The notes beneath the pieces were generated by a model. That model was not told the origin of the DNA. It searched no databases and saw only the letters and a program-made list of their open reading frames with translations. Of a DNA stretch of 64,000 bases, positions 1 through 64,000 are shown piece by piece. The position numbers and the translations under genes were made by a program. The stretch covers positions 288,380-352,379 of the forward strand of contig NZ_FRBS01000004.1 of NCBI RefSeq assembly GCF_900142675.1, written 5' to 3'. Positions within the stretch are counted from its first letter, which is position 1, and the number at the start of each line of letters is the position of its first letter. The stretch is from Shouchella rhizosphaerae. GTDB lineage: Bacteria; Bacillota; Bacilli; Bacillales; Bacillaceae_D.

Positions 1-563
1 TTCAAGACAATTCTAGCATTTGTCATATTTTCAACAGTTGTAGAACCTCTTTTTACTCCACGTCCAATGACTTCGGTTCCTTCATAAGTCAAGACTAAGT
101 TTGACTTACTTTGAGGATTACTTAGCCAAGATTCAATCTTTTTGTTATTTATATCGTTTAAGACCTCACTAGCAACTTTCTCAGCAATAGCCCTATCTTT
201 AAAAGTAGAAGAGCCATTAATTCTAGTATTATTTCTTATTCTTTCTAATAATTCTTCATCAGTTTTTCCAACATGTCTTTCAATCAAATGCCCACCTTTT
301 ACCTCATGTGCAGCCAATCCACCACCAGATGCAAGAGAACTCTTATCTCCTGGTTTAACATTTCCCCCAGTCTCCACCTTCCTCGCTTTCGACAAGTCAT
401 ATCCTAGTTCGGCCACTTTCGCTGGCTTCACTAAAATAAACGTCGTTGCCAAGGCTTTCTCCCCAAGCGAAGCTTCTGGGTCTGCCAGCGTGATGAAGTC
501 CCCGAAGAAAAAGTCGGCTGCTGGATCAAATAAGGCTAATGTTATTCTTATACGCGATCCCAT
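1..563 (-). CDS. Orphan RNase A-like (CdiA-CT type) toxin tail, 3' end outside window
   Basis: On the minus strand a frame is open from an ATG at 563 (another ATG lies 27 bases further upstream) to the window edge, so the end of the protein is missing. Residues about 15-65 carry the same linker as the LXG toxin tail at 1411-2421. The remainder reads as the bacterial RNase A-like toxin domain found in CdiA C-termini: a GLAAHE start, GGHLIERHVGKT with the expected catalytic His, STFKDRAIAE, and IGRGVKRGSTT near the edge. No secretion domain and no convincing ribosome site precede it. I infer a displaced alternative toxin cassette of a polymorphic toxin system that would need recombination with the LXG gene to be delivered. 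Its immunity gene, if present, should lie to the left of the window. Confidence 0.72.
   Translation of the reverse strand, partial: MGSRIRITLALFDPAADFFFGDFITLADPEASLGEKALATTFILVKPAKVAELGYDLSKARKVETGGNVKPGDKSSLASGGGLAAHEVKGGHLIERHVGKTDEELLERIRNNTRINGSSTFKDRAIAEKVASEVLNDINNKKIESWLSNPQSKSNLVLTYEGTEVIGRGVKRGSTTVENMTNARIVL
368..516 (-). repeat. Copy 1 of 149-bp toxin linker repeat
   Basis: These 149 bases are nearly identical to 1896-2044 in the same orientation. They encode the FFFGDF(I/L)TLADPEASLGEK linker and the KARKV segment that joins delivery module and toxin domain. Such shared linkers are the usual recombination points for swapping toxin tails. Confidence 0.9.
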
Positions 564-935
564 AGGCGCCAACACGGGCATCGTTGGTCGATCCGTGTAT
601 ACGATAGTATGTTAACCTTTAACAATCAACCTTTTGACACGCCCCATCCATTTAAAAACCATACGAAGCTTGTGTCTTATAGAAACTAGAGTTATTTTTC
701 TAAATGTATAATAACAGTTTAGTTTTAATCACCTATTGCTGATGTTATTAAGTTATCTGAAAACCGAGGATACATTTTAAAAGTTATACGTACTGTATGA
801 TTCGTAAAAACGTAATTTAAGTCTTACTTACATAGATTACTCATACTCACTGCATAAAAATAAACTATTCAGCACTAGGTAGCCCCTCAAATAAGGAAAA
901 CTTGAAAGGCTTAAGCCAGTCAAGGTCTAGTTTTA
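564..935. other. AT-rich intergenic stretch, no gene seen
   Basis: The 372 bases between the orphan toxin tail and the YezG-like gene are AT-rich and have no credible reading frame with a ribosome site on either strand. I see no clear terminator or repeat. It may carry a degenerate linker of the toxin cassette upstream of the ATG at 563, since that frame stays open to about 610. Confidence 0.5.
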
Positions 936-1400
936 CTAATTATTTTTCTTCACTTCTTCGAACCATAAATCAAAGATATCATCCGGTAAGAGTTCGTCAT
1001 CAATCGAATACACTAAATCATATCTATATTTTCCTTTTAAGCTATTTTTCTTTACATTGTAATACAATTTCATTTCTGTTGGCATGTCTTGATTGAACTC
1101 TTCACATTTTTTATGAATAAGCTTTAAATTTTGATTTCCTATTCTTAATGCAGCCTTCTGTCTTTCTCTCGAAACATCGTAAACGTGATTGTGTTGACTA
1201 TCCAATTCTTTTACAGCCTCGTTTAGTTGATGTTTATGAACAACCTCTCCATTAATTTTATAGAAAAAATCAAAAACATACATTTTAGGTTCATATGAAC
1301 AATAAATAAAGATTTCATCTGCTTTATTATCGACATACTCTAAACAAATAGCTACCATGTCTGCTTGGAGCTCTGAAAAATAGTCCTCAAATACCTTCAC
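936..1400 (-). CDS. YezG/DUF600-family immunity protein
   Basis: This 154-residue acidic, soluble protein has no signal peptide or membrane segment. Its pattern (DMVAICLEYVDNKADEIFIY, then a CSYE motif, a FFYKINGEVV stretch, MPTEMKLYY, and a C-terminal DLWFEE) matches the YezG family of antitoxins that neutralise nuclease toxins of LXG proteins. It starts 10 bases after the stop of the toxin tail at 1411, the usual toxin-then-immunity order, so the two are almost certainly co-transcribed. It should protect the producer in the cytosol by binding the DNA/RNA non-specific endonuclease domain. It is intact although the toxin gene is frameshifted, which is common because immunity is still useful against siblings. 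Confidence 0.8.
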   Translation of the reverse strand: MKVFEDYFSELQADMVAICLEYVDNKADEIFIYCSYEPKMYVFDFFYKINGEVVHKHQLNEAVKELDSQHNHVYDVSRERQKAALRIGNQNLKLIHKKCEEFNQDMPTEMKLYYNVKKNSLKGKYRYDLVYSIDDELLPDDIFDLWFEEVKKNN

Positions 1401-1410
1401 ATTATCACCC

Positions 1411-2421
1411 CTAGTTCCCTATACTTGTAAACCTCATACGACCATCTATTTCATACTCTATATCAAAGCTGCTCGGTCTTAAACTATTTCCTTCGTAATT
1501 AACTTTAACATTAACTGAAACATCTTTTCCTTCTTCTATTGCTTTAGCCCATTGGTTTTCTAACTTTTTGTATTTACTCAAGTTAACACTACTTGATTGA
1601 GATACAATATTATCTAAATCTGGAGACCCTCCAAATCTATCCGCCGCTAGGTGTCCTGCGTGGTCTCCAGGTTCTTTTCCAGGTGTATTAGACTTATGAG
1701 ACAATCTATTATCACGTTTTGTTAACTTTAAGTCATCCGCATTAAAATCAGTTAGTCTTCCTAATTCATCTGTTTTATATTGATAATTATATTCACCGGC
1801 TTGATACTTAACATTAGGTTTTAATGTACCATCTTTGCCCAAATGACTACCATCCCTAATGATATCATCAGATACCCGTCTATTGCCACTCCCCCCAGTC
1901 TTCACCTTCCTCGCCTTCGACAAGTCATATACTACTTCTCCCACTTTCGCTGGCTTCACTAAAATAAACGTCGTTGCCAAGGCTTTCTCCCCAAGCGAAG
2001 CTTCTGGGTCGGCCAGCGTGAGGAAGTCACCGAAGAAAAAGTCGACCACTCCAGTAACAATGGGATTTTCATTCAATCTCTCCTCGTTCGGAGGGTTGTT
2101 CTCAAGATACGTGTTGATAGCTGCGACTTCTTGATCCGTAAACATATATTCTGGTATGGTGACCACTTGCGACGTGTCCGTTTGAATCGCTTGGGTACGG
2201 AGCTGGGCTTGGTACCACTGGTATTGGATCGGAACCAGCTGTTTCAGTTGCCGTGTCAGGATCGCCGGCGAGACGGTCGCGTTTGCCGGCAAAGTCGATA
2301 GGCGCGCAAATAACGGGAAATATGCCGGGGTAACGGCATGGGTTGCTCTCATCGATGGCGCTCGGCACGCTTGCAGCGCCTGTTCATTGCTTATCATGGC
2401 ATTGACAGGGAAATGGTTCAA
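1411..2421 (-). CDS. LXG toxin C-terminal part: linker plus DNA/RNA non-specific endonuclease domain
   Basis: The annotated start is a TTG at 2421 but the frame reads on upstream (LYGSLKAANWYYL precedes it) and has no ribosome site, so this is the second half of the LXG gene rather than an independent gene. The last 130 residues form an Endonuclease_NS_2 type domain: YKTDELGRLTDF, GDHAGHLAADRFGG with the His-containing nuclease motif, an NIVSQSSSVNLSKYKKLE segment, then VNVKVNYEGNSLRPSSF. This is the YeeF/YobL-type tail that degrades nucleic acid in target cells. The preceding 150 residues are linker with the TLADPEASLGEK repeat also found at 368-516. The gene is out of frame with its N-terminal half at 2442-3140. 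Confidence 0.75.
   Translation of the reverse strand: MNHFPVNAMISNEQALQACRAPSMRATHAVTPAYFPLFARLSTLPANATVSPAILTRQLKQLVPIQYQWYQAQLRTQAIQTDTSQVVTIPEYMFTDQEVAAINTYLENNPPNEERLNENPIVTGVVDFFFGDFLTLADPEASLGEKALATTFILVKPAKVGEVVYDLSKARKVKTGGSGNRRVSDDIIRDGSHLGKDGTLKPNVKYQAGEYNYQYKTDELGRLTDFNADDLKLTKRDNRLSHKSNTPGKEPGDHAGHLAADRFGGSPDLDNIVSQSSSVNLSKYKKLENQWAKAIEEGKDVSVNVKVNYEGNSLRPSSFDIEYEIDGRMRFTSIGN
1896..2044 (-). repeat. Copy 2 of 149-bp toxin linker repeat
   Basis: Partner of the repeat at 368-516. It lies inside the LXG toxin tail frame just before the nuclease domain. Beyond this segment the two tails are unrelated, so the similarity stops sharply at the linker-toxin junction. Confidence 0.9.
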
Positions 2422-2441
2422 GTAATACCAGTTAGCTGCTT

Positions 2442-3140
2442 TCAGGCTACCGTATAGCGGGGCGTAGGCGCCTGTATAAGCGCTTGTGTCACGACATTTT
2501 GGTACAGCTCTTCCATATTGGCATCGATCTCCGCCTGCGTTTCTGGGGAGGCGATCACGCCGCCACTGGTCCAGCTGGCTACTTGGCTGACGACAGTCGT
2601 CAGTTCTTGCAAGGTGCTTTTTGCGCTTGCGAGCACCGTGTCGTTGGCTTCGTCCAAGTTGCCAAGCCTTTCCGCCGTTACACGGACATGGTCTTTGCCT
2701 TGTTGGGCGTAGCGAAGGATCGGTTCCATTGAGAACGGGGGCAGTGGCAATAGGTCGGCGATGGAAGCGCGAATCGACTTAATCGCTGTCGCGTCTGCGA
2801 TCGCATAGCGCTCGACTCGGTCTAGGCCGTTTTTGACATCGGCGAGAAATTCTTCCCGAATCAGGGCGGAGCTGCTTTCAAAGTTGAGCAGATTCGAGCG
2901 GATTTGCTTCAATTGTTCGATGTATTGGCCGATGAAAAGCTGGAACGCCGCCAATACAGGGAGATGGAGCGTCGCAAAATGGTCTTTGATTGCTTCGCCC
3001 CCTTCACCTTGCAGGGAATCAAGGTGGATGATCTTCTGGATGCTGGCCTGCAAGCGTTCGAGCTGGGCTTGATCGTGAAGCTTTCGTTCCACGATTTCGT
3101 CAAGTGCATCGAGTACTTCTTGTACGTCAAGTGTGTTCAT
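2442..3140 (-). CDS. LXG-domain toxin, N-terminal delivery half (frameshifted)
   Basis: This 232-residue frame begins at an ATG behind GAAAGGA and carries the helical LXG targeting domain used by the Firmicute type VII (ESX/Yuk) secretion system: MNTLDVQEVLDALDEI at the start and SLQGEGGEAIKDHF about residue 40. The frame ends in an aberrant APTPRYTVA tail, while the -1 frame from about 2490 gives AYTGAYAPLYGSLKAANWYY, which joins smoothly to the nuclease half at 2421. One missing base (or two extra ones) around 2470-2510 would explain this. So a single LXG toxin of about 575 residues has been split. It lies directly downstream of two small partner genes, as in yeeF/ywqJ-type loci. Confidence 0.8.
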   Translation of the reverse strand: MNTLDVQEVLDALDEIVERKLHDQAQLERLQASIQKIIHLDSLQGEGGEAIKDHFATLHLPVLAAFQLFIGQYIEQLKQIRSNLLNFESSSALIREEFLADVKNGLDRVERYAIADATAIKSIRASIADLLPLPPFSMEPILRYAQQGKDHVRVTAERLGNLDEANDTVLASAKSTLQELTTVVSQVASWTSGGVIASPETQAEIDANMEELYQNVVTQALIQAPTPRYTVA

Positions 3141-3159
3141 CCGTCTGTTCCTTTCTCTA

Positions 3160-3423
3160 TTATCGGCGGCTTGCCAGCATCTTGTCTACAACTCCGTATG
3201 TTTGAACGAGTTCTTTTGTTTCTGCTTGTACGTTTTTCACGACGTCCAAATAACGATTGAATTGGTCGGCATACCCGCTTTCTACTTCCAGCAATGAATG
3301 GAGAAAGGCCATCGACGACGTATGGATCGCAGGCTCGTGATCCGACACAGAATAGCTGGCCTGTTCCCCGGTTTCGCTTAAAGCGCTGAGCACGGAGCCT
3401 TCGTCGATTTTGATTTCAGGCAT
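3160..3423 (-). CDS. YwqI/DUF5344-like small WXG-type partner of LXG toxin
   Basis: I place the start at the ATG at 3423 (MPEIKIDEGSVLSALSETG) because GGAAAGGAG lies just upstream, although the frame is open further. The 87-residue product is acidic and helical, with no signal peptide, and resembles the YwqI-type small proteins that sit between a YwqH-like gene and an LXG toxin. Such proteins form helical hairpins that bind the LXG domain and are needed for type VII export. The gene is 17 bases after the YwqH-like gene and 19 bases before the LXG start, so one operon is likely. Confidence 0.7.
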   Translation of the reverse strand: MPEIKIDEGSVLSALSETGEQASYSVSDHEPAIHTSSMAFLHSLLEVESGYADQFNRYLDVVKNVQAETKELVQTYGVVDKMLASRR

Positions 3424-3440
3424 CGATTCTCTCTCCTTTC

Positions 3441-3824
3441 CTATCTCGCCGTTTTTAATGTTTGAAGCGATTGTTGTTTTGTGTCGATCACGATTTGGCA
3501 AGAGGCAATCGTGGTTTGGAGCCGCCTCGTTTCCATTTCAATCGCGCGCATCAGTTGTTCCGTTTCGTCTTGTACGTTCGTGTAAGCCAGTTGCATATGG
3601 CGGCGAATGTCATCGTGCGTCGATTCGGCTTGGCCGCGCCACGCATCATGGTCTAGCTCTGGTTCGCTCCCCCATTTTTTATGGTCGTGAAGAGTCGCTT
3701 GTTCGGAAACAAGCGCTTGTTTGGCCGCCCGCAATCGCTCCAATTGCGCTTCTGTCTGGAAAAGTTGCGCCCGCATTTGGCTAATTTCATAGTGGAGCTT
3801 GGCTATTTCGGTTTGATCGGCCAT
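3441..3824 (-). CDS. YwqH/DUF5082-like coiled-coil partner protein
   Basis: First gene of the LXG operon, 127 residues, ATG at 3824 behind a GGGGGGAGG ribosome site. The first 45 residues are a coiled coil rich in Glu, Gln and Leu (EIAKLHYEISQMRAQLFQTE), followed by a second helix ending in the TTIASCQIVIDTKQQSLQTL segment. This is the shape and position of YwqH-type proteins, chaperone-like partners of LXG toxins. Function in export is inferred from family and context only. Confidence 0.7.
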   Translation of the reverse strand: MADQTEIAKLHYEISQMRAQLFQTEAQLERLRAAKQALVSEQATLHDHKKWGSEPELDHDAWRGQAESTHDDIRRHMQLAYTNVQDETEQLMRAIEMETRRLQTTIASCQIVIDTKQQSLQTLKTAR

Positions 3825-4156
3825 CGGCCATCCTCCCCCCTGGTGGTTTCATCCTTCCGTCTAAAAAAAATGGCTATTCATTCCATTTTATTTTAAAACA
3901 ACTGTTCGAAATCGTCTATTCAATTTTTTATAGAAAAAGCGCTTTTTTATCCCGCCATAATTAAATGGGAGCGTTGCGATTGAATTAAAATAACAACGCG
4001 CCCAAACTAGGACTGCATTTCTATATTCCGCTCTGAACTAAGAATAATCTCATCGTTTTAGGACAAAGCTTCCGTTCATTTTTCCACATAAATTTGTTAG
4101 ACTTAAAAAACTCGCACTTTTTTAACGATACATCGTTCAGGAGGTTCTGTATAACA
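3825..4156. other. Divergent intergenic region of the LXG operon
   Basis: About 330 AT-rich bases between the minus-strand LXG operon and a plus-strand small membrane protein. It must hold the LXG operon promoter, but no box pair close to consensus stands out. A self-complementary AAAAAGCGCTTTTT lies at 3934-3947. No tRNA, repeat or other gene is visible. Confidence 0.4.
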
Positions 4157-4369
4157 GTGAAAATAGTAGATTACTTGTTTAGGTTGTTAATTGTAACCTT
4201 TTGCTTGTTATCGCTTACTCTTTCAACGCCTTTAGCCTCAACCTTCTTTGTGGCGATTTTGTTTTTATATTTTGTGTTCTTGTTTTTTAAGGAAAAGGAT
4301 CGGAAATGGCGCTATTTGAATTTGGTTTTAGGTTTTTTCTTTCTATTTTTGGTGTTGCTTTTCACTTAA
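4157..4369 (+). CDS. Small hypothetical membrane protein (70 aa)
   Basis: I choose a GTG at 4157 because AGGAGG lies 12 bases upstream at 4139-4144; the frame is open further upstream but without a ribosome site. The 70-residue product has two or three hydrophobic helices: about residues 3-21, 25-43, and 53-70, with a basic KEKDRKWR loop between the last two. No family is recognised. It stands alone between the LXG locus and the ABC-2 exporter operon and ends just before a terminator. Confidence 0.45.
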   Translation: MKIVDYLFRLLIVTFCLLSLTLSTPLASTFFVAILFLYFVFLFFKEKDRKWRYLNLVLGFFFLFLVLLFT

Positions 4370-4391
4370 AAAACCGCTCTGTCAAAGATAT

Positions 4392-4437
4392 AAAAAAACG
4401 GCCTCTTCCTCTTTGCAACAGGATTCAGCCGTTTTTA
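4392..4437. terminator. Bidirectional terminator between small membrane gene and exporter operon
   Basis: AAAAAAACGGC at 4392-4402 pairs with GCCGTTTTTA at 4428-4437, with A and T runs on the outer sides. It can stop the plus-strand gene ending at 4369 and the minus-strand operon ending at 4451. Confidence 0.6.
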
Positions 4438-4450
4438 AACGTATTTTTTC

Positions 4451-5509
4451 TTAGAGTGCTTTTCTTTCCATCAGCCGAATGCCAATTCCTGTTACGGTTA
4501 GTCCGATAAACAACAGCACAGATGTCGGCAATAAAAATTCGGCTAGGCTTGCGCCTTGGTATGTGGCTCCTTTCATCATGTCTAGCGCATGCCTAATTGG
4601 GCTCAAATACGAGAGGGCACGCATCGTTTCGGATCGGACAATTTCTAGCGGCCAGAAGGCGCCACCAATCATAGCGAATACGGTTGCGACAAGGGGAATG
4701 ACGGCATTTAGTTGCTGGCTTGAACGGACAATGCCGCTAAGCAGTAAGCCAATCGCCATAATTGCAAACACGTATGGGATAAGAACAAGCGACAATTTCC
4801 AGAAGCCTCCATAATAGTCGTAACCGAAAACAACGTTAAACAGGACGAGTGAAAGGAAAATTTGCACGTAAGCGAGCAAAAATGAAAATAAAAGATTGCC
4901 AGCATATAAAGCTGTTTTGGAAGCTGGCGCTAAAATGAGCCGGTTCCAAATCCCTTCTTCTTTTTGCCTGAGCAAACTCATGATTGAAAAGCTCATTGTA
5001 AAAATAGCAAAGTAGAGTGCGAAACCGAATAGCGCTTGCAACGAGCGGTCAAAATTCGTTCCTTCTTGCATCGGCTCCGTTTTAATAGCAAAGCTTCCTT
5101 CATCGACTATATCCGTTACTCCTGCCTTGGCTAAGCGTTTGTTTGCATAATAATGGTTAAGTTCTGCTTGTATAAGTGGAACAAATGTCGAGCCTTCATA
5201 GGCGGCATGAAGCGTATAGTCGAGTTCCCCTGCCTCAATCACGCCGTCTGCCTGCTGCTTGCTCAGAAGCTGCATTGCCTCTTCTTCGGAAACGATACGC
5301 ACATTCCAGTTGTTTTCTTCCCAATCCGTTGCTAAGTCCTGTAATTCTGGCTTGCTTAATTCCGTTGAAAACACATGCACGACTTGCGCGTTGCTTCCGC
5401 TCGTGCCCCCTGCAATAAGCGCAAAGATGATCGTGAGGCCAAGCATAAATACCAATTCAACTGGGTTGCGGATGACATCTCGAACCAATTGGTAAAGAAC
5501 AGCTTTCAC
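4451..5509 (-). CDS. ABC-2 type permease (LnrN-like), second permease of exporter
   Basis: The start is a GTG at 5509 (VKAVLYQLVRDVIRNP) behind AAGGAGG; it overlaps the previous stop by four bases (GTGA). The 352-residue protein has one N-terminal membrane helix, a large extracytoplasmic loop of about 140 residues, then five C-terminal helices including FALYFAIFTMSFSIMSLL and the LSPIRHALDMMKG loop typical of ABC-2 (YhfE/LnrN) permeases. With the neighbouring permease and ATPase it should form an exporter. Operon structure (HK-RR, ATPase, two permeases) matches the linearmycin resistance system LnrJKLMN of Bacillus subtilis, which protects against membrane-active polyenes; substrate here is inferred. 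Confidence 0.75.
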   Translation of the reverse strand: MKAVLYQLVRDVIRNPVELVFMLGLTIIFALIAGGTSGSNAQVVHVFSTELSKPELQDLATDWEENNWNVRIVSEEEAMQLLSKQQADGVIEAGELDYTLHAAYEGSTFVPLIQAELNHYYANKRLAKAGVTDIVDEGSFAIKTEPMQEGTNFDRSLQALFGFALYFAIFTMSFSIMSLLRQKEEGIWNRLILAPASKTALYAGNLLFSFLLAYVQIFLSLVLFNVVFGYDYYGGFWKLSLVLIPYVFAIMAIGLLLSGIVRSSQQLNAVIPLVATVFAMIGGAFWPLEIVRSETMRALSYLSPIRHALDMMKGATYQGASLAEFLLPTSVLLFIGLTVTGIGIRLMERKAL

Positions 5510-6732
5510 GATTCCGCACCTCCTTGCCGCGGAAAAAACAGCCAAGCGATTGCAAAACATAGACATGAAAATCCAGAAAGCATAAGAATAGCTGGACGTA
5601 TCTCTTCAAGAGCCGCCCCTTGAGCTGCTTGTAAAAAGGCAGTTAGCGCACGGCCATTTGGCGTCCATTGGCTTAGCTGCGCCAATAAAGGCGACAAGTC
5701 GCTGACTGGAAAAAAGCTGCCGCCGACAGACGCAAAAATGGTGATGATAAAAAACATAAATTGGTTTGCGACTTTTTCAGAGCGAAAGCGAAACTGAATC
5801 GCGGTGATGAGCAACGCGACGCTGGCGACAGCGATGCCAAGCATGAGCGAAATGAGCAATACCCCAGGCCAATTGCCAATTTCGATTCGAAATAAAGCCA
5901 AGTTGACGGCAAAGATTAACATCAATTGAATGAGTACAAGGAAAACGGTCGTCACGCCTTTGCCAACTAAATATCCTACTTGTGAGACATTGGCGAGAAT
6001 GAGCCGAGCGTAAACCGATGTTTTCTTTTCCATATACGCATACGATGCCATAAATCCGGCTGTGTAGAACACAAACATGACGCCCATTGCAAACATATAA
6101 TATTCAAATGCCGATATAGGCTGACTGCCTTGGTAAATAACGTCTCCGATTCCTTCTAACATACTTGATTCAAGACCGGCGTTTGCCAAAGCTGTCTGTG
6201 CATAAAATTGGTCGATAAACTGTTTCATAATTGCCTCGACAATCGCTGCTTGCTGCGGCTCGCTTGTATTGGCATAAAAAGTGAACGTGCCAGTCGATTC
6301 CCCGCCCCCGAGAAATTGCTGTTCCCATATTTGCGCCCGGGAGCCTTCGCCAATATGCAGAACGCCAGCATAATCCTTGTCCCTTGCTTCACTGAGCTCA
6401 TTTTCATAATGAAACGTGATGCTGTCCAAGTCTTCTGTGCTCTCAACGGTTTCAATCAATAATTCTGGAACAGACAGCTGTTCAGCTAAGCCTAAAACGG
6501 CTGTTTTTTCTTGGGCAGGCCAATCATCCAGCTCGTCAGAAAAACGCTGTACCGCGTCCGCAAGTGTCTCATCTGAAACGATAGCGACGTCGATTTTTTC
6601 CGGCATGCCTGTAAACGCGTCTCCTAGGGCAAAACCAAGAATTAGAATAAGCACGAGAGGCATGAACAACATCGTGACCAGCGCGCCTTTGTCCATTAAA
6701 AGCTGTTTTGCGTCTTTTCCTATATAAAACAT
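5506..6732 (-). CDS. ABC-2 type permease (LnrM-like), first permease of exporter
   Basis: The 408-residue protein starts at an ATG 9 bases after the ATPase stop, behind TAGGAGG. It has an N-terminal helix (MLFMPLVLILILGFALGDAF), an extracytoplasmic domain of about 170 residues and a C-terminal bundle of five to six helices, the ABC-2 membrane topology. It is paralogous to the next gene in layout but longer, like LnrM next to LnrN. Both are needed if the exporter works as a heterodimer of permeases with two copies of the ATPase. Confidence 0.75.
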   Translation of the reverse strand: MFYIGKDAKQLLMDKGALVTMLFMPLVLILILGFALGDAFTGMPEKIDVAIVSDETLADAVQRFSDELDDWPAQEKTAVLGLAEQLSVPELLIETVESTEDLDSITFHYENELSEARDKDYAGVLHIGEGSRAQIWEQQFLGGGESTGTFTFYANTSEPQQAAIVEAIMKQFIDQFYAQTALANAGLESSMLEGIGDVIYQGSQPISAFEYYMFAMGVMFVFYTAGFMASYAYMEKKTSVYARLILANVSQVGYLVGKGVTTVFLVLIQLMLIFAVNLALFRIEIGNWPGVLLISLMLGIAVASVALLITAIQFRFRSEKVANQFMFFIITIFASVGGSFFPVSDLSPLLAQLSQWTPNGRALTAFLQAAQGAALEEIRPAILMLSGFSCLCFAIAWLFFPRQGGAES

Positions 6733-6741
6733 ATATGCCTC

Positions 6742-7671
6742 CTAATCCCGCAACGACCGGCCAGTTAAGTGCAGAAATACATCTTCTAGCGTCGGCTGCT
6801 TGATATGGATGCCTTTTACAGTAGTACCGCTGTCTTCAACCATATGCAAAAGCGTTGGAAACAAATTGTTTTTTGCTGAAACGATGCGGTAGCCTTCGTC
6901 TGTCTCCTTTAAGGCCTGCACATGTTCATGGCTGGCTAGCTGTTCTTTTAATTCCGCCGTTTTCACAGCAACTGTTAGCTCATAAGTGGATTGAGGGCTA
7001 ATAATCCGCTTGATTTCGCTTTGTGTGCCTTCTGCAATGACAGAGCCACGGTCGACAATATAAATGCGATTGCACAAAAACTCGACTTCTTCCATGTAAT
7101 GGCTTGTATATAAAATAGTCAGCCCTTTATGTTCCTGGAGGTCTTTAATAAAATCCAGCAAATGCCGGCGCGAGTGTGGATCAATGCCTACCGTTGGTTC
7201 ATCTAATATTAAATACTCAGGCTTGTGGATGAGGGCGACGGCTAAATTTAAACGTCGTTTCATTCCCCCTGAGAACGTCCGCACAGGTTCTTTTTTTCGA
7301 TTTGTCAATTCCATCAAATCCAATAATTCGGCTACCCGCTGTTTTAAAGCAGCTTTTTCAAGTTTATAAAGCTTCCCGAAAAACAATAAATTCTCTTCCG
7401 CCGATAATTCTTGAAACAGGGCGATTTCCTGAGGCACCACACCAATTCGGTTACGAAATGGCTTCAACTGGTTTGCGACTGGCTTGCCTTCAAACCGGAT
7501 CTCCCCTGCTGTCGGCTTTGTTAGTGTCGTCAACATGTCAATTAACGTCGATTTGCCCGCTCCGTTTGGACCAAGCAGGCCAACGGCTTCCCCTTGCCGT
7601 ACATGGAGATGGACATTTTTTACTGCTTCTACTGCAGCAAAGCTCTTTGAAACCCCTTCTAGTTCCAGCAT
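6742..7671 (-). CDS. ABC transporter ATPase (LnrL-like)
   Basis: The 309-residue protein has a complete nucleotide-binding domain: Walker A GPNGAGKST about residue 35, a Q-loop, the signature FSGGMKRRLNL about residue 130, Walker B LILDEPTVGIDP and a switch His in TSHYMEEVE. The last 90 residues form the C-terminal regulatory extension usual in drug/antibiotic ABC-2 ATPases (DrrA/LnrL group). Length matches LnrL. It is the first gene of the three-gene exporter operon, transcribed from the gap at 7672-7832, where a perfect palindrome probably binds the adjacent response regulator. Confidence 0.82.
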   Translation of the reverse strand: MLELEGVSKSFAAVEAVKNVHLHVRQGEAVGLLGPNGAGKSTLIDMLTTLTKPTAGEIRFEGKPVANQLKPFRNRIGVVPQEIALFQELSAEENLLFFGKLYKLEKAALKQRVAELLDLMELTNRKKEPVRTFSGGMKRRLNLAVALIHKPEYLILDEPTVGIDPHSRRHLLDFIKDLQEHKGLTILYTSHYMEEVEFLCNRIYIVDRGSVIAEGTQSEIKRIISPQSTYELTVAVKTAELKEQLASHEHVQALKETDEGYRIVSAKNNLFPTLLHMVEDSGTTVKGIHIKQPTLEDVFLHLTGRSLRD

Positions 7672-7756
7672 TCTTTTCCCTCCCTTGTCACTATTATCAT
7701 ACGCGTGCTGCTTCGTTATATCGATTCACTGCGGTCATAAAGTGCTTATCCCCTAC

Positions 7757-7770
7757 ATGACTTAAGTCAT
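7757..7770. promoter_or_regulatory. Perfect 14-bp palindrome, candidate response-regulator operator
   Basis: ATGACTTAAGTCAT is fully self-complementary and lies 86 bases upstream of the ATPase start in the only gap of the five-gene locus. NarL/LuxR-type regulators bind such inverted repeats as dimers. I infer it is the site through which the LnrK-like regulator switches on the exporter. Confidence 0.5.
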
Positions 7771-7789
7771 CTTTTTGGAGACAAGGGGC

Positions 7790-7834
7790 AACAAGCCGTG
7801 CTTATGCCCATTTCGGCTTTTTGCACGGCTTGTT
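7790..7834. other. Strong hairpin at end of response regulator gene
   Basis: AACAAGCCGTGC at 7790-7801 pairs perfectly with GCACGGCTTGTT at 7823-7834, overlapping the stop codon of the response regulator. No clear T run follows in the direction of transcription, so it may be an imperfect terminator or an mRNA-stabilising stem between the regulator and exporter genes. Confidence 0.5.
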
Positions 7835-8465
7835 AAATATCATGTTTGACTGCAAAAATGGCTAGCTGTGTCCGGTCACGCACCCCTAGTTTGATAAACA
7901 ATTGGCTAATGTAATTTTTAACTGTCCCTACACTTAAATAAAGTTCAGCAGCGATTTCCGCATTGTTGCGGCCCTGCCCCACTAGGCGAATGATCTCTTT
8001 TTCCCGCTCAGCTAAAGGTGGAATCTGTTCTTTCTCCTGCGGAGCTGAGTGCTGCAGAAGCTTTGGCATGACCTTTGCCGCCACTTGGCCATCTAAGACG
8101 AGTTCGCCTAAAAGTGCCTTTTCAATCGTAGCAAACAAACTTTCCATATCGGCATCTTTTAATATATAGCCCTTTGCTCCAGCTTTAAGTGCCTCAATCG
8201 CATAACGTTCATCAATAAACGTCGTTAACATAACGATTTTCACATTTGGATCCCGTTCAATCAGCCGCTTTGTCGCTTCAATGCCTGTCATCACAGGCAT
8301 ACGCACATCCATTAGCACAAGGTCAATGACATGGCGGCCAGCTAAATCAACAGCCTCTTGTCCATTCTCAGCTTCAATCACTTGATAACGTTGAGAATGC
8401 TCGATCATCATTTTCAAACCTTGGCGGACAATTTGTTGGTCTTCAGCTAAAAGAATCGTTTTCAA
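7833..8465 (-). CDS. NarL/LuxR-family response regulator (LnrK-like)
   Basis: This is a 210-residue cytosolic regulator. The receiver domain covers residues 2-120 with the phosphoacceptor Asp53 (LVLMDVRMP), acidic ED at 8-9, Thr of MLTTF and Lys in YILKD. A LuxR-type helix-turn-helix follows at about 148-205 (LAEREKEIIRLVGQGRNNAEIA, then VGTVKNYISQLFIKLGVRDRT). Its start lies inside the 3' end of the histidine kinase gene (23-base overlap), so the pair is translationally coupled. It should activate the downstream exporter operon, probably via the palindrome at 7757-7770. Confidence 0.85.
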   Translation of the reverse strand: MKTILLAEDQQIVRQGLKMMIEHSQRYQVIEAENGQEAVDLAGRHVIDLVLMDVRMPVMTGIEATKRLIERDPNVKIVMLTTFIDERYAIEALKAGAKGYILKDADMESLFATIEKALLGELVLDGQVAAKVMPKLLQHSAPQEKEQIPPLAEREKEIIRLVGQGRNNAEIAAELYLSVGTVKNYISQLFIKLGVRDRTQLAIFAVKHDI

Positions 8466-9555
8466 TTGCCGTCGTCCTTTCTATCGGAAAAGCACCTTCT
8501 ACTATAAACATCCCGTCTTCATTGCTTGCCCGAAACCAGCCATGCAACTGTTCAAATCGATTGCGCAACTGCGTCAGCCCAAATCCTTCACGAACCGCTT
8601 CTGGCTCTGCTTCATTTTTTAATGTCGCTACATACGTCCGTTTGCCGACAACTGCTAAGTGGACATCAATCTCTTTGGCATAAGAATGACGCATGGCATT
8701 CGTCAATCCTTCTTGGACAAATCGGTATAGCGCCACGTTCTGTTCCTCTGAGAGCGGCACAGACAGAGCTCCAGCTTCTGTTGTAAACGTGACGCGAACA
8801 TGGCCCTCTGCCTCTAACTTGCGAATGAGGCGAATAATCATCGCTACGCCCCGCTCTTCTTCACTTTCCAGTGCTCTAACTGCACTGCGCATTTCTGCGA
8901 GCGCTGTCCGGGCGGTTTGTTTTGCCTCTGCGATTACCGGATCTTGGACCTTCATCTCTGCGACTTGCAGCTGCATCATTAGCGCTGTAAGCTGATGGCC
9001 GACGGAGTCATGAACGTCTCTGGCAATCCGTGTACGTTCCCGCTGCTTCGCGGCATCTTCATGTTCAAGAAAACGGCGACGCAGTTGTTTCTGCTCGTAT
9101 TGGAGTTCATCTATTTTTTCTTGTTGCTGGCGGTTTTGCCTTTGCCATAAGGCAAATTGCCACATCATATAAAACAAAATAACCGTAGTCAGCAGCCAGA
9201 CAAACGTAGCCGCTATACCCGTTGGGCTACATAAAATCGACGCAGCCACTAAAGCGCTTGGCAAGGCGCTTGCCTGCCATTGTCCACTACTTGTTCGTGC
9301 AAATGGATAAACAGCCAGCAATATTGGCACGAGCCAAGCTGCGTCCATTCCAGCTAACAATATGTATACGCACGCTATGGCTGTCAGCAAACTATATAGC
9401 CACATGGGGCGCCGCCATAGCGGTTCTGAAAGCAGACCGCCTAATATCAATCCACTTGTGAGCCAAAACAGCGGGTCAACAAGTTGCGTCTTGTCACTGA
9501 GCGGCCAAATGACAATTCCTGCAAAAATAAAGGCAACGCGCACCCAATACGCCAC
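8443..9555 (-). CDS. HisKA_3 sensor histidine kinase (LnrJ-like)
   Basis: I prefer the GTG at 9555 (VAYWVRVAFIF) because TAGGAGG lies eight bases upstream; an in-frame GTG at 9564 sits too close to it. The 370-residue protein has five or six membrane helices in the first 135 residues and almost no extracytoplasmic domain, a coiled coil with the His box RIARDVHDSVGHQLTALMMQ (His about 182), and an HATPase domain with the N box LTNAMRHSYA and G box EGFGLTQLRNR. Such intramembrane-sensing kinases respond to membrane damage. It partners the overlapping response regulator. Confidence 0.83.
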   Translation of the reverse strand: MAYWVRVAFIFAGIVIWPLSDKTQLVDPLFWLTSGLILGGLLSEPLWRRPMWLYSLLTAIACVYILLAGMDAAWLVPILLAVYPFARTSSGQWQASALPSALVAASILCSPTGIAATFVWLLTTVILFYMMWQFALWQRQNRQQQEKIDELQYEQKQLRRRFLEHEDAAKQRERTRIARDVHDSVGHQLTALMMQLQVAEMKVQDPVIAEAKQTARTALAEMRSAVRALESEEERGVAMIIRLIRKLEAEGHVRVTFTTEAGALSVPLSEEQNVALYRFVQEGLTNAMRHSYAKEIDVHLAVVGKRTYVATLKNEAEPEAVREGFGLTQLRNRFEQLHGWFRASNEDGMFIVEGAFPIERTTAIENDSFS

Positions 9556-9571
9556 GGCGCACACCTCCTAG

Positions 9572-10087
9572 TTAATCGCCATTTGGTAAATGCTTGTAAT
9601 ACAAATTCGTCCCTCGTAAGCCACCATAAGGATTTTGGGCAAATTGGGGAATCGTCCCTGCAAACGTATAGCCACTTGTTTTGTACAATACATTCGAGGG
9701 CGCGCCTTCTTCCGTATCTAGGATGAGCAACGTCCGGTTATGTTCCATTGCTGTTTTTTCGGCAACGGCAAGCAATTTCCGGCCTATTCCTTGCCGCCTC
9801 GCTTTGTTAGCGACCATGAGCTTGGCTATCTCGGCACGGTGGCGACCATTCGCTTTGTCGACGAGGTGAAGTTGAATCGTTCCCATTACGTTATCATCTG
9901 CTAAGGCCACCCACACATGGGTATGCTCTGAGAGTTGAAGCGATTGCCAATACGCTTCTGCCTCTTGTTTTTCCATAGGGGCGATAAAGCCAATCGAAGC
10001 TCCGCCGTCTACAGTGTCTACCATCAGTTTAGCCAACTGACCAATATAGCGACCTACACTTTCTAGTTTGCTAATTTCAACACTCAT
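9572..10087 (-). CDS. GNAT-family N-acetyltransferase
   Basis: The ATG at 10087 (MSVEISKLES) is the best start, with GAAGG upstream; the frame is open further. The 171-residue protein shows the GNAT acetyl-CoA site in KLMVANKARRQGIGRKLLAVAEKTA (R/Q-x-x-G-x-G/A) and the strand LLILDTEEGAPSNVLYKTSGYTFAG. The acceptor is unknown; this group often modifies antibiotics or small amines. It stops only a few bases before the kinase start, whose ribosome site overlaps its stop codon, so it probably belongs to the same transcript as the LnrJK-like pair. Confidence 0.72.
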   Translation of the reverse strand: MSVEISKLESVGRYIGQLAKLMVDTVDGGASIGFIAPMEKQEAEAYWQSLQLSEHTHVWVALADDNVMGTIQLHLVDKANGRHRAEIAKLMVANKARRQGIGRKLLAVAEKTAMEHNRTLLILDTEEGAPSNVLYKTSGYTFAGTIPQFAQNPYGGLRGTNLYYKHLPNGD

Positions 10088-10164
10088 CCTACCCCATCCT
10101 TCTCTCTTCCTACCGTTATTATAACGTAGCTGTTGCATTTTTGCTTAAAGATCTCTATTTAAGC

Positions 10165-10193
10165 TTGACATTGATAACGATTCTCAATATGAT
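10165..10193 (+). promoter_or_regulatory. Sigma-A promoter with overlapping Fur box
   Basis: TTGACA at 10165-10170 and TATGAT at 10188-10193 are separated by exactly 17 bases. The spacer TTGATAACGATTCTCAA resembles the Fur consensus (GATAATGATTATC core), so iron-loaded Fur would cover the promoter. It drives the siderophore-binding lipoprotein gene at 10230. Confidence 0.8.
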
Positions 10194-10229
10194 ACTTTAT
10201 AGATCGAACAAGAGAGGACGTCTATTAAA

Positions 10230-11177
10230 ATGAAATCCCGCAATCTCGTTACAGCCTGTATGGCTACCGCATTATTACTTGGCGCTTGCCAAAGCGAAAA
10301 CGAAAACAGTTCCGATGCTGGTTCTGCTTCCGAACCAAAGACGGTGACTGACGGAGTAGGCAATGAAGTCACGATTCCTAACAAGCCTGAGCGCATCATC
10401 GGCTCTTACTTAGAGGACCCTCTTGTTACACTTGGAGTGACACCTGTTGTCCAATGGTCGGTTGCCAGCCGTGAATCCACTCAAGTGTATTTAGAAGAAT
10501 ACCTCGAAGGAATTGATCCAATTGATTCAGTGCTTCCCCTCGAAGCAGTCATGGATGCTGAACCAGATTTGATTTTTGCGCCAGGGGAGACTAGCTTGCA
10601 AAGCGGCGATTATGAACAATACAATTCAATTGCACCTACTTATGTATTAGACCAGGAAACGGCCGATGATTGGCGGGCGGCGTTAACAGAAATCGGCGAA
10701 GTGCTCGGTTTAGAAGATAAGGCAGCTGAGGCGCTTGCTACTTACGACGCCCGTGTTGCTGAAGTAAAAGAGGCATTAAATGAAAAAATAGGCGACAGCA
10801 AAGTTGCTGCCGTTTGGGTGATTGGCGGCGATTTTTATGTCGTTGCGCCAGATGTAGCTAGCGGTGCCGTGCTCTTTGAAGACTTGGAGCTAGAACCGGC
10901 CAATGCCATCGCGAATCTGCCTGAAGATGCTGGCGCCCACTGGAATCCGATTTCCCGTGAGGCGTTGGCTGAACTTGACGCAGACTACCTTTTCCTTGTA
11001 GACGGCGACCCAGATACAATCGAATCATTGAAATCAGAAGCGATCTGGTCCGGCATTCCAGCAGTTGAACAAGGCAACGTGTTTGAAGTTTCAGGTAAAA
11101 GCAGCTGGCTTTATAACGGCTACCAAGCCAATATGCAAACGATTGATTCCGTTTATGAACATATTATCGGTGAATAA
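10230..11177 (+). CDS. Iron(III)-siderophore/heme ABC transporter substrate-binding lipoprotein
   Basis: The 315-residue protein begins with a lipoprotein signal, lipobox LLGAC with Cys20, then a Ser/Asn-rich tether. The rest is a PeripBP (FhuD/BtuF/FecB fold) domain: KTVTDGVGNEVTIPNKPERII, LGVTPVVQWS, MDAEPDLIFAP and the long linking helix around EDKAAEALATYDARVAEV. It would capture an iron complex outside the membrane and hand it to an ABC permease. No permease or ATPase gene is adjacent: a terminator follows at once, so it must share a transporter encoded elsewhere. Expression should be iron-repressed through the Fur box at 10171-10190. Confidence 0.88.
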   Translation: MKSRNLVTACMATALLLGACQSENENSSDAGSASEPKTVTDGVGNEVTIPNKPERIIGSYLEDPLVTLGVTPVVQWSVASRESTQVYLEEYLEGIDPIDSVLPLEAVMDAEPDLIFAPGETSLQSGDYEQYNSIAPTYVLDQETADDWRAALTEIGEVLGLEDKAAEALATYDARVAEVKEALNEKIGDSKVAAVWVIGGDFYVVAPDVASGAVLFEDLELEPANAIANLPEDAGAHWNPISREALAELDADYLFLVDGDPDTIESLKSEAIWSGIPAVEQGNVFEVSGKSSWLYNGYQANMQTIDSVYEHIIGE

Positions 11178-11188
11178 ACGTGAAATGG

Positions 11189-11232
11189 AAAAAGACTGGA
11201 CTCTGTTTATCCAACAGAGATCCAGTCTTTTT
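11189..11232. terminator. Strong bidirectional terminator
   Basis: AAAAAGACTGGA at 11189-11200 pairs with TCCAGTCTTTTT at 11221-11232, with an inner CTCTGTT/AACAGAG stem. It ends the lipoprotein gene on the plus strand and can also stop the sugar-acid operon coming from the right. Confidence 0.9.
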
Positions 11233-11303
11233 CGGTACTTCGCTAACCGGAAAGCGAGACGGCATGTTCTTATGGGAAGACGGAAAAACCGCCGTCCCTG
11301 AGA

Positions 11304-12062
11304 TTACCTGCCTAACCATCCGCCGTCAACAGCAAGCAAATGGCCGTGCACATAACTAGACGCATCAGAAGCCAAATAGATAGCTGCACCGGCAAAGTCG
11401 TCTGCACTGCCCCAGCGCCCTGCCGGAATTCGTTCGAGAATTTGACGGCTGCGGACAGGATCGGCGATCAATGCTTCATTCATATCGGTCGCGACATAGC
11501 CAGGTACAATCCCATTTACATTGATTCCTTTTGACGACCATTCATTCGCCAGTGCTTTTGTTAACTGGGCGACAGCTCCTTTTGCTGAAGCATACGCAGG
11601 AATGTTGATTCCGCCTTGAAAAGAATTCAGGGAAGCGACGTTAATGATTTTTCCCTGTCCATTTGCGAGCATGTGCTTGCCCGCTTGTTGGCACAACATC
11701 CAAACCGCCTTTAAATTCACTTGCATCACAGCATCCCAATCTTGTTCCAGAAAATCAACAGCAGGGGAACGCCGCTGAATGCCTGCATTGTTAATCAATA
11801 TATCGACTTTCCCCATTTTATCGAGCGCTTGTGGAATGACTTGCTTCACTTCTTCAAGTTTACTTAAATCGGCTTGGATCGATTCGCACCGCACCCCTGT
11901 TTCTTCTTCTAGTTTTGATTTAAGCGAGTGGTTTTCAGTACGTTGCACGAGAACAAGATCTGCACCTGCATGTGCTAAGCCTGTTGCAATTCCTTTTCCA
12001 ATTCCCCTGCTTCCTCCTGTAATCACGGCTACTTTTCCTGATAAATCAAATAAGTTTTTCAT
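11304..12062 (-). CDS. kduD: KduD-like SDR dehydrogenase (2-deoxy-D-gluconate 3-dehydrogenase type)
   Basis: The start is the ATG at 12062 behind GGAGGG; the frame is open 33 bases further upstream. The 252-residue protein is a classical short-chain dehydrogenase: NAD site TGGSRGIGKGIA at 14-25, NNAG, catalytic Ser in IINVASLNSF and YASAK. It resembles Bacillus KduD through most of its length (NIPAYASAKGAV, ERIPAGRWG, HLLAVDGGWL). KduD oxidises 2-keto-3-deoxygluconate-type acids with NAD in hexuronate and pectin breakdown. It is the last gene of the LacI-controlled operon. A 5-keto-gluconate reductase role cannot be excluded from sequence. Confidence 0.75.
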   Translation of the reverse strand: MKNLFDLSGKVAVITGGSRGIGKGIATGLAHAGADLVLVQRTENHSLKSKLEEETGVRCESIQADLSKLEEVKQVIPQALDKMGKVDILINNAGIQRRSPAVDFLEQDWDAVMQVNLKAVWMLCQQAGKHMLANGQGKIINVASLNSFQGGINIPAYASAKGAVAQLTKALANEWSSKGINVNGIVPGYVATDMNEALIADPVRSRQILERIPAGRWGSADDFAGAAIYLASDASSYVHGHLLAVDGGWLGR

Positions 12063-12087
12063 GTTTCCCTCCGTATATATCCTTTGA

Positions 12088-13440
12088 CTAAACAAAAATA
12101 CTTAATATGAATACGAATAGAAGCCCACAAACGGAAATAATTGTTTCTAACACGGTCCAGGTGGCAAATGTCTCTTTCATGGTTAAACCGAACGATTCTT
12201 TGACAATCCAGAAGCCTGTGTCATTTACGTGTGAAGCAATAATGCTTCCTGCTCCTGTTGCCAACACCATTAGGGCCACGTTTACGTCGCTTCCTTCCAT
12301 GAGTGGAATAACAAGCCCTGCCGTTGTTAGGGCTGCAACAGTAGCAGAACCTTGGGCCAAGCGCATAAGGGCTGCAATCAGCCACGCCAAAACGAGCGGG
12401 GATAAGGCACTGTCAATAAAGAGAGACGCCACATAGTCCCCTACTCCGCCTACAATTAGTACTTCTTTTAACGATCCGCTTATCCCAAGAATTAACAAAA
12501 TCATCGCAATTGCCTTTACAGACTGCTCAGCAGATTCCATTAATTGAGCCATTGTCCGTTTCTGGGAAATGCCCATTGTATATAAAGCAAGCAACAAGGA
12601 CAAAAACATAGTAGAAGTCGGCATGCCGATAAAAGCAACGACATGAAACAACCAATGGTCTGGGAGGTTTGCTGCTTCTTGCAAAAGGCTCGTGACAGTG
12701 GCAATTCCCATCAATAGAACAGGAAACAAAGCGGTAAGCGCACTTTTTGCAAAGCCAGGCGTATCTTCAAGGGGCATCGGTTTGCTGTCGCCAAGTGCTG
12801 CCATTCCGCCTTTGTTCGCTTTTTCAAACGCGTCAGGTACAAATTTTCGTGCATACTTTGTAAACAGGGGGCCAGCAATCAGCACGGTCGGAATTGATAT
12901 AATAAATCCATACAGCAACACCATCCCGATATTTGCGCCAAACTCTCCAGCAATAACTGTCGGGCCTGGATGGGGCGGGAGAAAGGCATGCGTGACGGAG
13001 AGCGCTGTCGCCATGGGCAACCCTAAATAGAGAAACGACAAATTCACTTGCTTTGAAATTTGATAGACAATCGGAATAAGAAGGACAAGCCCAACTTCAA
13101 AAAAGAGTGCGATCCCGAGAATAAAAGCAGTTAAAACAACCGCCCATTGAATCCGTTTTTCACCAAAAGCGTCAATTAACGTTGTTGAAATTCGTTGGGC
13201 CCCGCCGCCGTCTGCAATCAGTTTTCCTAAAATTGCTCCGAACCCGAAAATGAGGCCAACACTTGCTAATGTGCCGCCTAGGCCTCTTTCAATCGACCCA
13301 ACGATATCTGAAAGTGGAATGCCTAACGCAATTGCAAGTAAAAATGTAACGATTGCCAGTGAAATGAATGTATTGACTTTCCACTTCATAATCAAAAGCA
13401 ATAGAACCAAAACTCCAACAGCTGTAATAAGCAGTGGCAT
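12088..13440 (-). CDS. GntP-family gluconate/sugar-acid permease
   Basis: The 450-residue membrane protein has about 12-14 hydrophobic helices and typical GntP features: GLGGTLASVGLIFGFGAILG, SVTHAFLPPHPGPT about residue 135, and the C-terminal ASHVNDTGFWIVKESFG. The family carries gluconate, L-idonate or related acids with protons. It sits 24 bases after a Zn-dependent dehydrogenase gene and before a KduD-like gene, so the substrate is probably the acid those enzymes oxidise. ATG start behind GAGGGGAG. Confidence 0.9.
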   Translation of the reverse strand: MPLLITAVGVLVLLLLIMKWKVNTFISLAIVTFLLAIALGIPLSDIVGSIERGLGGTLASVGLIFGFGAILGKLIADGGGAQRISTTLIDAFGEKRIQWAVVLTAFILGIALFFEVGLVLLIPIVYQISKQVNLSFLYLGLPMATALSVTHAFLPPHPGPTVIAGEFGANIGMVLLYGFIISIPTVLIAGPLFTKYARKFVPDAFEKANKGGMAALGDSKPMPLEDTPGFAKSALTALFPVLLMGIATVTSLLQEAANLPDHWLFHVVAFIGMPTSTMFLSLLLALYTMGISQKRTMAQLMESAEQSVKAIAMILLILGISGSLKEVLIVGGVGDYVASLFIDSALSPLVLAWLIAALMRLAQGSATVAALTTAGLVIPLMEGSDVNVALMVLATGAGSIIASHVNDTGFWIVKESFGLTMKETFATWTVLETIISVCGLLFVFILSIFV

Positions 13441-13464
13441 ACCAATTCTCCCCTCTGTTCTACG

Positions 13465-14505
13465 TTATTTATCTGGGTGGATGATGACTTTTATGCTTTT
13501 GTCTTTATTTGATGCAGCGTAGTCAAATGCAGCGCTTATTTGACTCATCGGGAAAAAATCGGTCAATAACAATTGGGCCGCTTCTTGTTCCTTTTCCAAT
13601 AAGGCCAACGCATGTTTAAACGTATGGCGGTAACGGTAGATCGGTTGGTAAACAATTTCCCTCTGCATCATCTTCAGCAACGGAATCGTAGACTTTGCTC
13701 CTCCAGGAAAGCCAATTCCGCCGATAGTGCCTCCCCTTTTTAGCAAGTTCACTGCCATATCAAATGCAGCTTCTGCACCAGACGTATCAATGACCATATC
13801 AAACCCGCCTAAACGATCGGCTTCAGCCAAAAGGCCAGCCCTGTCTGCTTCATGGTTGACTTGAATTGTATCCATTGCGCCAATCTTTTTGGCGATTTCT
13901 AGTCGGTACGGTTCGATGTCTGTGACGACAATGTTGGACGCTCCGTACCATTTGGCTGCAAGGATCATGCACAATCCTACAGGCCCCATTCCCATAATGA
14001 CGATATTCGAACCTGGTTGAATCGATGTCTTTTGGGCTGTGTACAACCCTACAGAAAGAGGTTCCGCAAGAGAAGCTAATTCAAACGACAGGCCTTCTGG
14101 CATTTTATATGTAAATTTAGCTGGATGGCATATATATTCCATCAATACGCCGTCATTAGGCGGGCTGGAAAGAAACAATACTTTTGGGCAAAGGTTATAG
14201 TGACCTACTCGGCACGAAGAACATTCGCCGCACGGCAATCCAGGCTCAATGACAACATGGTCGCCTACGTTTAAATCTGCTACTTCTGGGCCGACTTTTG
14301 TAACTACGCCTGCACATTCATGCCCAAGGACAAATGGCGGCTTTGCGACCCTCTCTCCTATGCGGCCATGCTCGTAATAATGGAGGTCTGACCCACAAAT
14401 ACCGACGGCTTTCATCTGAATCAAAACTTCGCCTGCTCCTGGCTTTGGCTTGGTCCGCTCTTCCAACTCAATCGTTTTTAAAGCTTTTAACACGGATGCT
14501 CTCAT
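13465..14505 (-). CDS. Zinc-dependent medium-chain dehydrogenase (idonate/sorbitol dehydrogenase type)
   Basis: The 346-residue MDR protein carries the catalytic zinc ligands CGSDLHYYEHG and GHECAGVV, the structural-zinc lobe CGECSSCRVGHYNLC (four Cys) and the NAD site GMGPVGLC. It belongs to the sorbitol/L-threonine/L-idonate dehydrogenase group. Together with a 5-keto-type SDR (14548-15300), a GntP permease and a LacI regulator it gives the same gene set as the idn (L-idonate) operon of enterobacteria, so oxidation of L-idonate or a similar acid to a 5-keto acid is a reasonable inference. No gluconate kinase gene is present. Confidence 0.82.
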   Translation of the reverse strand: MRASVLKALKTIELEERTKPKPGAGEVLIQMKAVGICGSDLHYYEHGRIGERVAKPPFVLGHECAGVVTKVGPEVADLNVGDHVVIEPGLPCGECSSCRVGHYNLCPKVLFLSSPPNDGVLMEYICHPAKFTYKMPEGLSFELASLAEPLSVGLYTAQKTSIQPGSNIVIMGMGPVGLCMILAAKWYGASNIVVTDIEPYRLEIAKKIGAMDTIQVNHEADRAGLLAEADRLGGFDMVIDTSGAEAAFDMAVNLLKRGGTIGGIGFPGGAKSTIPLLKMMQREIVYQPIYRYRHTFKHALALLEKEQEAAQLLLTDFFPMSQISAAFDYAASNKDKSIKVIIHPDK

Positions 14506-14547
14506 TATTTATTCCTCTCCTTCTTAATGTTTCCTACCAGACTATCC

Positions 14548-15300
14548 CTAACGGGCTGCATACCCGCCATCGACTGGCAGGATGACACCGCTTACATAAT
14601 TTGCTGCATCGGATGCTAAAAATACTGCGGCTCCCCCTACGTCTTCTGGGGTTCCCCAGCGCCGAGCAGGAATGCGGGCATTAATTTGCGGAAGCCTCTC
14701 ATTTGTTTCCTCTAACAAATCCTTGTTCATTTCCGTTGCCATATAGCCTGGAGCAATGGCATTCACTTGCACACCATAGCCAGCCCATTCGTTTGAAAGC
14801 GATTTCGTCAGCTGACCAACGGCCCCTTTGCTTGCTGCATAGGCAGTGGCATTGAATCCGCCAAAGAATGTAAGCATAGACGCAAGGTTGATCATTTTTC
14901 CACTTCCCTGCTCTACCATTGTCTTTCCGAAAAATTGGCATGCATGGTACACGGCAGTATGGTTGATTTCCATCACTTTATTAAAATCCGTTACTGGGAG
15001 ATCAAAGCAAGCACGCCTATCATGAATGCCTGCGCTATTGACAAGAATATCTACTTTTCCGTTTAATAGAGAAATTGCTTTTTGAAACGCCTCTTCTCTG
15101 CCTGCAAATGTAGACAAATCGCCATAAACACTGTGAACTTTAAAACGTGGCTTTAATTCTTGGACAATATGGTCAAGTTGATTCGAAATATCAATAAGCA
15201 CCACTTCTGCGCCAGCGTTCCCTAAGGCGGTGGCTATCCCATTTCCTAATCCTCTTGCTCCTCCAGTAACAACCGCTTTCTTTCCCGTTAAATCAAACAT
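14548..15300 (-). CDS. SDR dehydrogenase (gluconate 5-dehydrogenase/KduD type)
   Basis: First gene of the operon, 250 residues, ATG behind GAAAGGGG. NAD(P) site TGGARGLGNGIA at 12-23, NSAG, Ser in MINLASMLTF and catalytic YAASK, C-terminal ILPVDGGYAAR. It is a paralogue of the KduD-like protein encoded at 11304-12062 but clearly divergent. In an idonate-like pathway it would interconvert a 5-keto acid and gluconate. Its upstream region carries two copies of a LacI-type operator and a cre-like site. Confidence 0.78.
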   Translation of the reverse strand: MFDLTGKKAVVTGGARGLGNGIATALGNAGAEVVLIDISNQLDHIVQELKPRFKVHSVYGDLSTFAGREEAFQKAISLLNGKVDILVNSAGIHDRRACFDLPVTDFNKVMEINHTAVYHACQFFGKTMVEQGSGKMINLASMLTFFGGFNATAYAASKGAVGQLTKSLSNEWAGYGVQVNAIAPGYMATEMNKDLLEETNERLPQINARIPARRWGTPEDVGGAAVFLASDAANYVSGVILPVDGGYAAR

Positions 15301-15321
15301 GAATAGCCCCTTTCAGGATCA

Positions 15322-15339
15322 TTTAATCGATTAGATTTC
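15322..15339. promoter_or_regulatory. LacI-type operator, copy 1
   Basis: TTTAATCGATTAGATTT with the palindromic core TAATCGATTA (AATCGATT centre) lies 22 bases upstream of the first SDR gene. The same sequence recurs at 15367-15384, 45 bases away. CG-centred palindromes are the usual targets of LacI/GalR regulators, and one is encoded next door. Confidence 0.7.
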
Positions 15340-15366
15340 CTTTTAACTCTGAGTCTTACTGTTCAA

Positions 15367-15384
15367 TTTAATCGATTAGATTTT
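15367..15384. promoter_or_regulatory. LacI-type operator, copy 2
   Basis: Second copy of TTTAATCGATTAGATTT. The 45-bp spacing is about four helix turns, suitable for cooperative binding or looping by the regulator encoded at 15442-16452. Confidence 0.7.
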
Positions 15385-15385
15385 C

Positions 15386-15400
15386 TTGTAAGCGTTTTTA
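15386..15400. promoter_or_regulatory. cre-like site for CcpA
   Basis: TTGTAAGCGTTTTTA matches the cre consensus WTGNAAGCGNWWNCA except one position. It directly abuts the second LacI operator, so carbon catabolite repression by CcpA is likely on top of specific induction. Confidence 0.6.
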
Positions 15401-15441
15401 TTATTGTAAACAATCACCTCCCTAATGTAAACCCTTACAAT

Positions 15442-16452
15442 TTATTTTTTCCATCCACATGTTTTCCGTTTAATCAGTTCAACAGGCAACGTCACCTGAA
15501 GCTTCCTTGAATCTGTTCGGTTTTTCATCTTCTCAATTAAACGTTCGGTTGCTCGTTGCCCGATTTCAAACCGGGGCATCCGCACAGTCGTTAATTGGAC
15601 AGAGCGCAAGTTAGCGAGAAATAAATCATCAAATCCAATGACAGCAAGATCGTCAGGGACGCTCAAGCCTTTGTCTGAAGCTGCGTCAATTGCTCCAAGT
15701 GCGCCGATATCGCCGATGTTAATGAGCGCCGTTGGCCGTTTATCTTTTGGCAGTTCAAGTAAGCGCATACATTCTTGATAGCTTTTTTCATAATTAGCTA
15801 ACCCAGTTGGCAACCACTCCTCCAATATATGAAAACCGGCTAGCTCCATTGCTTTTTTATATCCTAGGGTACGTGTAGCATCAATGGGCGAGTGTTGGAC
15901 CCCTCTCATAAAAGCAATTTTTGCATGGCCTAACTCGATCAGATGGTTGGCCGCCTCAAAGCCTCCTTGGAAATTGTCAGCCATTACGGTATCAATGTCC
16001 ATTTCAGGGCAACGATGGGCTAAAACAATGGGGTACCCTTCTTGTAAAAGTTGTTCGAGAAAAGGCACATCCGTGTTTAACGCAGTTGTGACAATCAATC
16101 CTTCGACAGTGCCTTCTCTTAATTGCGAAACGGCTTTTGGCAAGCTTCCTTGTTCATCATTTGTATTCATAATCGTTACTGTATACCCTTCTTTCTTAGC
16201 CGTCTCTTCACATGCTTTAGCCAAGTCAGGGTAAAACGGGTTTGCAATGTCAGCAATAATTAAACTAATCACTTTGCTTCTTCTTACACGCAATCCTCTT
16301 GCGACTGCATTGGGTACATAATTTAATTCTTTTATAGCACGTTCGACCCGTTCTCGTTTTTCTGGGCTCACATACCTCGTATTGTTTATTACATAAGAAA
16401 CGGTTGCTGTAGAAACATTCGCGCGTTTCGCAATATCTTTGATAGTTGGCAT
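15442..16452 (-). CDS. LacI/GalR-family transcriptional regulator
   Basis: The 336-residue protein has the LacI DNA-binding head at residues 2-50 (TIKDIAKRANVSTATVSYVIN, hinge helix NYVPNAVARGLR) and a periplasmic-binding-type effector domain with VISLIIADIANPFYP, DVPFLEQLL and VIGFDDLFLANL. It ends 142 bases before the sugar-acid operon on the same strand with no clear terminator between. It probably represses that operon through the two TAATCGATTA sites and releases it when a sugar acid binds. Confidence 0.88.
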   Translation of the reverse strand: MPTIKDIAKRANVSTATVSYVINNTRYVSPEKRERVERAIKELNYVPNAVARGLRVRRSKVISLIIADIANPFYPDLAKACEETAKKEGYTVTIMNTNDEQGSLPKAVSQLREGTVEGLIVTTALNTDVPFLEQLLQEGYPIVLAHRCPEMDIDTVMADNFQGGFEAANHLIELGHAKIAFMRGVQHSPIDATRTLGYKKAMELAGFHILEEWLPTGLANYEKSYQECMRLLELPKDKRPTALINIGDIGALGAIDAASDKGLSVPDDLAVIGFDDLFLANLRSVQLTTVRMPRFEIGQRATERLIEKMKNRTDSRKLQVTLPVELIKRKTCGWKK

Positions 16453-16564
16453 CCCATCACCCCTCCGCTACATGCATCGTTTGTCTAGTTATAGCAAAGA
16501 GAATAAACATCTAGACTTCAAACACGTTGCATCTATCATTCTCTTTTGCAGCTTGGCAACCTCA

Positions 16565-16587
16565 GGAAACAGCTTTTTGCTGTTTCC
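16565..16587. terminator. Hairpin after M20 peptidase gene
   Basis: GGAAACAGC at 16565-16573 pairs with GCTGTTTCC at 16579-16587. It sits between the peptidase stop and the LacI gene. A proper T run is lacking on the minus strand, so termination is uncertain. Confidence 0.35.
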
Positions 16588-16606
16588 TTGATGCCATTTT
16601 TCCTAT

Positions 16607-17731
16607 TCATTTGGACAATCGAACCAGCGTCCGTTCCAAAAGCAATGATCGCTCCTGAAGGGAATCGATTTCTACATACTCCTCTTCGCTATGAGGATTG
16701 CCGCCAACAGGGCCCATGCCGTCAATCGTAGCAACCCCTAATGCCGATGTGAATGAGGCATCTGATCCGCCCCCTGTCGCTGTTTCCGTTAACGTGAGAT
16801 CGAGAGCTTGTGCTTCCTTTTGGATCACGTTAAACAGATCGACCGTCTGCTCATTCCGTTCCATTGGCGGTCTTGTGATCCCGCCTATTAACTCAATGGC
16901 TGTTCCCTCTACGGTAGGAGTCTTGCATATGCTCTGTATTTTTTTCTCCAAAACAGCTGCTTGTTCAAGCTTAGAAATGCGGATGTCTATGCTTGCTTCG
17001 GCATAGTCGGCAATTGTGTTGACGGATGTCCCGCCTTTTATTAGGCCGACATTGACATTTGTGCCCGCTTTTTGATCGGATAACCCGTGAAGGGCAACGA
17101 TTTTATGCGCAAGCTCCTCAATCGCGCTTCTCCCATTTTCTGGTTCAATGCCTGCATGGGCAGCTTTTCCGTTCACTTTCATGACATAAGTACCGCCGCC
17201 TCGCCTTGCTGTTACAAGGGAACCGTCTTTGCGTGCCGGTTCCATGACGAGGACTGCTTTTTTGTCTTTTGCTTCGGCTTCAATGATCTTTCTTCCAGAA
17301 GGAGCGCCAATTTCCTCATCGCTCGTCAGCAAAATGGCGATGTTCTGTAAGGCGGAATCATGGTTTGCCGCTAGCGCAGAAACAGCTGAAAGCAATGAAA
17401 CATGGCTAGCTTTCATATCGACTACCCCAGGCCCATAGGCACGGTTTCCTTTGATTGAAAAAGGGCGTTTGGCTGCTGTGCCTGTTGGAAAAACCGTATC
17501 TAAGTGGCAAAGCAACAGAATGTTTGGATCACGTGCTTCTTGATGGGTGATCGTCATGTGGTTCCCATAGGTGCTTTGCTCATGGATAACGGCTGAAAAC
17601 CCTAATGCTTTGTATTGCTCATAAAGAAACGAGCCTACTCGGTCGATTCCCTCTTTGTCATAGGAACCGCTATCGATATTTACTAGTTTTTCAAGCAAAT
17701 CTAGCATGTTTGCTTTGGAATAAGTGCCCAC
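16607..17731 (-). CDS. M20-family metallopeptidase (glutamate carboxypeptidase-like)
   Basis: The 374-residue protein starts at a GTG behind GGGAGG. M20 zinc motifs are visible: LLLCHLDTVFPTG about residue 75, GPGVVDMKAS, the TSDEEIGAPSG catalytic Glu pair about 137-145, VMEPARKDG, and a dimerisation domain starting GKAAHAGIEP. It is closest in pattern to the carboxypeptidase G2/acetylornithine deacetylase branch and should cleave an amide-linked acidic amino acid or N-acyl group in the cytosol. It is monocistronic, convergent with nothing, and separated from the LacI gene by about 150 bases. Confidence 0.82.
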   Translation of the reverse strand: MGTYSKANMLDLLEKLVNIDSGSYDKEGIDRVGSFLYEQYKALGFSAVIHEQSTYGNHMTITHQEARDPNILLLCHLDTVFPTGTAAKRPFSIKGNRAYGPGVVDMKASHVSLLSAVSALAANHDSALQNIAILLTSDEEIGAPSGRKIIEAEAKDKKAVLVMEPARKDGSLVTARRGGGTYVMKVNGKAAHAGIEPENGRSAIEELAHKIVALHGLSDQKAGTNVNVGLIKGGTSVNTIADYAEASIDIRISKLEQAAVLEKKIQSICKTPTVEGTAIELIGGITRPPMERNEQTVDLFNVIQKEAQALDLTLTETATGGGSDASFTSALGVATIDGMGPVGGNPHSEEEYVEIDSLQERSLLLERTLVRLSK

Positions 17732-17951
17732 TCGCCGAATTCCTCCCTTATATTACTAACATCGACGATCGGCTAATAGCCAATCCGCCGTCGTCAAACG
17801 CAAAACAAGCAGTATGACAGCATCTCTTGATCAATCGTTGCACGGCCGTTCATTTCCATTCTTTAAAAACGATATGGATCCATTATAGCGAAAATAGGGC
17901 TCTTGCTCTAGCAAATCAGCACATTGTTTGCTCGATTGACAGGATAATTCC

Positions 17952-17991
17952 AAAAAAGACCAATGGCACTCATCCCCTAGCGCCATTGGTC
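17952..17991 (-). terminator. Rho-independent terminator of the purine operon
   Basis: On the minus strand GACCAATGGC at 17991-17982 pairs with GCCATTGGTC at 17968-17959, followed by TTTTTT at 17957-17952. It lies 100 bases after the purD stop. The remaining bases between 17732 and 18090 hold no gene. Confidence 0.9.
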
Positions 17992-18090
17992 ACGTTGTAG
18001 ACAAACGCTCGTTTACGTTGGCGTTTGCGCAAGTCAATTGTTTCAAAGCAAGGAAACCGCTGTTCATAAACGCACATCCGAGTCGATCGC

Positions 18091-20928
<2,838 letters not shown>

Positions 20929-20932
<4 letters not shown>

Positions 20933-21513
20933 TGCTGTTCCCCCTCAACATGCTCGTTTAAAACTTGTTTTACAACCGCCGGATAGAGCGTGTGCTCGAC
21001 GGCTTGGATTTTTGCAGTTAACGTCTCCCGCGTTTCTCCTTTGGCAATTGCTACTTGCTGTTGGGCAATTACCGGACCTGTATCCATGCCTGCATCGACA
21101 TAGTGGATGGTTACGCCTGTGGTGTCTGCCTTTGCCTCCAATGCTTGGCCTATTGCGTCCAAACCAGGGAACGCAGGCAAAAGCGATGGATGGATATTGA
21201 TCATCTTTCCCTCATAGGCTTCAAGCAACGTCGGTCCAATCAACCGCATATAACCTGCTAACACAATAAAATCGATGCCTTCTTTTGTAAGAAGCGTCAA
21301 GATTGCTTGTTCATAAGCGGCTTTATCGGAAAAAGATTGTGGGGAAAGATGCTCCGCCTTCACCCCCAAATTCCGCGCTTTTTCGAGTACTGGAGCATGT
21401 TGCTTATCGCTGACGACAAGCGCGACTTCTCCGCCAAGTTCGCCTGTTTTTGCTGCTTTGATGAGCGCTTCGGCATTCGTTCCCGTCCCAGAAGCAAAGA
21501 CCGCGACCTTCAT
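20929..21513 (-). CDS. purN: Phosphoribosylglycinamide formyltransferase (10-formyl-THF dependent)
   Basis: The 194-residue enzyme transfers formyl from 10-formyltetrahydrofolate to glycinamide ribonucleotide. It shows [13 protein letters not shown] at the phosphate-binding N-terminus, LAGYMRLIG, the catalytic Asn/His in [12 protein letters not shown] and the Asp in [15 protein letters not shown]. Usual length for the family. It overlaps both neighbours by four bases (purM upstream, purH downstream). Confidence 0.97.
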
Positions 21514-22547
21514 GCACCAATGCCCCCAATCACCGTTCCTTCTGTTGGCGTTACCCGCCCAATAATATAGGCGTCTTCCCCATTAGCTTCAAGAGTGGCG
21601 AGCGCTTGTTGGTGTTTGTCCTCAGGTACAGCGAGCACCATGCCAATGCCCATGTTAAACGTATGAAACAAATCCTGTTCAGATAGGCCGCCTTGCTCTT
21701 GGATCAATGAAAAAATCGGCGGTATCGGCCATGAACCGTAGTCAATATGAATGCCTACGCCTTTTGGCAGCATGCGGGGAATGTTTTCGTAAAAGCCGCC
21801 TCCTGTAATATGGGCTGCACCAGCAAGCAACCCTTGTTTGAGGCAGGCAAGCAACGGTTTTACGTAAATTTTTGTCGGCGTCAAGAGCTCTTCTCCAAGC
21901 GTCTTGCCTAGTGTGGCACATTCAGTCTGCAACGTCAGGCCTGCATCTTGCAACAATACTTTGCGGACAAGGGAAAAGCCATTGCTATGAAGACCGCTTG
22001 ATGGGAGCCCAATCAGAACATCCCCTGCTTGAATATGTTCGCCTGTCAGCAAGTCTTTTTTCTCGACTGCCCCGACTGAAAAACCGGCTAAATCGTACTC
22101 GTCTTCCTCGTACATGCCAGGCATCTCCGCCGTCTCCCCGCCAATAAGGGCACAGCCTGCTATTTCACAACCATCGGCGACGCCTTTGACAATCGCTTCA
22201 ATTTTTTCTGGCACTGCTTTTCCACAAGCTAGATAATCCAAAAAATAGAGCGGTTCAGCTCCTTGTACGACAATGTCGTTGACACACATGGCGACTGCAT
22301 CTTGGCCAATTGTGTCATGCTTGTTTGCCATGAAAGCAATCATTAACTTCGTGCCAACGCCGTCCGTTCCTGATACGAGTACAGGCTCTTTTAACCCTAA
22401 CGTAGAAAGGTCAAAATTGCCGCCAAATCCGCCTAGACCGCCAAGTACCCCTTTTCTTGCTGTTCGTTCCACATGCCGTTTCATTCGGTTTACTGCTTCG
22501 TAACCAGCTTCAATATCGACCCCTGCTTCTTTATATGCGTTTGACAC
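21510..22547 (-). CDS. purM: Phosphoribosylformylglycinamidine cyclo-ligase (AIR synthetase)
   Basis: The start is a GTG at 22547 ([15 protein letters not shown]) behind CGGAGGAGAG; the frame is open far upstream into purF. The 345-residue enzyme closes FGAM to AIR with ATP. Motifs: the GGFGGNF loop, [28 protein letters not shown] and [11 protein letters not shown], all typical of the PurM/PurL fold. Codon choice and the short 23-base gap after purF fit the operon. Confidence 0.96.
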
Positions 22548-22570
22548 GAATGCTCTCCTCCGATTCTTTG

Positions 22571-23983
22571 CTATACTTTCGCGTGCGGATGCACGGTGTC
22601 GGCATAAATCTCCGTTGGGTATTCGCCTGTAAAGCAGGCAAGGCATTGCCCGCAATTATGCATCGCCTCAGAACGGCCGATCCCTGCTTTCAAGCCTTCA
22701 GTCGACAAAAAAGCAAGTGAATCAGCCCCCATGATTTCCCGCATTTCTTCGATTGAGTGGTTGGAAGCAATTAATTCTTCCGTCGTTGACGTATCAATTC
22801 CGTAAAAGCACGGATGTTTAATCGGTGGCGATGAAATGCGGACATGGACTTCAGCTGCCCCTGCATCACGAAGCATATGGACAATGCGGCGGCTAGTCGT
22901 TCCCCGTACAATCGAATCGTCAATCATAACAACTCGTTTGCCTTCAACTACTCCACGCACAGGGGAAAGCTTCATCTTTACCCCTTGTTCCCGTAATTCT
23001 TGTGAAGGTTGAATAAAGGTGCGCCCGACATAGCGATTTTTAATCATGCCCAACTCATAAGGAATGCCAGACTGCTCAGCATAGCCAATTGCTGCGGAAA
23101 TGCTGGAATCAGGCACGCCTGTCACCACATCCGCTTCCACTGGCGCTTCAATCGCAAGCTGTTTTCCTAAATTTTTTCTCGCTGTATGAATATTGATGGT
23201 ATCCACGTTTGAATCTGGCCGCGCAAAATAAACGTATTCCATGCTGCAAATCGCCCGGTTCCCTGGAGAAACAAAGCGTTCGCTGCGCAAGCCTGTATCG
23301 TCAATAATGAGCAGTTCACCTGGCATTACTTCACGCTCATAGGTGGCGCCAATGATGTCGAACGCACATGTCTCTGAAGCAACGACATACGCATCGCCTA
23401 AACGTCCGATGGAAAGAGGACGCAACCCATTTGGATCAAGGGCGACCATCAGTTGGCGCTCATTCATGACGGCAAATGCATAGGCGCCTTTTAAGGAAGA
23501 CAGCCCATTTTTCAATTGTTCTTCTAACGTATAGTAGCCGCTGCGTTTAATGAGATGGGCGAGCACTTCCGTATCCGATGTGGACTGGAAGATCGACCCT
23601 TGTGCTTCAAGCTGGTGTTTTAAGTGATTGGCGTTGACAAGATTGCCATTGTGGGCAATCGCAAGACCGCCTTTTTGCGAATTGAAATACAACGGCTGGA
23701 CATTGGCATAGCCGCCTCCACCGGCCGTCGCATAACGGACGTGGCCAATCGCGCCCTTCCCTTGAAGGTTACGCAAGACATCTTGATTAAACACATCATT
23801 GACTAGGCCGAGCCCTTTATGGGCAGAGAGCTTGTTTCCGTCGGACACGACAATGCCTGCGCCTTCCTGGCCGCGGTGCTGGAGGCTGTGCAACCCATAA
23901 TACGTAATTTGTGCAGCTTCTTTATGGCCCCAAACGGCAAATACGCCACATTCTTCGTTCAAGCCTTTGATTTCAGTAAACAT
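22571..23983 (-). CDS. purF: Amidophosphoribosyltransferase
   Basis: The 470-residue committed enzyme of purine synthesis makes phosphoribosylamine from PRPP and glutamine. An 11-residue propeptide ([11 protein letters not shown]) precedes the nucleophile Cys12 (CGVF) as in Bacillus subtilis PurF, so autoprocessing is expected. The PRPP site is [16 protein letters not shown]. Conserved cysteines at about 240 and in the C-terminal [10 protein letters not shown] fit the oxygen-sensitive 4Fe-4S cluster of this type. It overlaps the purL 3' end by 25 bases. Confidence 0.97.
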
Positions 23984-26184
23984 GGAATAGCCCCTTTCCA
24001 GGCTTTCACTAATTCATCTTGGCAAAGGTCAATGACAGCATTTCCATTTTCGTTACGAATCGTCAATTTTCTACTTTCCGTAACAGCCCCGACGACAACC
24101 GCATCAAGGACCGTATTTTCAAATCGTTGTTGATCGCTAGGCTTCACAGTGACAATAAAACGTGATTGGCTTTCGGCAAACAGTTCGGCTGCACTTAGGG
24201 ATAGACTGACTTCAGCCCCAAACGGGCATTCCATCATTTTTTCTGCTAAGGAAACGGCAAGCCCGCCTTCGGCAACATCATGGGCAGACTGGACGAGCCC
24301 TTGTTTGATTGCGCTCAACAATTGCTGTTGGCGGGCTTTCTCTACAGCCAAATCAATTTCCGGCGCTTTCCCTGACAGTTCGCCAACTAGCATTTTTTGC
24401 AGCTCGCTGCCGCCAAACTCTGCTTTTGTTTCACCGATCACATAAATCAAGTCACCTGCATCTTTAAACGACTGCGTCGTAATATGAGCAACGTCTTCAA
24501 TCAAGCCAACCATGCCGATGACAGGAGTTGGATAGACCGCGCCGCCAGACCGTTCATTGTAAAGCGACACGTTGCCGCCAATGACTGGCGTCCCTAGCTC
24601 GCGGCATGCTTCGCTTAAGCCATCAGTCGATTTTTCTAGCTGCCAGAAAATTTCTGGTTTTTCCGGATTGCCGTAATTCAAGCAGTCTGTTACACCAAGT
24701 GGCTTCGCTCCTGAACAAACAAGATTCCGCGCGGCTTCCGCAATCGCAATTTTGCCGCCCATTTCTGGATCTACATACAAATAGCGGGAATTGCAATCGG
24801 TTGTCATTGCTAATGCTTTATTCGTGCCGCGGATGCGAATCACCGCAGCGTCTGAGCCAGGCTCGACAACGGTATTCGTTTGCACCATATAATCATATTG
24901 CTCATACACCCATTCTTTGCTGGCAATTGTCGGCTGAGCCAGAAGCTTCAGCAGCGTTTCATTCGCGTCTGTTATTTCAGGAATATAAGGGGCCTGTTGT
25001 TGAAAAGCATCAAAATAGGCAGGCACTTTTGATGGTTTATGGTAAACAGGGGCATCTTCTGCCAGCGCATCAACGGGCACATCAGCGACGATTTCGCCTT
25101 TATGGGTTAAGCGGAGCCGGCGATCATCTGTGACAACACCGACTTCCACAGCATGCAGGTTCCACCGTTCAAAAATCGCTTTGATTTCGTGTTCTCGCCC
25201 TTTTTCAACAACGAGCAACATCCGTTCTTGTGATTCTGACAACATCATTTCATACGGCGTCATCCCTGCTTCACGCTGTGGCACTAGGTCCAAGTTCATT
25301 TCGATCCCTGACCCTGCTTTGCTCGCCATTTCGGATGAAGAAGATACGAGGCCAGCGGCACCCATATCTTGAATGCCAATAAGCGCATCCGATTGAACCG
25401 CTTCTAGGCAAGCTTCCAACAACAGCTTTTCCATAAACGGGTCGCCGACTTGGACAGCTGGCCGTTTGGCATCGGAGGCTTCGCTTAACTCTTCAGAGGC
25501 AAAAGTTGCGCCATGAATGCCATCACGACCTGTGCTTGCGCCGACATACATAACGGTATTGCCGACACCTTTTGCTTGGCCTTTTTGAATGTCTTTATGG
25601 TCGATCAAACCGACGCACATTGCGTTGACAAGGGGGTTCGATTCGTAGCACGGATCAAATTGCACTTCTCCGCCGACCGTCGGTACGCCGACACAATTGC
25701 CGTACCCAGCAATCCCGGCCACAACTTCTTCAAACAAGTACTTCACTTTTTTTGATTCGAGTTCGCCAAAGCGGAGCGAGTTTAACAATGCGACAGGACG
25801 GGCACCCATCGAAAAAACATCGCGCAAAATGCCGCCGACGCCAGTCGCAGCGCCTTGGTACGGCTCAATGGCAGACGGGTGGTTATGGCTTTCAATTTTA
25901 AACACAACCGCCTGTTCGTCTTTAATGTCGATAATGCCTGCCCCTTCACCTGGGCCTTGGAGCACGTTCTCGCCGTCAGTCGGAAACTTTTTCAACAGTA
26001 CTTTTGAATTTTTATAGCTGCAATGCTCAGACCACATGACGGAAAACAAGCCTGTTTCTGTGAAATTTAAAGGCCTGCCGACGATTTTTTCAGCCAGTGC
26101 AAATTCATCATCCGTCAAGCCCATTTCTCGATATAACCGCTCGGCTTTAATCGTTTCAGCGCTTGGCTCAAGAAGCTGTGACAT
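23959..26184 (-). CDS. purL: Phosphoribosylformylglycinamidine synthase, large subunit
   Basis: The 741-residue protein is the small-PurL type, working with PurQ and PurS to convert FGAR to FGAM. Visible are [12 protein letters not shown], the ATP/Mg region [35 protein letters not shown] and the second half repeat [15 protein letters not shown]. It overlaps purQ by 17 bases. Length is normal for Gram-positive PurL. Confidence 0.97.
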
Positions 26185-26851
26185 GAGATTCCCTCCAGTT
26201 GCGTAAGATCGATGTAAAAACAGCCAATCCTTGATCGTTTCCGAGCAATGTTTCCGTTGCCCGTTCTGGGTGCGGCATCATGCCAAGCACGTTGCCCCGT
26301 TCATTGGTAATGCCAGCAATGTCGCCTTTGGAGCCATTGACATGCTCATTGTAACGAAAGACAATTTGCTTGTTTTCACGAAGCTTTGCTAGCGTTTCGT
26401 CATCACATTCATAGTTGCCTTCGCCATGAGCGACAGGAATGCGAATCGTTTGCCCTTGTTCATAGCCAGAAGAAAACATCGTTTCGTTGTTTTCGACAAC
26501 CAATTCAACTGTACGGCACACAAATTTTAAATCAATATTGCGCTTCATTGCTCCAGGAAGCAAACCGGCTTCAAGAAGCACTTGGAATCCATTGCAAACG
26601 CCGAGTACTGGCTTGCCTGCCTCAGCCGCTTGGATGACTGCTGGCATAATTGGCGCAAAGCGGGCAATGGCTCCAGAACGCAAGTAATCGCCATGGGAAA
26701 AGCCACCTGGAAGAAGCACGGCATCAAAACCGTCTAAAGACGTTTCCGTATGGAAGACATATTCTACTTCCTCGCCAAGTCCGTCTTTAATGGCATGGTA
26801 CATGTCTGCATCGCAATTAGAGCCTGGAAACACGATGACCGCAAACTTCAT
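26168..26851 (-). CDS. purQ: Phosphoribosylformylglycinamidine synthase, glutaminase subunit
   Basis: The 227-residue class I glutamine amidotransferase supplies ammonia to PurL. The nucleophile is the Cys in [20 protein letters not shown] about residue 86, the His-Glu pair lies in [10 protein letters not shown], and the N-terminus is [14 protein letters not shown]. It overlaps purS by four bases (ATGA) and purL by 17 bases. Confidence 0.97.
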
Positions 26852-27099
26852 GATGGGACAACCTCCTCCACTTCAAAGCGGTAGTCTTCAATAACGGTAT
26901 TGGCAAGCAATTTCTCACACATCTCTTTGACGCGCTCTTCAAGCTTTTCAGTAGATTCAAGCTGCAATTCCATATACTTGCCGATGCGGACATCTGTAAC
27001 TTCCTGGTAATCCATCGCGTGGAGCGCACTTTTGACAGCGCCTCCTTGGGGATCTAACACACTTTCTCTCAAGGTGACATAGACTTTCACTTTATACAT
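26848..27099 (-). CDS. purS: Phosphoribosylformylglycinamidine synthase, PurS subunit
   Basis: An 83-residue protein that bridges PurL and PurQ in the Gram-positive three-part FGAM synthase. The pattern [21 protein letters not shown] and [10 protein letters not shown] is diagnostic. It overlaps purC upstream by eight bases and purQ downstream by four. Confidence 0.96.
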
Positions 27100-27811
27100 G
27101 GTAAAGCCCTCCTAGCCGGGATAAAATTTCTTGATAGCCTTCTTGTAAGTTTCCTAGATTTCTGCGAAAAAGATCTTTATCAAAACGTTCCTTTGTGTCT
27201 TTATCCCATAGCCGGCACGTATCTGGCGATATTTCATCGGCAAGGAGCAGCTCCCCTGCTTGCATGCGGCCAAACTCAAGCTTAAAGTCAATTAATTGCA
27301 CACCAACCGTGGCAAACAACTCGATTAACTCGTTATTCACAGCAGCGGCCATTTGTTTTAATTGCGCTACTTCCTCTGCCGCAGCGACGTCTAAAATGGC
27401 GATGTGGTCCTCGGTCACCAATGGGTCACCGAGGGCATCGTCCTTATAATAAAACTCCACAAGAGGCTTTTTCAGCGCAATTCCTTCTTCAATGCCAAGT
27501 CGTTTAGCCATGCTGCCAGCGACAACATTGCGGACGACTACTTCAAGAGGAATAATGTCTACTTGTTTGACCAGTTGTTCTGTGTCAGATAATCTCCGTA
27601 TAAAGTGCGACGGAATCCCCTTTTTCGCAAGCGTGGCAAAGATGAGAGAAGAAATTTCATTATTGAGCCGTGCTTTGCCTGCAAGCGTCTCTTTCTTTTC
27701 CCCGTTGAAAGCTGTGGCGTCATCTTTATATTCGACCCACAGTTCTCCTTCTTCGCTGCTGCGGAAAATCCGTTTGGCTTTGCCTTCGTAAAGCAATTCC
27801 CCTTTAACCAT
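27092..27811 (-). CDS. purC: SAICAR synthetase
   Basis: The 239-residue enzyme joins aspartate to CAIR with ATP. Motifs GELLYEGKAKRIF at the start, EVVVRNVVAGSMAKR about residue 85, VQLIDFKLEFGR and LADEISPDTCRLWD are family hallmarks. It lies 24 bases after purB and shares its 3' end with purS. Confidence 0.97.
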   Translation of the reverse strand: MVKGELLYEGKAKRIFRSSEEGELWVEYKDDATAFNGEKKETLAGKARLNNEISSLIFATLAKKGIPSHFIRRLSDTEQLVKQVDIIPLEVVVRNVVAGSMAKRLGIEEGIALKKPLVEFYYKDDALGDPLVTEDHIAILDVAAAEEVAQLKQMAAAVNNELIELFATVGVQLIDFKLEFGRMQAGELLLADEISPDTCRLWDKDTKERFDKDLFRRNLGNLQEGYQEILSRLGGLYHV

Positions 27812-27835
27812 TGCTTGCTCAGCCCCTTATGGATA

Positions 27836-29134
27836 TTAGTCGTTTAAACCAAGACGTGTAAAAATTGTATCGACATGCTTCATATGGTGTTCATAGTTAA
27901 AGCACTCATTTAATTCCTCTGGCGACAGCACATTCGTAATGCGTGGCTCTCCTTCCACCAGTTCACGGAATTGAACGCCTTCCTCCCACGCTTGTGTCGC
28001 TTTCGGCTGGACAAGGTCATAGGCTTCTTCACGGACCATGCCTTTGTCGATTAAGCTAAGGAGCACACGCTGTGAATAAATGAGCCCGTAAGTGCGTGTC
28101 ATATTACGCTTCATGTTTTCAGGGAAAACCGTTAAATGTTTAACAATGTTGCCGAACCGATTCAGCATGTAATTGAGCACAATTGTTGCATCTGGCAAAA
28201 TGACACGCTCGGCCGATGAATGGGAAATATCGCGTTCATGCCACAAGACAACATTGTCATAAGCCGTGTTCATGTACCCACGCATCAACCGGGCAAGGCC
28301 TGTCATGTTTTCAGAGCCAATTGGGTTGCGTTTATGTGGCATTGCCGAGGAGCCCTTTTGCCCTTTTGCGAAATATTCCTCGACTTCGCGCAGCTCGCTT
28401 TTTTGCAGGCCGCGAATTTCGACGGCAAATTTCTCAATCGATGTCGCGATTAACGCCAAGCTTGCCATGTATTCGGCGTGGCGGTCACGTTGGAGCGTTT
28501 GCGTGGAAATCGGCGCTGGGTTTAAGCCAAGCTTTTCGCACACAATTTGCTCGACGCGTGGGTCAATATTGGCATATGTGCCAACTGCCCCTGAAAGCTT
28601 GCCAAAGCGGACGCCTTCAGCCGCATGGTGGAAGCGTTCAATGTTTCGTTTCATTTCTTCGTACCAAAGGGCGAGCTTTAAGCCAAATGTCGTTGGTTCT
28701 GCGTGGACGCCGTGTGTGCGCCCCATCATGATCGTATATTTATGTTCTTGCGCTTTTGTTTTTATAATGTCTAAAAAGCGGTTTAAGTCTTCTGCCAGAA
28801 TCGCGTTTGCTTGTTTTAGCAAATACGACAGCGCTGTATCAACGACGTCTGTTGACGTTAAGCCGTAATGAACCCATTTCCGCTCTTCGCCAAGCGTTTC
28901 TGATACAGCCCGCGTGAAGGCGACCACGTCATGGCGCGTTTCTTCTTCAATTTCCAAAATACGCTCTACACGAAAGCTTGCGTTCTCGCGAATTTTCGCC
29001 ACGTCTTCTTTCGGAATTTCGCCTAGCTCCGCCCAAGCCTCACAAGCGACAATTTCTACTTCAAGCCATGCATTATAGCGGTTTTCATCTGTCCAAATAG
29101 CACCCATTTCTGGGCGTGTGTACCGTTCAATCAT
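27836..29134 (-). CDS. purB: Adenylosuccinate lyase
   Basis: I choose the ATG at 29134 ([14 protein letters not shown]) behind GGAGGAAAC; the open extension upstream belongs to purK sequence. The 432-residue lyase acts twice, releasing fumarate from SAICAR and from adenylosuccinate. The fumarase-superfamily signature [16 protein letters not shown] is at about 262-277, with [13 protein letters not shown] and the [13 protein letters not shown] His motif earlier. Confidence 0.97.
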
Positions 29135-29153
29135 TCGTTGTTTCCTCCAACAA

Positions 29154-30284
29154 TTAATGTAAAGTCGTTTGTAGCCACAATTCATCCAGTAAGCGTAGGC
29201 AGTGATCGGCATCGTTTCCAAGCGCCGTTACGTGCCCCATTTTCCGCTTTGGTTTAGCATCTTTCTTTCCATACAGGTGCAACGAAACGGAGCCGAGACG
29301 GTCAAGGCGGCCAAGCAATGGGGCAACATCGTCTCCAAGGATGTTTTCCATTGCCGCGGCAGCCAACAATTCAGTCGATCCGAGTGGCAGTCCGCACACA
29401 GCGCGGATATGTTGCTCAAACTGGGAAGTGCGGCACGCTTCTATTGTATAATGCCCTGAATTATGGGGTCTAGGGGCGAGTTCGTTTACAAGCAACGACC
29501 CATCTTTGTTGACAAACATTTCTACCGCTAACAGCCCGACTGCCTGCAAACCATTCACTATTTTGACAGCCAACTCAAGCGCTTGTTCTTCTGTTTCGCT
29601 TTGAATGCGGGCCGGAACGATCGTACGATGGAGAATGTTGTCTTTATGTTCATTTTCCGCTACAGGAAATGTCTTCACTTCGCCATTGCGCGATTTAGCG
29701 ACAATAACCGAGATTTCCCGTTCGAAAGGAATCATTGCTTCGAGCACAAGCTCCCCTGAGGCAAGAAGCGTTTTTACGGCTGCTTCTAATTCCGTTTTTG
29801 TGTGTACAACCGCTTGGCCTTTGCCATCGTAGCCGCCGCGGCAAGTTTTCAAAACTGCTGGCAAGCCTACTTCCTTGAGTGCTTCTTCGATATCGGCTTC
29901 CTCATAAATCGGGGAAAATGGGGCGACGGGCACCCCTAAAGCAGAGATCGCTTGCTTTTCCTTAAGACGATGCTGTGTTGTCCCAAGCACTTTAAACCCT
30001 TGGGGGAAGTCGCTTAACTCTGTGATTTTTTTAGCTGCTTTTTCATCTATGTTTTCAAACTCATATGTGATGACATCACTTACATTGGCAAGGTGTTTGC
30101 ACGCTTCTACATCATCATAGGCGGCCGTAAACACATGGTCCGCGATTTGGGCACACGGGGCGTCAGGAGTCGGGTCAAGCACGGCAATCCGGTAACCCAT
30201 TTGCCTAGCCGACAACGCCATCATCCGGCCCAGTTGGCCGCCGCCAATAATGCCGATCGTGCTCCCTGGCTTCACTTCGTTCAT
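29154..30284 (-). CDS. purK: N5-carboxyaminoimidazole ribonucleotide synthase
   Basis: The 376-residue ATP-grasp enzyme carboxylates AIR with bicarbonate and [23 protein letters not shown] opens the protein, ATP-grasp motifs [13 protein letters not shown] and the metal site in [15 protein letters not shown] follow. It overlaps purE by four bases. Confidence 0.97.
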
Positions 30285-30772
30285 ACGAGTTCACCACTGC
30301 TTTCTAGAACGGTCTTTTTAATGCGTTCACGGCGCGTTGCCAATCGTTGTTGCAAGACCTTGTCCGTTGTTGCAATCATTTGCGCAGCCAAAAGCGCTGC
30401 ATTGGTTGCACCTGCTTTGCCAATTGCCACAGTAGCCACAGGTACTCCTCCTGGCATTTGCACAATCGACAACAAGGAGTCCAACCCTTTTAAGGCACGT
30501 GATTCAACAGGAACGCCAATGACTGGAAGAAGCGTCTTTGCCGCGACCATTCCTGGCAAATGGGCCGCTCCCCCTGCCCCTGCAATAATGACACGAAGCC
30601 CCCGCTCTTCCGCTTGTTCCGCGTATTCAAACATATAATCAGGAGTACGGTGGGCGGACACGACTTTTTTTTCATAAGGAACGCCAAGTTCGTCTAAAAT
30701 CTCACTGGCATGGCGCATCGTTTCCCAATCAGAAGTACTGCCCATAATGATGCCGACAATCGGCTGTTTCAT
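30281..30772 (-). CDS. purE: N5-CAIR mutase
   Basis: First gene of the operon. The ATG at 30772 gives the usual class I PurE beginning ([19 protein letters not shown]); the open region upstream is the riboswitch terminator. The 163-residue enzyme moves the carboxyl group from N5 to C4. SAHRTPD carries the catalytic His, and [14 protein letters not shown] is the phosphate-binding loop. Confidence 0.97.
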
Positions 30773-30806
30773 GTCACATCCCCCACTCTTGTCTTCTTTG
30801 CAAACA

Positions 30807-30870
30807 GAAAAAGCATAGAACCGCTTTCTTTCCTGACACTCCATGAGAGAAAGTTCGCAAATTCTATGCC
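30807..30870 (-). terminator. Attenuator terminator of the pur riboswitch
   Basis: On the minus strand GCATAGAA (30869-30862) pairs with TTCTATGC (30820-30813), with an inner CTTTCT/AGAAAG stem, followed by TTTTT. It stands between the aptamer and purE. Ligand binding should favour this hairpin and stop transcription before purE. Confidence 0.8.
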
Positions 30871-30898
30871 GAAAAGGCTAATATGCGCGTAATGACTT

Positions 30899-30972
30899 CC
30901 CCTCATAGTCCGGCAATTTACGGTTGCCGGGTAGAAACGTTCGAGCCATATTCCCGAGTATATATGAGGTGT
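30899..30972 (-). ncRNA. Purine riboswitch aptamer, guanine/hypoxanthine type
   Basis: The minus strand reads CACCTCATATA, GGGAATATGGCTCGAACG, TTTCTACCCGGCAACCG, TAAATTGCCGGACTATGAGG, which is the full purine aptamer: closing stem P1 (CCTCATA/TATGAGG), P2 with loop AATATGG, P3 CCGGCAA/TTGCCGG. The base of the GACTAT motif that pairs with the ligand is C, so guanine or hypoxanthine rather than adenine is recognised. It controls the whole purE-purD operon. Confidence 0.95.
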
Positions 30973-31001
30973 TTTCGTTTTTAACTTGCTTTTTCCCTTT
31001 T

Positions 31002-31030
31002 AGTTTACGCATCCTCCTCGTAAGTGTCAA
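31002..31030 (-). promoter_or_regulatory. Sigma-A promoter of the purine operon
   Basis: On the minus strand TTGACA (31030-31025) and TAAACT (31007-31002) are 17 bases apart. Transcription would begin just upstream of the aptamer at 30972. Confidence 0.8.
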
Positions 31031-31033
31031 CAA

Positions 31034-31077
31034 ATAGTCGAACATTTTATCGAAAGTATTTTACATTGTTCGTTTTT
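31034..31077. promoter_or_regulatory. Inverted PurR boxes
   Basis: ATAGTCGAACATT at 31034-31046 (plus) and AAAAACGAACAAT at 31077-31065 (minus) match the Bacillus PurBox AWWWCCGAACWWT, the second in 12 of 13 positions. They face each other across 18 bases immediately upstream of the -35, the standard PurR repressor layout. PurR binds when PRPP is low. Confidence 0.8.
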
Positions 31078-31185
31078 ATCTTTTTTAGGCACTGCTGAAA
31101 CAAATGCCCAATTGCTGCATAGCATAATGTACATTGATTGAATGATATAACTTCATGATTGTGATTGTGATGAGGAGGACAGACA

Positions 31186-31923
31186 ATGAGCGCTTTTGAA
31201 CAACGAACCAAACGCCTCTTTCTGTTTATTGTTTTCGGCATTGCCTGGGGATGCGCCGCACTCGCGCTTGCTGTCCCGCAAACACCGGTTTTATACCTTG
31301 CTATTTTTGCCGCAGCGAGCCCGCTATTTGCTGCTTATACGTTGCATTTATCAAACTATACCGACTCATTCTTTACCCATGTATTTCTATCTGGGAAACC
31401 AAACGTCTGGTGGATTGTTGCCGTTTTCGTCCCGCTGTTCTTTTGTTTTGTCCTATTGTCTTCTTTTATGCTTATCGCTCCTGCGCTGATGACGAATCCG
31501 TTTATTTGGCTGCTCGTTTTTTTAGCTGCCCTATTGCAAGAGATCGGTTGGCGTGGTTTTTTTCAAAAAGAGTTTACTAGATTGCCTTTTTGGCAATCAT
31601 CGCTCATTGTCGGCGCCATTATCGCCTGTTGGCATATCCCCGTTATTCTTGTATTTTTCCAAGGCAGCGATTGGCATGTTTTGCTTTTGGCTGCATACTT
31701 TTTGCTAGCAAGCGCGCCCCTTTCTTTTTTGACAGCGACAAGCAAATCGTCAATAGCAGCTGCGCTTATGCAAACTGGGTTATTTATGGTGTTTTGGCTT
31801 AGTGTTCCTTACCTGCAAGCCGTGATTGTCGTTTTTGCTTTGCTTCTCATGCTTAATGGCCTTGTGATGCTCGCCAATGCCGTCTATCCATCGTTATACC
31901 GCAATGCGTTTGTCGTTAAGTAA
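31186..31923 (+). CDS. CPBP/CAAX-protease-like membrane protein
   Basis: The 245-residue protein has about eight hydrophobic helices. The Abi/CPBP core is recognisable: LLQEIGWRGFFQKEF (ExxxR pattern, the first residue of the usual EE pair being Gln), and later IIACWHIPVILVF with the conserved His. The family contains intramembrane glutamic-type peptidases, some linked to bacteriocin self-immunity. Substitution of the first Glu leaves the catalytic Glu but makes activity uncertain. ATG start at 31186 behind GAGGAGG. It stands alone, divergent from the pur promoter. Confidence 0.75.
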   Translation: MSAFEQRTKRLFLFIVFGIAWGCAALALAVPQTPVLYLAIFAAASPLFAAYTLHLSNYTDSFFTHVFLSGKPNVWWIVAVFVPLFFCFVLLSSFMLIAPALMTNPFIWLLVFLAALLQEIGWRGFFQKEFTRLPFWQSSLIVGAIIACWHIPVILVFFQGSDWHVLLLAAYFLLASAPLSFLTATSKSSIAAALMQTGLFMVFWLSVPYLQAVIVVFALLLMLNGLVMLANAVYPSLYRNAFVVK

Positions 31924-31982
31924 CATTGGCTTTTCTCACCCCCCTTGCTATACTAGATGAATCTTAAAAGGGGGGAAGAGAC

Positions 31983-32534
31983 GTGTTTACGTTTGAAATC
32001 GACGATCATGTTTACTTAAAAGTACTTGACCTTCAAGATGCGCCGGCGATTTTTGCACTAATTCAAAACTCAAAAGCACACTTGCGTCCATGGATGCCGT
32101 GGGCCGAGTCAACGAACAAACTAGAAGACACGGAAGCGTTCATCCGCTCTAGTATGCAGGACTTTGGCGCTAACAGCGGCTTGCACGCTGGCATATGGCA
32201 TAGAGGCCAAGCAGCAGGCGTCATCGGTTTTCACCAGTTTGACTGGAAAAATAAATCGGCAACGATCGGCTATTGGCTCGGTGAGGCGTTTTGTGGCAAG
32301 GGACTCATGACAAAAGCTGCCCACGCTCTATTAAAACTAGCCTTTGACTACTATCATTTAGAACGAGTGGAGCTTCGGGCGGCGACAGAAAACAAAGCGA
32401 GCCAAGCCGTCGCCGAACGCCTTGGTTTTACAAAAGAAGGGGTTATCCGCCATGCTGAAATCGTTGGAGATTCGCACCACGACCATGTCGTTTATGGCTT
32501 GTTAAAAAAGGAATGGCAAGCAAATGCGGAGTAA
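31983..32534 (+). CDS. RimJ/RimL-type N-acetyltransferase
   Basis: The 183-residue GNAT protein starts at GTG 31983 behind AAAGGGGGGAAG. Typical RimL features: LRPWMPWAESTNKLEDTEAF, GVIGFHQFDWKNKSATIGYWLG, the acetyl-CoA loop EAFCGKGLMTKAA and NKASQAVAERLGFTKEG. Such enzymes acetylate N-termini of ribosomal or other proteins. A related gene (about 208 residues) lies at 61162-61788 in this window with the same PWxPW motif. Confidence 0.82.
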   Translation: MFTFEIDDHVYLKVLDLQDAPAIFALIQNSKAHLRPWMPWAESTNKLEDTEAFIRSSMQDFGANSGLHAGIWHRGQAAGVIGFHQFDWKNKSATIGYWLGEAFCGKGLMTKAAHALLKLAFDYYHLERVELRAATENKASQAVAERLGFTKEGVIRHAEIVGDSHHDHVVYGLLKKEWQANAE

Positions 32535-32604
32535 TCGGACAACGAAACCATCGCCAGGGATTCCATACTAGCTAGATTCCTACATTATACACGCGGATGC
32601 GCAT

Positions 32605-32646
32605 CCCTAAAAACCACGTTGTATCCTTTATTCGTGGTTTTTAGGG
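32605..32646. terminator. Bidirectional terminator
   Basis: CCCTAAAAACCACG pairs with CGTGGTTTTTAGGG, separated by 14 bases. It serves the acetyltransferase gene (plus) and the GGCT-like gene (minus). Confidence 0.8.
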
Positions 32647-32656
32647 AAGATGAACC

Positions 32657-33289
32657 TTATGTCATACTGTTTACAAGATTCCATAGTTCCTCTTCTGTTA
32701 TGTTTCCAGCTACTCCTGGCTTATCGCGCAAATACGTGACGATCTCCCTTTGCGGCAATCCTACATAGACATACAGCCCTTTCACGATCATCCTTAAGTA
32801 TTCAAAGGACGGGGCATGGAACGGTACTTCTTTTTTCCACTTTGCCGTAAAAGTGAAAATAGGGAACCCTTCCTCTTCCCCTGCATAAAGCACTGTGCCA
32901 TACCAAGAAGGAAGTACGGCTTTCCTCCCTCTTTGCTTCAAATCGTCGATGTCAATTGAAAAAGCGAGCCCGTTATTTTCCTGTTTAACGACATCTTCAA
33001 ATTGCTCCTTCGTTATTAAATATTTCCGGCTGTACGTATAAGCCCCCGCTAAAGGAGTCAAGCCAATAAAAGCAACGCCCTTCTTTTGCCAACGGGTTGA
33101 GTTTTGAGCAAAATAAAGCGGGAAAGGCAATCGATGCGCTGTTTCCTTTATTGGGTGGGCAGGATCTGAACAACCAACTTCTTCGATCTCCGCCCCCTCT
33201 GGCTGGCCGCCTCTTATATAACAAAGAAACCGCTCCCTGTTCATATTCGATCCGTAGCTGGCATACCAGACATACGTAGCGTTATCCAT
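32657..33289 (-). CDS. Gamma-glutamylcyclotransferase-like (AIG2/GGCT fold) protein
   Basis: The 210-residue soluble protein opens with VWYASYGSNMNRERFLCYI, the YGSN loop that marks the GGCT-like fold. The typical catalytic Glu region is not obvious, so cyclotransferase activity is unproven; Bacillus homologues with this opening are often mislabelled histone deacetylase. No operon partner: convergent with the acetyltransferase gene and 80 bases downstream of the phospholipase-like gene. Confidence 0.6.
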   Translation of the reverse strand: MDNATYVWYASYGSNMNRERFLCYIRGGQPEGAEIEEVGCSDPAHPIKETAHRLPFPLYFAQNSTRWQKKGVAFIGLTPLAGAYTYSRKYLITKEQFEDVVKQENNGLAFSIDIDDLKQRGRKAVLPSWYGTVLYAGEEEGFPIFTFTAKWKKEVPFHAPSFEYLRMIVKGLYVYVGLPQREIVTYLRDKPGVAGNITEEELWNLVNSMT

Positions 33290-33368
33290 TCGATTCTCCC
33301 CTCCTATTTTTAACCTTAACCTCTCCTTTCATTGTTATAAAATCAGCCCTGTTCTATTCCAACTCTCT

Positions 33369-33986
33369 CTATCGCTTGACGGCCTTCAGCCGTACTAATC
33401 CTTTATCAACTGATGTTTCGATATAACCAATGATCTGATCAAACGTAAATATATTTAGTGTCTCGTTTATGACGTCTTCCTCGTACTCCATATCATTGAT
33501 TACATCAGGAAGAAATGATTCCACATCTTGCGATTTTACTTCTTGCAACTCACAAATGGTCGGTAGGGACCGAAGCATGGGGTTCAATTCATTTGCACAG
33601 CCATAGTGTTCTAATAACTTTGCGTTCAATAAGCGAAAATCATGATAATACAAGTTAGACAGTTCGTTATCGGCCTCCAACCGGTTTTTCAACCATGGCA
33701 AATAAAAACCTTTTAACCATAAATCATCAGCGATCAAATGGACGAAATAGCCTAATATATAGTCACTATCTGTTTGCGACCGATATTTGTCTAGAAATCC
33801 GTTATAGTCAATCCTCCTTGAATAGTCTTGCAACGCCCCTTTAAAGAAATGGGACAACTCTTTCGGCGACACAGCATCCGGAGCAATGCCGCCAAGCAAA
33901 AACGCCTGCTTATCTTCAACAGGGAAATACTCCGCTATTCGATTAGCGATCATTAGGTGCATGATTCGTGAACCCAAATTCCTCAT
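33369..33986 (-). CDS. Zinc-dependent phospholipase C-like domain protein
   Basis: The 205-residue protein has the pattern of the PF00882-type metal-binding helical fold: SRIMHLMIANRIAEYF, GGIAPDAVSPKELSHFF and LGYFVHLIADDLWLKGF, providing His/Asp ligands. No signal peptide is present, so it is not a secreted lecithinase; intracellular Bacillus members have no assigned role. Start at an ATG/TTG near 33986 is uncertain; the MHLMIANRIAEYF segment at about residue 9 may be the real beginning. Confidence 0.6.
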   Translation of the reverse strand: MRNLGSRIMHLMIANRIAEYFPVEDKQAFLLGGIAPDAVSPKELSHFFKGALQDYSRRIDYNGFLDKYRSQTDSDYILGYFVHLIADDLWLKGFYLPWLKNRLEADNELSNLYYHDFRLLNAKLLEHYGCANELNPMLRSLPTICELQEVKSQDVESFLPDVINDMEYEEDVINETLNIFTFDQIIGYIETSVDKGLVRLKAVKR

Positions 33987-34085
33987 CCTCCCATCCTAAC
34001 CATCTTATTAAATGCAACAGCCAACCATACGATAAAGGCACCTCGGTTCTGTTGTCTACACCGAGACACAATACTGGTCATGCAT

Positions 34086-34112
34086 AAAAAGAGTGGTGCA
34101 AAACCACTCTTT
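34086..34112 (-). terminator. Terminator of SnoaL-like gene
   Basis: AAAGAGTGGT and ACCACTCTTT form a 10-bp stem with a five-base loop that overlaps the stop codon of the gene at 34111; on the minus strand it is followed by TTTTT. Confidence 0.8.
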
Positions 34113-34476
34113 ATATACTCCCGCTTAAATGTTCATGTATTAATTTCCATTCGCCATCATAGACGGTGAAAACATTCGTTGCCCTGCCACTGCCTGAAAC
34201 AAACTTGCCATTATGGTATCCTTCATACCGGTACGTGTAAATGCATGTTGCGACCTTCTCATCAGCAGCTAACCAGTGAACATTTGTCGCAGAGTAAACT
34301 TCCTCTTTAATGATTTGCCACGCGTGTTGGAAGTAGTTTCCGATGTCCTCCAGAGACGTACATGTTTTATCTGTAAACCAGTACACCGCCTCAGGATGCA
34401 GAATTTTTTTTACTTCATTAAAATCATGGGTATTCGTTGCGTTAATGTATGCCTCTAATGCTTTTTGATATGTCAT
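34111..34476 (-). CDS. NTF2/SnoaL-like protein
   Basis: The 121-residue protein has the alpha+beta cone pattern of the SnoaL/DUF4440 group: an N-terminal helix (YQKALEAYINATNTHDFNEVKKIL), HPEAVYWF, VHWLAADEKVATCIYTYRYEG and a closing WKLIHEHLSGSI. These proteins bind small molecules or act as isomerase-like enzymes or partner domains; no specific role can be given. ATG behind AGGAGG. Own terminator, so monocistronic. Confidence 0.65.
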   Translation of the reverse strand: MTYQKALEAYINATNTHDFNEVKKILHPEAVYWFTDKTCTSLEDIGNYFQHAWQIIKEEVYSATNVHWLAADEKVATCIYTYRYEGYHNGKFVSGSGRATNVFTVYDGEWKLIHEHLSGSI

Positions 34477-34552
34477 GGTGTCCTCCTAAATGATCATGCT
34501 TTTCCACCCTTAAAGCTATATGGACGTCTTAGCCTTTGCCGGGTAACGAATT

Positions 34553-34584
34553 AAAAGGGAAAAGCTAGATGTCGGCTATTTCCC
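34553..34584 (-). terminator. Terminator of NETI gene
   Basis: On the minus strand GGGAAATAGC (34584-34575) pairs with GCTTTTCCC (34565-34557), followed by TTTT. It lies 19 bases after the NETI stop codon. Confidence 0.65.
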
Positions 34585-34602
34585 AACTAAACGAAAGAAC
34601 CG

Positions 34603-34809
34603 TTACGCAAAATCATTGCCATCTGTTTGAATGCCTTCAAAAACAATGCGCTGCCGCACATACTCAGGCTCTGCTTTGCTGTTTTTCTGGGCAAAAACGG
34701 GCTTCTCGATCCGCCTTACTGGCCGGTAGCCTTCCCGCTCCATCCGCGCCAAGCAATCGCTAATCGTTTCATTGGCCCCGACTTCAAAAGTTTGTTTTTT
34801 CGGTTTCAC
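34603..34809 (-). CDS. NETI motif-containing protein (YebG-like)
   Basis: A 68-residue basic protein starting at GTG 34809 behind AGGAGGAAA. It carries the NETI motif (VGANETISDCLARMEREGYRPVRRIEKPVF), which defines a small Bacillus family of unknown function whose member yebG lies close to purE in Bacillus subtilis. The conserved location next to the purine operon supports this call. The 3' end of the Rep_3-like frame overlaps its ribosome site. Confidence 0.8.
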   Translation of the reverse strand: MKPKKQTFEVGANETISDCLARMEREGYRPVRRIEKPVFAQKNSKAEPEYVRQRIVFEGIQTDGNDFA

Positions 34810-35416
34810 TTTTTCCTCCTGACATGAAAGCTAGTTTCCTTAGAGCGATTTTACCACAAGCCACCCTTTTCGCCTCATCTATATGAGTTAAAAAACATTG
34901 AACAGCCCATTCCCGATTCGTACCCAGAAAAGGCCGTAATATAAAATCATTTTTTTCTCCAAAGCTATCTAAAAAAGATTTTATTTCCTGTATAAGAGTA
35001 GGGGTTCTTGAAATAATGCGTAGCTGATGATTAAGTTGAAGAAGATACGGTCTGAGCATTTCAGAGAATTTGAGTTCTACCATTCCTGTGCCTTTGTCAT
35101 AAGTTGCACTGGACAGCCACGCCAATACCGTTCGTTCATTGCCTTTGTTAAATGTCACCTTTTTACTAATTAGGCCCTCAATGGTATCTTTCACTACCTT
35201 ATAATAAGAATTTTCAGCTATATCTATTCCAATTAATTTCGCCAAATCTTCTATTTTTATTTGTTGTTGTCGAACACTAGTGTCTTTTTTGTTAATAAAC
35301 GATGCTAAGACCCAAATAATTCTTTTCTCTTGTAGTGTTAAATCTTGAGGCATTTCTATTATATTCGCTTTTTTAACAGTTTCCTCCATGGATAATATTA
35401 AAAGTTGCTCATCCAT
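34784..35416 (-). pseudogene. Rep_3-family plasmid initiator, truncated remnant
   Basis: Residues 1-125 read as the first winged-helix domain of RepB/Rep_3 plasmid initiators: KKANIIEMPQDLTLQEKRIIWVLASFI, IKIEDLAKLIGI and MVELKFSEMLRPYLLQLN. The usual second domain is absent: after about residue 130 the sequence departs, and the last 14 codons are simply the ribosome site and first codons of the NETI gene in another frame. The start (ATG behind GAGAGGTGG) looks intact. I read it as the stump of an integrated plasmid replicon, recently truncated, because the remaining part has no stops. No iterons or parA are nearby. Confidence 0.65.
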
Positions 35417-35807
35417 ATTTCCACCTCTCTTGCTATTAATTCTAATATAGTGTTGAGTTTATATGCCACTCCTATAAAAGGGACATTTAGCAAATTGAGA
35501 GAGAAAGGCCAGTACTATCAATACTTTAGGCACCATAAAAAAATTTAAATTAAAATATCCCTTTGGTAGGAGTAATATTTAAATCGATAACAATTTTTAG
35601 CTACTTCTTTTTGAAATTCCAATTGTAGATGGCTTAGAACTAAGCGGAACGGGTTCCTAATCAATTAAAAAGAGACGACTTTCAGTCCGAAGTCCTCTCT
35701 ATTGCTCTATCCTATATTTCAATTGTATTTATATCAGTTCCGTATATATTCACCAAGCAGTGCTCCTTGTTTCTACAGTCTGAAACCGCCCATTTCGGGC
35801 GGCTTGC
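35417..35807. other. Intergenic region with tct operon terminator
   Basis: About 390 AT-rich bases without a credible gene. A short hairpin CCGCCC/GGGCGG at 35786-35802 follows the tctA stop on the minus strand and then TTT, so it probably ends the tct operon. Another imperfect stem (GAGACGACTTT/AAGTCCTCTC) lies at 35671-35700. The left end near 35420-35450 should carry the promoter of the Rep-like frame. Confidence 0.4.
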
Positions 35808-37319
35808 CTACATACCGATCGTACGATTGTGGTCTTGTTTGCGGTTTGCTCTTCTTTTCCGCCATTCTGGGAAAATTAAAGCAATAAGCGTTAAGACAAA
35901 TAGTGATACAGCGAGTGGGCTTTGCAGAAAAATCATGAACGATCCGTCTGAGATTGTCAACGACTGACGCAGCATCTGTTCCATCATTCCTCCAAGAATA
36001 AAGGCAAGAATAAAAGGGGCTGCTGGAAAAGCAAAAATTCGCATTAAATAGCCGAGTATTCCAAATAAAACGAGTAAATAAAGGTCAAATGTGCTGAAGC
36101 TGACCGCGTATACGCCGACCATACTAAATACGATAACAAGTGAAATAAGCAAAGGCCGTGGGACCGCTAATATTTTTACAAAGTAAGGAATAAGAGGCAA
36201 GTTTAAAATTAATAAGAACACATTGCCGATATACATACTGGCGATAACGCCCCAAAACACAGTTGGGTTTTCAGTCATTAACAATGGGCCAGGTTGGACG
36301 CCTAGTACGAGAAACGCTCCAAGCATGACAGCTGTTGTGCCTGAACCAGGTATGCCGAGGCTGAGCAACGGCACAAATGCGCCGCTTGTTGCCGCATTGT
36401 TTGCTGTTTCAGGAGCAGCAAGTCCTTTAATCGAGCCTTTGCCGAATTCTTCTGGTTTTTTAGCAAGCCTTTTTTCAGAAATGTAGGCGATAAACGATGA
36501 AATCGTTGCGCCTGCCCCTGGCAAAATACCAAGAAGAAAGCCAAGGAGAGACTGCCTTGTCATCGGCCCTTTCATTTCTTTAAAATCGGATTTGCTTAAT
36601 TTTAAGCTGCCGATGTTTTTAAACCCACTCATCGATTCTTTCCGGTTTAAAATAAGAAAGCACACTTCAGCTATGGCGAAGACACCTAGCGCAATAATGA
36701 GAAAATCGATACCATCAAGCAAATTGACGCTCCCAAACGTAAAACGGGTTGTCCCTGTCTGTGAATCAATTCCGATTGTCACTACTATAAACCCAAGCAC
36801 TGCTGATGTTAGCGCTTTCAATGTTGACCCGTCGCTTAAACTTGCGATAGCAGTCAAACCGAGAAGCATAAGTGCAAAATATTCTGGCGGGCCAAAGTAA
36901 ATCGCAACGCTTGCCAACATTGGCGCAAACAGCATCAACAACACAACGCTGACTGTACCGCCAACAAACGAACAAATCGCCGATATCGCAAGGGCTTTCC
37001 CCGCCTTCCCCTGCTTTGCCATCGGGTAACCGTCAAACGCAGCGGCAACGGTTCCGGCGACACCTGGAGCATTCAACAAAATCGACGACGTTGAGCCACC
37101 ATACATCGACCCATAATAGACGCCGGCCATCATCACAAGTGCAATCGTCGGATTCATGCCGTACGTAATCGGTATCATAATCGCAATTGCGCTAATTGGC
37201 CCGAGTCCGGGGATCATCCCAATGATCGTGCCAAGAAGCACGCCAATAAAAACAAAAAGAATTCCTTCCCAGCTGAATGCAACTTGAAAGCCTTGCAACA
37301 GCCCTTCAAATGAGCCCAT
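35808..37319 (-). CDS. tctA: Tripartite tricarboxylate transporter, large membrane subunit
   Basis: The 503-residue protein has 11-12 membrane helices and the TctA signatures FIGVLLGTIIGMIPGLGPISAIAI near the start and LLGFLLGILPGAGATISSFIAY in the middle, a duplicated glycine-rich re-entrant segment. With TctB and TctC it takes up citrate or another tricarboxylate, driven by the proton or sodium gradient. It lies 11 bases after tctB in the order C-B-A. Confidence 0.93.
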   Translation of the reverse strand: MGSFEGLLQGFQVAFSWEGILFVFIGVLLGTIIGMIPGLGPISAIAIMIPITYGMNPTIALVMMAGVYYGSMYGGSTSSILLNAPGVAGTVAAAFDGYPMAKQGKAGKALAISAICSFVGGTVSVVLLMLFAPMLASVAIYFGPPEYFALMLLGLTAIASLSDGSTLKALTSAVLGFIVVTIGIDSQTGTTRFTFGSVNLLDGIDFLIIALGVFAIAEVCFLILNRKESMSGFKNIGSLKLSKSDFKEMKGPMTRQSLLGFLLGILPGAGATISSFIAYISEKRLAKKPEEFGKGSIKGLAAPETANNAATSGAFVPLLSLGIPGSGTTAVMLGAFLVLGVQPGPLLMTENPTVFWGVIASMYIGNVFLLILNLPLIPYFVKILAVPRPLLISLVIVFSMVGVYAVSFSTFDLYLLVLFGILGYLMRIFAFPAAPFILAFILGGMMEQMLRQSLTISDGSFMIFLQSPLAVSLFVLTLIALIFPEWRKRRANRKQDHNRTIGM

Positions 37320-37330
37320 ATTCTCCCTCC

Positions 37331-37789
37331 TTAAAACGGCAAAATGCCAGCTGGCAGCCGAATCGCTAACCCGTAATTAAACAACCAATAAACGCCGATT
37401 GAAAAGACAATCGATGTCAGCGCATTAACAAGCCACTTTTGATACCCTAAAAGTCGTGAACATACAAAAATGAATAACGTGGTCATGATGACAAAACCGA
37501 TTACTTCTAAAAACGTAATAAAGGCTAAAATAAGCCCCATGACCGCAAGTAGCATCCACAGTTCTGTTTTAGGAATCGTCCGCTTTTGCTTTTGCTCTTC
37601 TGTGTCAGTGTCTTTTGCAAAGAAAAAGCAAACCCCTAGAATGAGCAAACTTGCTCCGAGCAATTTCGGCACTAAGTCTGAATCTACAGGAACAAACGCA
37701 TATTCTGGCAATTGGAACGCCATCACTAAATAAACAACTGCAATACCAATCAACACAATCGAAATCCCTCGATTGACTGTGAGTCTCAT
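37331..37789 (-). CDS. tctB: Tripartite tricarboxylate transporter, small membrane subunit
   Basis: The 152-residue protein has four hydrophobic helices with a short charged cytoplasmic loop (AKDTDTEEQKQKRTIPKTE), the TctB topology, and ends LFNYGLAIRLPAGILPF, typical of the family. It is required with TctA for transport. Start ATG behind AGGAGGGAT, 12 bases after tctC. Confidence 0.88.
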   Translation of the reverse strand: MRLTVNRGISIVLIGIAVVYLVMAFQLPEYAFVPVDSDLVPKLLGASLLILGVCFFFAKDTDTEEQKQKRTIPKTELWMLLAVMGLILAFITFLEVIGFVIMTTLFIFVCSRLLGYQKWLVNALTSIVFSIGVYWLFNYGLAIRLPAGILPF

Positions 37790-37801
37790 GTTATCCCTCC
37801 T

Positions 37802-38812
37802 TTAGTCGCGGCGAAAGCCTAGTTCATCTAAAACCGCTTCCAAATCTTCTGCTTGTTCTTCCAAAAATGCAGCGAACGACTCGGAATCCATGTACATTTC
37901 ATCCCATCCATACGCCTCGCGCACTTCTGCAAATGATTCCGACTCAGAAGCTTGTTTAAAGATCGACTCATAATAAGCTAGCTGTTCATTGGTCATATCT
38001 GGCGGCCCAAAAATGCCGCGCCATACGACAAATTCTGCATCTATGCCCTGTTCTTTTCCCGTTGGCAACGTTGACAAAAACTCGCCTTCCAACCGTTCAG
38101 GGGCTGTGATGCCAAGAATTTTCATTTTGCCGGCACGAGCCTGTTCAGCAGCTTCTGACACACCTGTTGACACAACATCAACGCTGCCATTTAAAACAGA
38201 AGTCATTGCCCCGCCTTCCTGATCAGACACGTAACGAATTTTTGTAATATCTACACCAGCTGCATCGGCAAATAAGACAAACTGCATATGGTCCATACTT
38301 CCTGGAGATGACACGCCAATCGTCGTTACTTGGCTCGGATCTTCGCGCATATCGGCAAACAATTCTTCCAGTGTATCCCACTTTGCATCAGCTCTGACAG
38401 CGAAGGCCCCGTAATCGGCAATTAAGTTGGCAATCGGCGTAAAGTCTTCGTAGCCGTATGGAGACTGCCCGGCCAAGGCGACAAAATGCAACGGTGGCGA
38501 GGCGATAAAGATATTATGGGGGTCATTTCGCTTATGGATGTATGCCCAAGCAACCGCCCCGCCGCCGCCAGGTTTGTTGACAACGCCAAAACTATGGTCA
38601 GCAATCTTTTCTTCATCGATTGTCTTGGCAAGCATTCTTGCGGTTGTGTCCCAGCCGCCCCCAGCTGCCGCCGGAGCGATAAACTCAATGGAACGGTCCG
38701 GCTCCCATTCCCCTTCTGCGTTAACGGATCCGCTTTGAACTGGCATCGAGCAGCCGCTAATTAGTAAAGCAATACCCGTACTCATAGTCCATATGCTTTT
38801 TTTTATGAACAC
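37802..38812 (-). CDS. tctC: Tripartite tricarboxylate transporter, substrate-binding lipoprotein
   Basis: The 336-residue protein has a lipoprotein signal with lipobox LISGC (Cys21) and a TctC/Bug-type binding domain: RSIEFIAPAAAGGGWDTTARMLA, VVNKPGGGGAVAWAYI and SPPLHFVALAG. It captures the acid outside and feeds TctAB. The operon is preceded on the same strand by the sensor pair at 38963-41223, which probably controls it. Confidence 0.92.
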   Translation of the reverse strand: MFIKKSIWTMSTGIALLISGCSMPVQSGSVNAEGEWEPDRSIEFIAPAAAGGGWDTTARMLAKTIDEEKIADHSFGVVNKPGGGGAVAWAYIHKRNDPHNIFIASPPLHFVALAGQSPYGYEDFTPIANLIADYGAFAVRADAKWDTLEELFADMREDPSQVTTIGVSSPGSMDHMQFVLFADAAGVDITKIRYVSDQEGGAMTSVLNGSVDVVSTGVSEAAEQARAGKMKILGITAPERLEGEFLSTLPTGKEQGIDAEFVVWRGIFGPPDMTNEQLAYYESIFKQASESESFAEVREAYGWDEMYMDSESFAAFLEEQAEDLEAVLDELGFRRD

Positions 38813-38932
38813 TCTCTACTTCTCTCCTTTCGTATTATTTTTCTTATCTTACTGAGTTTTCACGATAATGTAACCGTTTTCAAAATAACGTTCATTAAGT
38901 GCATATTATTTATTTTGTTCATAAAGTTCACG

Positions 38933-38958
38933 AAAAAAGCAAGAGACATCCCTCTTGC
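38933..38958 (-). terminator. Terminator of the CitAB-type regulator genes
   Basis: GCAAGAG and CTCTTGC form a stem, and on the minus strand TTTTTT follows at 38938-38933. It separates the sensor pair from tctC. Confidence 0.75.
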
Positions 38959-38962
38959 CTTT

Positions 38963-39634
38963 CTACGTTGCCCAATACTTTCGCTCTGGTCTGCCAACAA
39001 TGCCATATTCCAGCTCCGCTTTTGCCTCATTAGTTGAAATTAAATACTCTAAATAGCGCCGTGACGTTGTCCGTGAAGCGCCAAATTTCCGCCCTAATGC
39101 TTCGGCCGTTACTCCTTCCGATTGTTGACGCAGCAATGTGCGCACTCTTTCAAGCGTCAACTGGTCGATTCCTTTTGGTAAGGCTTCTGGTGGCGCATGT
39201 TTGGTTTTGGTGCCTTGGAAAAATTGATCCGCTGCTTGCTGGTCAATCGGCTGTTTATCTTGGAGCCACTTACGCAAGCTTTTAGCTTTATCGACCGATT
39301 GTTGCAAACGCTCAAACGCAATTGGTTTCACTAAGTAATCGACAACGCCATTTTGCAATGCTTTATGGAAAATTGTTTTTTCAGTCGCCGCCGTAATCAA
39401 GACGATTTGCATGTCGGGGCATGCTTGGTGCAGCTCTGGCAAAACGTCTACGCCGAGGCGATCTGGTAAATACACATCCAGCAGCAGCACATCAGGCTGG
39501 TGCATGTTTGCAAGTAAAACAGCCTCTGTCGCATTTTGCGCTTTGGCGACAACGTCAACATTTTTCATTTTCTTTAAAAACTGTTCGTGAATTTCAGCCA
39601 CTCGATAATCATCTTCGGCGATCATTATTTTCAT
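38963..39634 (-). CDS. CitB/DcuR-family response regulator
   Basis: The 223-residue regulator has a receiver domain with Asp53 (VLLLDVYLPD), acidic AEDD at the start and KPIAFERLQQ, then a linker and a C-terminal helix-turn-helix (VRTLLRQQSEGVTAEALGRKFGASRTTSRRYLEYL) typical of the CitB/DctR/MalR branch. It overlaps the kinase gene by four bases. Context makes it the activator of tctCBA in response to an external carboxylate. Confidence 0.88.
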   Translation of the reverse strand: MKIMIAEDDYRVAEIHEQFLKKMKNVDVVAKAQNATEAVLLANMHQPDVLLLDVYLPDRLGVDVLPELHQACPDMQIVLITAATEKTIFHKALQNGVVDYLVKPIAFERLQQSVDKAKSLRKWLQDKQPIDQQAADQFFQGTKTKHAPPEALPKGIDQLTLERVRTLLRQQSEGVTAEALGRKFGASRTTSRRYLEYLISTNEAKAELEYGIVGRPERKYWAT

Positions 39635-41223
39635 GTTGTCAACCCCTCCTGTACCTTTGGAATATACAAACTAATGATCGTCCCTGTCGGCTTATTCGCC
39701 TCGACTTCAAGAAAGCCACCTAATTCTTTTAATGCCGCTTGCACGAGTGAGAGCCCGAAACCGCGATGTCCACCTTCTTTTGTAGTAAACCCTTGCTCAA
39801 AAAGGCGTTCAGCAACATCGGGACCAATGCCAGTGCCATTGTCGGCAATTTCAATAACAAGCTCCGCGCCAATATCGGTCAAAAACACATCGACTTCTGG
39901 TGTTTTTGTTTCCAAGACGGCATCAAAAGCATTATCAATCACATTGCCAATAATGGTGACTAACGAAGCCGTTGCTTGCGCTGGCCACATAAATGACACC
40001 GCGCTGTCTGGGTTGATCGCTAGTGTAACTTTCTTTTCGGATGCCTTGGAAAGCTTGCCGAGCAAGACCGCCTGAATCGTCGGATCGGCAATTTGCTCAA
40101 AAATGACTTTTTCATGGCGCGTATGTACGCCTGTTTCTTCATGGATAAATTCAAGCGCCTTGTCGCTATAGCCAAGCTGAAGCCAGCCAGAAATCGCATA
40201 AAGCTTATTGGTAAACTCATGTGCTTGCGCCCTGAGATCCTGGGAATACTGCTGCATTTCCGACAGAGCATTAATCAGCTCGTATAGTTCAGAACGGTCT
40301 TGGAAACTGGCAACTTTTCCGCCATACTCCCCGTTCTCTTCAATTGTTTTGTAATGGACAATTAGCCGTTTATCGCGAAAAATCGCTTCGTGTGGCCCTT
40401 TACGGTGCTGCTCTTTTAAGACCGCAGCCATTTCTGATTGTGTAAGCACCGTTTCGACTGGCTTCCCGACTGCATCATCTTCAATTTGTAGCAAATCTGT
40501 CGCCGACTGATTGACAAGCGTGACAATCCCTTTTTGGTCCGTTGCAATCAATCCTTCTTTAATCGATTGGAACACCGCTTGGCGTTCTTTATAGAGTCTG
40601 GCAATTTGGTAAGGTTCAAGCCCAAACGTGTCGTTGCGGATGCTTCGCGCCAACGCTGTGCTTCCTGCAATTCCGACTAAAAAAATCAACAGCAGCCAAA
40701 TTAAAAATACAACCATACCCTGTTTAAAGATGGAATCGATATAGCCGATCATAAATCCTACTGATACAACGCCAATGACGTCGCCTTCTTCATTAAAAAC
40801 AGGCGTCTTCCCCCGCACCGCAGTGCCAAGAGAACCATCCGCCAACGAAATGTAGCTATTTCCATAAACAAGCGCCTGTTCGTTGTCTCCGCCTACCATT
40901 GGCATGCCGATTTTTTCCTGGTCTGGATGGGTCAAGCGGATGCCATTCTCATCACCCACCACAATATATTCTGCATCTGCCCGTTTTTGGATAGCACCAA
41001 TCAACTTCTGAAGCTCGTCTGTGCTCGCCCCTGTCTCCAACGCGTTTTTCACGTCTGGAATTTCTGCAACGGCTTTGGCAGTCGTCAACGCTTGTTCGCC
41101 AATAAGCTGGCGCGCCTGGTTTCGTTCTAAATAGACATATACCGCTGTGACGAGCACCATAATCAGTGTAATGAGCCCGCCTACGTATACGATAAACTTC
41201 TTTTCAAGCGACCGCTTTTTCAC
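39631..41223 (-). CDS. CitA/DcuS-family sensor histidine kinase
   Basis: The 530-residue kinase has a membrane helix at about 10-30, an extracytoplasmic ligand domain of about 140 residues with the NGIRLTHPD and GTAVRGKTPVF motifs of citrate/fumarate sensors, a second helix near 175-195, a cytoplasmic PAS domain, the His motif LRAQAHEFTNKLYAISGWLQLG and an HATPase domain (NVIDNAFDAV, DNGTGIG, GHRGFGLSLV). It should sense citrate or a related acid. GTG start behind GAGAGGGGA. The linked TctCBA transporter supports the substrate class. Confidence 0.9.
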   Translation of the reverse strand: MKKRSLEKKFIVYVGGLITLIMVLVTAVYVYLERNQARQLIGEQALTTAKAVAEIPDVKNALETGASTDELQKLIGAIQKRADAEYIVVGDENGIRLTHPDQEKIGMPMVGGDNEQALVYGNSYISLADGSLGTAVRGKTPVFNEEGDVIGVVSVGFMIGYIDSIFKQGMVVFLIWLLLIFLVGIAGSTALARSIRNDTFGLEPYQIARLYKERQAVFQSIKEGLIATDQKGIVTLVNQSATDLLQIEDDAVGKPVETVLTQSEMAAVLKEQHRKGPHEAIFRDKRLIVHYKTIEENGEYGGKVASFQDRSELYELINALSEMQQYSQDLRAQAHEFTNKLYAISGWLQLGYSDKALEFIHEETGVHTRHEKVIFEQIADPTIQAVLLGKLSKASEKKVTLAINPDSAVSFMWPAQATASLVTIIGNVIDNAFDAVLETKTPEVDVFLTDIGAELVIEIADNGTGIGPDVAERLFEQGFTTKEGGHRGFGLSLVQAALKELGGFLEVEANKPTGTIISLYIPKVQEGLTT

Positions 41224-41463
41224 GTTACGCTTCCCCTCTCTTGTTGTCTAGTATAACGTTTTCAAAGAATCTGGAAAAGGGGGCGGTGCGATGGCGTTTT
41301 TTCTTTATTGTACTAGCTGACTTCCTTTGAGTTAACGACACGTCCAAAAAGTGAACAACACTTCTACCTGTGCTATACTTAATAGCTGAATGGGAGGGGC
41401 AGGTTTGGGAAACTTATAAACATACGTACTTCCAACGTTTTCATACGAAAGAAGGTTATACCA

Positions 41464-43503
41464 ATTAGCACGATTTATCTTGTCTTACTTTTGTTTTTCA
41501 TTATTGGTTTATCAAACATTATCCAACGCTTTCTGCCGTTTATCCCATTGCCATTAATCCAAATCGCACTAGGTATGTTGTGTTCCATTAGTCCAACTGC
41601 CGGCCTTCACATTCCATTAGAACCAGAGTTGTTTTTTGTCTTGTTTATTGCCCCATTGCTTTTTAATGATGGCAAAGTCACGCCTCGAGATGAATTATGG
41701 AAGCTGCGCCTTCCTATTTTGTTGCTCGCCCTCGGCCTCGTGTTTGCTACGGTTGTGGTTATTGGCCTATTCATCCATTGGCTGATTCCGTCCATACCAT
41801 TGCCTGCCGCATTTGCACTTGCTGCGATTCTGTCACCGACAGACGTCGTCGCTGTCAGTTCGATTGCCAAACGAGTCCACATGCCAAAAGGGTTAATGCG
41901 CCTCCTCGAAGGCGAAGGCTTAATGAATGATGCTTCCGGCCTTGTCGCTTTTAAATTTGCTGTTGCAGCTACCGTTACAGGGATATTTTCGGTTAGTGAA
42001 GCATCCGTAAGCTTCTTGTTGATTGCACTCGGAGGGCTTGGATTAGGCGTGCTGTTTTCTTTTATGCTCATCGGCCTAAAAATGGCGTTGCGCCGCTTTG
42101 GCATGGAAGATATCACAACGCATATGATTATTCAAATTATCACGCCATTTGTCATCTATATTGGCGCCGAGGAATTTGGCGTTTCGGGAATTCTTGCCGT
42201 TGTAGCAGCAGGCATTGTCCACGCGATTGAAAAAGAAAAAGTCGAGTCGCGCACGCTAGAGTTGCAACGTGTATCCGACACAACGTGGTCAGTCATTCTC
42301 TTCATTTTAAATGGCCTTGTCTTCGTGTTGCTTGGCCTGCAAATCCCAGATACAACGCGGCTCATCTTTGAGGATCCGCAAATTACAAATATGGAAGTGA
42401 TCGGCTATATTCTCGCCATTACGGCTTCTTTGCTTTTGTTGCGCTACATTTGGCTTGCATTGTTTTGGAAAAAAATCAAACCACTGCTCTTCTTTCAAGC
42501 AGAGCCAGAAGAAAAGCATCGTGCCATTGCACTCCTAACGTTTTCTGGCGTACGTGGCGCCGTCACGCTGGCAGGAGCATTTACCATTCCCTATATCGTC
42601 GCCGATGGTTCCCCGTTTCCAGAGCGTGATTTGCTACTGTTCCTTGCCGCCGGCACTATTCTTGTGACAGTATTGCTTGCCAGCATCTTGCTGCCGCTAT
42701 TGGCTAAAAAACCAGAACTTCAAGAAGCCGACCAACAGCTTAGCTTTACACGCGCGCTTGAGCAGTTGACCCAAGAGGCAAGGGTGATTTTGGCTGACAA
42801 ATCCCATTCTCACAATAAACAAACACTGCGCCGTTTACAGCGCGAATATGACCGTATTGTCATCCCGCTGCTTCATGATGCCAATACCAATCACACCTTG
42901 ATAGCGCCAAACCGCAAGAAAGAGCTTTTTCTGTTGTTCAAAGCGCTGCAACATGAGTATGATTTGCTTGAGGCAACACTTGAAGACCCCACGTTAACAG
43001 AAGCGATGGAAAAACGGCTACGTGCTAGAGCGCAAAACATTGGTCAAATCCTAAGTGTCCGCTCGCCACTTGCTTTCTTACGTTTCGGTTCAAAACATTT
43101 TATCGACAGAATGTTAAACAAAGCGAACAAAAATCGCCTATCCATTGAGGAAAAGAACCGTCTCTATTTGATTTACACGCGCCTCTTTGCTGACATTATC
43201 AAAAAACTCGACGAACAAATGACGGCAGAAAATGAGTCTGTTGCCAAACGAGTCATCCATTTTTACAGAATTCAGCTTAACCGCCTTGATCATGTACACT
43301 TGAACTACGATGAAAAGCTCTATAAGGAAATGCTTGGATTGCATTACGAGATTATGGAAGAGATGCGCCGCTCTTTGCAAACCCTTTTCCAAAACAATGA
43401 CCTTTCTCGTGAAACAACACAAAAGCTGCGCCGTTACTTAAACTATATCGAAGCCAATGTAACCGAAGCGCTGCAACTACCTGACGAGAAAAATGGCCAT
43501 TGA
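41464..43503 (+). CDS. NhaP/CPA1-type Na+/H+ antiporter
   Basis: The protein has about 12 membrane helices in the first 410 residues, with CPA1 motifs SPTDVVAVSSIAKRVHMP, EGEGLMNDASGLVAFKF and FSGVRGAVTLAGAF, then a cytosolic C-terminal domain of about 260 residues rich in helices. It expels sodium in exchange for protons, fitting an alkaliphile. The start is unusual: the first in-frame TTG (41491) cuts into helix 1 and has no ribosome site, whereas an ATT at 41464 follows AAAGAAGG by nine bases and gives ISTIYLVLLLFFIIG. No ATG, GTG or TTG occurs upstream before a stop. I use the ATT with caution. Confidence 0.85.
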   Translation: MSTIYLVLLLFFIIGLSNIIQRFLPFIPLPLIQIALGMLCSISPTAGLHIPLEPELFFVLFIAPLLFNDGKVTPRDELWKLRLPILLLALGLVFATVVVIGLFIHWLIPSIPLPAAFALAAILSPTDVVAVSSIAKRVHMPKGLMRLLEGEGLMNDASGLVAFKFAVAATVTGIFSVSEASVSFLLIALGGLGLGVLFSFMLIGLKMALRRFGMEDITTHMIIQIITPFVIYIGAEEFGVSGILAVVAAGIVHAIEKEKVESRTLELQRVSDTTWSVILFILNGLVFVLLGLQIPDTTRLIFEDPQITNMEVIGYILAITASLLLLRYIWLALFWKKIKPLLFFQAEPEEKHRAIALLTFSGVRGAVTLAGAFTIPYIVADGSPFPERDLLLFLAAGTILVTVLLASILLPLLAKKPELQEADQQLSFTRALEQLTQEARVILADKSHSHNKQTLRRLQREYDRIVIPLLHDANTNHTLIAPNRKKELFLLFKALQHEYDLLEATLEDPTLTEAMEKRLRARAQNIGQILSVRSPLAFLRFGSKHFIDRMLNKANKNRLSIEEKNRLYLIYTRLFADIIKKLDEQMTAENESVAKRVIHFYRIQLNRLDHVHLNYDEKLYKEMLGLHYEIMEEMRRSLQTLFQNNDLSRETTQKLRRYLNYIEANVTEALQLPDEKNGH

Positions 43504-43524
43504 CCACGGCTGTGGCAAGGAATG

Positions 43525-43560
43525 AAAAAAGACGCGAACAGATAAGGGTTCGCGTCTTTT
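43525..43560 (+). terminator. Terminator of antiporter gene
   Basis: AAAAAAGACGCGAAC pairs with GTTCGCGTCTTTT, closing with a T run 22 bases after the stop codon. Confidence 0.85.
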
Positions 43561-43704
43561 GGTGTTTATTGGGGAAGTAATTGGGTATCAAACCTCTTGT
43601 ATTTTGACCTCGTTGCCCGTGGATATGGTTTAAACGTATTATCGGTTAGGGCGAACCATGTTGAATAAGTTTATGGGACAAGAAATCTGGTAGTCGTCTA
43701 ATGC

Positions 43705-43742
43705 AAAAAGGTTCCAATCACTTTGACAATCGGAACCTTTTT
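43705..43742. terminator. Hairpin after the SigO/RsoA-like operon
   Basis: AAAAAGGTTCC and GGAACCTTTTT flank a 16-base loop. It lies 25 bases after the minus-strand gene ending at 43767 and can terminate in both directions. Confidence 0.7.
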
Positions 43743-43766
43743 AAACATGTAATTTCCTAAAAATAA

Positions 43767-43946
43767 CTACTCATTTTCTTTTTTAAAAGCAAGGTTTACT
43801 TTTCGTAGCATCAAAGCTGCATCTTGAGACAATTCACTGTATATTTTCCTCTCTTCAGGAGTGCAACATTCTAAGCAACGCGAACAAATGGACAAAGTTC
43901 GATGTATTGCCGCTACACATTCCATTAATTCACTGGTAGTCCTCAT
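43767..43946 (-). CDS. Hypothetical 59-residue protein with CxxCxxCC motif
   Basis: The ATG at 43946 (MRTTSELMECVAAIHRTL) follows AAGGAG; the frame is open upstream but overlaps the RsoA-like gene. The product is helical with SICSRCLECCTPEER near the middle, a cluster of four Cys that could bind metal or sense redox. Not recognised. It is the third gene behind the SigO/RsoA-like pair and may modulate that sigma factor, but this rests on position only. Confidence 0.5.
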   Translation of the reverse strand: MRTTSELMECVAAIHRTLSICSRCLECCTPEERKIYSELSQDAALMLRKVNLAFKKENE

Positions 43947-43950
43947 TTTA

Positions 43951-44181
43951 TTATTTTCTCCTTTTTTGATTGTTTTTAATAAATTCAAAGATAGTTGGGG
44001 TGTTCTCAAATTTAACTTTGTCAATCGACTGAAATAGTTTGATCCTCACTTCCTGTTCAACGTCATCGCGAAACCTATTCGGTATGGCTTTCATCTGTCT
44101 TCTAATTTGAGGTTCCACTTTTCTAAGAACATACTCACGCTTCTGTTTTATTTTTTTAGCTAGATCTAATTTATCATTCAT
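43951..44181 (-). CDS. RsoA-like sigma region 2 cofactor
   Basis: I start at the ATG at 44181 (MNDKLDLAKKIKQKREYVL); 76 residues. The stretch IPNRFRDDVEQEVRIKLFQSIDKVKF looks like sigma-70 region 2.1-2.2, the part that binds RNA polymerase beta-prime, and there is no region 4. This is the make-up of RsoA (YvrHa) of Bacillus subtilis, which works with the separate SigO (YvrI). It overlaps the sigma gene stop by eight bases, as expected for partners of one split sigma factor. Sequence similarity is weak, and the call relies on the pairing. Confidence 0.6.
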   Translation of the reverse strand: MNDKLDLAKKIKQKREYVLRKVEPQIRRQMKAIPNRFRDDVEQEVRIKLFQSIDKVKFENTPTIFEFIKNNQKRRK

Positions 44182-44763
44182 CTTTATCAACCATCTTTTT
44201 GTATAACTTCTCTAGTGCACGATTATGGATTGTTGAAATATTTTGATTAGAGACGTTAAGATATTTGGCAGCACTTTGGTTATCCATATCGTAAATATAG
44301 AATAACTCTAATACTTGAAGTTGCCTTTTTGTTAAACTGTTAAGAGCATTTTTTAATTGCTTATTACCAACGCACTGACAAATTGATTCACATTTTTTAT
44401 CAAACAATACTGCTGGATCGGTCGAAAAATCTACGGCAAAATAGCTTTGTAAAGTGTTAGTAACGTTATCAGCAGGAGCGTCTTTATCAAGAATATACAC
44501 GTGCTTTTTGAAATGGTTCCTGTATCGCTTAATAACATCAATCGTATAATTTTTAATTAATGTTGAAACATACTTTAACAGACGTAACTCGTAAAAAAAT
44601 AGACGAACCTAACATTTTCTTTATTTGGCTGATCTAACACCTTTTGATAGAGCAAATGGTGTTCTTTAATAGAAAGGAAGGATTTAAGTACAGGATGTTC
44701 ACTTGGCTGTAGATCAGTTAATAAAGAAATACAGTGCTTGTCTATATGATCGACTAAATCCAC
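44174..44763 (-). pseudogene. SigO (YvrI)-like sigma factor, frame interrupted at a T7 run
   Basis: From a GTG at 44763 (behind AAGGGGG) the frame reads EHPVLKSFLSIKEHHLLYQKVL, the SigO-type N-terminus, and then stops at 44575. Shifting by -1 at the minus-strand T7 tract (44599-44593) continues as FYELRLLKYVSTLIKNYT and leads to the DNA-binding part: LTKRQLQVLELFYIYDMDNQSAAKYLNVSNQNISTIHNRALEKLY, a region 4 helix-turn-helix. One additional T would restore a single protein of about 196 residues. The sequence CTATTTTTTTACG also suits -1 ribosomal slippage. So the gene is broken, phase-variable, slippage-expressed or carries a sequencing error; all the rest is well conserved. Confidence 0.65.
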
Positions 44764-44924
44764 AACAATTCCCCCTTTTTTAAATATATAGAGGAATAAG
44801 TACCGTTTTTATCAACCGTTTCTAGATTTTGTAATAAAAAACACCCTAATTTGTTGGAAATTTTTTTGGATGATGGATTTTATCAAAGTTATTTTCTCTT
44901 ACCTAATACCTAGGGGGGATTAAA

Positions 44925-45080
44925 ATGCACGATGTAAACAATTGGGTTTTGCTACTTGGTAATTTTGGTTTCCCTATTTTAATTGCTGTTTATCTACTGA
45001 TTCGGTTTGAAAGAAAAATTGAAGCCCTAACATCTGTTATTATCGAATTAAAGAATAGTATTAAAAATAGGAGAAAGTAA
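44925..45080 (+). CDS. YvrJ-family small membrane protein
   Basis: A 51-residue protein starting at ATG 44925 behind AGGGGGGAT. It has one membrane helix (WVLLLGNFGFPILIAVYLL) and a basic tail LIRFERKIEALTSVIIELK, the YvrJ pattern (GFP...YLL.RFE.K). In Bacillus subtilis yvrJ neighbours sigO-rsoA; here it diverges from the SigO-like gene, so it is a plausible member of that regulon. Size and topology resemble phage and bacteriocin holins, but no function is known. Confidence 0.75.
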   Translation: MHDVNNWVLLLGNFGFPILIAVYLLIRFERKIEALTSVIIELKNSIKNRRK

Positions 45081-45580
45081 AGTACTTACTACAATTTAGT
45101 GCTAATTTTTCGAATTAACAACATGACACTAGAAAGCTTAAAAAATCGAAGAAAAGAACATCAAAAAAGGGGATCTTTGAACGAACTGATTTCTTACAAA
45201 TAAAAGTTGGCTTTACACTGTCACCTATAAAAGACAGAAGTCACCGGCTTTATGAAATACAAAAGAGATTATTCTAAAAGCTCACTTAGCAGTATAGCCC
45301 AGAGGAAAAGCAAGGGTCTACAAAATTTTTATCTAGGTTCTAATCCGAGTGCTAACATATTAAATTGTACCACTGCCTTCTTTAAAAAGCAGCAAATCAG
45401 TATGAAAAAAACAGAGACAACACACAGTTGTACCCCTGCTTTTTGTCTTTTTATGTTACAACAACCTTTGTTAAACTTTTTCATCATAGTTGATTATTAT
45501 CCGCCAAGTTTCTCTATATGTTAACGAGTACAGAAACTTTCCTCTTTTGTACTCAATATATTAGGAAAGGAGGGATAGTA
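45081..45580. other. Gap between yvrJ and the Cys-rich peptide gene
   Basis: About 500 bases without a convincing gene. A 26-codon frame at 45123-45203 lacks a ribosome site. A degenerate tRNA-like segment is found at 45286-45355. The right end, 45490-45580, is AT-rich and should carry the promoter for the peptide and PLA2-like genes. Confidence 0.45.
45286..45355 (+). pseudogene. Degenerate tRNA-like sequence
   Basis: TTAGCAGTATAGCCCAGAGG followed by AAAAGC looks like an acceptor stem plus D-arm, GGTTCTAATCC is one base off the T-loop consensus GGTTCGAATCC, and the 3' GCTAA can pair with the 5' TTAGC. The anticodon stem does not pair (loop CTACAAA), and no CCA follows. It is probably a decayed tRNA or the tRNA-end copy left by an integrated element. 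Confidence 0.35.
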
Positions 45581-45736
45581 TTGGACAAAAAAAATAATGA
45601 GGTGAAACCTCAATATATTACTGGTTGCGCAGGTGATAGCAGAGCTTGCTGTTACTACCATGAGAAATGTTTAAGAGAAGTAGGTGTTTTTCCGGATGGT
45701 ACTCAATTTTACACGGGCAGATGTTGTGGACAATAA
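45581..45736 (+). CDS. Cys-rich 51-residue peptide with CCxxHxxC motif
   Basis: TTG start at 45581 with AAAGGAGG nine bases upstream. The peptide has five clustered cysteines in two groups: C16, C23-C24, C30 and C48-C49 (six in all). Residues 23-30 are CCYYHEKC, the same CCxxHxxC spacing as the active-site signature of phospholipase A2, which the next gene carries in full. There is no signal peptide. I do not recognise a family. It could be a bacteriocin-like peptide, a decoy or immunity partner of the PLA2-like protein, or a shortened paralogue. The next gene starts 20 bases downstream, so co-expression is likely. Confidence 0.55.
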   Translation: MDKKNNEVKPQYITGCAGDSRACCYYHEKCLREVGVFPDGTQFYTGRCCGQ

Positions 45737-45756
45737 ATTAACCTGGGGGTATTATA

Positions 45757-46476
45757 ATGGGTCAAACAGTTGTTGACGGTTCATTTCTTGACAAATTCCA
45801 TAAGCAAAAATTATTAAATCGAATCAAAGAACAAAAACCTTATAAATTAATTTTGGACAAATTGTCTGAGGCAGGATTAAAAAATAATTCTGCTGAATCC
45901 GTAGTTGCGTATAACGGCAAAGTCGTGAATAGCTTTGAAGGAAATGAGCATGTTTTTAAGCTGACATTTGCACACTTAAAACTTGAAAATGCATTGGTTT
46001 ATTACCACCTTGTCGAAGCTGGTGAAGAAAAACTAGAAAGTTTCTCTGCGGACCTCCTTCATACTAATGGATCTTTAATTACAACTTTTGTAGTAGAGGA
46101 TCAAGAAGTTAAAGAAGTTTTGACAACAGAATACGACGGTCAGTTAGATCAAATGATCGAAGAGGAGCTGCCCGATAATCCTAATTATGACCACGATGAA
46201 GAATTACTATCGATTCAAGCACCTTGGGATATCTGTATGCCAGGAGGATACAGACATTGTGGAAGTGATTGTGGTGATAAGGGCAGTAAAGGCGGAGGTA
46301 CACCCATAAATCCAATTGACACTTGCTGTCGATCTCATGACCGTTGTTGGGAGCGGTATGGAAGATGGGATTGTCAGTGTGATCGTAATCTAATTAACTG
46401 TGCTCGACCACACAGGGGCAAATATCCTGCGGCTTATGCAACCATATGGGCAGTCTTTGCTTATAATGCATGCTAA
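45757..46476 (+). CDS. Protein with C-terminal phospholipase A2-like domain
   Basis: The 239-residue protein starts at ATG behind TGGGGG. The first 150 residues form an unrecognised, acidic, signal-less domain. The last 80 residues carry a PLA2 signature: Ca-loop-like GYRHCGSDCG (164-173), CCRSHDRC (190-197) with the catalytic His194-Asp195 dyad, further Cys at 206, 208, 215 and the terminal Cys239, enough for several disulphides. PLA2 hydrolyses the sn-2 ester of phospholipids. Disulphides imply an extracellular destination, yet no Sec signal is visible, so export by a dedicated route or release after processing of the N-terminal domain is inferred. A terminator follows. Confidence 0.7.
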   Translation: MGQTVVDGSFLDKFHKQKLLNRIKEQKPYKLILDKLSEAGLKNNSAESVVAYNGKVVNSFEGNEHVFKLTFAHLKLENALVYYHLVEAGEEKLESFSADLLHTNGSLITTFVVEDQEVKEVLTTEYDGQLDQMIEEELPDNPNYDHDEELLSIQAPWDICMPGGYRHCGSDCGDKGSKGGGTPINPIDTCCRSHDRCWERYGRWDCQCDRNLINCARPHRGKYPAAYATIWAVFAYNAC

Positions 46477-46519
46477 AGAATGAAAACCACTTCTGAAGGT
46501 AGAATGTGGTAAAATATGG

Positions 46520-46566
46520 TGGCCTTTTGCGATAATAAGCGAGGAAAGGCCATCGTATTTTTTTCA
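46520..46566 (+). terminator. Terminator of the PLA2-like gene
   Basis: TGGCCTTT at 46520-46527 pairs with AAAGGCCA at 46545-46552, followed by a T-rich run to 46566. Confidence 0.75.
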
Positions 46567-46647
46567 TTTTCATACTTGTTATTGACTCAGTAAAACATCC
46601 GTACGTTTTATCGTACCCTAGGAACGTGCCTTTTTTTAGGGTTTAAT

Positions 46648-46684
46648 TTGACGAGACATAGTACATCGTTATATATTAGTACAT
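46648..46684 (+). promoter_or_regulatory. Promoter with TAGTACAT direct repeats, candidate PadR operator
   Basis: TTGACG at 46648 and TATATT at 46672 form a sigma-A-like promoter with 18-base spacing. TAGTACAT occurs at 46659-46666 and 46677-46684, framing the -10. It lies 34 bases upstream of the PadR-type regulator gene, so autoregulation is likely. Confidence 0.55.
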
Positions 46685-46717
46685 AACATAATAGGGATAT
46701 TGAAAAGGAGGATAAAA

Positions 46718-47041
46718 TTGGATAAAGAACAGCTTAAAGGGAACTTAGATTTAATTATACTTGCGCACGTTTCCAAAACAGATGACTATGGGGGTGCGAT
46801 TGTAAAAAAAATATATGACGAAAGTAACCAACAATACAAAATGAGTGAAGGAACCTTATATTCACTTTTAAAAAGACTTGAAAAAAAGGGACTCCTTTCC
46901 TCTTATTGGGGAGACGAAACGAATGGCGGCAGGCGCAGGTATTATTCTATAACTGATGCTGGAAAAGTGACATTCAAAGAAAAATTGGAAAGTTGGAGAT
47001 CAATCAACAAAATGATTGAAAATTCAATAAGGGGTGGATAA
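46718..47041 (+). CDS. PadR-family transcriptional regulator
   Basis: The TTG at 46718 follows AAAGGAGG and gives a 107-residue protein: LDKEQLKGNLDLIILAHVS, the winged helix with EGTLYSLLKRLEKKGLLSSYWG and the beta wing GGRRRYYSITDAGK. This is the short PadR-like type (LmrR/YqjI group without a long C-terminal domain). It is encoded two bases before a membrane protein with an HAAS-like head, a pairing in which the regulator and the membrane protein act together. Confidence 0.85.
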   Translation: MDKEQLKGNLDLIILAHVSKTDDYGGAIVKKIYDESNQQYKMSEGTLYSLLKRLEKKGLLSSYWGDETNGGRRRYYSITDAGKVTFKEKLESWRSINKMIENSIRGG

Positions 47042-47043
47042 GT

Positions 47044-47934
47044 TTGGCTAACAAATTTGAAAATTATGTTGACAGTATCCTTAATGAAGTCGAGCTGAAC
47101 AATCAAAATTATAACGATCTAAAAAGTGAAATTTTGACATATCTTAATGAGAAGAAAGAGTTTTACGAAGGCAAAGGCCTGGATTCAGATTCAGCAGCAG
47201 ACGCTTCTATCGAAGACTTTGGAGAAAGCAAAGAAGTAGGAAAGGATTTACTTAAAACTTATCTTCCTTATCGAAAAATTGCTCTAATAAGTGTCATCAT
47301 TTCCAGTTTTGTACTTAGCACATCTGTTTTTTTATATTCTTCTTTTTTCGCAAACTCTGTTCCTTTAATTTGGCTTTTTTTAATGCTAAGCTCAGCTGGA
47401 GTAACTAGCTATTTTTACTTTAAACCCCTTAAAACGGCTAAATATCGAGCTTTCTTTATAGGGTTTATGGTTGTTTTTTCTTTTATAAGCTTGATAGGTC
47501 AATTTTATCTTGAAGCAATAAAACACGATATAATATACATGATGTTGTTCGTATTATTAATAATTACGTTTGTCGCAATATTGACCAACATAGTAATTGG
47601 GGCAATTCATCAGCCTATCAGCTCTCGATTTCAAATTCTAAACACTACTCAAAGAAGAATAAATGTCTTGTTTAATCTAGTTAGTGGCATTGTTGTATTA
47701 GGGTACACCTCTTTAATTTCGGTAGGCTTCTTCATTTTTGGCGTGCCACCTAGCCTTGCTCCAATCACTTTTGTTTTATTCATTTTAGGTATATGGGTGA
47801 TTAGTCTTGTTTTTAGTCTTATTAAAGTAAATTTATCGATGGTAGGTAGATTATTACAGGTTGGAGTAGTCGCATTAGTTGTGAGCACTTTTTTCTCTCA
47901 AAAAATTATTGACGTAATTAACAATCTGTTCTAA
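47044..47934 (+). CDS. HAAS/DUF1700-type membrane protein
   Basis: The 296-residue protein starts at a TTG next to the PadR stop. Residues 1-75 form a soluble helical head (NYVDSILNEVELNNQNYNDLKSEILTYLNEKKEFYEGKG, ADASIEDFGESKEVGKDL) resembling the HAAS/permease-prefix domain, followed by six or seven hydrophobic helices in three pairs. Function unknown; in other Bacilli such PadR-coupled proteins are linked to envelope stress or antimicrobial response. It ends shortly before a terminator. Confidence 0.65.
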   Translation: MANKFENYVDSILNEVELNNQNYNDLKSEILTYLNEKKEFYEGKGLDSDSAADASIEDFGESKEVGKDLLKTYLPYRKIALISVIISSFVLSTSVFLYSSFFANSVPLIWLFLMLSSAGVTSYFYFKPLKTAKYRAFFIGFMVVFSFISLIGQFYLEAIKHDIIYMMLFVLLIITFVAILTNIVIGAIHQPISSRFQILNTTQRRINVLFNLVSGIVVLGYTSLISVGFFIFGVPPSLAPITFVLFILGIWVISLVFSLIKVNLSMVGRLLQVGVVALVVSTFFSQKIIDVINNLF

Positions 47935-47980
47935 AAATATCCCGTTTATAGAACGAGTGTTCTCTTTAAACATTTAGAAC

Positions 47981-48037
47981 CAAAACCTACCTATCTTCTT
48001 TCTCTTTGATCACAGGTTGGCTGGTTTTGGTTTTATT
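47981..48037 (+). terminator. Terminator of PadR operon
   Basis: ACCAAAACC near 47981 pairs with GGTTTTGGT near 48025-48033, followed by TTTATT. The stem is nine base pairs with a long loop. Confidence 0.5.
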
Positions 48038-48109
48038 CCTGTCAAGGTAACACCAATAAATTACCCGTTTCTGCGTTGATTTTCCTAGGTCTTTGATGGT
48101 CACAGGCAT

Positions 48110-48313
48110 ATGAATTTTCCAGAATATGTCCCCGCTTCAGCGTGCGAAACCGCAATTAATGTCCTATGTGGAATTGGTGGCAGATCAGCGTGTAATGCCG
48201 CATGTCGTGCCATCCCAATTATAGGTCTCTTACTTGGTTTTACTATATATGGAAGTTTATGTGCTGCAATTACTGCAGATGGGTGTAACGCAGCTAAAAG
48301 ACGATTCTGCTAA
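48110..48313 (+). CDS. Seven-Cys halocin C8-like peptide, possible displaced bacteriocin tail
   Basis: The 67-residue frame starts at ATG 48110 without a good ribosome site. Seven cysteines at 12, 20, 28, 32, 51, 59 and 67 surround hydrophobic glycine-rich segments (AINVLCGIGGRSACNAACRA, IPIIGLLLGFTIYGSLCAAI, TADGCNAAKRRFC), the composition of halocin C8-like bacteriocin domains. In that family the bacteriocin is cut from the C-terminus of a larger precursor whose N-terminal part is immunity. Here no precursor N-terminus is in frame: a TAG stop lies 21 bases upstream. So this is either a leaderless bacteriocin or an orphan C-terminal cassette. Confidence 0.5.
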   Translation: MNFPEYVPASACETAINVLCGIGGRSACNAACRAIPIIGLLLGFTIYGSLCAAITADGCNAAKRRFC

Positions 48314-48339
48314 ATTTTACATGAAAGGATGTGAGAAAG

Positions 48340-48501
48340 ATGAAGTTGATAGCAAGTAAAGATACATCTGATAAGTATTCAGAAGTTCATTTTTACTTTT
48401 ATAAAGTGTTAAACGTCCTTTCTTTCAAAAAATCAAAGCACCTCCGGAAAAAAATTTTAGTAATTGATGAGCATTTGAAATCAAGAAAGAAAAATTATTA
48501 A
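48340..48501 (+). CDS. Hypothetical basic 53-residue protein
   Basis: ATG at 48340 with AAAGGA nine bases upstream. The peptide is very basic (15 Lys/Arg, mostly in the second half, FKKSKHLRKKILVIDEHLKSRKKNY) and has no membrane helix. It begins 26 bases after the halocin-like peptide and is followed by a terminator, so it may be its partner, for example a small immunity protein. No family recognised. Confidence 0.45.
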   Translation: MKLIASKDTSDKYSEVHFYFYKVLNVLSFKKSKHLRKKILVIDEHLKSRKKNY

Positions 48502-48526
48502 AATGCAGCTGTTTCAGACCATAGAC

Positions 48527-48562
48527 AAAACGCCTTTGAGGAATGAATCCCAAAGGCGTTTT
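48527..48562 (+). terminator. Terminator after the bacteriocin-like genes
   Basis: AAAACGCCTTTG at 48527-48538 pairs with CAAAGGCGTTTT at 48551-48562. Confidence 0.8.
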
Positions 48563-48567
48563 GTTGA

Positions 48568-49075
48568 TCAAAAAGATGTGGAATGACTTTGGAGTTGGAG
48601 GAGTGTTCCCCCTTTAAACTTCAGATGGCTAATTTTTAAAGTTCGTCGCAGCAAAAACAAGCATCGCCTGCATTGAACTTTTCCCAACCCTTTCAGGTTA
48701 ATCCAACGCAGACCATGCTTTTGTTTCAGATCAGCAAAGACACGATCAATTGTTTTTTCGGATATAGCCTTTAGGGGGCATTGGGCGTTATACGGCATGA
48801 CTGGATGAACGCCTTCTTCTAGAAGCTTTTTGGCAATGGTCGGCGTTTTAAAGCCCGCCCCGCCCTGCTACAATCTTCGGTCGGCACACCGTGTCTTTCA
48901 ATTGATCAAACAGGTCTTGGAAAACTTGGCTGGCGTGGATATTTGCTGGTTTCACCATGATTCCCAGAATAAATCCAGGCATCACACGCCGTATGGAAGC
49001 TATAAGTCTGTCGACTGTCTCGGTAATATCGAGACAGTGTCGACAGGCTAAACAGACTGCATTCCGCGATCTGTT
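48568..49075 (-). mobile_element. IS1182-family transposase remnant
   Basis: The minus strand keeps the C-terminal part of an IS1182-type DDE transposase in pieces: FILGIMVKPANIHASQVFQD with QLKDTVCRPKIVA near 48900-48980, then after a frame break YNAQCPLKAISEKTIDRVF and ADLKQKHGLRWINLKGLGKVQ at 48640-48798. The frames are shifted and stop-interrupted, and the 5' half is gone. It abuts the 3' end of the bmrD-like gene, and the halocin-like genes lie on its other side, so it marks a junction of acquired DNA. An inverted repeat at about 49011-49045 lies inside it. Confidence 0.75.
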
Positions 49076-49081
49076 TCCATT

Positions 49082-51079
49082 TTACACAGCTTGCCCTTGC
49101 TGCAAATAGTACATGTGGGCATACGTCCCGCCTGCAGCCAATAGCTCTTCGTGAGTGCCTTTTTCTAGAATCGTGCCCCGGTCGAGCACAATGATCTGGT
49201 CCGCATCTTTGATGGTGGACAATCGATGGGCAATCACAAACGTCGTCCGGTTCGCCTTCAACGATTCCAATCCGCGCTGAATGATCATTTCCGTTTCCGT
49301 GTCAATGCTCGACGTAGCTTCATCCAAAACGAGAATGGCTGGGTCCGCGACTAGAGCGCGGGCAAAGCTGACAAGCTGCCGCTGTCCACTTGATAAAGTA
49401 CTGCCCTTTTCCGATACTTCTTCATCTAAGCCATTCGTCAGTTTGGCAAACACGTCCTCTCCGCCAACAAGGCGAACGGCTTCCTCAATTTCAGCCCGTG
49501 TCGCGTCAGGCCGCCCATAGGCGATATTTTCGGCAATGGTGCCTGAGAACAAGTATGGTTCTTGGAGAACAATGCCCATATGTGCCCGCATTGCTTGGGG
49601 CGATAGTGTTTTCGTATTGACACCATCGATCGAAATCGTCCCAGTCTGCGGATCATAGAAGCGGAACAGCAAGTTGATAATCGAACTTTTTCCAGACCCT
49701 GTATGGCCGACAAGGGCAACCGTATCGCCAGGCTTTGCGCGAAACGACAGGCCTTTCAGGACAGGCTCGCCGTCTTTGTAAGAAAAACGGACATCCGTGA
49801 ACGCTACTTCACCTTTAAAACGCGGAATTTCACTATCATCCACGTCTCTTCCTTCTTCATCCATTAATTCAAATACCCGTGTACCAGCTGCACGGGCTTG
49901 CTCCAAATTAGCAAGCTGATTAATAATTTGGTTAACTGGCTCAAACAGACGATTGATATAATCCACAAACGCATACAGCACGCCAAGTGTTAAAAAACCT
50001 GCTGTTCCGCCAGAAATCCACCAAATCAACCCCACAAACACCACATTTTTGACAACAAACGTCAAATTGTGGGATGTTAATGAATTGAGTTTAAGCAGTT
50101 TTGCTTGATACGTATAATGCTCTTCGTTTAACTTTTCAAACGCGGCTTCTGTTTTTGGTTCTTGGCGAAATGCTTGGATAATGCTCATGCCTTGGACTGC
50201 TTCGTTCATTGCAGCGTTAATTTCCGCATTTTTGGCGCGGATTTTCCGGTTATAGCCTGCAGCAAATTTACGGTACACTTTAAACCAAGCATACAAAATC
50301 GGCAATAGCACAAGCGCCATTAGCGCCAAACGCCAATCAAGGATAAACAAAGCAACATAAATGCCGGCAATGTAGATGCCACTTGAGAAAAAGTTGGCGA
50401 GCACGGTCATATACAACTCACGAATTGCTTCGGTGTCATTCGTAATGCGGGCAACAATTTTCCCAGCAGGCTGATGGTCAAAAAAGCGTACAGGTACTCG
50501 GGAAAGCTGGCCAAATACATCAACCCGCATCCGCTGGATAATGCGGTGCGCTGCTTTCTTTAAATAGTAACTTTGGCCGTAGCGGAAGAAGGAAGCGACA
50601 AACACAATCCCTAGGTAAAGCAACAGCCAGTTGATAATAAGCGGGATTTCCGGCGAATAAAACGCAAGCACTTCGGAAGCCGACAACGGTTCCGCTTCCG
50701 CTGTATAAACGTCTCCCCCTGCTTCAATCCTCAGCTCTCCGTCTTGAAAAGAACGACTTCCATCAAGAGGAAGTGGCTCTTCCGTAAAGTAAAACGACGT
50801 GCCGATTTGCATAATTTGTATAGGTTCGCCTTGGATGTGGCTGCTATCGGCGTAGGCTTCCCGTGTGTAATAGGCGCCGTTATACGAGACTGCCTGGCTG
50901 CCTGCTTCGGTCTCATACCAAGGCTCTTCAATTCCTGAAATATGGCGGTCAATCACTGTTTTTGCAATAAAAGGCCCCGTCAACTCTGCTGCTACAGCGA
51001 CGGCTAACATAAGCAAAGCAGTCATAATTGTCCACTTGCTTGTTAACGCATAACGAACGAGCCGTTTTTCCGTACTCAT
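49082..51079 (-). CDS. bmrD: Heterodimeric ABC multidrug exporter, BmrD-like subunit
   Basis: The 665-residue half-transporter has six membrane helices with a large insertion after helix 1 (about residues 45-125, the extracellular domain typical of BmrD/YheH), then an ATPase domain with Walker A GHTGSGKSS, signature LSSGQRQL and Walker B LVLDEATSSID, including the catalytic Glu. Length matches Bacillus subtilis BmrD (673). It overlaps bmrC by four bases and pairs with it into a drug exporter with one consensus ATP site. Confidence 0.88.
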   Translation of the reverse strand: MSTEKRLVRYALTSKWTIMTALLMLAVAVAAELTGPFIAKTVIDRHISGIEEPWYETEAGSQAVSYNGAYYTREAYADSSHIQGEPIQIMQIGTSFYFTEEPLPLDGSRSFQDGELRIEAGGDVYTAEAEPLSASEVLAFYSPEIPLIINWLLLYLGIVFVASFFRYGQSYYLKKAAHRIIQRMRVDVFGQLSRVPVRFFDHQPAGKIVARITNDTEAIRELYMTVLANFFSSGIYIAGIYVALFILDWRLALMALVLLPILYAWFKVYRKFAAGYNRKIRAKNAEINAAMNEAVQGMSIIQAFRQEPKTEAAFEKLNEEHYTYQAKLLKLNSLTSHNLTFVVKNVVFVGLIWWISGGTAGFLTLGVLYAFVDYINRLFEPVNQIINQLANLEQARAAGTRVFELMDEEGRDVDDSEIPRFKGEVAFTDVRFSYKDGEPVLKGLSFRAKPGDTVALVGHTGSGKSSIINLLFRFYDPQTGTISIDGVNTKTLSPQAMRAHMGIVLQEPYLFSGTIAENIAYGRPDATRAEIEEAVRLVGGEDVFAKLTNGLDEEVSEKGSTLSSGQRQLVSFARALVADPAILVLDEATSSIDTETEMIIQRGLESLKANRTTFVIAHRLSTIKDADQIIVLDRGTILEKGTHEELLAAGGTYAHMYYLQQGQAV

Positions 51080-52827
51080 ATATTCACCTCCTCTTCACCA
51101 AGCGATTGGTTCCTAACTTGCTCTGCATACCAGCCGCCTTCTTCCATTAATTGCGCATGGGTGCCCCGCTCTACTACTTTTCCGTCTTCAAGGACAATGA
51201 TTTGATCGGCATGTTCAACCGCGGACATCCGGTGCGTTGTAATAATGGTTGTTTGGCCAGCACGTTCCTTTTGGATGTTGGCAACGATCTTCGCCTCTGT
51301 TTTAGCATCGACAGCTGACAACGAATCATCCAAAATTAACAGTTCCGGCTTTGTCACGAGCGCACGTGCAATCGAAATCCGTTGCTTTTGTCCACCAGAT
51401 AAAGACACGCCATTCTCGCCAACGAGCGTATCAAGCCCCTCAGGCAAAAAAGCGAGGTCTTGGGCGAAAGCCGAAGCTTCGATTGCTTCGTTTAACTGAG
51501 CCTCTGTGGCACCATCAGCAGCAAATAGAATGTTCTCACGCACTGATTTGGAAAAGAGCACATGATCTTGCGGCACATAACCGATCGCACCGCGTATTTC
51601 TTCTTGAGGCAAATCAGCAATCGACACACCCGCAAAAGAAATGTCACCGCTTAGTCCTGGATAATACTTCATTAATTGTTTCACAAGCGTCGACTTGCCG
51701 CTCCCCGTCTTTCCGACAATTCCAAGCGTTTCCCCTTTGTTGATTGTCAGGGAGACGCTTTCCAACTGATTTCCTTTTGCGCCTGGATATGAAAAGCTGA
51801 CTTTTTCATATCGGATCGGCAAATGGTGGCCAAGGCCTTCAACAGGCGCATCCGGCGCTTGAACCGCTTTTTCAACCGTTAACGTATCGTTGACACGGTC
51901 ATAAGAAGCACCACCACGTTGCATAATGTTAACCAATTCACCAATTGCAAACATTGGCCAAATTAACATCCCTAAGTACATGTTAAATGTAACGATTTGT
52001 CCGAGCGTCACTTGTTGGTGGAACACCAAATAAGCACCGTAGCCAAGCCCGATCACATAACTTAAGCCAACGACCATATTGACAACAGGGTCAAAAAACG
52101 ACTCAACACGCGCCACTTGCATGTACCGCTTGTATACGTCGTTGCTCTTTTCGGCAAATAATTTCTCGTCACGACGCTCGCTCCGAAAGGCCCGGATAAC
52201 GCGCATGCCTGCCACTGACTCAAGCACACGGTTGTTCAAATCACCGAACGCCTCTTGTGCTTTTGAAAAACGGGAATGGATCATACTCCCTAAAACCGTG
52301 ACGACTAACGCGATCAGCGGCAACGGCGCAACGGCCGCCAGCGTCAGACGCCAATCAATCAAAAGAACCATCGCAGCAAGCAAGATCCCCATAAATAAGA
52401 CCGAATCCAACAATGTCAGAATGCCGAATCCAGCAGTCATCGAAATGGCCTTCATGTCATTCGTTCCACGGGCAAGCAAATCGCCTGTTTTCCGCTTCTC
52501 GAAAAACGGCGGATCCATCGCAAACAAATGGCGCATAAAACGGGAACGCAATTTCCGTTCCAAAATAAAAGCGCCGCCAAACAGTTGCTGCATCCAAATA
52601 AAACTAATCCAATAACTAGCTATAATGATAACAACCAACAGCGCTATCAAGCTAAAAGCATACGAATAAGACAATGCACCGCGCTGGAACGCGTCCACCG
52701 CTTCCCCAATTAATAAAGCGGGCATCAAATCAACAACGCTGACTACAAGTAGCAATACAACCGCTGCGGTGTACCGTTTTTTTTGTTCTTTAAAAAACCA
52801 GGCCAATTGCTTCAATACACGAAACAT
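51076..52827 (-). CDS. bmrC: Heterodimeric ABC multidrug exporter, BmrC-like subunit
   Basis: The 583-residue half-transporter has six membrane helices and an ATPase domain with Walker A GKTGSGKST, signature LSGGQKQR and Walker B LLILDDSLSAVD, where Asp replaces the catalytic Glu; this is the degenerate site of BmrC (YheI, 585 residues). The start MFRVLKQLAWFFKEQKKRY fits the family. Expression seems controlled by the leader peptide and terminator at 52982-53162, as antibiotics that stall ribosomes induce bmrCD in Bacillus subtilis. Confidence 0.88.
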   Translation of the reverse strand: MFRVLKQLAWFFKEQKKRYTAAVVLLLVVSVVDLMPALLIGEAVDAFQRGALSYSYAFSLIALLVVIIIASYWISFIWMQQLFGGAFILERKLRSRFMRHLFAMDPPFFEKRKTGDLLARGTNDMKAISMTAGFGILTLLDSVLFMGILLAAMVLLIDWRLTLAAVAPLPLIALVVTVLGSMIHSRFSKAQEAFGDLNNRVLESVAGMRVIRAFRSERRDEKLFAEKSNDVYKRYMQVARVESFFDPVVNMVVGLSYVIGLGYGAYLVFHQQVTLGQIVTFNMYLGMLIWPMFAIGELVNIMQRGGASYDRVNDTLTVEKAVQAPDAPVEGLGHHLPIRYEKVSFSYPGAKGNQLESVSLTINKGETLGIVGKTGSGKSTLVKQLMKYYPGLSGDISFAGVSIADLPQEEIRGAIGYVPQDHVLFSKSVRENILFAADGATEAQLNEAIEASAFAQDLAFLPEGLDTLVGENGVSLSGGQKQRISIARALVTKPELLILDDSLSAVDAKTEAKIVANIQKERAGQTTIITTHRMSAVEHADQIIVLEDGKVVERGTHAQLMEEGGWYAEQVRNQSLGEEEVNI

Positions 52828-52869
52828 TTTTTCTCACTTCTCTCTATTCAAACTTTGATCATTGCTTTG

Positions 52870-52932
52870 CTATCCACCCTCTAGCTCCCCTAAATCAAGC
52901 AAAAGTGGAATTCGGCTCATCAACCTATTCAC
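52870..52932 (-). CDS. Possible second leader peptide before bmrC (20 aa)
   Basis: GTG at 52932 stands eight bases after a perfect AAGGAGG and opens a 20-codon frame (VNRLMSRIPLLLDLGELEGG) that stops 42 bases before bmrC. The bmrC ribosome site itself is weak (AGAAGTGAG), so translation of this frame may help expose it. Function inferred from position and the strong ribosome site only. Confidence 0.45.
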   Translation of the reverse strand: MNRLMSRIPLLLDLGELEGG

Positions 52933-52981
52933 ATGTTGTTCCTCCTTTTTATTTCCTTTTATTCCCAATCATTTTGCCTAC

Positions 52982-53011
52982 AAAAAAGACGCTGCGGCAT
53001 GCCGCAACGTC
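52982..53011 (-). terminator. Attenuator terminator upstream of bmrCD
   Basis: On the minus strand GACGTTGCGGCATGCCGCAGCGTC (24-base self-complementary stem at 53011-52988, one bulged pair) is followed by TTTTTT at 52987-52982. It lies between the 27-residue leader frame and bmrC. Confidence 0.85.
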
Positions 53012-53078
53012 ACTTATGTAAGCATATACGTGTGCAAAGGCGCGCTGATAGGCGCAGCCTCGTTTTGAAAGACGCAAC

Positions 53079-53162
53079 CTACCGATGAAAAGGCAGCTCG
53101 CCGACGAGACAAACGCAGTATTCCGTTTTTAACCGTGCAGTACCAAAAACATTACGTGTCAC
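53079..53162 (-). CDS. BmrB-like regulatory leader peptide (27 aa)
   Basis: GTG at 53162 behind AAAGGGGATG opens a 27-codon frame (TRNVFGTARLKTEYC then VCLVGELPFHR) that ends 68 bases before the terminator stem. Between its stop and the terminator lie GC-rich segments (GGCTGCGCC, CAGCGCGCC) that could form competing stems. This is the layout of ribosome-mediated attenuation: antibiotic-stalled ribosomes in the leader would prevent the terminator and switch on bmrCD, as described for bmrB in Bacillus subtilis. A TATAAA box at 53197-53202 is a candidate -10. Confidence 0.6.
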   Translation of the reverse strand: MTRNVFGTARLKTEYCVCLVGELPFHR

Positions 53163-53621
53163 TTGTCTCATCCCCTTTCAAAAAAGTAAAAAGCTGTTTA
53201 TAGCTTACCTGATTTATCTGATAAAAAGCAAGAAGTTTTTGCAAGGTGGTTTGTCATTGCGACCGGTTCTTTCTTAAGCGATTAGAATCATGAATACCCC
53301 TATCCCAATCTGAAGAAATATAAAAAATCGATTCATCACCAGATTACGTAATGGTAAAAATCATGATGTAAGAAAAGAATCAATTACTTCTCGTCACAAA
53401 AATGTTTTATAAACTGCATTAAAAAAGTGTCTATACGTTGCTGCTTTAAATCAACTGCATCCAAAAGCCGTAAATTTTCTCTCATAGAATTAGTACTACC
53501 GCTTTAAGGATTTTTTTAAGTTGGTTATGTGAGACCGATCCTCACCATAATTTATGATAGATAAAAATAAGTTTATTGAGACTAAATAACAATAAAAATA
53601 TTGGTAGCTTTGAAAAGGAGA
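53163..53621. other. Intergenic stretch between bmrCD leader and TnpB remnant
   Basis: About 460 AT-rich bases without a supported gene. The left end holds the presumed bmrCD promoter. The right part contains no transposase A gene and no palindromic IS605 end that I can recognise. Confidence 0.4.
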
Positions 53622-54117
53622 GAAGCCCCCTACTCCTGCCAAGTACAAAAAAGAGTATGAGTGGTTGAAAGAAGTAGATTCATTAGCGTTAGCGAACGCA
53701 CAACTTAATTTGAAGAAGGCATATAGAGCCTTCTTCAAAGGACGCACCAAGTTCCCAAAATTCAAAAGGAAGCGTCATAAACAAAGCTATACAACGAATA
53801 TCGTAAAAGGGAATATTCAATTGTTAGATGGTCATATCAAATCACCTAAAGTAAAAATGGGCAAAATCAGACAACATTGAGAAATCCCTTCAGCATACAA
53901 ACTCAAATCGTGCACGATTTCGATGACTTCATCAGATTCTTACAGAGTACGAGAAGGAGATTGAGAGTAAGGAAATGAAAAAAGTGGTTGGATTAGATTT
54001 TGCAATGAACGGGTTATTTGTCGATAGCGAAGGGAAGAAAGCCAATCACCCACGTTTCTATCGTCAAATGCTGGATCGATTAGCAAAAGAACAACGCAAA
54101 CTATCATCCCCTATAAC
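53622..54117 (+). pseudogene. IS605-family TnpB (OrfB) remnant
   Basis: The plus strand shows KYKKEYEWLKEVDSLALANA, QLNLKKAYRAFFKGRTKFPKFKRKR and TTNIVKGNIQLL, then a frame break at a TGA (53878), and in another frame EMKKVVGLDFAMNGLFVDSEGKK, which includes the first RuvC Asp (GLDFAMNG) of TnpB. The N-terminus, the remaining RuvC parts and the zinc ribbon are missing. It is a decayed fragment of the RNA-guided nuclease family with no intact copy or tnpA nearby. Confidence 0.8.
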
Positions 54118-54289
54118 AACTTGAGACAGTAGCCTCAAAAGATACTATGTTTATCCATTAAAGCTCTCCCCCCTAGAGTCTTATTTATAGTTCCTAGTAC
54201 TTCCAATTCAAAAATAGCCTTTAAATTAAACCATTATACGACTGAACGGAAATTATTCTACTTAAAAATAGTCTATTTTTAAGAAATGC

Positions 54290-54318
54290 TTGACAATTTA
54301 AAATACGAATTTTATAAT
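54290..54318 (+). promoter_or_regulatory. Perfect consensus sigma-A promoter
   Basis: TTGACA at 54290-54295 and TATAAT at 54313-54318 with exactly 17 bases between them. It points at the 370-residue gene at 54380, leaving a 55-base AT-rich leader with an AGGAGGAG ribosome site. This is the strongest promoter-like sequence in the window. Confidence 0.85.
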
Positions 54319-54379
54319 AAGCACAGTTGATAATTGATTTATTATTATTAACAATAAAAATTATTCAGGAGGAGATTCT

Positions 54380-55492
54380 GTGGCTGTTGAACAAGTGAGA
54401 GGTTTTGTGCAAAATGACGGAAATTTTTGTCAGTTAGATTTGCAAGACAAAAATTTTAATGGCCCTATTATGAGAATTGAAACCTTCAGGTGCAGTCAAC
54501 CAGAAGGAGAATACGGGGTAACTGGCGCTGGAACTAAGGTAAAAGATTTAGCCGGCATTGATCACTTAACTCCAGAGAGTAATAGGATTTTCCGTCATGT
54601 ATTCTCAGTAGGCTACGATCCAACAAAGCTAAAAGCTACACTTGAAATACGCGAAACCTTCACTGAATCCGGGAAGTGGGAAATAAGAACAAGAGATCTT
54701 GATCCCGAAAGCGCAAGTTTTGGAACTATTTTACTTGCTTACATCTCACCGGTCGAAAATAATGTTTATCACCTCAGATACGAACTCCTAACTAAACCAT
54801 CTGTAACCCCCATCTTAGTAAGCTCACCACTAACTGCTTCTATAACTGAAATTGCAAAAGGCTTGCCAGACATTGGATCTCCTGTAGAAGAATTAGGTGA
54901 AATTGATACCCAATTTAATGGAAACCCGTTAGACGGGCTAATAAATTGGACAACAGAGTCTCAAAAAGCGCAAGAACTATTTAAAAACTTTTCCGCTATT
55001 TTTCAGAAAGCCCCGTTCACTCAATGGACAGAAAATGTGAAAGTCTACGAACGAATGGGCGATTTTAGGGATAAATGCATCCATCCAGGCACAAATCTAA
55101 CTGGTCCACATAGACAATTGGCTTCCGAATTTGTCATGATTCGTGCATACCGCTCTTCCCTAACAGGACTCGCTCCGGTTTTTGATGCCGATATGGCTAA
55201 AGGGGCAGAAGATTTGTGGGACAGCCAAGACCCACTTTCTATTGATACAAAGCCAGGAGTGTATACTGTGTTTCTGAGCGCTTACATTTTAAATGTGGGT
55301 ATTCATAAATTAGGCTTGGATAAAGTTCACAGCGACTACGGTGGAGTACCAATGAAGCTTGCTCCTGGAAGTAAATTAGAAACAGGAATTAATCCAATTG
55401 TCGATAGTAGGAGAGCCAACCAGACAATTGCAGAGATTGCATACGCGCTCTTTTTATCTCCTACCGCTCACAAAGAGAAAGTACTTTTATAA
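54380..55492 (+). CDS. Unknown 370-residue protein
   Basis: GTG start behind AGGAGGAGATT. No family is recognised. The N-terminal half (1-150) alternates short charged and hydrophobic segments suggestive of beta structure; the C-terminal half is helical (PLDGLINWTTESQKAQELFKNFSAIF, HRQLASEFVMIRAYRSSLTGL, TVFLSAYILNVGIHKLGLDKV). There is no signal peptide or membrane helix, so it is cytosolic. It is followed after 64 bases by an MFS exporter under the same consensus promoter, so synthesis or modification of an exported small molecule is possible, but this is a guess from context. Base composition is AT-richer than the core genes, suggesting acquisition. Confidence 0.6.
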   Translation: MAVEQVRGFVQNDGNFCQLDLQDKNFNGPIMRIETFRCSQPEGEYGVTGAGTKVKDLAGIDHLTPESNRIFRHVFSVGYDPTKLKATLEIRETFTESGKWEIRTRDLDPESASFGTILLAYISPVENNVYHLRYELLTKPSVTPILVSSPLTASITEIAKGLPDIGSPVEELGEIDTQFNGNPLDGLINWTTESQKAQELFKNFSAIFQKAPFTQWTENVKVYERMGDFRDKCIHPGTNLTGPHRQLASEFVMIRAYRSSLTGLAPVFDADMAKGAEDLWDSQDPLSIDTKPGVYTVFLSAYILNVGIHKLGLDKVHSDYGGVPMKLAPGSKLETGINPIVDSRRANQTIAEIAYALFLSPTAHKEKVLL

Positions 55493-55556
55493 AATTGGGT
55501 AATACAGGATATAAGAAGGTTTATATCCTGTATTACTAAGTCAAAGAGGGGATTTT

Positions 55557-56843
55557 TTGAAACGTAAGTTCGCTCGTTTATTTGAAAACTATATACCCAT
55601 TTGGGGTAATAAAGACTATGTGTGGTTTCTATTAGTCTCTATGTTTTCATTGGCTGGAGATCTGGTTGCTTGGGTGATCACAACTTGGGTTTTAACAACT
55701 CAATTCGATCATCCTGCCGTTTACTTAACGGCTCTTGTCATACTCACTCAATCCGCTTATGCGATTATGTCTCCCTATATGGGGCATTTAGTAGACAAGT
55801 GGGGACCGTTTACTAGCTTAATCTCTAGTACTGGAATTCGCACAGTTATTTTAACGTTTTTATTTATATCGCTATTATATGTCAAGGACGGCGTTAGTCC
55901 GTGGGTGATTGTAGGACTGATGACTTTAGAATACATATTTGTTCCATTAAGCAAACAATCGGAATTCGTCATGATCAAGGTTTTAGTAAGAGATGAAGAG
56001 CAGCTAATACCTGCAAATGCTCTACAAGGCATTCAATTTGATGCCTCTTACATTATCGGGCCATTAATCGGTGGTTTATTTGTCTCTACAATTGGCATTT
56101 ATTACGGCCTCGTTCTTAACATGGCCTCCTTTCTTTTTCTCGGGATTGTCATGCTAATCATTGCGAAAAGAAACAAAGATTATCGAGACCATTTCAATGT
56201 TGAACAAGCTGATAACAAAGAAGCTAAGCCAAAAACGTTTATAAATTCCTTAAAGACGGGAATCTCGTTTATCGTAAAAACACCCCCTATGCTATCCATC
56301 TTGCTTATAGGATTTTTGTGGAATTTATTTGTATTTGGACCGATTGAAGTCCTTTACCCTATTTTCACCGTTGACGTTCTCGAAAGTAACGGATTTGTTT
56401 ATGGATTACTTATGTCTGTAAACTCAGTAGGCTTTATATTAGGCTTATTTTTGGCGGGCAATATGAAATGGAAAGTTCCTTTTGCTATGACGATGGGCAT
56501 ATTGATAGGTCTACATGGCCTCCTATATTTCTTTATTGGAATCGTACCGAATATCGTCTTCGTATGTGTCATTCTTTTTTTAGGCGGTATTGTCATTGCA
56601 CCAACCGATATTTTTTCTAAAACAATACGCCAAAAAATGATTCCCTTTCATATGCTTGCTGGTGTCAGTTCGGTGTTAGCTTTTTTCAGCTTTATAAGCA
56701 AACCTATCGGCGCTTTCCTTGTAGGCTCATTAATAAACACTTATGGAAACCAATACTCTGGTTATATTATGGCGTGCCTTGGACTGATCTTGTTCATAGC
56801 TTGTATGGTCATTTCATTCAGACCAGTTATGAAAAAGATATAA
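55557..56843 (+). CDS. MFS transporter (MFS_3/efflux type)
   Basis: TTG start behind GAGGGG. The 428-residue protein has 12 membrane helices with the MFS loop motif YMGHLVDKWGPF between helices 2 and 3 and a second-half counterpart after helix 8. The large central loop (about 195-220) and pattern resemble the MFS_3 group, which includes enterobactin exporters and macrolide efflux proteins. Substrate unknown; the cotranscribed 370-residue protein may make or bind it. Confidence 0.8.
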   Translation: MKRKFARLFENYIPIWGNKDYVWFLLVSMFSLAGDLVAWVITTWVLTTQFDHPAVYLTALVILTQSAYAIMSPYMGHLVDKWGPFTSLISSTGIRTVILTFLFISLLYVKDGVSPWVIVGLMTLEYIFVPLSKQSEFVMIKVLVRDEEQLIPANALQGIQFDASYIIGPLIGGLFVSTIGIYYGLVLNMASFLFLGIVMLIIAKRNKDYRDHFNVEQADNKEAKPKTFINSLKTGISFIVKTPPMLSILLIGFLWNLFVFGPIEVLYPIFTVDVLESNGFVYGLLMSVNSVGFILGLFLAGNMKWKVPFAMTMGILIGLHGLLYFFIGIVPNIVFVCVILFLGGIVIAPTDIFSKTIRQKMIPFHMLAGVSSVLAFFSFISKPIGAFLVGSLINTYGNQYSGYIMACLGLILFIACMVISFRPVMKKI

Positions 56844-56857
56844 TGTCCGCATTTTGG

Positions 56858-56890
56858 AAAAAACAGCTTAAAAGCGAAAGCTGTTTTTTT
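56858..56890 (+). terminator. Terminator of the MFS gene
   Basis: AAAAAACAGCTT pairs with AAGCTGTTTTTTT across a seven-base loop, 15 bases after the stop codon. The remaining bases to 57100 hold no gene. Confidence 0.85.
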
Positions 56891-57100
56891 TATTTCGATT
56901 GCCGTCTGATGGAGTGTTTTTAATGTGTGTTTTAATGCCCACACAGCCCCTTCACCCAAAGCACTTCTTTCCACTTCCATTTAAACAAACTTTTTTCCCT
57001 ATCAAAAGACAAAAAGCAACTGTATTCCTCGTTTTTTCTTCAGAAACGACAAAAATTAACTAGCTGCGTATTGGGAAAATCAAAAATTAGCAGAAAGTTG

Positions 57101-57129
57101 TTGATTTGTGTCATTTGCTGTACTATCCT
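57101..57129 (+). promoter_or_regulatory. Candidate promoter of the AimR-like gene
   Basis: TTGATT at 57101 and TATCCT at 57124 are 17 bases apart, just upstream of the AAAGGAGGGG ribosome site. Confidence 0.5.
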
Positions 57130-57163
57130 TTAAATAAGCCCAACCACAAAAGGAGGGGAAAAC

Positions 57164-58249
57164 ATTCAACAACCTGTAGTTGCAATTGCCAATAGCGGTG
57201 TATTGCAGAAAGAACAAATTACAGAACAATTGATGAAAGACCTCGCAAACAACCATCCAGAACTTTCATTTGAACAAGTGTTGACAATGGTGAAAAAAAC
57301 GCTGCCGAATGATTACGTTCCTTTAATGAATATTTACGCCTTACACGTTAAAAAACTCCGTCATGTGCAAGATGCATTTGAGTATGCGAATTTGTTTAGG
57401 CAAGTTGACACATTAGGAGAAATGATCCAGATCCATGAAAATGACGATTTATTACATGAATGGGTCAAAGTCTATCGGTTCTTCTATGATTTTTTGCCCC
57501 ATTTAAAAACCGATGATGTTTTGATCCGTAATATCCGAAATTTATTCGGCTTAGTCGAACATCCCCAATTGCGAATGAGATTAGAAATTGCTGAACTAAA
57601 TTATTTTGACATTCACGGGAGCATCAATAATTTAACACCCATGATGAAACAATTTAAAGAACAATTTAAAACGATGCCTAGTGGATTTTTCAAAAGTGCA
57701 CTTGCAGCACGGGTGACTTTGCTTGCAGGCAATGCTAGCTTATTCGGCGATGGAGACTATGAGGAAGCAGAACGTTGTTATTTAGCCGCCACAGTAATAG
57801 AGGCCATTCCCGATGTACTTCTGGTCACTGCTTATCATGGCCTTGGGCTTGTGTATTTAAAAGACAACAAGCAACAATGCTTAGATGCACATCAAAAAGC
57901 TCTTTTTTACGCACAACGCTCTAAGTTGGATCATTATCATCAGAACTTGGAATATGACGATATCCCGTTTGTTAAAAATATGCTCGGCGAAATTTTCGAC
58001 ATTGATCATGTGATACCGAAAGAACAAGCACATCAATATGTGGTTAGGGGCGAAACTCGAAAAGCTTTAGAAATCATTTCCCAACTAGAGACGCCTGGAA
58101 AAAAAGACGCACATTTGCTGTTTTACAAAGCAAAAGCACTTAAAAGTATTCCCTTGTTTTTCGAGGCGATTAAAGCTTTTTCATCTGAAGGATACACCCA
58201 TATGATTGGATTTGCGGAAAAAGAAATTAAAAAAATCAAATTTTTTTAA
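57164..58249 (+). CDS. AimR/Rap-like TPR peptide-pheromone receptor
   Basis: The protein is all-helical and resembles AimR, the arbitrium receptor of Bacillus phages: FEQVLTMVKKTLPNDYVPLMNIYALHV near the start, DAFEYANLFRQVDTLGEMI, AALAARVTLLAGNASLFGDGDYEEAERCYLAA repeats, and a closing AHQYVVRGETRKALEIISQ segment followed by LLFYKAKALKS. The N-terminal helix-turn-helix of AimR is missing. AAAGGAGGGG is followed six bases later by ATT (57164) and no ATG or GTG lies in frame before; the first TTG (57203) has no ribosome site, so an ATT start (361 residues) is inferred. The next gene encodes a secreted pheromone precursor. Confidence 0.75.
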   Translation: MQQPVVAIANSGVLQKEQITEQLMKDLANNHPELSFEQVLTMVKKTLPNDYVPLMNIYALHVKKLRHVQDAFEYANLFRQVDTLGEMIQIHENDDLLHEWVKVYRFFYDFLPHLKTDDVLIRNIRNLFGLVEHPQLRMRLEIAELNYFDIHGSINNLTPMMKQFKEQFKTMPSGFFKSALAARVTLLAGNASLFGDGDYEEAERCYLAATVIEAIPDVLLVTAYHGLGLVYLKDNKQQCLDAHQKALFYAQRSKLDHYHQNLEYDDIPFVKNMLGEIFDIDHVIPKEQAHQYVVRGETRKALEIISQLETPGKKDAHLLFYKAKALKSIPLFFEAIKAFSSEGYTHMIGFAEKEIKKIKFF

Positions 58250-58265
58250 GAAGGAGTTAATTTAC

Positions 58266-58388
58266 ATGAAAAAATGGTTCGTAGTATCTTCAACTCTCGT
58301 CGTTCTTTTTTCCTTTTCCCTTGGATCATTTACTACTGAACAAAGCTCTGAAATTACCACACAAGCTAAACCAGGACAACTCCTTTAA
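58266..58388 (+). CDS. Phr/AimP-like exported pheromone precursor (40 aa)
   Basis: ATG 17 bases after the receptor stop, behind AAGAAGGAG. The product has a Sec signal (MKKWFVVSSTLVVLFSFSLG) and a short polar tail ending ITTQAKPGQLL. Precursors of this size directly downstream of a TPR receptor are the hallmark of RRNPPA quorum sensing; the last five to eight residues (for example KPGQLL) would be released and re-imported by the oligopeptide permease to bind the receptor. The exact mature peptide cannot be read from sequence. A terminator follows at once. Confidence 0.75.
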   Translation: MKKWFVVSSTLVVLFSFSLGSFTTEQSSEITTQAKPGQLL

Positions 58389-58397
58389 AACTCTGTG

Positions 58398-58427
58398 CCC
58401 CAAACCTTCTTCAAGGCTTGGGGTTTC
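58398..58427 (+). terminator. Terminator of receptor/peptide operon
   Basis: CCCCAAACC pairs with GGCTTGGGG (one mismatch) across an eight-base loop, then TTTC. Confidence 0.7.
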
Positions 58428-58436
58428 TATTCGTTT

Positions 58437-59006
58437 TCACACCAACCAAAACCGCTTCTTTTCCTTAAATCGTTCACCATAGTCTGTCTCTCCTTGCAAG
58501 GCTGCCTCTTCCGTGGGAATCCGGATCATCAGCATGACCGCATTTAATAGACTAAACACAATAGCCGTCCAATACGCTTGAAACAGCAATGGGACAAACG
58601 CGATTTCTGCTACTACGACCATGTAATTAGGGTGGCGCAAAAAGCGATAGGGCCCTTTTTCGATGACTGGTGCTTCTGGCAACACGATGATTTTCGTGTT
58701 CCAATATTTCCCGAGTGAAGCAAGCGCCCAGATACGTATGATTTGGGCAATGACGACAACCGTAAGGGGAATCCCGCTCCAACGTGAAAACCCTGCATTG
58801 GATACGGTTACTTCGATCAGCAACGAAATGAAAAATCCACAATGGAGCGCGACCATCCACGGATAGTGGGCCGTTCCCACTTCAACGCCCCCTTGTGCTT
58901 TCAGCCAACGTTCGTTTCGTCGCGCTACCCTGACTTCCACGAGGCGTTGGATGATAATCAGTGCCATCATAATATAGGCCCACGTCAATGGAGGCCACCT
59001 GCCCAT
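58437..59006 (-). CDS. bpsB: Isoprenylcysteine methyltransferase-like alkylpyrone O-methyltransferase (BpsB/YpbQ-like)
   Basis: The 189-residue membrane protein has four to five helices and the ICMT/PEMT SAM-binding motif GPYRFLRHPNYMVV, with EEAALQGETDYGERFKEKKRF at the C-terminus. In Bacillus subtilis the equivalent YpbQ (BpsB) methylates alkylpyrones made by the adjacent type III polyketide synthase. It overlaps that gene by 22 bases if it starts at ATG 59006; an internal start near MMALIIIQRLVEV is possible. Confidence 0.82.
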   Translation of the reverse strand: MGRWPPLTWAYIMMALIIIQRLVEVRVARRNERWLKAQGGVEVGTAHYPWMVALHCGFFISLLIEVTVSNAGFSRWSGIPLTVVVIAQIIRIWALASLGKYWNTKIIVLPEAPVIEKGPYRFLRHPNYMVVVAEIAFVPLLFQAYWTAIVFSLLNAVMLMIRIPTEEAALQGETDYGERFKEKKRFWLV

Positions 59007-60085
59007 TCAAGCACTAACATTTCTGAACAAAATCCAGGGCCGAGCGCCGCAACGAGGCCGACATCGCCGTGCTTATGCGTTTCTTCCATTGATTCCTTTA
59101 GCACGTAAAGGACAGTGGGGGAAGACATATTGCCGTGCTCTTTTAACACTTTGCGGGAAAGCATTGTCATTTCTTCTGGAAACCCTAGTGCTTTTTCATA
59201 CGCTTCCAACACTTTTTTTCCGCCAGGATGGGCGATAAAAGCATTGATCTCCCCGATCTCTTTCCCTTCTTGGCGAAGGAGCTCCTCAACGTTCGGCTTC
59301 AGCCATTGGGCGACTAATGTTGGAATATGCCTTGAAAAGATAACATTTAAGCCATTGTCCCGGACATCCCAGCCCATGACGTCTTCTGAATCGGGCATCA
59401 GTACCGATTGGGTCGCACGGATTACTGGGCGGTAGGCTTGGGCGGCGTCTGCGAGCAGTGGCGAGGCATGCCCAGCGACAAGGGCACATGCGACACCATC
59501 AGCAAAAAGGGACGTGCCGATTAAATTGCTTTTCGATTGGTCTTCTTTTTGGAAAGTTAGTCCGCATAGCTCGGCGCAGACGACTAAAACCGCTGTTTTC
59601 GGGTGGGCGAGGCAATAGTCGTAAGCACGGCTTAAGCCCGCAGCTCCTCCCGCGCAGCCAAGTCCCCAAATAGGCAACCGTTTTGTTTCGGGGCGAAAAG
59701 GCAGTTTGTTCATGATGCGAGCGTCTATCGATGGCGTTGCCATACCTGACGAGGACACAAAAATAATCGCATCGATTTCTTCGGGAGCGATTGTTCTTGA
59801 TACAAAATGGCCATTTGCCAAGCAGCTTTTTACTGCTTCTACACTATAGTCCGTTGCTTTTTCAATGAAGAGGTCGTTCCGCTCTCCTAGACGGTGGCTT
59901 GTTTGGAACCAATCCAACGGCACGGAAAAATGGCGCTTTTCAATTTCCCCATTGGCAAAAACGTTTAATAACCGTTCGATGTCAGAAAAACTTTCAGCGA
60001 ATAATTCCCGGGCAAATTCCACTGTCTGTTCCTGTTTGATTGGATGGGGTGGATCATATGTACTAACTGATAAAATCGTAGGCAC
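58985..60085 (-). CDS. bpsA: Type III polyketide synthase (BpsA-like)
   Basis: The 366-residue enzyme belongs to the chalcone/stilbene synthase family. The catalytic Cys144 lies in WGLGCAGGAAGLSRAYD, the His in AFIAHPGGKKVLEAYE and the Asn in KEHGNMSSPTVLYVL, completing the triad. Bacterial BpsA condenses long-chain acyl-CoA with malonyl-CoA to triketide pyrones that the following methyltransferase caps. The pyrones accumulate in the membrane. ATG start; the MerR-type regulator diverges upstream. Confidence 0.92.
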   Translation of the reverse strand: MPTILSVSTYDPPHPIKQEQTVEFARELFAESFSDIERLLNVFANGEIEKRHFSVPLDWFQTSHRLGERNDLFIEKATDYSVEAVKSCLANGHFVSRTIAPEEIDAIIFVSSSGMATPSIDARIMNKLPFRPETKRLPIWGLGCAGGAAGLSRAYDYCLAHPKTAVLVVCAELCGLTFQKEDQSKSNLIGTSLFADGVACALVAGHASPLLADAAQAYRPVIRATQSVLMPDSEDVMGWDVRDNGLNVIFSRHIPTLVAQWLKPNVEELLRQEGKEIGEINAFIAHPGGKKVLEAYEKALGFPEEMTMLSRKVLKEHGNMSSPTVLYVLKESMEETHKHGDVGLVAALGPGFCSEMLVLEWAGGLH

Positions 60086-60197
60086 GATCGCTCACCTCTA
60101 CGTTAGAATGCCTATAGCATGCCCGATCCTTTCCCAGTGCATGCATCCCCTCCATGGAGGAAATCTAAACGTAAGAAAAAAAGATTTTATTTGTGTA

Positions 60198-60228
60198 TTG
60201 ACATTAACGTTACGTAAACCTTTATTGT
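60198..60228 (+). promoter_or_regulatory. MerR-type promoter with 19-base spacer
   Basis: TTGACA at 60198-60203 and TATTGT at 60223-60228 are 19 bases apart, the over-long spacing that MerR proteins correct by twisting DNA. The spacer contains the palindrome TTACGTAA at 60210-60217. It faces the MerR gene and may also affect bpsA, which diverges 113 bases away. Confidence 0.7.
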
Positions 60229-60248
60229 TAACGCAAGGGGGAGTTGAA

Positions 60249-61004
60249 ATGGAGTATACGGTCAAAAAACTGGCTCAATTAGCAGGCGTCAGTGCACGGA
60301 CGCTTCGTTATTATGATGAAATTGGTTTGCTTAAGCCAGAACGGGTCAATTCGTCAGGTTATCGGATATATGGGCCAAAACAAGTCGACCTGTTGCAGCA
60401 AATTTTATTTTACCGTGAGCTTGATGTAGACCTTGAAACGATTATGCAGCTCGTGACCGACGATTCCTTTGATCCTGTCATGGCGCTCTATGAGCACCGC
60501 GCCCACCTCCTAAATAAACGCGCCCGTCTTGACCGCATTATTGCCACGGTTGAGCGGACGATCGCCTCAAAGAAAGGAGCAGAAACAATGAGTGACAAAG
60601 ACAAATTTGACGCTTTGAAAGAAAAGCGAATTGCAGACAATGAAAAAGCGTATGGAGAAGAAATACGCCAAAAATACGGCGACAAGAAGGTTGATGAGTC
60701 TAATGCAAAATTACGTGGCTTCTCTAAAGAGCAATATGAAGCCATGCAAGCGAAAGAGCAGGAGGTTTTTGCCTTGTTAAAAGAAGCACTGGCAACGAAC
60801 GATCCTACTTCTGCAGCCGCCCGAAAACTGGCCCAGGCCCATAAAGAATGGCTCCAGTTCTCGTGGACGTCTTACTCGAAAGAAGCACATGCTGGCGTTG
60901 CACAGATGTATGTCGACGATGAGCGCTTTGCTGCTTACTATAACAAAGTAGTACCTGGTGGCGCCGTCTTCTTGCGCGATGCTATATTGGCTTACCTTCA
61001 ATAA
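60249..61004 (+). CDS. MerR-family regulator with TipAS ligand domain
   Basis: I start at ATG 60249 (MEYTVKKLAQLAGVSARTL) behind AAGGGGGAG. Residues 1-70 are the MerR winged helix (VSARTLRYYDEIGLLKPERV), 75-115 the dimer coiled coil, and 135-251 a TipAS domain (MQAKEQEVFALLKEALATN, HKEWLQFSW, YKKVV-like end). TipAS domains bind thiopeptides and other drugs; Bacillus Mta is the model activator of multidrug exporters. The protein likely activates its own promoter. Its regulon is not shown here. Confidence 0.85.
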   Translation: MEYTVKKLAQLAGVSARTLRYYDEIGLLKPERVNSSGYRIYGPKQVDLLQQILFYRELDVDLETIMQLVTDDSFDPVMALYEHRAHLLNKRARLDRIIATVERTIASKKGAETMSDKDKFDALKEKRIADNEKAYGEEIRQKYGDKKVDESNAKLRGFSKEQYEAMQAKEQEVFALLKEALATNDPTSAAARKLAQAHKEWLQFSWTSYSKEAHAGVAQMYVDDERFAAYYNKVVPGGAVFLRDAILAYLQ

Positions 61005-61023
61005 TGTGACGAGAAGTGTGTGG

Positions 61024-61056
61024 AATAACCCAGTTGAAGAAACTGGGTTATTTCTA
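61024..61056 (+). terminator. Terminator of MerR gene
   Basis: AATAACCCAGTT pairs perfectly with AACTGGGTTATT across a five-base loop, followed by TTCT. Confidence 0.85.
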
Positions 61057-61161
61057 GTAAGCTTGCTCTTCCAAGCTGCTCGCCATTATTCATAAACCAG
61101 CCTTTTTTCCCATACATTGAACTAATGCTGGATTTTATATGAAAGGAAAAGAGGCGTTTTG

Positions 61162-61788
61162 ATGTATCGGCCCCATTCGCAAGCGTCAACTGAGCTTTTG
61201 ACTAAACGGTTATTCCTGAGGCTGCCACTGCCTGGCGACGGGTTTGCTTTGTATCAAGCGCTCCAGGCTTCCAGAAAAGAATTGGTGCCATGGATTCCAT
61301 GGGTGGAGAGAATGTCATCGCCAGAGCAAGCTGAACAAGGTGTACAGCAAGCATATGTTGATTTTTTGCAAAAAAAAGCGTTTCATTTCCACTTATTTGA
61401 GCAGCGTTCCGGCACTTTTGTCGGCTCTTGCGGGCTCCATCACATTAACTGGGACGTCCCGCGTATGGAAATGGGCTATTGGATCGATAGCCGATTTGCT
61501 GGAAAAGGCTATATGACTGAAGCGGCTAAAGCGCTTATGTCCTATGCTTTCTACACACACTATACTCACCGCCTGGAAATTCGCTGTGATCGAAACAACA
61601 ACAAAAGCCGAGCGATTCCTGAGAAGCTCGGCTTTATGCTTGAAGCGACATTGCTAGAAAACGAACGGAGCCCACATACAGGAGAACTGATGGATACGTG
61701 CATTTATACAGCTTTTCATCCGTCTGTCTCCCGGCCACCTGAGTCTATTTCGGAAAAGCAAAATAGCGCTTTGCATTATAGTAACTAA
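61162..61788 (+). CDS. RimJ/RimL-type N-acetyltransferase
   Basis: The ATG at 61162 (MYRPHSQASTELLTKRL) follows AGGAAAAGAGG; a TTG stands just before it. The 208-residue protein has the RimL pattern LVPWIPWVERMSSPEQAEQ, GSCGLHHINWDVPRMEMGYWID, the acetyl-CoA loop FAGKGYMTEAAKALMSYA and NNNKSRAIPEKLGFMLEA. It resembles the acetyltransferase at 31983-32534. Its 3' end overlaps the uxaC 3' end by 44 bases on the opposite strand. Confidence 0.8.
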   Translation: MYRPHSQASTELLTKRLFLRLPLPGDGFALYQALQASRKELVPWIPWVERMSSPEQAEQGVQQAYVDFLQKKAFHFHLFEQRSGTFVGSCGLHHINWDVPRMEMGYWIDSRFAGKGYMTEAAKALMSYAFYTHYTHRLEIRCDRNNNKSRAIPEKLGFMLEATLLENERSPHTGELMDTCIYTAFHPSVSRPPESISEKQNSALHYSN

Positions 61789-63163
61789 TATCTTCTACCA
61801 CTTTGCCGAGCCATTTTTCGTCAGCTGGCCATTCGCCCCGCTCAACCCATTCACCAATGCGATTGCACAGAATGCGGCGAAAATATTCGTGACGCGTGTA
61901 GGAAAGGAAGCTGCGGGAATCTGTAAGCATACCGACAAACAAGCTTAACAAACCGTTGTTTGCCAAGTCCGTCATTTGTTTTTCCATGCCATCTTTCGTA
62001 TCGTTAAACCACCAGCCTGAACCGAACTGGATTTTGCCAGGTATGCCGCCTCCTTGGAAGTTGCCAATCGTAGTCGCGATCACCTCGTTATAAATCGGGT
62101 TTAATGTATACAAAATCGTCTTTGGCAGTTCATTCGTCCGCTCTAGCTCGTTTAAAAAACGGTTTAATGATTCAGCAAAGCGGTCATCAGCCATAGAATC
62201 AAAACCTGAGTCTGGTCCAACTTGCTCAACCATCCGCGAATTGTTGTTTCGCAATGCCCCTAGATGAAATTGCATAGTCCAGCCGAGTTTGTTGTACAAC
62301 CGTGCTAAAAACAACAATACGTATGTTTGGTATTTTTCTTCCTCTTGCGGCGTAAGCGTTTCTTGGTTTAGCGCTTTTTGAAACGCCGCTTCTGCTTCTT
62401 TTTCGGTCGTGTCTACAAACGGGAGTGTGCGAAGCCCATGGTCAGAAAGAACACAGCCTTCCTCGGCAAAGAATGTCGCCCGTTTTTCAAGCGCCTCCAA
62501 TAAAGAGCGGAGCGATGAAATGTCCACTTCTGCCGCAGCCCCTAACGTTTCTAAATACGGGACAAAGCTAGGCGCTGAAGCAACCAATGCTTTGTCTGGG
62601 CGAAAGGCAGGGTACACCGCTGCTTGGCACGCTCCCTCTTTTCTAATTTGCTGATGGGCTTCTAAATGGTCGCTCGGATCGTCTGTTGTGCAAATCACTT
62701 TGACATTAGATTCCTTGATGATGCCTTGGACTGACCGCTCTGGTGCTGCCAGTTGTTCTTTCGTGGCGCTCCATATGGCTTCAGCTGTCTCACTGCTTAA
62801 CAGTTCGTCAATGCCAAAATAGCGTTTCAATTCCAAGTGCGTCCAATGGTAGAGAGGGTTGCCCATTGTATAAGGGACTGTTTCCGCCCATTTAAGAAAC
62901 TTCTCTTTGTCATCCCCATCGCCTGTAATAAACGTTTCCTCGACGCCGACAGCACGCATTGCCCGCCATTTGTAATGATCCCCATGGAGCCAAATTTCGC
63001 TAATGTTGTTAAATTGGCGGTTTTCGGCAATTTCTTGTGGGGGGACATGGCAATGGTAGTCTATAATCGGCAGCGTTTTTGCATACGTATGGTAAAGTGT
63101 TTCTGCTGTCTTATTTTGCAACATAAAATTTTCGTGAATGAATGCTTTTCCTGTTGAGGTCAT
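61745..63163 (-). CDS. uxaC: Glucuronate isomerase
   Basis: The 472-residue enzyme interconverts D-glucuronate/fructuronate and D-galacturonate/tagaturonate at the start of hexuronate breakdown. Family features: PIIDYHCHVPPQEIAENRQF (metal-binding HxH), LHGDHYKWRAMRAVGVEE, VICTTDDPSDHLEAH, and the C-terminal GMLTDSRSFLSYTRHEYFRRIL. Full length. It follows kduI with no gap, so the two form part of a hexuronate operon running in from the right. Confidence 0.95.
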   Translation of the reverse strand: MTSTGKAFIHENFMLQNKTAETLYHTYAKTLPIIDYHCHVPPQEIAENRQFNNISEIWLHGDHYKWRAMRAVGVEETFITGDGDDKEKFLKWAETVPYTMGNPLYHWTHLELKRYFGIDELLSSETAEAIWSATKEQLAAPERSVQGIIKESNVKVICTTDDPSDHLEAHQQIRKEGACQAAVYPAFRPDKALVASAPSFVPYLETLGAAAEVDISSLRSLLEALEKRATFFAEEGCVLSDHGLRTLPFVDTTEKEAEAAFQKALNQETLTPQEEEKYQTYVLLFLARLYNKLGWTMQFHLGALRNNNSRMVEQVGPDSGFDSMADDRFAESLNRFLNELERTNELPKTILYTLNPIYNEVIATTIGNFQGGGIPGKIQFGSGWWFNDTKDGMEKQMTDLANNGLLSLFVGMLTDSRSFLSYTRHEYFRRILCNRIGEWVERGEWPADEKWLGKVVEDISYYNAKRYFAFPK

Positions 63164-64000
63164 TTATTTCAGCTCCTCCATCGCTACTGTGTCCATATCC
63201 GTAAACGTGTAATTTTCTCCAGCCATCGCCCAGATAAATGTGTAATTGCTTGTGCCAACGCCTGAATGAATCGACCATGGCGGCGAAATGACAGCCTGTT
63301 CATTTTTGATCACTAGATGGCGCGTTTCCTGTGGCTGACCCATAAAGTGGAACACACGCGTATCTTCTTCCATATCAAAATACAAATAGGCTTCCATCCG
63401 CCTGTCATGAAGATGAGCAGGCATTGTATTCCACATATTGTTTGGCTCAAGCAGCGTCATCCCTACCATTAACTGGCAGCTTTCAATTCCGTCTTTATGG
63501 ACATACTTGTAAATCGTGCGGTTATTGGATTCAGCATCTGAACCTAATTTCGTCGGTTGCGCTTCTCCAATCGGTGCCAATTTTGTCGGATATGTTTGAT
63601 GGGCAGTGGCTGACACTAAATAAAACCGGGCTGGTTGTTGTGGATCGTTGCTTGCAAATTCGACATGTTCATTGCCTCTACCGACATAGAGGCAGTCACG
63701 CTTTGCCATTTTATATGTGTCTTTTCCGACCGTTACTGTCCCTTCACCACCGATATTGATAACAGCCAACTCCCGCCTTTCAAGAAAATAATCGGTTTTT
63801 AAAGCATCGCCTGCGTCTAGGGCAATCGCTTCATGGCTTGGAACAGCGCCGCCGATTATTAATCGGTCATAGTGGGAGTAGCTTAAATGGAGCGCCCCCT
63901 CTTCAAACAGCGATTCGACTAAGAAAGCTTCTCTCATTTCCTCTGTTGTATACGTTTTAAAATCTCTTGGCCCTACTTCATAACGAATATCCATTTCCAT
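63164..64000 (-). CDS. kduI: 5-keto-4-deoxyuronate isomerase
   Basis: The 278-residue cupin enzyme converts 5-keto-4-deoxyuronate to 3-deoxy-glycero-hexosulose uronate in pectin and hyaluronan breakdown. Metal ligands are visible in NMWNTMPAHLHDRRMEAYLYF and the later PPWSIHSGVG. Length is standard (278); the start is at the window edge, either ATG 64000 or 63994. Its partner KduD-type enzyme is encoded at 11304-12062, far from here. Confidence 0.93.
   Translation of the reverse strand: MEMDIRYEVGPRDFKTYTTEEMREAFLVESLFEEGALHLSYSHYDRLIIGGAVPSHEAIALDAGDALKTDYFLERRELAVINIGGEGTVTVGKDTYKMAKRDCLYVGRGNEHVEFASNDPQQPARFYLVSATAHQTYPTKLAPIGEAQPTKLGSDAESNNRTIYKYVHKDGIESCQLMVGMTLLEPNNMWNTMPAHLHDRRMEAYLYFDMEEDTRVFHFMGQPQETRHLVIKNEQAVISPPWSIHSGVGTSNYTFIWAMAGENYTFTDMDTVAMEELK

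Follow-up and report, generated by a model that had tools for sequence, protein, structure and literature searches.

The DNA analysed here, referred to as the window, is a stretch of 64,000 nucleotides (C8:288380-352379) of a Shouchella genome of 4.24 Mb, with S. clausii AKU0647 and S. tritolerans as relatives at 96% protein identity. It carries a gene for a pheromone receptor of the AimR family which is directly followed by a gene for a short pheromone precursor, and this chromosomal receptor-precursor pair was confirmed as real in the current work. The features of the locus, of which the promoter and the ribosome-binding site were read from the sequence, are as follows:

57069..57080, plus strand: conserved element TATTGGGAAAAT, which also precedes paralogue and phage-type AimR genes
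57098..57126, plus strand: possible weak sigma-A promoter, TTGTTG-17-TACTAT
57149..57158, plus strand: ribosome-binding site of the receptor gene, AAAGGAGGGG
57164..58249, plus strand: AimR-family pheromone receptor, headless, 361 aa, ATT start
58266..58388, plus strand: pheromone precursor, 40 aa, with a basic start, a hydrophobic core and the C-terminus ITTQAKPGQLL
58368..58385, plus strand: codons for the putative mature pheromone, KPGQLL or AKPGQLL, placed by comparison with the pheromone repeats of paralogues
58397..58424, plus strand: hairpin resembling a terminator, which separates the precursor gene from the convergent gene for the methyltransferase
58437-59006, minus strand: convergent ICMT-type methyltransferase (Pfam), a synteny marker outside the pair
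58985-60085, minus strand: convergent type III PKS (Pfam), a synteny marker outside the pair

Translation of the receptor is assigned to ATT, a rare start codon, located 5 bases 3' of AAAGGAGGGG; at an alternative TTG start (57203) a ribosome site is not evident by eye. The possible promoter matches 7 of 12 consensus positions by our own count and is absent from the output of the promoter scan. An in-frame stop is located 30 nt 5' of the receptor start in the window and in two orthologues, and 15 nt 5' of the start in a distant orthologue. Because these stops are so close to the start, a missed upstream segment encoding the helix-turn-helix (HTH), which the earlier note had named as an observation that would speak against its reading, is ruled out in the receptor frame. 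The choice between ATT and TTG barely matters for the HTH question, since residues 1-6 and 8-11 of the receptor model have a pLDDT below 50.

The resemblance to AimR, proposed in the earlier note, was borne out by profiles, alignment and structure model. The receptor scores 120.5 bits against the NCBIfam AimR profile NF038310 (cut-off 70) and 67.2 bits against PF22871 (cut-off 26.7), both above the curated cut-offs, no profile search placed it in an unrelated TPR family, and its model, built from 9 sequences, is predicted to form an AimR-type TPR superhelix. No Rap profile is found among its Pfam and NCBIfam matches up to an E-value of 1, and Rap chains pair in structural alignment with the model from model residues 54-82 onward.

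In SPbeta AimR the HTH is made up of residues 1-59 and four helices, the fourth being part of the first repeat (excerpts of PMC6458997). The AimR of a provirus contig (L110), modelled as an HTH-bearing control from 8 sequences which are all also present in the alignment of the window receptor, aligns with several full-length AimR chains from residue 0-3 onward, and its model has helices at 9-26, 30-37 and 41-49 followed by 18 more, with a pLDDT of 85-92 across residues 11-60. The model of the window receptor has a helix at 2-11 with a pLDDT mostly below 50, a single confident one at 21-30 and, starting at residue 36, another 18, which leaves one confident and one low-confidence helix in the head region versus three confident ones in the control. 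In the sequence alignment the window protein is without the second HTH helix. The presence of an HTH is called by reading alignments; Pfam gives no HTH family even in the control. Part of the AimR head region may nevertheless be retained according to the model, as the untrimmed structural alignment pairs it with full-length AimR from AimR residue 9; the trimmed structural rows, with a start at AimR residue 41-45, come from chains of 342-350 residues and are uninformative on the head. The absence of an N-terminal HTH, as claimed in the earlier note, thus holds in the sense that there is no intact head.

The precursor, judged to be of the secreted type by its composition, begins 16 bases after the receptor stop; the adjacent 40-residue precursor ending in KPGQLL was correctly described before, but the reported gap of 17 bases was not. 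Similarly, the terminator previously placed after the precursor gene stands as a hairpin (-15.2 kcal/mol, z -3.1, equalled by 1 of 200 shuffles), but it is missing from the strict terminator scan, its T tract being weak. The KPGQLL end is identical in three further genomes (G001, G010, G011; five loci, of which two pairs represent the same record), and the precursor genes concerned show silent and signal-part changes in two of these three genomes and one silent change in the third. A distant orthologue of the receptor, with 55-57% identity and also located beside the PKS gene, is present in G006 and G008 (L078, L080), where the precursor ends in NNKPEQT. Using a strict filter (ribosome site, basic start, hydrophobic core and a beginning -25 to +90 nt from the receptor stop), a precursor-like gene was detected after 26 of 37 headless AimRs, orthologues counted, and after 6 of 10 HTH-bearing ones (47 of 50 receptors, the remaining three having no context locus), against a background of 6 among the 434 remaining ORFs with 200 aa or more at the same loci; a looser filter recovers precursors at some of the receptors missed by the strict one. 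Several precursors of paralogues contain repeated units (GPNQPIIE/GPNQPIIE/GPTQPIIN; GPTQPGT twice; GPTNPPVD twice), which likely point to the mature peptide. The precursor gene after a phage-type AimR at L103 (7718-8842, minus strand) encodes three pheromone repeats, GPNQPII, GPNQPII and GPTQPII.

The type III PKS gene is present in 13 of 13 Shouchella genomes (with a broken frame in G008), and the receptor gene adjoins it in six of them (G000, G001, G006, G008, G010 and G011); the MFS gene upstream of the receptor is restricted to four genomes. Among ten proteins around the pair there is no structural, integrase or lysis PHROG at 1e-5, and Phage_portal, the one phage marker family searched genome-wide, has no match anywhere in the genome. 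On these grounds, together with the synteny beside the PKS gene, a prophage or mobile element at the locus was rejected; in line with the earlier claim, no prophage is recognisable around the pair. A search of phage and plasmid collections with the window receptor (tblastn) gave nothing, and a scan of viral contigs with one provirus receptor and a megablast of the locus of that receptor were likewise empty. Six distinct AimR relatives from IMG/VR are all HTH-bearing by eye, the lack of headless ones there being weak evidence as these scans rely on short patterns. Further upstream in the window, a 370-aa gene (54380-55492, plus strand) has no Pfam, NCBIfam or PHROG match and is present in 1 of 13 Shouchella genomes; it is preceded by a transposase-like fragment, recognised by eye (53975-54124).

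AimR relatives above the cut-off are present in all 13 Shouchella genomes, with 1-15 in each and 53 in total at 1e-10. Outside the genus, 7 of 28 genomes of the family have such relatives, and in the order sample, which includes five Shouchella genomes with matches, 80 of 397 do. The window genome encodes four in all, none with an HTH by eye. The headless Shouchella receptors, that of the window among them, form a group of 37 rows in one tree (SH-aLRT 98) and of 35 rows in a tree built without the head region (support 90/92), the latter omitting the truncated rows x_L062, G002_C1_895359 and G005_C1_3348608 and having the LuxR tails cut. HTH-bearing Shouchella receptors amount to 12 rows in the tree with 37 headless rows, where one is separated from the rest, and to a branch of 11 rows (95/84) in the tree without the head region; their clade is linked to proviruses or other mobile elements. 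The HTH state, called by eye, changes three times on the tree without the head region, and well-supported branches force at least three changes, which we infer to be losses; the order rows in the tree are the best-scoring loci and not the full sample. In other genera, the order-level loci L040-L043, L048, L056, L061 and L063-L065 hold AimR relatives that are HTH-less by eye, some of them (L040-L043, L048) with DPG-type precursors.

A headless paralogue (G004_C6_65229) with a portal gene at a distance of 22 kb speaks against a clean division into host and phage receptors. The scan of neighbours on the headless side, which covered 98 of 160 listed ORFs, all of them at loci other than the window, detected two endolysin-type, one HNH endonuclease and one Mu Gam-like PHROG. 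On the HTH side, where 53 of 53 neighbours were scanned, four matched FtsK/SpoIIIE and one Replic_Relax, so the carriers of some HTH-bearing receptors may be conjugative elements and not phages. No common partner gene emerged from the neighbour tallies among the best 25 of 48, 126 and 51 families.

The window receptor gene is under purifying selection, with pairwise dN/dS values of 0.11-0.25 among three clausii-complex orthologues. Considering this selection and the adjacency to the PKS gene in 6 of 13 genomes, the pair is not a relic, and the suggestion in the earlier note of a domesticated arbitrium remnant finds no support, as far as a relic is meant, in view of conservation between species, purifying selection and the expanded headless clade. 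The window receptor may descend from a phage receptor, the headless clade being sister to the HTH-bearing Shouchella AimRs.

The pair resembles the AimR-AimP system of SPbeta-group phages in the AimR profile match and the AimR-like TPR fold of its receptor, and the arbitrium locus of phage Goe11 in the receptor gene being directly followed by a short precursor gene. It differs from AimR-AimP in being located on a host chromosome, in lacking an intact HTH, in its pheromone (KPGQLL versus an RGA-ending peptide) and in that no aimX-like target is seen. It also deviates at three of the four positions which contact the peptide in SPbeta AimR (N202, R228, T236 and D360; excerpts of PMC6458997): N202 is the same, while the others are V, G and Y, in an alignment that is uncertain at about 18% identity and for a pheromone that differs. 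With Rap-Phr of Bacillus the pair shares the lack of an intact DNA-binding head, the arrangement as a peptide pair and possibly action by protein contact, whereas it differs in the lack of a Rap-type profile match.

The account that we favour, and consider on balance probable, is that of a conserved chromosomal pheromone-receptor pair of Shouchella in which the peptide gates contact with a protein partner in the manner of Rap. Sec would export the 40-aa precursor, of which trimming would leave roughly the last 6-7 residues, (A)KPGQLL; re-imported via an oligopeptide permease, this peptide would bind the groove of the AimR-fold TPR receptor. Binding would then gate the contact between receptor and protein partner, as in Rap-Phr, and the partner would carry the output. 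Output by protein contact appears most likely because the receptor is without the intact N-terminal HTH which phage AimR uses on DNA, and a Rap-like mode is plausible. Points against this account are the rare ATT start, the retention of one of four SPbeta AimR peptide contacts, the possible remnant of the head, the 9-sequence model and the few phage-like PHROGs near other headless receptors. Of the alternatives, a split receptor with a LuxR-type partner ranks first, ahead of residual binding of DNA, then of a decoy against phages and last of decay.

As a split receptor, the headless AimR would sense the peptide and leave the binding of DNA to a separate subunit carrying a LuxR/GerE head, in the way that RapF binds ComA; this subunit could be a hybrid of AimR and LuxR or a GerE protein standing alone. 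The relevant genes are found in G004:

L075:6760-8172, plus strand: headless AimR with C-terminal GerE domain
L072:7570-9018, minus strand: headless AimR with C-terminal GerE domain
L068:4854-6287, plus strand: headless AimR with C-terminal GerE domain
L067:12221-12970, minus strand: AimR-like N-terminal half with GerE domain, 250 aa

The GerE domains of the three tailed receptors score 44.2, 53.8 and 34.6 bits, and the strict filter detects no precursor gene beside any of them; the 250-aa protein, with an NCBIfam AimR score of 43 bits (below the cut-off), is encoded divergently to a headless AimR that has a precursor gene. Ten neighbour proteins in G004 were inspected one by one. By Rosetta-stone logic these fusions make GerE proteins candidate partners, which suggests that LuxR-type DNA-binding proteins are partners of headless AimRs. 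For the window receptor, however, this arrangement is unlikely: its genome contains no AimR-GerE hybrid, its eight GerE matches being located in frames of 107-253 aa and the nearest about 49 kb from the pair, and G004 is strongly different, with 15 AimR copies in 2.6 Mb.

Less probable still, and in our estimate clearly improbable, is residual binding of DNA by the window receptor through another surface or a degenerate HTH. Helices 21-30 and 36-46 of the model correspond in position to the third and fourth helix of AimR, the start of the untrimmed alignments at AimR residue 9 indicates a head region partly left, and TPR residues of SPbeta AimR also contact the DNA backbone (excerpts of PMC6458997). 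Conversely, one of the three head helices is gone and another has a pLDDT below 50, and the DNA-reading residues N30, N32 and Y35 of SPbeta AimR are replaced by T, Q and K, though HTH-bearing relatives likewise deviate at these positions.

The element TATTGGGAAAAT is located 95 bp before the receptor start, at the same distance as in the distant orthologue of G006, and occurs before some paralogues and HTH-bearing receptors, there on the other strand. Its 51 copies in 13 genomes include 15 that precede an AimR match by no more than 350 bp (0.02 expected), and it is exact in 14 of 47 AimR upstream regions; as it was picked from such regions, these counts carry a selection effect, and the fairer figure is 8 of the 41 regions that remain once the window receptor and its five orthologues are set aside, and four of these eight belong to HTH-bearing receptors. 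Within the window, its single copy equals chance (0.88 expected; one copy in 63 of 100 shuffles), 36 of the 51 copies in the genus are away from any AimR, some at a conserved intergenic place, and none of the 15 AimR copies of G004 is preceded by it. One copy is directly beside a gene for a protein that is Rap-like by eye (L127:316-1491, minus strand), with no NCBIfam match at 1e-5. Upstream of the HTH-bearing AimRs L095, L096, L098, L099 and L102 there are TTCGACA/TTCCGACA sites, which we take to resemble Spo0A boxes.

That host and phage-type genes have this element in common would fit a host decoy, in which the headless AimR pairs with the AimR of an incoming phage and spoils its DNA binding. 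Phage AimR dimerises via C-terminal repeats (excerpts of PMC6458997), a part kept in the window receptor, and other Shouchella genomes hold HTH-bearing AimRs. A decoy would have no use for a precursor gene, yet one is found beside most headless receptors, and such a role seems very improbable. A decaying prophage remnant, which the sister position of the headless clade to provirus-linked HTH-bearing AimRs and the transposase-like fragment might recall, is scarcely credible and largely refuted by the dN/dS values, the synteny between species, the expansion to 15 copies in G004 and the open signal gene.

Beyond the gating of a protein partner at the window locus, Shouchella might possess a modular host family of headless sensors with separate or attached LuxR-type heads, in which a common regulator reading TATTGGGAAAAT links host quorum sensing to prophage arbitrium; this wider scheme is tentative and, in our judgement, doubtful.

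Chromosomal systems of Alkalihalobacilli that branch within AimR in a sequence tree are already known as subfamily 21 (excerpts of PMC12700828), the subfamily definitions stemming from RRNPP_detector (excerpts of PMC10075063). The window pair is like subfamily 21 by description, being chromosomal and within AimR, and S. clausii is also filed under the genus name of Alkalihalobacilli. In the excerpted text of PMC12700828, loss of the HTH is named for Rap and subfamily 17 only. According to excerpts of PMC9765709, 87% of AimR hits are on mobile elements, and chromosomal AimR 'eavesdroppers' resemble the window receptor in being outside prophages; a propeptide candidate accompanies 11% of the AimRs classed there as 'Other', in contrast to 26 of 37 headless receptors here. 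No paper on a headless or LuxR-tailed AimR was among the matches listed in the open-access literature, and no report of a TATTGGGAAAAT element shared by AimR genes was found there. Arbitrium has been described as a system for decisions of phages, whereas in Shouchella its receptor belongs to the regular gene content of the genus (13 of 13 genomes). The changes in HTH state, at least three in number, parallel the loss of the HTH from which Rap arose, and G004 has a LuxR head at the opposite end. The Shouchella AimRs offer a setting in which the switching of RRNPPA receptors between binding DNA and contacting proteins can be tested, as can the idea of one regulator common to the receptors of host and phage. 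For S. clausii a genome-editing tool is reported (PMC12885165).

An LXG gene is present within 10 kb of 8 of 50 AimR loci (1.4 expected; 1 of 20,000 simulations as high), a count in which orthologous loci are not independent and from which 3 of 53 partial AimR and 2 of 52 partial LXG matches were dropped. As an explanation of the window receptor this link was set aside, because the nearest LXG is 54 kb off and the loci are not independent. Headless AimRs near LXG-domain genes are found at L008 (6744-10568), L086, L069 and L009; at L008 the two genes are divergent, with 1.3 kb between both matches. A short ORF with an LXG domain (2442-3140, minus strand) is located at the left edge of the window, and toxin-like cassettes, one with a CdiA-CT RNase A domain, are found to the left of the window (L009, about 14-19 kb).
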